NCBI GenBank assembly: GCA_937124525.1
Contig: CAKZLA010000257.1
Location: 1 to 16,487 of the forward strand
Direction: 5' to 3'
DNA length: 16,487 nt
Source: an uncultured Desulfobacterium sp.
GTDB taxonomy: Bacteria; Desulfobacterota; Desulfobacteria; Desulfobacterales; Desulfobacteraceae
Part shown: positions 1-16,487 of the stretch, piece after piece
Position numbering within the stretch: position 1 is the stretch's first letter
Layout of the letters: every line of letters starts with the position of its first letter
The notes under the pieces: model-generated
Seen by the model: only the letters and a program-made list of their open reading frames with translations
What the model was told of the DNA's origin: nothing
Databases searched by the model: none
Position numbers and translations under genes: made by a program

Positions 1-1
1 A

Positions 2-748
2 CCGGGCCAGACCTCGCGTACGTTCCCGGTGTGGTTCAATCTCAAGGCGGCACCGATGAACGACGTGAACGTGCGCCGCGCACTCAGTCTGGCGACCGAC
101 CGCAAGGCTTGTCTCGATACCGTTCTTGGCGGGTCGGGCAAGGTGGGTGCCATGCTCCCCGAAAGTCAGGTCGGTGGCTACGATGGGCTGTCTGATCTGC
201 CCTACTATCAGCATGACGTTGAAGGCGCGAAAAAGCTGCTGGCCGAAGCTGGCTACCCCCAGGGTCTGGACGTGACCCTGACCATTCCCACCAGCTCGCC
301 GGATATTGTCCGGTATGCGGAGATCCTGAAGCAGGATGCCGTGCAGGCCGGATTCCGCATCACCATCAGGACGATCCCGGACAGCCAGTACTGGGAGAAA
401 TGGACAGAAGTGGATCTTGGTATCACCACCTGGGCCCATCGCCCCGTGGGCACCATGGTCCTTAATCTTGGCTATGTGGCAGACAAGGACGGGAAACCCG
501 CCCCCTGGAACGAAAGTCGATGGGTGGATAAGGAATTTACAGAGTTGCTCACAAAGGCCAACGGAACACTGGACATTGAAGAACGCCGGAAAATCTTCTG
601 CAAGCTTGAAAAAATCCAGCAGAAGAGGGGCTCCATTGCCAATGCCTTCTGGATCAATGTCTGGACCATTGCCGGTAAACGAGTACAAAATGTCAAAGCC
701 CATCCAAGTCTGTACATGAAGCTGGATGAAACCTGGATCACTGCCTGA
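2..748 (+). CDS. ABC transporter substrate-binding protein, family 5 (C-terminal part)
   Basis: This is the C-terminal ~248 residues of an extracellular solute-binding protein of family 5 (DppA/OppA/NikA type), which captures peptides, nickel or other small solutes outside the membrane for an ABC importer. The frame is open to the window edge, and the GTG at 29 is internal, so the start lies upstream. The visible hallmark is the segment around residues 10-35 (VWFNLKAAPMNDVNVRRAL, then ATDR), which matches the family block of 'N...PF.D..VR.A...A.DR'. It is followed by the HDVEGAKKLLAEAGYP segment typical of the second lobe. Full-length members are about 500 residues, so roughly half is missing. 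The first ~500 bases look richer in G+C than the end of the gene and the genes that follow (judged by eye, not counted). The substrate cannot be told from this part. A hairpin terminator follows directly. Confidence 0.85.
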   Translation, partial: PGQTSRTFPVWFNLKAAPMNDVNVRRALSLATDRKACLDTVLGGSGKVGAMLPESQVGGYDGLSDLPYYQHDVEGAKKLLAEAGYPQGLDVTLTIPTSSPDIVRYAEILKQDAVQAGFRITIRTIPDSQYWEKWTEVDLGITTWAHRPVGTMVLNLGYVADKDGKPAPWNESRWVDKEFTELLTKANGTLDIEERRKIFCKLEKIQQKRGSIANAFWINVWTIAGKRVQNVKAHPSLYMKLDETWITA

Positions 749-769
749 TGATCCCGGTAAATGCATAAA

Positions 770-808
770 ATAATCCCCTGCTCTCATGGTATGAAACCAG
801 GGGATTAT
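770..808 (+). terminator. Hairpin after the substrate-binding protein gene
   Basis: A perfect 11-bp stem (ATAATCCCCTG, 770-780, with CAGGGGATTAT, 798-808) encloses a 17-nt loop that can itself form TCAT/ATGA. It begins 21 nt after the upstream stop codon. The T-run after it is weak (CTGTTT), so it may terminate poorly or protect the 3' end of the mRNA. Confidence 0.6.
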
Positions 809-928
809 CTGTTTGGGCCCCGTTCTTATTTCGATCACTTTGGGGAAAAATCAAGGTGTAGAAGTTGGAACCTGGACCATGAAATTTTTAATGCCAATGG
901 TTCATTGGCACCCAATAGGAGTCATTAT

Positions 929-1255
929 ATGATCTGGAATCTTCTCATTCTCACTGTCGCAGTGTTCATTGTTGCCAATATTCTTCCCGGCATTCACATG
1001 AAAAACATTTTTACCGCCCTTGTGGTGGCCATTGTATATTCCATTGTAAGCTTTTTCGTGGGATGGTTGCTGGTTTTTCTTACCCTCCCCTTCATGATCA
1101 TTACCTTTGGCCTTTTCAAATTGGTCATCAATGCATTTTTATTGTTCATCACGGATAAGCTCGTTGATGATTTTAAAATAAAAGACGGATTGACCACACT
1201 GATAGCTGCGCTGCTGATCACCTTGGTAGATTCAGGGCTTCATCTTATTTTTTAA
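929..1255 (+). CDS. Small membrane protein, YvlD / phage-holin-4-2-like family
   Basis: A 108-residue, very hydrophobic protein with about four predicted membrane helices (roughly residues 1-20, 25-50, 52-78 and 88-107). The short polar segment between the last two (DKLVDDFKIKDG) matches the layout of the YvlD / 'phage holin family 4-2' proteins, including the N-terminal block ending in NILPGI. Family members are usually 110-120 residues, so it is probably complete. The chosen ATG has AGGAG (917-921) seven bases upstream. The frame is open further upstream, but that part overlaps the terminator hairpin at 770-808 and does not look like protein. Despite the family name there is no phage gene nearby. 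The role is unknown, and it is probably not a holin. It converges on the lipoprotein gene downstream. Confidence 0.75.
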   Translation: MIWNLLILTVAVFIVANILPGIHMKNIFTALVVAIVYSIVSFFVGWLLVFLTLPFMIITFGLFKLVINAFLLFITDKLVDDFKIKDGLTTLIAALLITLVDSGLHLIF

Positions 1256-1273
1256 GGGAATGAATTCTATGCT

Positions 1274-1322
1274 ATCCTCAAAGATCAAGTCTTTGGGTTC
1301 GCAAAACTTGAGCATTGAGGAT
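1274..1322. terminator. Hairpin between convergent genes
   Basis: An interrupted inverted repeat: ATCCTCAA (1274-1281) pairs with TTGAGGAT (1315-1322), then TCAAGT pairs with ACTTGA after a 3-nt internal loop, and TTTG pairs with CAAA at the tip. It fills the gap between two convergent genes and touches the stop codon of the minus-strand gene. Neither side has a good T-run, so a bidirectional terminator role is likely but not certain. Confidence 0.45.
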
Positions 1323-2047
1323 CAGAAAACGGTTTTGCTGGAAGGGTTCGGTGTTTTTTTAAGGTCATCGCTTTTCCCCTGCTCTCTTTCCAACAACGTC
1401 TCAAGATGACGGACAAAGTAAATGGTGACCTGGTACTCGGGAACACCAAATTGATTGGGAACATAGGAATAAAACAAAACATCGCCATTTTTCTCCCAGC
1501 ACAAAGATTTACCGTTTTTCTGTGTCCAGGGGATTTCTTTGGGGGCACCATACTTATTTTTCAGGGAGGAGAGTACGTCCAGGCGGTCTTTTTCAAAGAA
1601 AACCCGTATCACCATGGGCATGCGGGAATAGTGAGAAAAAAGCAGTTCTATATAGTCAAAGGGAAGGTCTTTTTTCACGGCATAACGATAGGTAAGCTTT
1701 GTGGTATCATGCTCCACCCGCTCTCCTTGGGGAGAGTTAAGAGAATCATTCAAGCTTTGGAGTTTGGGATAATGCGTTGACAAAAATCCATCGGTGTTGA
1801 TTTGCAGATCAATGGTATTACGGGTGGAAATGGCATCATCCCCCAGAATATCATACAACGAGTTTCTAAGTGTATTTGAAAAGGGAGTGTTCACCCCCAC
1901 ATCAAAAAAGCTGAAGCTGGGGGCCACCCGGGGAGTCACAGGCGCACCAGTGTTTTTATCACCGTCGCCACAGGAAAAACAAACCATGAGAACAACGACG
2001 CACAATAAGCCATGGAGGAAAACCGGTATGTGAGATAAACTTTTCAT
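1322..2047 (-). CDS. Putative lipoprotein of unknown function
   Basis: A 241-residue protein that I do not recognise. It opens with a signal-peptide-like stretch: MKSLSHIP, then a hydrophobic core to about residue 25, then CFSC followed by GDGDKN. Cys26 would be the lipidated residue, although Cys at -3 is unusual for a lipobox, so ordinary export is also possible. The rest is soluble-looking, with a central block around residues 95-190 containing short beta-rich stretches (KLTYRYAVKK, DYIELLFSHY, MVIRVFFEKD) and a 'LKNKYGAP' segment. That last pattern is often seen in small periplasmic proteins of no known role. An ATG 36 bases further upstream would add 12 polar residues; the start at 2047 was chosen because it puts the hydrophobic segment at the N-terminus. 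No strong ribosome binding site is seen for either start. It stands alone, convergent with the membrane protein gene. Confidence 0.6.
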   Translation of the reverse strand: MKSLSHIPVFLHGLLCVVVLMVCFSCGDGDKNTGAPVTPRVAPSFSFFDVGVNTPFSNTLRNSLYDILGDDAISTRNTIDLQINTDGFLSTHYPKLQSLNDSLNSPQGERVEHDTTKLTYRYAVKKDLPFDYIELLFSHYSRMPMVIRVFFEKDRLDVLSSLKNKYGAPKEIPWTQKNGKSLCWEKNGDVLFYSYVPNQFGVPEYQVTIYFVRHLETLLEREQGKSDDLKKTPNPSSKTVF

Positions 2048-2111
2048 GCCCCAATTTTTACACCATTGATTTCTTTTATGCAAGAAGACGATTATCTTTT
2101 CCGGGACTTAA

Positions 2112-2151
2112 ATCACACAATGGGCCACCATAGAGTGGCCCATTGTGTGAT
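2112..2151 (-). terminator. Perfect 17-bp hairpin downstream of the methyltransferase gene
   Basis: Positions 2112-2128 are exactly complementary to 2135-2151 around the 6-nt loop CATAGA. It lies about 125 nt past the stop codon of the methyltransferase gene and about 65 nt before the lipoprotein start, so on the minus strand it can end the transporter-methyltransferase transcript. No T-run follows on either strand, so Rho-independent termination is not assured. Confidence 0.5.
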
Positions 2152-2275
2152 ATCGTCTTTCGGTATCCTTGATTTTCCAGTTTGCACTTGTTGACGCAAT
2201 AACCCCATTTTTCGGAAATCATTTCTCAAAAAGTGTAAAGTACTTTGGGGAGGATATGAAGGATACCCGTCTTTA

Positions 2276-3697
2276 TTAGCCTTTTTTTCGATTCTCCACG
2301 TACTGGGTCAATTTCTTTTCAATTGCCGGATCAATTTCGGGTTTTTCATAGGATGCCAGGCGCTGGGTCACCTTATCTTCGGCCACTTGGTCAATGCGTT
2401 GTTTTCCCGCCTTGGCCCAAGCATCTGAATTCATCCGGCTCATGGGGCCGGGCATGTAAAATTCCGTACGGCACAGCTTAAACGTTTTGGGATGTGTCAG
2501 ATATTGCCCCCCAATTCCCACATCTTTAATGATGTCAAGGTCAATGGACTCGTCCGTCAGGGCCAAGGGCTTGATCATATTTCGCACCATCCCGCAAATC
2601 TCTTCATCCACAATAAATTTTTCAAAACTCATGGCAATGTAAGATCCCAGAATACCGCAGGAATGGAGCATGAAATTAATGCCGCTCCGCACCGATGTGG
2701 AAAGGGCCAGGGCAGATTCAGCACCTGCCTGGGCATCGGTAAAAAGGGCATCTGTCAACCCGCCGCCAGCCCGGCTGGGAAGGCCATAGTAACGGGCAAT
2801 CTGGGCCACAAAGTGGATGTTTTTAGAAAGTTCAGGGGCACCAATGGAAAGGGCACCGGTTTTCATGTCCATGGCAGAAGAGGTGGACCCATATACCACC
2901 GGGGCACCGGGTTTTACCAGCTGGGCCAGGGTAATCCCGGCCAGGATTTCGGCATTTTGAAGTGCCAGTACACCGTCCAGGGTCACAGGGCCGGAACCAC
3001 CAGCCATGATAAGGGAAGCCACCACACAGGCCTGTCCATGACGGACCAGCTCAATGAGGGCCCCTGCCATCTCATCGGAAAATTGCAATGGAGATAAAGA
3101 ATTGATCAAAGAGACAGACACCGTTTTCTCCATGATATTTTCCTTCCCCCCCCAGAGAATACCGGCCATTTCAATGCCGTCCAGGGCTCCCTGGCGGGAG
3201 ACAGGACTTCCCATGAAGGGCTTGTCACAAAGGAGCATATTGGAGAGATTAAGATCCAGATGAACGGTTTCATGGGGCATGTCGGCTGGTTCCACCATCA
3301 TCCATCCATTCATATTAATGTATTTGGATGTCTGTACCAGCTTACAAAAATTATCATAATCTTCCATGGTGGCCTGTCGTTGATCTCCCTGTCCGTCAAT
3401 GACAAAGGGAGCTCCATAACCGGGCAGGAAAACAAAATCATCCTCACCAATTTCAACACTTTTTTCTGGATTTCGGGCATGGACGGTGAAGCGCTTGGGG
3501 GCCGTTTCAAGGGCTTTTTTGATATCGGATTCCTCAAAAAACACCGTTGTTCCTTCCACCTGATGGCCATTTTGCTTGAAAATTTCCAGGGCTTCGTCAT
3601 CGTTAAAGGCAACACCGGTATTTTTCAGAAGGTCCATGGATGCGGCATGAATTTTTTCCAGATTTTCTGTATCAAGTTCCTGCATTCTATCGTACAT
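2276..3697 (-). CDS. Trimethylamine methyltransferase (MttB) family protein, non-pyrrolysine type
   Basis: A 473-residue member of the MttB superfamily (COG5598): cytoplasmic TIM-barrel enzymes that move a methyl group from a quaternary or tertiary amine to a corrinoid protein. The N-terminus (LEKIHAASMDLLKNTGV), the middle (TLDGVLALQNAEILAGI, then PVVYGSTSS) and the DAQAGAESALAL block are typical. The frame is open from start to stop with no internal TAG, so it lacks the pyrrolysine of true trimethylamine methyltransferases. It belongs with the non-Pyl homologues, of which MtgB (glycine betaine), MtpB (proline betaine) and MtcB (carnitine) are characterised. The start at 3697 is preceded by GGGGAG eight bases away. 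It sits 54 nt downstream of the BCCT transporter gene, presumably as an operon, which favours a betaine-like substrate. The corrinoid protein and the methyl-THF transferase partner are not in this window. Confidence 0.9.
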   Translation of the reverse strand: MYDRMQELDTENLEKIHAASMDLLKNTGVAFNDDEALEIFKQNGHQVEGTTVFFEESDIKKALETAPKRFTVHARNPEKSVEIGEDDFVFLPGYGAPFVIDGQGDQRQATMEDYDNFCKLVQTSKYINMNGWMMVEPADMPHETVHLDLNLSNMLLCDKPFMGSPVSRQGALDGIEMAGILWGGKENIMEKTVSVSLINSLSPLQFSDEMAGALIELVRHGQACVVASLIMAGGSGPVTLDGVLALQNAEILAGITLAQLVKPGAPVVYGSTSSAMDMKTGALSIGAPELSKNIHFVAQIARYYGLPSRAGGGLTDALFTDAQAGAESALALSTSVRSGINFMLHSCGILGSYIAMSFEKFIVDEEICGMVRNMIKPLALTDESIDLDIIKDVGIGGQYLTHPKTFKLCRTEFYMPGPMSRMNSDAWAKAGKQRIDQVAEDKVTQRLASYEKPEIDPAIEKKLTQYVENRKKG

Positions 3698-3751
3698 GTG
3701 ACATGTCTCCCCGGGGGCGTTGAAAAACAACCCCGTATTTAAGGTTTGTGG

Positions 3752-5254
3752 TTATTGATTATTTTCTTTTTTATATTTTGCAAGTCCCCGAAAGGTGCCA
3801 AACAGCACCAGTAAAAGAAGGAACATTAATGGAAATGCCGTTGCAATGGATGCGGTCTGAATGGCTTTTAAGCTACCGGTTCCTGCCAGAACCGCAGCCA
3901 CAGCTCCCAGGGCAATGCCCCAGAAAGCCCGGAGATTTTTCCCGGGGTTCTCATGGCCCGATACAAACATGGCAAGGGAAATGGCCGCAGAATTGGCACT
4001 GGTCAGAAAAAAGGTACCAATGAGAAAAATCAGGGCAATGGATAAAATGCCGGTCATGGGAAGATTCTGTGCAATGGCAAAAATCGCACTTTCCACCCCA
4101 TGCTCCTTTAATGTGCCGGTGACATCAAAACTGATGCCCGCACCGCCGATAACGCCATACCACAAAAAATTTCCCAGGGTGGGCAGAATAAGCGTGGCGG
4201 CAACGGTTTCCCGGATGGTTCTGCCCTTGGAAATTCTGGCAATGAACACTGCCACAAAGGGTGCCCAGCTCATCCACCAGGCCCAGTAGAATACTGTCCA
4301 GCTTCCGATCCAGTTCCCCTCATACCCCGGGGCGGTGAAAAGACTCATGGGAATAAAATGGAGCAGATACTGACCAATAGCGTTGGTGGTGAGATTGATA
4401 AGAAAAATGGTGGGTCCAAAAATTAGAATAAAAAACCACACCGCCACAAACACCCACATGTTGATATCGCCAATGAGTTTCACCCCTTTTTCAAGACCTG
4501 TGTAAACGGAAAAGGTAAAAATGGCGGTGAGCACACCGATGATGATGTAGGTACTGCTGGGGCCAAGCTCCAGGCCATACTGGAATTTTAATCCACTGGA
4601 AAGCTGAAGCGCCACCAACCCTGTGGTGGTGGCAAGCCCCCCCAATGTTGCAAAAACCGCGAATATATCCAAGACTTTGCCCCAGGCTCCATGAATTTTA
4701 TCCCCAATAACATAGTAGAAAGCGCTGGAAAATTTCAGGGGAAGATTCTTGGTAAAACAGGCATGGGCAATGGCAATGGTGAGCATGGCATAGATGGACC
4801 AGGCACTGAGCCCCCAATGGAAAAAGGAGTAGGTCATGGCATTGGCCCCGGCTGCCGGGGTAAGGGCGTCTCCGCCAAAGTAAGGAGGTGGGGTCATGTA
4901 GTGGTAAGCGGGTTCAGCAGGCCCCCAGAAAACGATGCCAGCGGCAATGGCCGATCCAAACAGCATGGCAAACCAGGAAAAATTTGAAAACTCCGGCTTG
5001 TCATGGGCAAAACCCAGCTTCAAATTTCCATAACCGGGCCCCATGAGCACAAAGCAGCCGATGACCAATAAAAATGCCGTTAACAGATAAAGCCATGCCC
5101 AATTGGTGGTGGTCCAACTGAAAACGGCATTAATAGTTTTAGCCATGTTTTCCGGAAAAACAATGGACCAGAGGACAAACAGAACGGTTAATGAGGCTGA
5201 CACCCAGAATACCATGGGATCAAAGGGTTTAGTTGGGGTTATTGGCTGTGACAT
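3752..5254 (-). CDS. BCCT family betaine/carnitine/choline transporter
   Basis: A 500-residue inner-membrane secondary transporter of the betaine-carnitine-choline family, with about 12 hydrophobic helices. Visible family marks are the TM3 region with WGPAEPAYHY (about residues 110-119), the YTGLEKGVK motif on the linking helix, and the tryptophan-rich WTVFYWAWWMSWAPF segment that forms the aromatic cage for trimethylammonium groups, followed by ARISKGRT. The usual glycine run of Na+-coupled members (G-M-G-I-G) reads GSAIAAGIVFW here, so ion coupling is uncertain. The start at 5254 has AAGGAG about seven bases upstream; the 37 codons that could extend it lie over the leader and were rejected. 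It is the first gene after a sigma-54 promoter and is followed by the methyltransferase gene, which suggests uptake of a quaternary amine as a carbon/energy source rather than only as an osmolyte. Confidence 0.92.
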   Translation of the reverse strand: MSQPITPTKPFDPMVFWVSASLTVLFVLWSIVFPENMAKTINAVFSWTTTNWAWLYLLTAFLLVIGCFVLMGPGYGNLKLGFAHDKPEFSNFSWFAMLFGSAIAAGIVFWGPAEPAYHYMTPPPYFGGDALTPAAGANAMTYSFFHWGLSAWSIYAMLTIAIAHACFTKNLPLKFSSAFYYVIGDKIHGAWGKVLDIFAVFATLGGLATTTGLVALQLSSGLKFQYGLELGPSSTYIIIGVLTAIFTFSVYTGLEKGVKLIGDINMWVFVAVWFFILIFGPTIFLINLTTNAIGQYLLHFIPMSLFTAPGYEGNWIGSWTVFYWAWWMSWAPFVAVFIARISKGRTIRETVAATLILPTLGNFLWYGVIGGAGISFDVTGTLKEHGVESAIFAIAQNLPMTGILSIALIFLIGTFFLTSANSAAISLAMFVSGHENPGKNLRAFWGIALGAVAAVLAGTGSLKAIQTASIATAFPLMFLLLLVLFGTFRGLAKYKKENNQ

Positions 5255-5390
5255 GTGACACTCCTTATACACATTAGGTTTCAACTGACCTTTTGGGTCA
5301 GCGGGATCAAAAATTCTTTTAGAATCCGGTTTCAATTTGACCACCCACAAAATGGGAAAAATCAAACCCAGGACCTATGAATACATTGAT

Positions 5391-5406
5391 AGCAGGTTGT
5401 GTGCCA
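5391..5406 (-). promoter_or_regulatory. Sigma-54 (-24/-12) promoter of the transporter-methyltransferase operon
   Basis: On the minus strand the site reads TGGCACACAACCTGCT. The GG and GC elements are separated by exactly 10 nt, and the sequence matches the consensus TGGCACG-N4-TTGCW at all but two specified positions. Transcription would start near 5380, leaving a leader of about 126 nt before the transporter ATG. An enhancer-binding protein gene lies just upstream. Confidence 0.75.
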
Positions 5407-5536
5407 CACGGATAAAAACAATTTGCATAAAACAGGATGAATCACATAAAAAATTGATATAATTCACAATATAGCAAATATAAAATTAACAATTTATTAA
5501 AATAATCAAAACATATGGCAGGCAGAAAAGGAAATG

Positions 5537-5583
5537 TTTTCATTTGAAAAATTATTTTCGCAAAGATTATTTTCTAATGAAAA
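5537..5583 (-). promoter_or_regulatory. Candidate enhancer (UAS): two TTTTC-N4-GAAAA palindromes
   Basis: Two matching palindromes, TTTTCATTTGAAAA (5537-5550) and TTTTCTAATGAAAA (5570-5583), share the arms TTTTC/GAAAA. Their centres are 33 bp apart, about three helical turns, so they lie on the same face of the DNA. They sit about 164 and 197 bp upstream of the inferred start site, a usual place for activator binding at sigma-54 promoters. The region is A+T-rich, which raises the risk of chance similarity. Confidence 0.5.
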
Positions 5584-5675
5584 ATATTTGTCGCTATCTG
5601 GTATCAGGCGAATTCCCATTTTCCCGATCGGAGGCTTCATTAGCGATGGGGCAGGCGTTTTTTTAAAAAAGACCT

Positions 5676-7277
5676 TCAGCGTTTCATAAAGTCAACCCGG
5701 CTTAACCCATGTTTTTTAATTTTATAATGCAGTAATTGCCGGGAAATACCCAGGATGGAAGATGCCCGGGTCACATTCCCCCGGGAAGCGGTGAGGGCCT
5801 CCTTAATGGATAATTTTTCCTGTTCAGCCTGATTACGGGCCAGGGGGATCTTCACCTCGGGTTCCAGTGGCTGTGCCCAGCGGGGTTGATCACAGCAGGA
5901 ATGCAATTTTTCAGAAAGATGCTCGGTGGAAAAATGGCTTGAAAGCTGAGGCAGAGATTTCCCCAATTCTGATATGGAAGCAGACGTCACAGATGAAGCC
6001 GGGGGTATTTCATTCATCGCAAGATCACCTTTGGACTCCAGGGGGTCGGCATCAAGACTTTCCCAGCTCTCAAGCCCCGATGAAAAATGTTGAATTTTTA
6101 ATATTTTCTCATGACCTGTCATGTTCATGGCACCTTCAATGAGATGCTCCAACTCCCTGATATTTCCCGGCCAGGCATAGGCCATGAAAAGATCCATCAC
6201 TTCAGGAGAGACCTGTTCCACATGGGTACCCAAAAGGGTATTGATTTTATCAATAAAATGAAATACCAGTTCACCCATGCCCTTTCGACGCTCCCTTAAA
6301 GGGGGCAGTTTTAACACCACCACCCCCAGGCGATAGAAAAGATCCATTCTTAATACATTTTTATTCACCGACATGCGGGGATCATCACTGACAGAACTGA
6401 TGATTTTAATATCCAGCACAGTTTCTTTTGTTGAACCCACCCGGCGCACCGATTTCTCCTGGATTACCCGCAACAGTTTGGCCTGGAGGACAATGGGCAT
6501 GGACAATAATTCATCCAGAAAAAGGGTACCTCCATTGGCCATTTCAAATAATCCGGGCTTATCAAGGGCGCCGGTGAAAGCCCCTTTGGTGGTTCCAAAC
6601 AGCAGGCCTTCCAGCAAATCGTGGGGGATGGCGGCGCAGTTGACCCCCACAAATTTTTTTTTGTTCCGCCAACTGTGGTTGTGGATGGATTGGGCAAATA
6701 ACTCTTTACCGGTACCGGTCTCTCCCTGGATCATGATGGGGGACGAAGAGGAGGATGCCTTTCTGGCAGCACTGACCATTCTTTGAAAATCAGGGCTGTT
6801 GCCAATGAGATCTGCAAAGGTATAACGGGTTCCATTTCCCAGATCCGGGCGACACTGTGTGATGGATGCCATGGGGGTTGATGCCTGTAACAATTCATAA
6901 TCTTTGACAAAACAGATGACCCCGTTCACCTCATCGCCTTTAAAAAGAGGATACACACTGGTGATGGTGTTGGCCACTTTGCCTGAACAGGTGCGATAAA
7001 AAAACGTTCTGTTTTTAATGGAGGCCCGACGATGAACACATTGCATGATCATGCTGGTCTGCTTGTTCAGCTCATAGATATCAGTGACTTTTAATCCCAC
7101 CACATCCTGGGCGTTAATGGCATCTATTTTGGATTGGGAATGATTGTAAAACAAAATGGTTCCCTGGGTATCAGCAATGATCACGCCATCATCCAGGCGA
7201 TCCAATACGGATAAAAAATCAATTTGTCCCATTTCCAATGGAAAAGGAAATTCTCGATCATGGGGTTGACTGGCCAT
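5676..7277 (-). CDS. Sigma-54-dependent transcriptional activator (PAS, AAA+, Fis-type HTH)
   Basis: A 533-residue enhancer-binding protein. An N-terminal PAS-like sensor domain (about 18-127) is followed by the AAA+ sigma-54 interaction domain: Walker A GETGTGKE (185-192), the GAFTGA loop that contacts sigma-54 (232-237), Walker B GTLFLDEL (250-257), FYRLG and LPPLRER (314-330) and WPGNIRELE (369-377). A long variable linker (~395-485) leads to a Fis-type helix-turn-helix at the C-terminus (~490-524, with GNVTRASSILGISRQLL). All residues needed for ATP hydrolysis and sigma-54 contact seem present. There is no receiver domain, so it is not a classical two-component regulator; the PAS domain probably senses a small ligand or redox state. 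The start has AAGGAT about seven bases upstream. It lies directly upstream of the sigma-54 promoter of the transporter-methyltransferase operon, its most likely target. Confidence 0.93.
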   Translation of the reverse strand: MASQPHDREFPFPLEMGQIDFLSVLDRLDDGVIIADTQGTILFYNHSQSKIDAINAQDVVGLKVTDIYELNKQTSMIMQCVHRRASIKNRTFFYRTCSGKVANTITSVYPLFKGDEVNGVICFVKDYELLQASTPMASITQCRPDLGNGTRYTFADLIGNSPDFQRMVSAARKASSSSSPIMIQGETGTGKELFAQSIHNHSWRNKKKFVGVNCAAIPHDLLEGLLFGTTKGAFTGALDKPGLFEMANGGTLFLDELLSMPIVLQAKLLRVIQEKSVRRVGSTKETVLDIKIISSVSDDPRMSVNKNVLRMDLFYRLGVVVLKLPPLRERRKGMGELVFHFIDKINTLLGTHVEQVSPEVMDLFMAYAWPGNIRELEHLIEGAMNMTGHEKILKIQHFSSGLESWESLDADPLESKGDLAMNEIPPASSVTSASISELGKSLPQLSSHFSTEHLSEKLHSCCDQPRWAQPLEPEVKIPLARNQAEQEKLSIKEALTASRGNVTRASSILGISRQLLHYKIKKHGLSRVDFMKR

Positions 7278-7596
7278 TTTTCAATCCTTGTCGGCTTGAA
7301 TCAACTTTCCGGCTGACATGGCAGAATCCATAACGTGACGATGATCCAATTTAAACAAACTTCAACATCACCTGCAAAAACAGCCGTCAACTTTAAAAGT
7401 AAAATTCATTTAAAATGAGCAGAACCGTAAGAATAATCGTCATAAAAGTCAATGGCCAATGTGTTATCCAGTATTGATGTATGGGCGAATTCTTTTTAAA
7501 ATCAAGCTGTTATAAAATATATTTTTCACACTGTTATGAGCAGTATAAAACAAACAAAGGATTAATTTAAATGTAAATCATCAAGGAATTCATGCA
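7278..7596. other. Intergenic region upstream of the activator gene
   Basis: 319 nt, A+T-rich. It must carry the promoter of the activator, unless that gene is read from the flavoprotein gene upstream. No convincing -35/-10 pair, sigma-54 site, terminator or small gene was found here. Confidence 0.4.
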
Positions 7597-8778
7597 TCAG
7601 CATTGATTTTTTACATGGGTGGTGTATCCACAACCATAACATCGCGTTGCCTCGGCAAGGGCCGAAGGGGCATCAAAGGTCTGCTCCATCATTTTTCTAT
7701 TATCACCGGAAGGGCCATTGTCTGAATAAAGGGGCTCAACTCTGACAGCAGAGGGAAACCCGGTGCGATCAATATCTTTTTCACCCACCACGCGGGAACT
7801 TGCACGGCTCCGTTCTCCCAGAAGATAAATATCCATGGACTGGGCTGTTCCATTCCCCACCCGGGAAATTGCCACAGATTCCCGGATGGCACTGCTGCCT
7901 GTATCAAAATATACATACAGCGCAATGGCCGCAGTTTTGCCGAAACCCACTGCATGGGCAATGCTCTGGATACCGTTGTACCACCCCCCTCCGTACACCA
8001 CAGGAATCTTCCCAAGCTCTATGGTCAAATTGCCAAGTTCAATGTGCCGGGGATTTTCCCGGGTCTGGAGTGCCCCATGAAGGGTGGCTTTCCCATTGCC
8101 AAGGCATTGGGAAAAGGTCATGGACTGGGAAATACCCGATCCCACCACCACGGTGTGATACTGTGAAACCAAATTTTTAACAAAATCCGGGGACAAAGAC
8201 TGTCCACATTTGATACTCACTCCCAAGTCACGAATTCTGTCAATCTCCATATTGAGAACTTTCCCTGGAAGGCGTGATTCTGGGATGCACCATTGAGCGG
8301 ATTGATTAGGTGAAGGAGCTGAATCATACACATCACATGAAAATCCGAAAATCGAAAGAAAATAGGCCGCAGATAATCCAGAAGGACCTGCACCCAAAAT
8401 CGCAACACGCTTTCCATTTGATGGAAGTTTCCTGATGACCGGGGAAAATTCACGGTTCAAGGCAAGGTCTCCCACAAATCGCTCCATGCAGTGAATGGCG
8501 ATGGCATCGTCCTGGGCCGTGCGATGGCAGGCGGTTTCACAGGAGGGAAAACAGATACGACCGCAGGTGGAGGGGAAGGGATTTTCCACCATAAGGGTTT
8601 CAAAGGCATTTAAAAATTGTCCCTGGAGTACATGGTGCTGCATCTTTGGAATATCAACCCCGGCGGGGCAGGCAGCACTACAGGGCGCAACACTCTGTTG
8701 GACAGTGGATTTAACGGCGTGGAGGTTATAAAGCCTTGTGGTACTGATCAATGGCTCATCGTATACGGCATCAAGCAT
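7597..8778 (-). CDS. GltD-like FAD/iron-sulfur oxidoreductase lacking the NADPH domain
   Basis: A 393-residue relative of the glutamate synthase small subunit (GltD). The N-terminal iron-sulfur domain is well kept: CSAACPAGVDIP (33-44), then NPFPSTCGRICFPSCETAC (66-84), giving the Cys33, 37, 72, 76, 80 and 84 pattern. The FAD Rossmann motif is GAGPSGLSAAYF (129-140). The LPGKVLNMEIDRIRDLGV segment (170-187) and the 'ATG'-like GSGI (213-216) follow. Only ~45 residues later comes the C-terminal flavin segment (GGGWYNG 263-269, then SIAHAVGFGKTAA). Full-length relatives have a ~150-residue NADPH domain between these points, and it seems absent. The flavin-contacting GGD also reads GGG. The tail ends in a Cys cluster (RCYGCG...NQC). 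The start at 8778 has GGGGGA upstream. It probably passes electrons between protein partners; the partner is unknown. Confidence 0.7.
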   Translation of the reverse strand: MLDAVYDEPLISTTRLYNLHAVKSTVQQSVAPCSAACPAGVDIPKMQHHVLQGQFLNAFETLMVENPFPSTCGRICFPSCETACHRTAQDDAIAIHCMERFVGDLALNREFSPVIRKLPSNGKRVAILGAGPSGLSAAYFLSIFGFSCDVYDSAPSPNQSAQWCIPESRLPGKVLNMEIDRIRDLGVSIKCGQSLSPDFVKNLVSQYHTVVVGSGISQSMTFSQCLGNGKATLHGALQTRENPRHIELGNLTIELGKIPVVYGGGWYNGIQSIAHAVGFGKTAAIALYVYFDTGSSAIRESVAISRVGNGTAQSMDIYLLGERSRASSRVVGEKDIDRTGFPSAVRVEPLYSDNGPSGDNRKMMEQTFDAPSALAEATRCYGCGYTTHVKNQC

Positions 8779-9132
8779 GGTGCACAATCCCCCAAAATCA
8801 GAAATTTGATTCAAAAAATATATAAAGTATATTTCTTGAATTATATTTAGCAAGACTAAACTTTATTTACTTAAAATTAATATTGACAATATTAATGTCA
8901 TGTCAAGACAAATATTGCAACAGGATTTTTCTTGATTTAAGCTTGATTTTCCAGTATGTCCCAGACTTAAAATCAATTCCTTTTTTTCCTCTCCTTGCAG
9001 GTACCCTAAAAAACTGGTATTACAAACAAAAAATAACGAATTGAGGGCATCCTTACATATGACCCCAAAAGTACTTTAGCATCGGGCGCTCTCCCATTTT
9101 CCCGAGAACCATCATTAACTTAAGGAGAAAAA
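8779..9132. other. Divergent intergenic region
   Basis: 354 nt between the minus-strand flavoprotein gene and the plus-strand dehydrogenase gene. It holds a candidate promoter with an overlapping dyad for the flavoprotein (8877-8906). Near the dehydrogenase it holds a short hairpin (TCGGG 9082-9086 with CCCGA 9101-9105) and the palindrome AAAGTACTTT (9068-9077). I could not identify the dehydrogenase promoter with confidence. Confidence 0.4.
8877..8906 (-). promoter_or_regulatory. Candidate sigma-70 promoter with overlapping dyad
   Basis: On the minus strand, TTGACA (8906-8901) is followed after 18 nt by TATTAA (8882-8877), about 100 nt upstream of the flavoprotein start. The -35 box is one arm of an inverted repeat, TTGACA-N12-TGTCAA (8883-8906), so a repressor or activator could bind over the promoter. 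The -10 box is only a 4/6 match. Confidence 0.35.
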
Positions 9133-10353
9133 ATGAATAAATATATAAATATGTTTGAAGGTGACTACAACCCTTTTGATGCCCTTTTCACCCTGCTGAC
9201 CCAGGAGAAAGCACGGGTTGAAAAGGCCATCCAGACCCGGGGACAATTTAATCCCGTGGCCTTAAGCACCAAACGCCCCCTTAAAATCGGATTTGCCCCG
9301 GGAGACGGCATTGGCCCCATTGTGGCCGAGGCAGCCCGCACCATCCTTGAATCTTTGCTGGCCAAGGAAATTAAAGCCGGTGAGATTTCCGTGGTGGAAA
9401 TCCCGGATCTCACCATTGAAAAAAGACTGGAACTGGATGTGGTGGCTCCCCAGACCTCCATTGATGTCATTGACCAGTGTGACGTGATTTTAAAAATGCC
9501 CCTGGAGACCCCGGACAGCTCCAAATATCCCAATGTCCCCAGTGCCAATGTGTGGATGCGGCAATACATGGATCTGTTTGCCTGCCAGCGAAATATTAAA
9601 AACGATGAAATGGGTATTAATTTTACTGTATTCCGCTGTAATCTGGGTACCCCCTACCAGGATGCAAAATCAGCTGGGGTCTCAAGCCTCAATGGCCAGG
9701 AAGAGTACGCCATGTGCTTCTGGCCCCAGGCAAGAATAGATATTGAACGTCTCACCCACATGGCCTGTCTCCATGCCCTGGAAAGCAAATCGGGCGGGGT
9801 GGTGCTCAACTTTAAAGACAATGTGATCAAACCGGATGCGGCAGCCCTTAACTGGGCCAAGGCCTACATTGATGCCAATTTCCCGGACCTTGATTATTTA
9901 AGCGTCAAGCCCGATGATTTTTCCTACACCGTGACCCAGCCGGAAAAACTCAAAGCCATGAAGGGTGAAAAAACAGGCAAGGATTTTCCCCTGAGTACGC
10001 TGGTTTGCAACAATATCGTTGGGGATATGGCAGGAGATGAAGCGGGCATGTATGTGGGGGGCATTGGGGGAGTGGGATCAGCCAATTTATCCTTTACCCA
10101 GGGTATGTTTGAAGCAGGTGGCGGTACCGGTACCCGCATGATGCAGGAAAACAGAGGCCACTTTTCTTCCCCTGTGGCAGTGGTCAAGGCCACGGGTGAA
10201 TTACTGGAATTCATCGGATACCCTGATCTTATGACCTCTGTGTTTAAGGCTGTGGATGCCCTGACAACGGCAAATCTGGTGCCCAATGGCGGTAAAAACG
10301 GGGTCACCTGCCAGCAGGCCACCCAGTTTCTCTTGAAACAACTGGCGGATTAA
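9133..10353 (+). CDS. Isocitrate/isopropylmalate dehydrogenase family protein (divergent)
   Basis: A 406-residue member of the beta-decarboxylating dehydrogenase family, which oxidises and decarboxylates a (2R,3S)-hydroxy acid such as isocitrate or 3-isopropylmalate. Visible family blocks are the N-terminal GDGIG (57-61), SANVWMR with a second Arg at 153 (substrate carboxylates), the lysine block KDNVIK (228-233), and the metal-binding NNIVGDMAGDEA (293-304) followed by GGIGGVGSAN. The cofactor loop, normally HGSAPDIAG or similar, reads GGGTGTRMMQENRGH (329-343), so the conserved His-Gly and Pro are missing. NAD(P) choice and substrate therefore cannot be predicted. Isocitrate is plausible in a bacterium with a TCA-type pathway, but a different hydroxy acid is possible. 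The start has AGGAG six to seven bases upstream. It stands alone, convergent with the porin gene. Confidence 0.75.
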   Translation: MNKYINMFEGDYNPFDALFTLLTQEKARVEKAIQTRGQFNPVALSTKRPLKIGFAPGDGIGPIVAEAARTILESLLAKEIKAGEISVVEIPDLTIEKRLELDVVAPQTSIDVIDQCDVILKMPLETPDSSKYPNVPSANVWMRQYMDLFACQRNIKNDEMGINFTVFRCNLGTPYQDAKSAGVSSLNGQEEYAMCFWPQARIDIERLTHMACLHALESKSGGVVLNFKDNVIKPDAAALNWAKAYIDANFPDLDYLSVKPDDFSYTVTQPEKLKAMKGEKTGKDFPLSTLVCNNIVGDMAGDEAGMYVGGIGGVGSANLSFTQGMFEAGGGTGTRMMQENRGHFSSPVAVVKATGELLEFIGYPDLMTSVFKAVDALTTANLVPNGGKNGVTCQQATQFLLKQLAD

Positions 10354-10441
10354 AAGCTCTCCATCAAATTTCCCAAAAATCATCATGATATTCGGCACCC
10401 GTATGAATTCCCAATAAAAAGAAATTAACTCTTAATAAAAT

Positions 10442-10473
10442 GGCGGCAGAGCTGTTCACTTAAGCCTGCCGCC
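10442..10473. terminator. Bidirectional terminator between dehydrogenase and porin genes
   Basis: A perfect 8-bp G+C-rich stem, GGCGGCAG (10442-10449) with CTGCCGCC (10466-10473), encloses a 16-nt loop in the gap between two convergent genes. On the minus strand it is followed by ATTTTATT, so it should end porin transcription. On the plus strand the T-run is short (CCCTTTAC). Confidence 0.7.
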
Positions 10474-10498
10474 CTTTACAGCAAAACAATTTTACTTT

Positions 10499-11776
10499 TT
10501 AAAACTTATATTTTACATCAAACTGGTAAAGATTGACTTCCCTTTGGTTATTTCGTTCATCTGCCTCATACAACATCGCGGTAATACCTGTGGACATATT
10601 TTTTGAAAAACCGTAAGAAGCACTGATTTTATGGCCTTTGATGTCAGTCTCACTAATGCCGGTACCAAAATCTGCATCTTTCAATTCTCCATAGATGCAA
10701 TCCGCTCCGACAATGGCGTAGGCATAGCCAAGTTTAATATTTTCAATTTTAGCGTCCAAGCCGACAACCCATCCCAGGTTTTCGTCTTCCGGTTTCAGCT
10801 CCCCGCCCAGTTGACCCTCTCCAGCATTCCCATCAGCCCCTAAATTATTCCAGACCTGGGCATAAGGAGACAGTTTTACAGGACCGGCTTTAAATTCAGT
10901 CTTGGCATAGAGATCGACGATCTGAAAATCATATTCTGAATTCGGCGCAGCCCCACTGCTGAAAACGCTGTCATATAGCTGATATCCTGTGGCAACCGTC
11001 AACTTAACATCCCCGATTTTATTCTTATAGCCAACCTGTCCAGCATACATCATGGCGGTGTTGTCGTCATCATAAAGAAGAACTCCGTAACCACCTAAGG
11101 TTGCAAACACACCAAAGTCATTGCTATAATGAGCTGTCAAGCCTGTGGGACGAAGGTCACCATCCCAGATCAACCAGGATTTCACAAACGGGTTTTTCTG
11201 TTGACCGAGGGTAAAGGAATAATCGCTGATTTTATGTTTAGCGTAGGCATAATCAAGACGGATGTCCCCTGTCTCGAAAGGACTATCATCCCCCCAGGTA
11301 TCATTGGTACTGGTACCACCCGAACCACCGGTGGCCAAACCAGCGCCAATTTCCCAGTTTTCTGCCGTATTATTCCAGACACCTCCTAAACGAAAACGAG
11401 TTCGGTAACGATCCCGAGCCTTATCCTCCGAACTACTGCCGGAGGGTTCCGTTCGATCCCGGCGCTCATATCGAACCCTCAGGTCTCCTTTGATTTTCAA
11501 CTGATCAATGAAAGCGTTGCTCAGTTGTATTTTAGAATCACCATCTGCGGCAATTTTCTCTTCTACCTTTGCTTCAATTTTTTTGTCCATGGAATCGCCC
11601 ATCATGGTTGTCAGACGATCAATATGGTCTTGTTGGGACTTAACTTTTTGCTTCAGAGATTCCAACTCTTTCAGGATTTGTTGTTGATTGTAATCCCCTG
11701 CATTTGCACAAATCGGTATAAAAAGCATTACGCTCAATAATCCCAGAGCTACAAGTGGCGCCAATGACTTCCTCAT
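10499..11776 (-). CDS. Putative outer-membrane porin
   Basis: A 425-residue exported protein. The signal peptide (MRKSLAPLVALGLLSVMLF...) ends at ANA|G near residue 26. A coiled-coil-like segment follows (about 30-80, ILKELESLKQKVKSQQ and onward), as in trimeric porins that carry a periplasmic stalk. The remainder has alternating polar/aromatic strands suited to a beta-barrel (LRVRYERRDR, RTRFRLGGVW, IRLDYAYAKH, HKISASYGF) and the chain ends in VKYKF, the terminal Phe expected for insertion by the BAM complex. The pattern fits the 'putative porin' families common in Deltaproteobacteria; the solute is unknown. The start has AAAGGAG upstream. It is a single-gene unit with its own terminator downstream, and the metF terminator insulates it from the upstream operon. 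Confidence 0.82.
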   Translation of the reverse strand: MRKSLAPLVALGLLSVMLFIPICANAGDYNQQQILKELESLKQKVKSQQDHIDRLTTMMGDSMDKKIEAKVEEKIAADGDSKIQLSNAFIDQLKIKGDLRVRYERRDRTEPSGSSSEDKARDRYRTRFRLGGVWNNTAENWEIGAGLATGGSGGTSTNDTWGDDSPFETGDIRLDYAYAKHKISDYSFTLGQQKNPFVKSWLIWDGDLRPTGLTAHYSNDFGVFATLGGYGVLLYDDDNTAMMYAGQVGYKNKIGDVKLTVATGYQLYDSVFSSGAAPNSEYDFQIVDLYAKTEFKAGPVKLSPYAQVWNNLGADGNAGEGQLGGELKPEDENLGWVVGLDAKIENIKLGYAYAIVGADCIYGELKDADFGTGISETDIKGHKISASYGFSKNMSTGITAMLYEADERNNQREVNLYQFDVKYKF

Positions 11777-12079
11777 GAATTGTTCTCCTTTAATATTTAA
11801 AAAAATAAATACAAACCCTTAACGTTTTGACGAATTTTCATTACCCCTTACTGCGGATAATTAGAATCCAAACGCCATAAAGACATGTGATATGTGTGGG
11901 TTTATACAGGATGGATATTAAAAATGAATTTAATTTTCATTAAGAAATGATTTGTTTAAATTAGCGCCTTTGGGCGGGCTTCTATCTGGCTCAATATTTT
12001 ATTTCAGGTCATAATTGTATGTCATTTATTTTGTATCAAAAACTGCAAATTCCTATACTATTAAATTATGCACAAAAAA

Positions 12080-12116
12080 AAACCCCGGACAGAAAAAAAT
12101 ATTCTGTACGGGGTTT
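12080..12116 (-). terminator. Rho-independent terminator of the hdrA-mvhD-metV-metF operon
   Basis: AAACCCCGGACAGAA (12080-12094) pairs with TTCTGTACGGGGTTT (12102-12116) with one internal mismatch and a 7-nt loop. On the minus strand it is followed by an uninterrupted T-run (complement of 12074-12082). This is the clearest intrinsic terminator in the window and lies about 215 nt past the metF stop. Confidence 0.85.
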
Positions 12117-12177
12117 AAATATTTTCTACTTATTTTCGTAGCCGAACAAATCAATTGTCACACATTTTTAACTTATG

Positions 12178-12305
12178 AAGGGTGTTGAAACGATTGCTAT
12201 TTTAAGCAATAAAATCAAGCATTTATATTAACGTTAGTTTTTTGGTATTTTTAGAGATAACATGTTGAAATAATTAGTATTTTAAAAATACTTTTCAACA
12301 CCCTT
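12178..12305. mobile_element. MITE-like element, 128 bp, with 13-bp terminal inverted repeats
   Basis: Perfect terminal inverted repeats AAGGGTGTTGAAA (12178-12190) and TTTCAACACCCTT (12293-12305) are flanked on both sides by the direct repeat TTATG (12173-12177 and 12306-12310), as expected of a 5-bp target-site duplication. The inside is A+T-rich and non-coding. It can fold: the right end forms a hairpin (TGTTGAAA/TTTCAACA with inner AGTATTTT/AAAATACT) and the left has ATTGCT/AGCAAT. No transposase is present, so it would need one supplied from elsewhere; the parent family is not known. It lies between metF and its terminator and would be transcribed with the operon. Confidence 0.7.
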
Positions 12306-12329
12306 TTATGGTATCTGCTGCTACCTGCC

Positions 12330-13259
12330 CTATACCTCTGGCCGAGGATAAAGCCCACTTCGTTCCACAATCTCGGGCACCTTCTCCTCCCATTCAATGG
12401 CCATAACGTGGAATCCGGCAATGCCCTCCACCTCTTTGAGACGTTGAATATGCTCAACGCAAATGTTAATGCCCTCCTGGGCCTGTTTTTTCTTTTCCAC
12501 CCCGGCAAGACGGGCAATTATCTCGTCAGGGACATCCATGCCCGGTACCCTGTTTTTCATGAACTTTGCCATGGGCGCTGATTTCATGGGGGTCATACCA
12601 GCCATGATAAAGGTCTTTTCATGGAGCCCACGGTCTCTCACCCGTCGCATCCACTCCTCAAATTTATCAATGTTATAAATACACTGGGTCTGGATAAATT
12701 CCGCCCCGCAGGCGATTTTCTTGGCCAGGCGCGGTACCCGAATCTCAAAGGGATCGGCAAAGGGGTTTGCTGCGGCCCCCACAAACATTTTGGGAGGTCG
12801 TTTGATGTCATCTCCACCCAGGAATTTTCCTTCATCTCTCATGTGCCTGACGGTCTGGACCAGTTGCATGGAATCCAGATCATGTACATTTTGACCCTGG
12901 GCACAGTCACCAAAACTCTGGTGATCCCCGGAAAGGCACAGCACATTGTGAATATCAAAGGAGGCCGCCCCCAGAAGATCACTCTGCAGGGCCACCCGGT
13001 TGCGATCCCGTGTGACCATCTGGAGGATGGGTTCAAGGCCCATCTGTTTTAAATGAATACAGGCGGCAAGGGAACTCATGCGGGTCATGGCGGTCTGGTT
13101 ATCGGTGATGTTCACCGCATCCACATGATCCTTGATCAAAGCGCCCTTGGAAGTAACCGCTTCAGGATCACTTCCCCGGGGGGGACCACATTCTGAGGTG
13201 ACGGCAATGTGCCCCGATTTGAAAACCTTTTCCAGCTTACTTGGTGTGTTCATTTTCAT
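12330..13259 (-). CDS. metF: Methylenetetrahydrofolate reductase, MetF
   Basis: A 309-residue flavoprotein of the MTHFR family that interconverts methyl-THF and methylene-THF in the cytoplasm. The N-terminal catalytic Glu block is SECGPPRG, followed by NITDNQ, the folate/flavin segment TRDRNR, the CLSGDH strand and GAEFIQTQCIYN, all in normal order along a TIM barrel. The length fits the ~300-residue bacterial form. The start at 13259 overlaps the metV stop in an ATGA and has GGGAGG upstream, so the two are translationally coupled. A longer reading of 19 more codons is open but falls inside metV and was rejected. The stop is TAG. The company of metV, mvhD and hdrA places it in the Wood-Ljungdahl methyl branch; in a sulfate reducer it would mainly run in the oxidative direction. 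Confidence 0.93.
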   Translation of the reverse strand: MKMNTPSKLEKVFKSGHIAVTSECGPPRGSDPEAVTSKGALIKDHVDAVNITDNQTAMTRMSSLAACIHLKQMGLEPILQMVTRDRNRVALQSDLLGAASFDIHNVLCLSGDHQSFGDCAQGQNVHDLDSMQLVQTVRHMRDEGKFLGGDDIKRPPKMFVGAAANPFADPFEIRVPRLAKKIACGAEFIQTQCIYNIDKFEEWMRRVRDRGLHEKTFIMAGMTPMKSAPMAKFMKNRVPGMDVPDEIIARLAGVEKKKQAQEGINICVEHIQRLKEVEGIAGFHVMAIEWEEKVPEIVERSGLYPRPEV

Positions 13260-13924
13260 ACTTGGACGTCCTCCCTTGCCACTGTTCTGGGTCCACCGGC
13301 CCGCTCCGTTGACCAATCCTTAATGGGGGTCACAATCTCGTAATCATCCATACGATCCAGATCTCTTAACCGATCAATGATCAACTGCCAGGCACAGTCC
13401 AAATCCTTGTTAATCTCGCATTTACCGCCGGTGGACCCCCCACAGGGACCATTCATCACCCGTTTCGCGCATCGAGAAATAGGACAAATACCGGCGGTGT
13501 GGGCCAATACACAGGAACCACACGCCTGACACCGTTCCGTCCACAACCCTCTTTTTTCCGTGGCCCCCAGAAAGCAGGTATTCACCCCGGGAATCAACGG
13601 GGTGGTGTGGTATTTTTCCGCCATGAACTGCACCCCCACCCCACAGGCAAGGGAAAGCACGGCATCGTAATTATCAATGACACTACGGATTTCCTCCAGA
13701 TATTCATGGTCGCACTGCCGTTCCAGAGTCTGTTCATCAAAGGTTTTCTTACTGCCCTTCTGGATAAAATGCATTCTAAGGGCAGATGCCAGTACCTCCA
13801 CCTCTTTTTTTCCGCCAGCTTCACACACGGTCACGCATTCATTGCACCCCAACACCAGGATTCGGTCGTAGGCCTTGACCGTTTCTATGATCTCTTCAAT
13901 CGGCTTTTTATCGGCTACTATCAT
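13256..13924 (-). CDS. metV: MetV, zinc/iron-sulfur partner of methylenetetrahydrofolate reductase
   Basis: A 222-residue protein of the MTHFR C-terminal (MetV) family, which forms the MetFV complex in acetogens and links MetF to further electron carriers. The N-terminal half is a Rossmann-like fold with LGCNECVTVCEAGG (residues 25-38) and LACGVGVQ. The C-terminal half has the cysteine-rich cluster site: CQACGSC, then CPISRCAK, NGPCGGSTGGKCE and DLDCAW. Length and cysteine order match the family. The start at 13924 has GAGG about eight bases upstream. The gap of 154 nt to mvhD contains no gene that I can support, only a small palindrome (ATGTTTT-ATA-AAAACAT, 14052-14068) just past the mvhD stop. 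The 3' end overlaps metF by four bases. Confidence 0.92.
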   Translation of the reverse strand: MIVADKKPIEEIIETVKAYDRILVLGCNECVTVCEAGGKKEVEVLASALRMHFIQKGSKKTFDEQTLERQCDHEYLEEIRSVIDNYDAVLSLACGVGVQFMAEKYHTTPLIPGVNTCFLGATEKRGLWTERCQACGSCVLAHTAGICPISRCAKRVMNGPCGGSTGGKCEINKDLDCAWQLIIDRLRDLDRMDDYEIVTPIKDWSTERAGGPRTVAREDVQV

Positions 13925-14078
13925 ATCTCAAACCTCATTTAACAGGGTTATCTACCCACTTTTATTCTGCCTCTGACCAAAATCTGAGCGATTCTACATC
14001 CATGGAAAAACTTAAAAAACAAGTCGCAGATTTTTCAGTCAGATACGATTAATGTTTTATAAAAACATATAACCTGCC

Positions 14079-14519
14079 TCATGCCGCAGTTTTTTGGGCT
14101 TCCAGGGCCGTTCTCACCGGGCTTGGGCCAAGGGCTCTTATGTGTGCATCCATCTCAATGGCATATTGGGCAAACAAGGGGCCTTCACCAGAGGACAGGT
14201 TGTACATGCGAACCCGTTCTCCGCCAACGCCTACGGTATCCAGGATGGCCGCCACTTGTTCAACCCGTTTTTTTGCCCTGAAATTTCCTGTTTTAAAATG
14301 ACAATCCCCCTCCATGCACCCCACAACAAACACGCCATCAGCCCCCTTTTCAAAGGCTCTTAACATGTGAATCACATCAACCTTTCCCGTGCAGGGTAAA
14401 CGAATGATTCTAAAGTTGCTGGGGCATTTCAATCTCATCGAACCTGCCAGGTCCGCAGCAGAGTACCCTCAGTAGTTGCAGCAGAAAGCCAGAATTACCG
14501 GTTCAAAATCGGTGCTCAT
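14079..14519 (-). CDS. mvhD: MvhD-type hydrogenase/Hdr iron-sulfur subunit, selenocysteine-containing
   Basis: A 146-residue electron-transfer subunit of the MvhD/VhuD family, which docks on HdrA and carries a [2Fe-2S] cluster. The start ATG overlaps the hdrA stop (ATGA). Reading from it gives MSTDFEPVILAFCCNY, then an in-frame TGA (14471-14469) at codon 17, then GYSAADLAGSMRLKCP and on to the stop. The family has Cys at this point (CCNYC), so TGA is read as selenocysteine. A conventional reading would stop after 16 codons or begin at the internal Met28 (14438), losing the first cluster ligands. Other conserved Cys are 13, 14, 32, 43, 68 and 73 (GCMEGDCHF). A SECIS-like hairpin follows the TGA. 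Its place between hdrA and metV suggests that it passes electrons between MetFV and HdrA. Confidence 0.9.
14439..14455 (-). promoter_or_regulatory. Candidate bacterial SECIS element in mvhD
   Basis: On the minus strand CGGACCT-GGC-AGGTTCG forms a 7-bp stem (one G-U pair) with a three-base loop starting in GG. The loop begins 21 nt after the TGA. Bacterial SECIS elements lie immediately 3' of the UGA, with a short apical stem and a G at the start of the loop at about this distance. Folding was done by eye. Confidence 0.65.
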
Positions 14520-16487
14520 ATTTCCCCCTCCAGCAAAGCTTCCACCTTGCTGAGCAATTGATTGTCTTCATACCAGTTGAGCTTGATGGTTTTGGCAGGA
14601 CACTCGGATACACACACACCACAGCCCTGGCACAGGGCCGGATCAATGTAACTCTTTCCCTCCTCATTGATCCGGGGGACAGAAAACGGACAGGATCGCA
14701 CGCAGATAAGGCAGGATGCGCAATGATCAGGATCGACTTCTGCTGTCACCGCCGACAGGGTGAGAAAATCCTGGGAAAGATAGGTGGTGGCCCGGGAGGC
14801 CGCTGCCATTGCCTGGGCAATGGTCTCTGTGATCAGCTTGGGACTGTGGGCCGTTCCACAGATAAACACCCCTTCTGTGGCGGCATCCACCGGCCTTAAT
14901 TTCACATGGGCCTCAATGAAAAACCCTTCTCTGTTACGACCGGTTTTAATGATGGTGGAAAGCTCTTCGGTGTCTGCTGCGGTCACCCCGGCACTCAGGG
15001 CCACAAGATCCGCATCCACGGCAAGTTTTCTTCCCAGCACATGGTCAGAAAAGGTGACCGTGATACCGTCAGGGCCTTTTTCCACCACCGGGGGATCTTG
15101 GGGATCAAAGCGAAAAAAGAGCACCCCTTTTTTCCGGGCCTGGGTGTAGTATTCTTCCAGCATGGAATACATGCGCATATCCCGGTAAAGGATAAACACA
15201 TCAGCATCGGGGTTGAGTTCTTTGATGTGCAGGGCATTTTTTATGGCCCCCTGGCAGCACACCCGGGAACAATTGGGATTTTCCTGGTTCCGTGATCCCA
15301 CACACTGGATCATCACCACCTGTTGCAGATGATCAGCGCCCCTCTCTTCAAGCATTTCCCCCAGTTCCAGCTGGGTCACGATCTCATCGGTGTCGGGGTA
15401 ACCATATTCTGTTGGCACATACTCATTGGCACCGGTGGCCACAATCATGACCCCATGCTCAATTTTACGTTCATACATACCAGGCCCCACCAGAACCTCG
15501 GTGGTGAAATTACCCTTATATCCGGTGAAGTCCACAATCAGGGCCTGTTTAAGCACCTGGATTTTATCATGGGTCTCCACTTTACCGGCAAGTTCCGCCA
15601 CAAATTTGCGGATATCGTTTCCTTCAATGGTGTGATACAATTTATTGCCAAGCCCTCCGAGGACGGCTTCCTTTTCCACCAGCACCACCTCAAATCCCTG
15701 GTCAGCAAGGCCCAGGGCCGATGTCATCCCTGCAATGCCGCCACCAATAACAAGGGCCCTCACCGTCACAGTGATTTTCTTTTCATGGAGGGGGGTCAAC
15801 GTGGCAGCCCGTGCCACAGCCATTTTCACCAGATCCTTGGCCTTTTTAGTGGCTTTTTCAGGTTCATGGAAATGCATCCAGGAGTTCTGGTTACGAATAT
15901 TAGCCATCTCAAAAAGATATTTATTCAGGCCACTTTTTTCCAGGGTATCCATGAAAATACCCTCGTGGGTCTTGGGGGTACACGAGGCCACAACCACCCG
16001 GTTCAGACGATGTTCCTGGATGATCTCCTTCATGATATCCTGGGCATCCTGGGAACAGGTAAACAGATTTTCACCGGTATAAACCACACCGGGCAACTTT
16101 TCTGCGTATTGGGCCACGGCATCCACATCCACAATACCGGCTATGTTGATGCCACATTTACACACAAAAACCCCGATGCGGGGCTCTTCGCCGGTGATGT
16201 CCCTTTCTTCTATCACCTCCACACTGTGGGTGCAGGTATCCCGGGCCGCCACCAGGGCCATGCCTGCGGCACAGGCAGCGCCACTTGCCTCGGTCACCGA
16301 AGAGGGAATATCCTTGGGACCCTGGCAACACCCGGCAAGAAAGACCCCGGCCGTTGGGGTGGCAACCGGTCCCAGCTTGGCATGGAGTTCCGTAAACCAG
16401 CCATCACCATCGGTCTGAACTCCGGCAAGTTTTCCTGTCTCAGCCGACCCCTCTGCCGGTTCAAGGCCTGTGCTGAGAATCACCATG
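14516..16487 (-). CDS. hdrA: HdrA-like heterodisulfide reductase subunit A, tandem form (5' end missing)
   Basis: The last ~656 residues of an HdrA-type iron-sulfur flavoprotein; the frame runs off the window and the Met at 16486 is internal. Visible residues 1-85 are the C-terminal end of one HdrA FAD module (LSTGLEP...AGVFLAGCCQGPKDI). Then a second, complete HdrA begins: an N-terminal domain with CKCG (109-112), CSQD and SCTPKTHEG; the FAD Rossmann motif GGGIAGM (248-254); the unusual cluster site CVGSRNQENPNCSRVCC (395-411); GVFICGTAHSPKLI; and two [4Fe-4S] motifs, CASCLICVRSCP (589-600) and CQGCGVCVSECP (619-630). The whole protein is thus probably over 1000 residues. HdrA is the flavin-based electron-bifurcating core of Hdr complexes. 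HdrB and HdrC do not follow it here. The stop overlaps the mvhD start by four bases. Confidence 0.9.
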   Translation of the reverse strand, partial: MVILSTGLEPAEGSAETGKLAGVQTDGDGWFTELHAKLGPVATPTAGVFLAGCCQGPKDIPSSVTEASGAACAAGMALVAARDTCTHSVEVIEERDITGEEPRIGVFVCKCGINIAGIVDVDAVAQYAEKLPGVVYTGENLFTCSQDAQDIMKEIIQEHRLNRVVVASCTPKTHEGIFMDTLEKSGLNKYLFEMANIRNQNSWMHFHEPEKATKKAKDLVKMAVARAATLTPLHEKKITVTVRALVIGGGIAGMTSALGLADQGFEVVLVEKEAVLGGLGNKLYHTIEGNDIRKFVAELAGKVETHDKIQVLKQALIVDFTGYKGNFTTEVLVGPGMYERKIEHGVMIVATGANEYVPTEYGYPDTDEIVTQLELGEMLEERGADHLQQVVMIQCVGSRNQENPNCSRVCCQGAIKNALHIKELNPDADVFILYRDMRMYSMLEEYYTQARKKGVLFFRFDPQDPPVVEKGPDGITVTFSDHVLGRKLAVDADLVALSAGVTAADTEELSTIIKTGRNREGFFIEAHVKLRPVDAATEGVFICGTAHSPKLITETIAQAMAAASRATTYLSQDFLTLSAVTAEVDPDHCASCLICVRSCPFSVPRINEEGKSYIDPALCQGCGVCVSECPAKTIKLNWYEDNQLLSKVEALLEGEI

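Follow-up and report, generated by a model that had tools for sequence, protein, structure and literature searches.

An in-frame UGA followed by a frozen codon block points to a selenocysteine MvhD encoded beside HdrL and MetVF in Desulfobacterales

Introduction

In the solved complexes of methanogens, MvhD contains a [2Fe-2S] cluster and acts as an electron donor to HdrA, as described in the available text of two reports (PMC6019823, PMC12350162); the literature that we searched names no ligands of this cluster. Selenocysteine (Sec) forms of MvhD in sulfate reducers are already published (PMC2702500, PMC5109826). Desulfobacterium autotrophicum HRM2 encodes Sec-containing MvhD1, 2, 3 and 5 together with Sec-containing HdrA and HdrL, and has selA, selB, selC and selD; like the locus described here, it is a case of a Sec-MvhD beside hdrA/hdrL in a sulfate reducer, but the available part of that account has no word on adjacency to metVF and makes no comparison of SECIS codons (PMC2702500). 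Desulfococcus multivorans likewise has mvhD with a UGA upstream of a SECIS element, under two locus tags, but there one mvhD adjoins hdrA1 with a disulfide oxidoreductase gene and the other adjoins hdrA2-hdrBC, and metVF goes unmentioned in the portion of the report available (PMC5109826).

VhuD of Sec-using archaea belongs to the same family and has Sec in a CxxU motif, whereas archaeal SECIS elements differ in standing mostly in the 3′ UTR (PMC13188914). Reviews list the Sec-containing MvhD/VhuD family, one of them with the CxxU motif (PMC13188914, PMC9312934), and a deep-sea deltaproteobacterial genome is described as encoding Sec-containing hydrogenase and heterodisulfide reductase subunits (PMC8318568). 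Moorella thermoacetica resembles the present locus in combining MvhD and HdrA with MetFV, and its MetFV-HdrABC-MvhD complex has been purified; it differs in having HdrABC, whereas the locus described here encodes a long HdrL fusion and Sec in a putative complex (PMC5861303). A preliminary description of our locus, made from its sequence, had mentioned Sec-containing MvhD from sulfate reducers and Sec-containing VhuD from Sec-decoding methanogens, and the published accounts bear this out for sulfate reducers and for Sec-using archaea (PMC2702500, PMC5109826, PMC13188914, as far as their available text goes). To these known systems we add frozen SECIS codons, two alternative Sec sites, a second selenoprotein in the same cluster and a Sec-free twin of that cluster; the titles and abstracts searched, a partial coverage of the literature, hold no report of the frozen codon block or of a Sec-free metVF twin.

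Results

The window analysed here is a 16,487-nt stretch of DNA from an uncultured Desulfobacterium sp., whose minus strand carries hdrA/hdrL, mvhD, metV and metF as adjacent genes in that order, spanning 16486 down to 12330. The 3′ part of hdrA/hdrL (14516..16486, minus strand) is truncated by the window's end. It is followed by mvhD, of the FlpD family (14079..14519, minus strand), by metV, which encodes an MTHFR C-terminal/DUF5981 protein according to its profile match and stands 3′ of mvhD in relatives as well (13256..13924, minus strand), and by metF, encoding methylenetetrahydrofolate reductase (12330..13259, minus strand), for which comparison with the related locus L001 favours a 309-aa product from an ATG over the listed 328-aa form from TTG 13316. 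The mvhD ATG (14519-14517) shares an ATGA overlap with the hdrA stop (TGA 14518-14516), as the preliminary description had seen, and upstream of it the sequence holds a Shine-Dalgarno-like GGAGGGGG (14524..14531, minus strand). From this ATG the frame encodes 146 aa, counting Sec17, and ends at a TGA (14081-14079), with an in-frame TGA as codon 17 (14469..14471, minus strand), which we read as Sec, at the last position of the CCxxC/U motif. When this TGA is taken as a residue, the product matches Pfam FlpD (PF02662) over profile positions 1-123 of 123 (1e-47), whereas standard ORF calling (table 11) gives only a 119-aa mvhD product starting at Met28 (14438).

Relatives were collected with two sequence patterns, [IV]R[LV]PCTGK[VIL] and GCMEGDC, neither of which includes codon 17 or the hairpin described below. 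Of the 555 stretches confirmed in a scan of species-representative genomes of bacteria and archaea, the best 80 were taken, an uneven sampling. Codon 17 is TGA in all 80 of these loci, by motif in 75 and by translation in five, and in the window. The metV gene stands 3′ of mvhD in 75 of the best 80 loci, and both metV and metF follow it in 72; of the eight loci lacking the pair, seven have less than 1.3 kb of contig left and one, L077, has 6 kb without them. In alignment with homologues the UGA falls on a conserved Cys, giving CxxU as in Sec-type MvhD/VhuD, and cysteine is conserved at five sites in all, 14, 17, 43, 68 and 73; that the TGA takes the family's Cys position in a frame running to the normal end, as had been proposed, is thus borne out by both the sequence and the alignment with Cys homologues. 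A sequencing error or a pseudogene would account for an in-frame stop and nothing more, whereas a TGA at this codon (14469-14471 in the window) recurs in many independent assemblies (81/81, best 80 of 555 plus window), with purifying selection on both sides of it; we discard this reading as practically inconceivable. The start at ATG 14519 is itself supported, because P7, I9, F12 and C14, upstream of the TGA, are conserved in 81/81 sequences (best 80 of 555 plus window) while their synonymous codons vary.

We next compared synonymous variation at all 62 codons that have synonyms and encode a residue conserved to at least 95% among the 81 sequences (best 80 of 555 plus window). Exactly five of the 62 show zero synonymous change, and these are contiguous (residues 22-26, GCG GAC CTG GCA GGT), while the next least variable codon has a codon entropy of 0.42 bits and the wobble bases of residues 18, 19, 21 and 27 beside the block vary. 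In the window, this 15-nt block, GCGGACCTGGCAGGT, occupies 14442..14456 (minus strand), and it is invariant in the Sec17/Gly18 relatives examined. The frozen codons, nt +16 to +30 from the T of the TGA, lie over the hairpin GGACCU-GGC-AGGUUC, with the loop at +24; on the basis of the frozen codons, pair counts and folds, we predict a 17-nt SECIS hairpin, CGGACCU-GGC-AGGUUCG (14439..14455, minus strand; loop GGC 14448-14446). The preliminary description had likewise seen a 17-nt hairpin with a GG-starting loop, but its placement 21 nt after the TGA needs correction, since the stem begins 13 nt and the loop 20 nt after it. The published bacterial SECIS model has a loop of 3-9 nt with G in the first two positions, a stem of 4-16 bp, a spacing of 16-37 nt and an energy of at most -7.5 kcal/mol (PMC13188914, available text), and the hairpin, with its GGC loop, 7 bp and 20 nt, fits this model; the fold energies of -15.8 kcal/mol (54 nt) and -10.2 kcal/mol (44-nt relative) are those of whole folds, not of the hairpin alone.

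Of three folds, those of 54 nt and 73 nt contain the hairpin, but the one of 132 nt, which begins at the ATG, lacks it, and the energies are no better than those of dinucleotide shuffles (z of -0.53, -0.61 and +0.25, respectively). Folding energy was therefore discarded as uninformative and counts as no evidence for a SECIS. Scanning the window with Rfam models (gathering cut-off) and for tRNAs returned no matches. Within the Sec17 clade the stem varies too little for a covariation test, and the frozen synonymous sites serve instead. The outermost of the seven pairs persists in just 39 of the 112 Sec17 relatives; in a fixed register, 6 of the 112 hairpins lack the fifth pair counted from the loop, and the divergent Sec17 paralogues L104 and L109 do not fit the hairpin register. 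A codon block with zero variation offers an easy way to test for a SECIS element when folding energy is uninformative.

Cys17 homologues provided a control for this block. We combined the best 80 of 555 loci and the window with loci from 4 genomes, loci from 116 genomes and 40 regions picked among the matches listed (20 rows without and 20 with stops), merging identical sequences to give 160; sampling was hand-picked and uneven, and the resulting 112 TGA17, 44 Cys17 and 4 other sequences are therefore not frequencies in nature. The block at codons 22-26 is identical in 107/107 distinct Sec17/Gly18 sequences versus 1/44 Cys17 sequences; the residues ADLAG are kept in 30/44 Cys17 sequences, the nucleotide block in that one alone. 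Of the five remaining Sec17 sequences, three have Gly22 (GGGGACCTGGCAGGT twice, GGGGACCTGGCGGGT once), and the other two, L104 and L109, have other codons. The single Cys17 exception, L100 of Desulfonema magnum (1477-1890), has the Sec-type block intact and is the sole Cys17 sequence with Gly18. A tree of the 160 sequences (130 columns) was poorly resolved, with 58 of 156 inner branches open and the bootstrap unsettled, and was therefore used for two placements only: it sets the window beside L001 (100/95) and groups L100 with 11 Sec17 sequences (99/83). L100 looks like a Sec-to-Cys reversion that still bears the hairpin sequence.

Among the best 120 database homologues, 56 start beyond residue 17, 53 have Cys there, eight have Trp (the CCNFWGY entries P0004, P0005, P0007, P0010, P0016, P0018, P0024 and P0032) and three lack the anchor. 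The Sec-bearing N-terminus is thus missing from about half of these entries, and the expectation that ordinary annotation loses the start and the UGA holds. These truncated entries, and the fact that ordinary calling yields exactly the 119-aa ORF, are what one would expect if translation began at the internal ATG (14438), giving an MvhD without the CCxxC/U motif, and if the TGA were the true stop of something else. Such an internal start is very improbable and we discard it: it conflicts with the purifying selection on P7, I9, F12 and C14 before the TGA, leaves the frozen hairpin codons without a role, and is at odds with the Cys homologues of MvhD, which are full length. The Trp17 entries, for their part, would agree with a genome-wide reassignment of UGA to Trp or another residue (codes 4 or 25), but UGA is the normal terminator of both mvhD itself and hdrA in the window, the family has Cys at position 17 and relatives possess sel genes; reassignment is discarded on these grounds as exceedingly improbable. 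The Trp17 entries probably reflect UGA translated by table 4, chosen by the gene caller for those contigs.

The Sec machinery was sought in relatives of the window's organism. In two sel-component scans all 14 of 14 control genomes also gave matches at E 0.001, with 5 genomes exceeding the cut-off in one scan and 2 in the other, and therefore only matches over the curated cut-offs were counted. The nearest cultured relative among the matches listed, Desulfocicer vacuolatum DSM 3385, has an MvhD 96% identical to that of the window, with neighbouring HdrA 89% and MetV and MetF 96% identical. Its genome contains tRNA-Sec (75.8 bits, cut-off 47), SelB (380 bits), SelA (609 bits) and SelD (363 bits), and its SelD gene itself carries an in-frame TGA. 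Across 18 relatives' genomes, matches over the cut-off were found for tRNA-Sec in 16, SelB in 18, SelA in 18 and SelD in 17; the two genomes without tRNA-Sec over the cut-off are both MAGs, and one of them is also without SelD. Sec incorporation would, by extension from these relatives, also occur in the window's own organism. The in-frame TGA17 of mvhD is confirmed, and the proposal that MvhD is a selenoprotein is supported by TGA in 81/81 sequences (best 80 of 555 plus window), by the frozen hairpin codons and by the sel genes of relatives.

A second position in the same protein can also carry TGA. In 14 paralogues (L088, L089, L092, L093, L094, L098, L105, L109, L113, L181, L182, L183, L185 and L186) residue 68 is TGA; 13 of these have Cys17, and L109 has TGA at both 17 and 68. 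The codon 22-26 block varies in these 14, and a stem-loop of similar build stands after codon 68 instead. Two paralogues have AUUACCU-GGA-AGGUAAU, five have AUUUCCU-GGA-AGGAAAU, and the remaining seven share a form that has mostly lost the loop-adjacent pair and so has a loop of five bases. The loops begin with GG in 12/14 and GT in 2/14, and one stem pair is A-U in 9 and U-A in 5. As the codon-17 and codon-68 hairpins stand at non-homologous places, their likeness is not strict covariation, and the A-U/U-A change alone is. In chain K of PDB 9sfi (‘F420-non-reducing hydrogenase subunit delta’) a non-standard residue X aligns to residues 17 and 68, so that this chain resembles the window's MvhD at 17 and differs from it in the second such residue at 68; we take X to be Sec and the chain to come from an archaeon.

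The gene upstream of mvhD appears to encode a further selenoprotein. In L001 the long HdrL frame upstream of mvhD runs 1516 codons back to the previous TAA/TAG, and 68 of the 80 loci (the best of 555) contain the motif NDC(T/A)MU(V/I)ISPK, its sixth codon being TGA in 68/68; the site is a CxxU at L001:1757-1759, and the corresponding site of the window lies beyond its end. Codons +5 to +11 past this TGA (AAA CTG GTC GAG GTC GGC CGG) are invariant in the 68 loci save one GCC at the third, and in L001 the block folds as CUGGUCG-AGGU-CGGCCGG, although shuffled sequences reach energies just as good. Desulfospira joergensenii (G009) has, in addition to its Sec cluster, a second hdrL-mvhD-metV-metF cluster without Sec (L187:9281-15884), with a 1484-aa HdrL that has TGC at the Sec site and no in-frame stop, and with a Cys17 MvhD. 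Between the two clusters MetV is 96.4% and MetF 99.6% identical (MetF over 265 residues). Of the 36 genomes compared, which include many incomplete MAGs, D. joergensenii was the only one with two MetF at least 80% identical to the window's, and the twin therefore rests on one species.

Discussion

Taken together, these observations make it very probable that mvhD encodes a 146-residue [2Fe-2S] subunit in which UGA17 is decoded as Sec through SelB and the hairpin and which, as the gene neighbourhood leads us to infer for the complex and its electron path, links HdrL/HdrA to MetVF. In the mechanism that we propose, SelB and Sec-tRNA would bind the hairpin, whose GGC loop stands 20 nt downstream of the UGA, and Sec would be placed in CCxxU. 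In this Desulfocicer-like sulfate reducer the Sec-MvhD would, by analogy with the methanogen and Moorella complexes, link HdrL to MetVF, presumably within an HdrL-MvhD-MetVF complex. Electrons would travel through it between the flavoprotein HdrL/HdrA and the MetVF of the same cluster, whichever way the methyl branch runs. Sec17 would lie at or beside the [2Fe-2S] cluster, where it might shift the redox potential, downward in the proposal of the preliminary description.

MvhD might also be a real selenoprotein in which Sec17 neither ligates the cluster nor sets its potential, and instead protects or speeds thiol chemistry nearby or is an entrenched equivalent of Cys. This is a serious possibility, to which we give somewhat less than even weight: Cys17 homologues are present in the same genomes as Sec17 forms, and L100 has Cys among Sec17 relatives with its hairpin block kept, but Sec is found in 81/81 of the closest sequences (best 80 of 555 plus window) and also at residue 68, another conserved cysteine site. 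The natural Sec/Cys cases, namely the D. joergensenii clusters and D. magnum, make the role of Sec in an iron-sulfur carrier testable without engineering.

A Sec-containing MvhD linking HdrL to MetVF would connect selenium with the methyl branch through which marine sulfate reducers oxidize or fix carbon. More tentatively, we speculate that MetVF, the methylenetetrahydrofolate reductase of the Wood-Ljungdahl pathway, could in Desulfobacterales belong to a doubly selenium-dependent complex with Sec-HdrL and Sec-MvhD, constrained strongly enough to leave the SECIS codons of mvhD unchanged in the sampled clade, and that Sec-free twins could allow the electron-transfer arm to be exchanged according to selenium supply, with no change to the catalytic part.

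The remainder of the window carries genes of other kinds. At 2276-7277, an MttB-family methyltransferase (in a frame without TAG), a BCCT transporter and a sigma-54 activator stand together, as for betaine demethylation. A short (418 aa) relative of the PRK12771 NAD(P)-binding family (566 positions) is encoded at 7597-8853, the L001 form being 400 aa, and at 9133-10353 lies a relative of isocitrate/isopropylmalate dehydrogenases that scores far under the cut-offs of 16 NCBIfam models (best 75.6 bits, cut-off 484).
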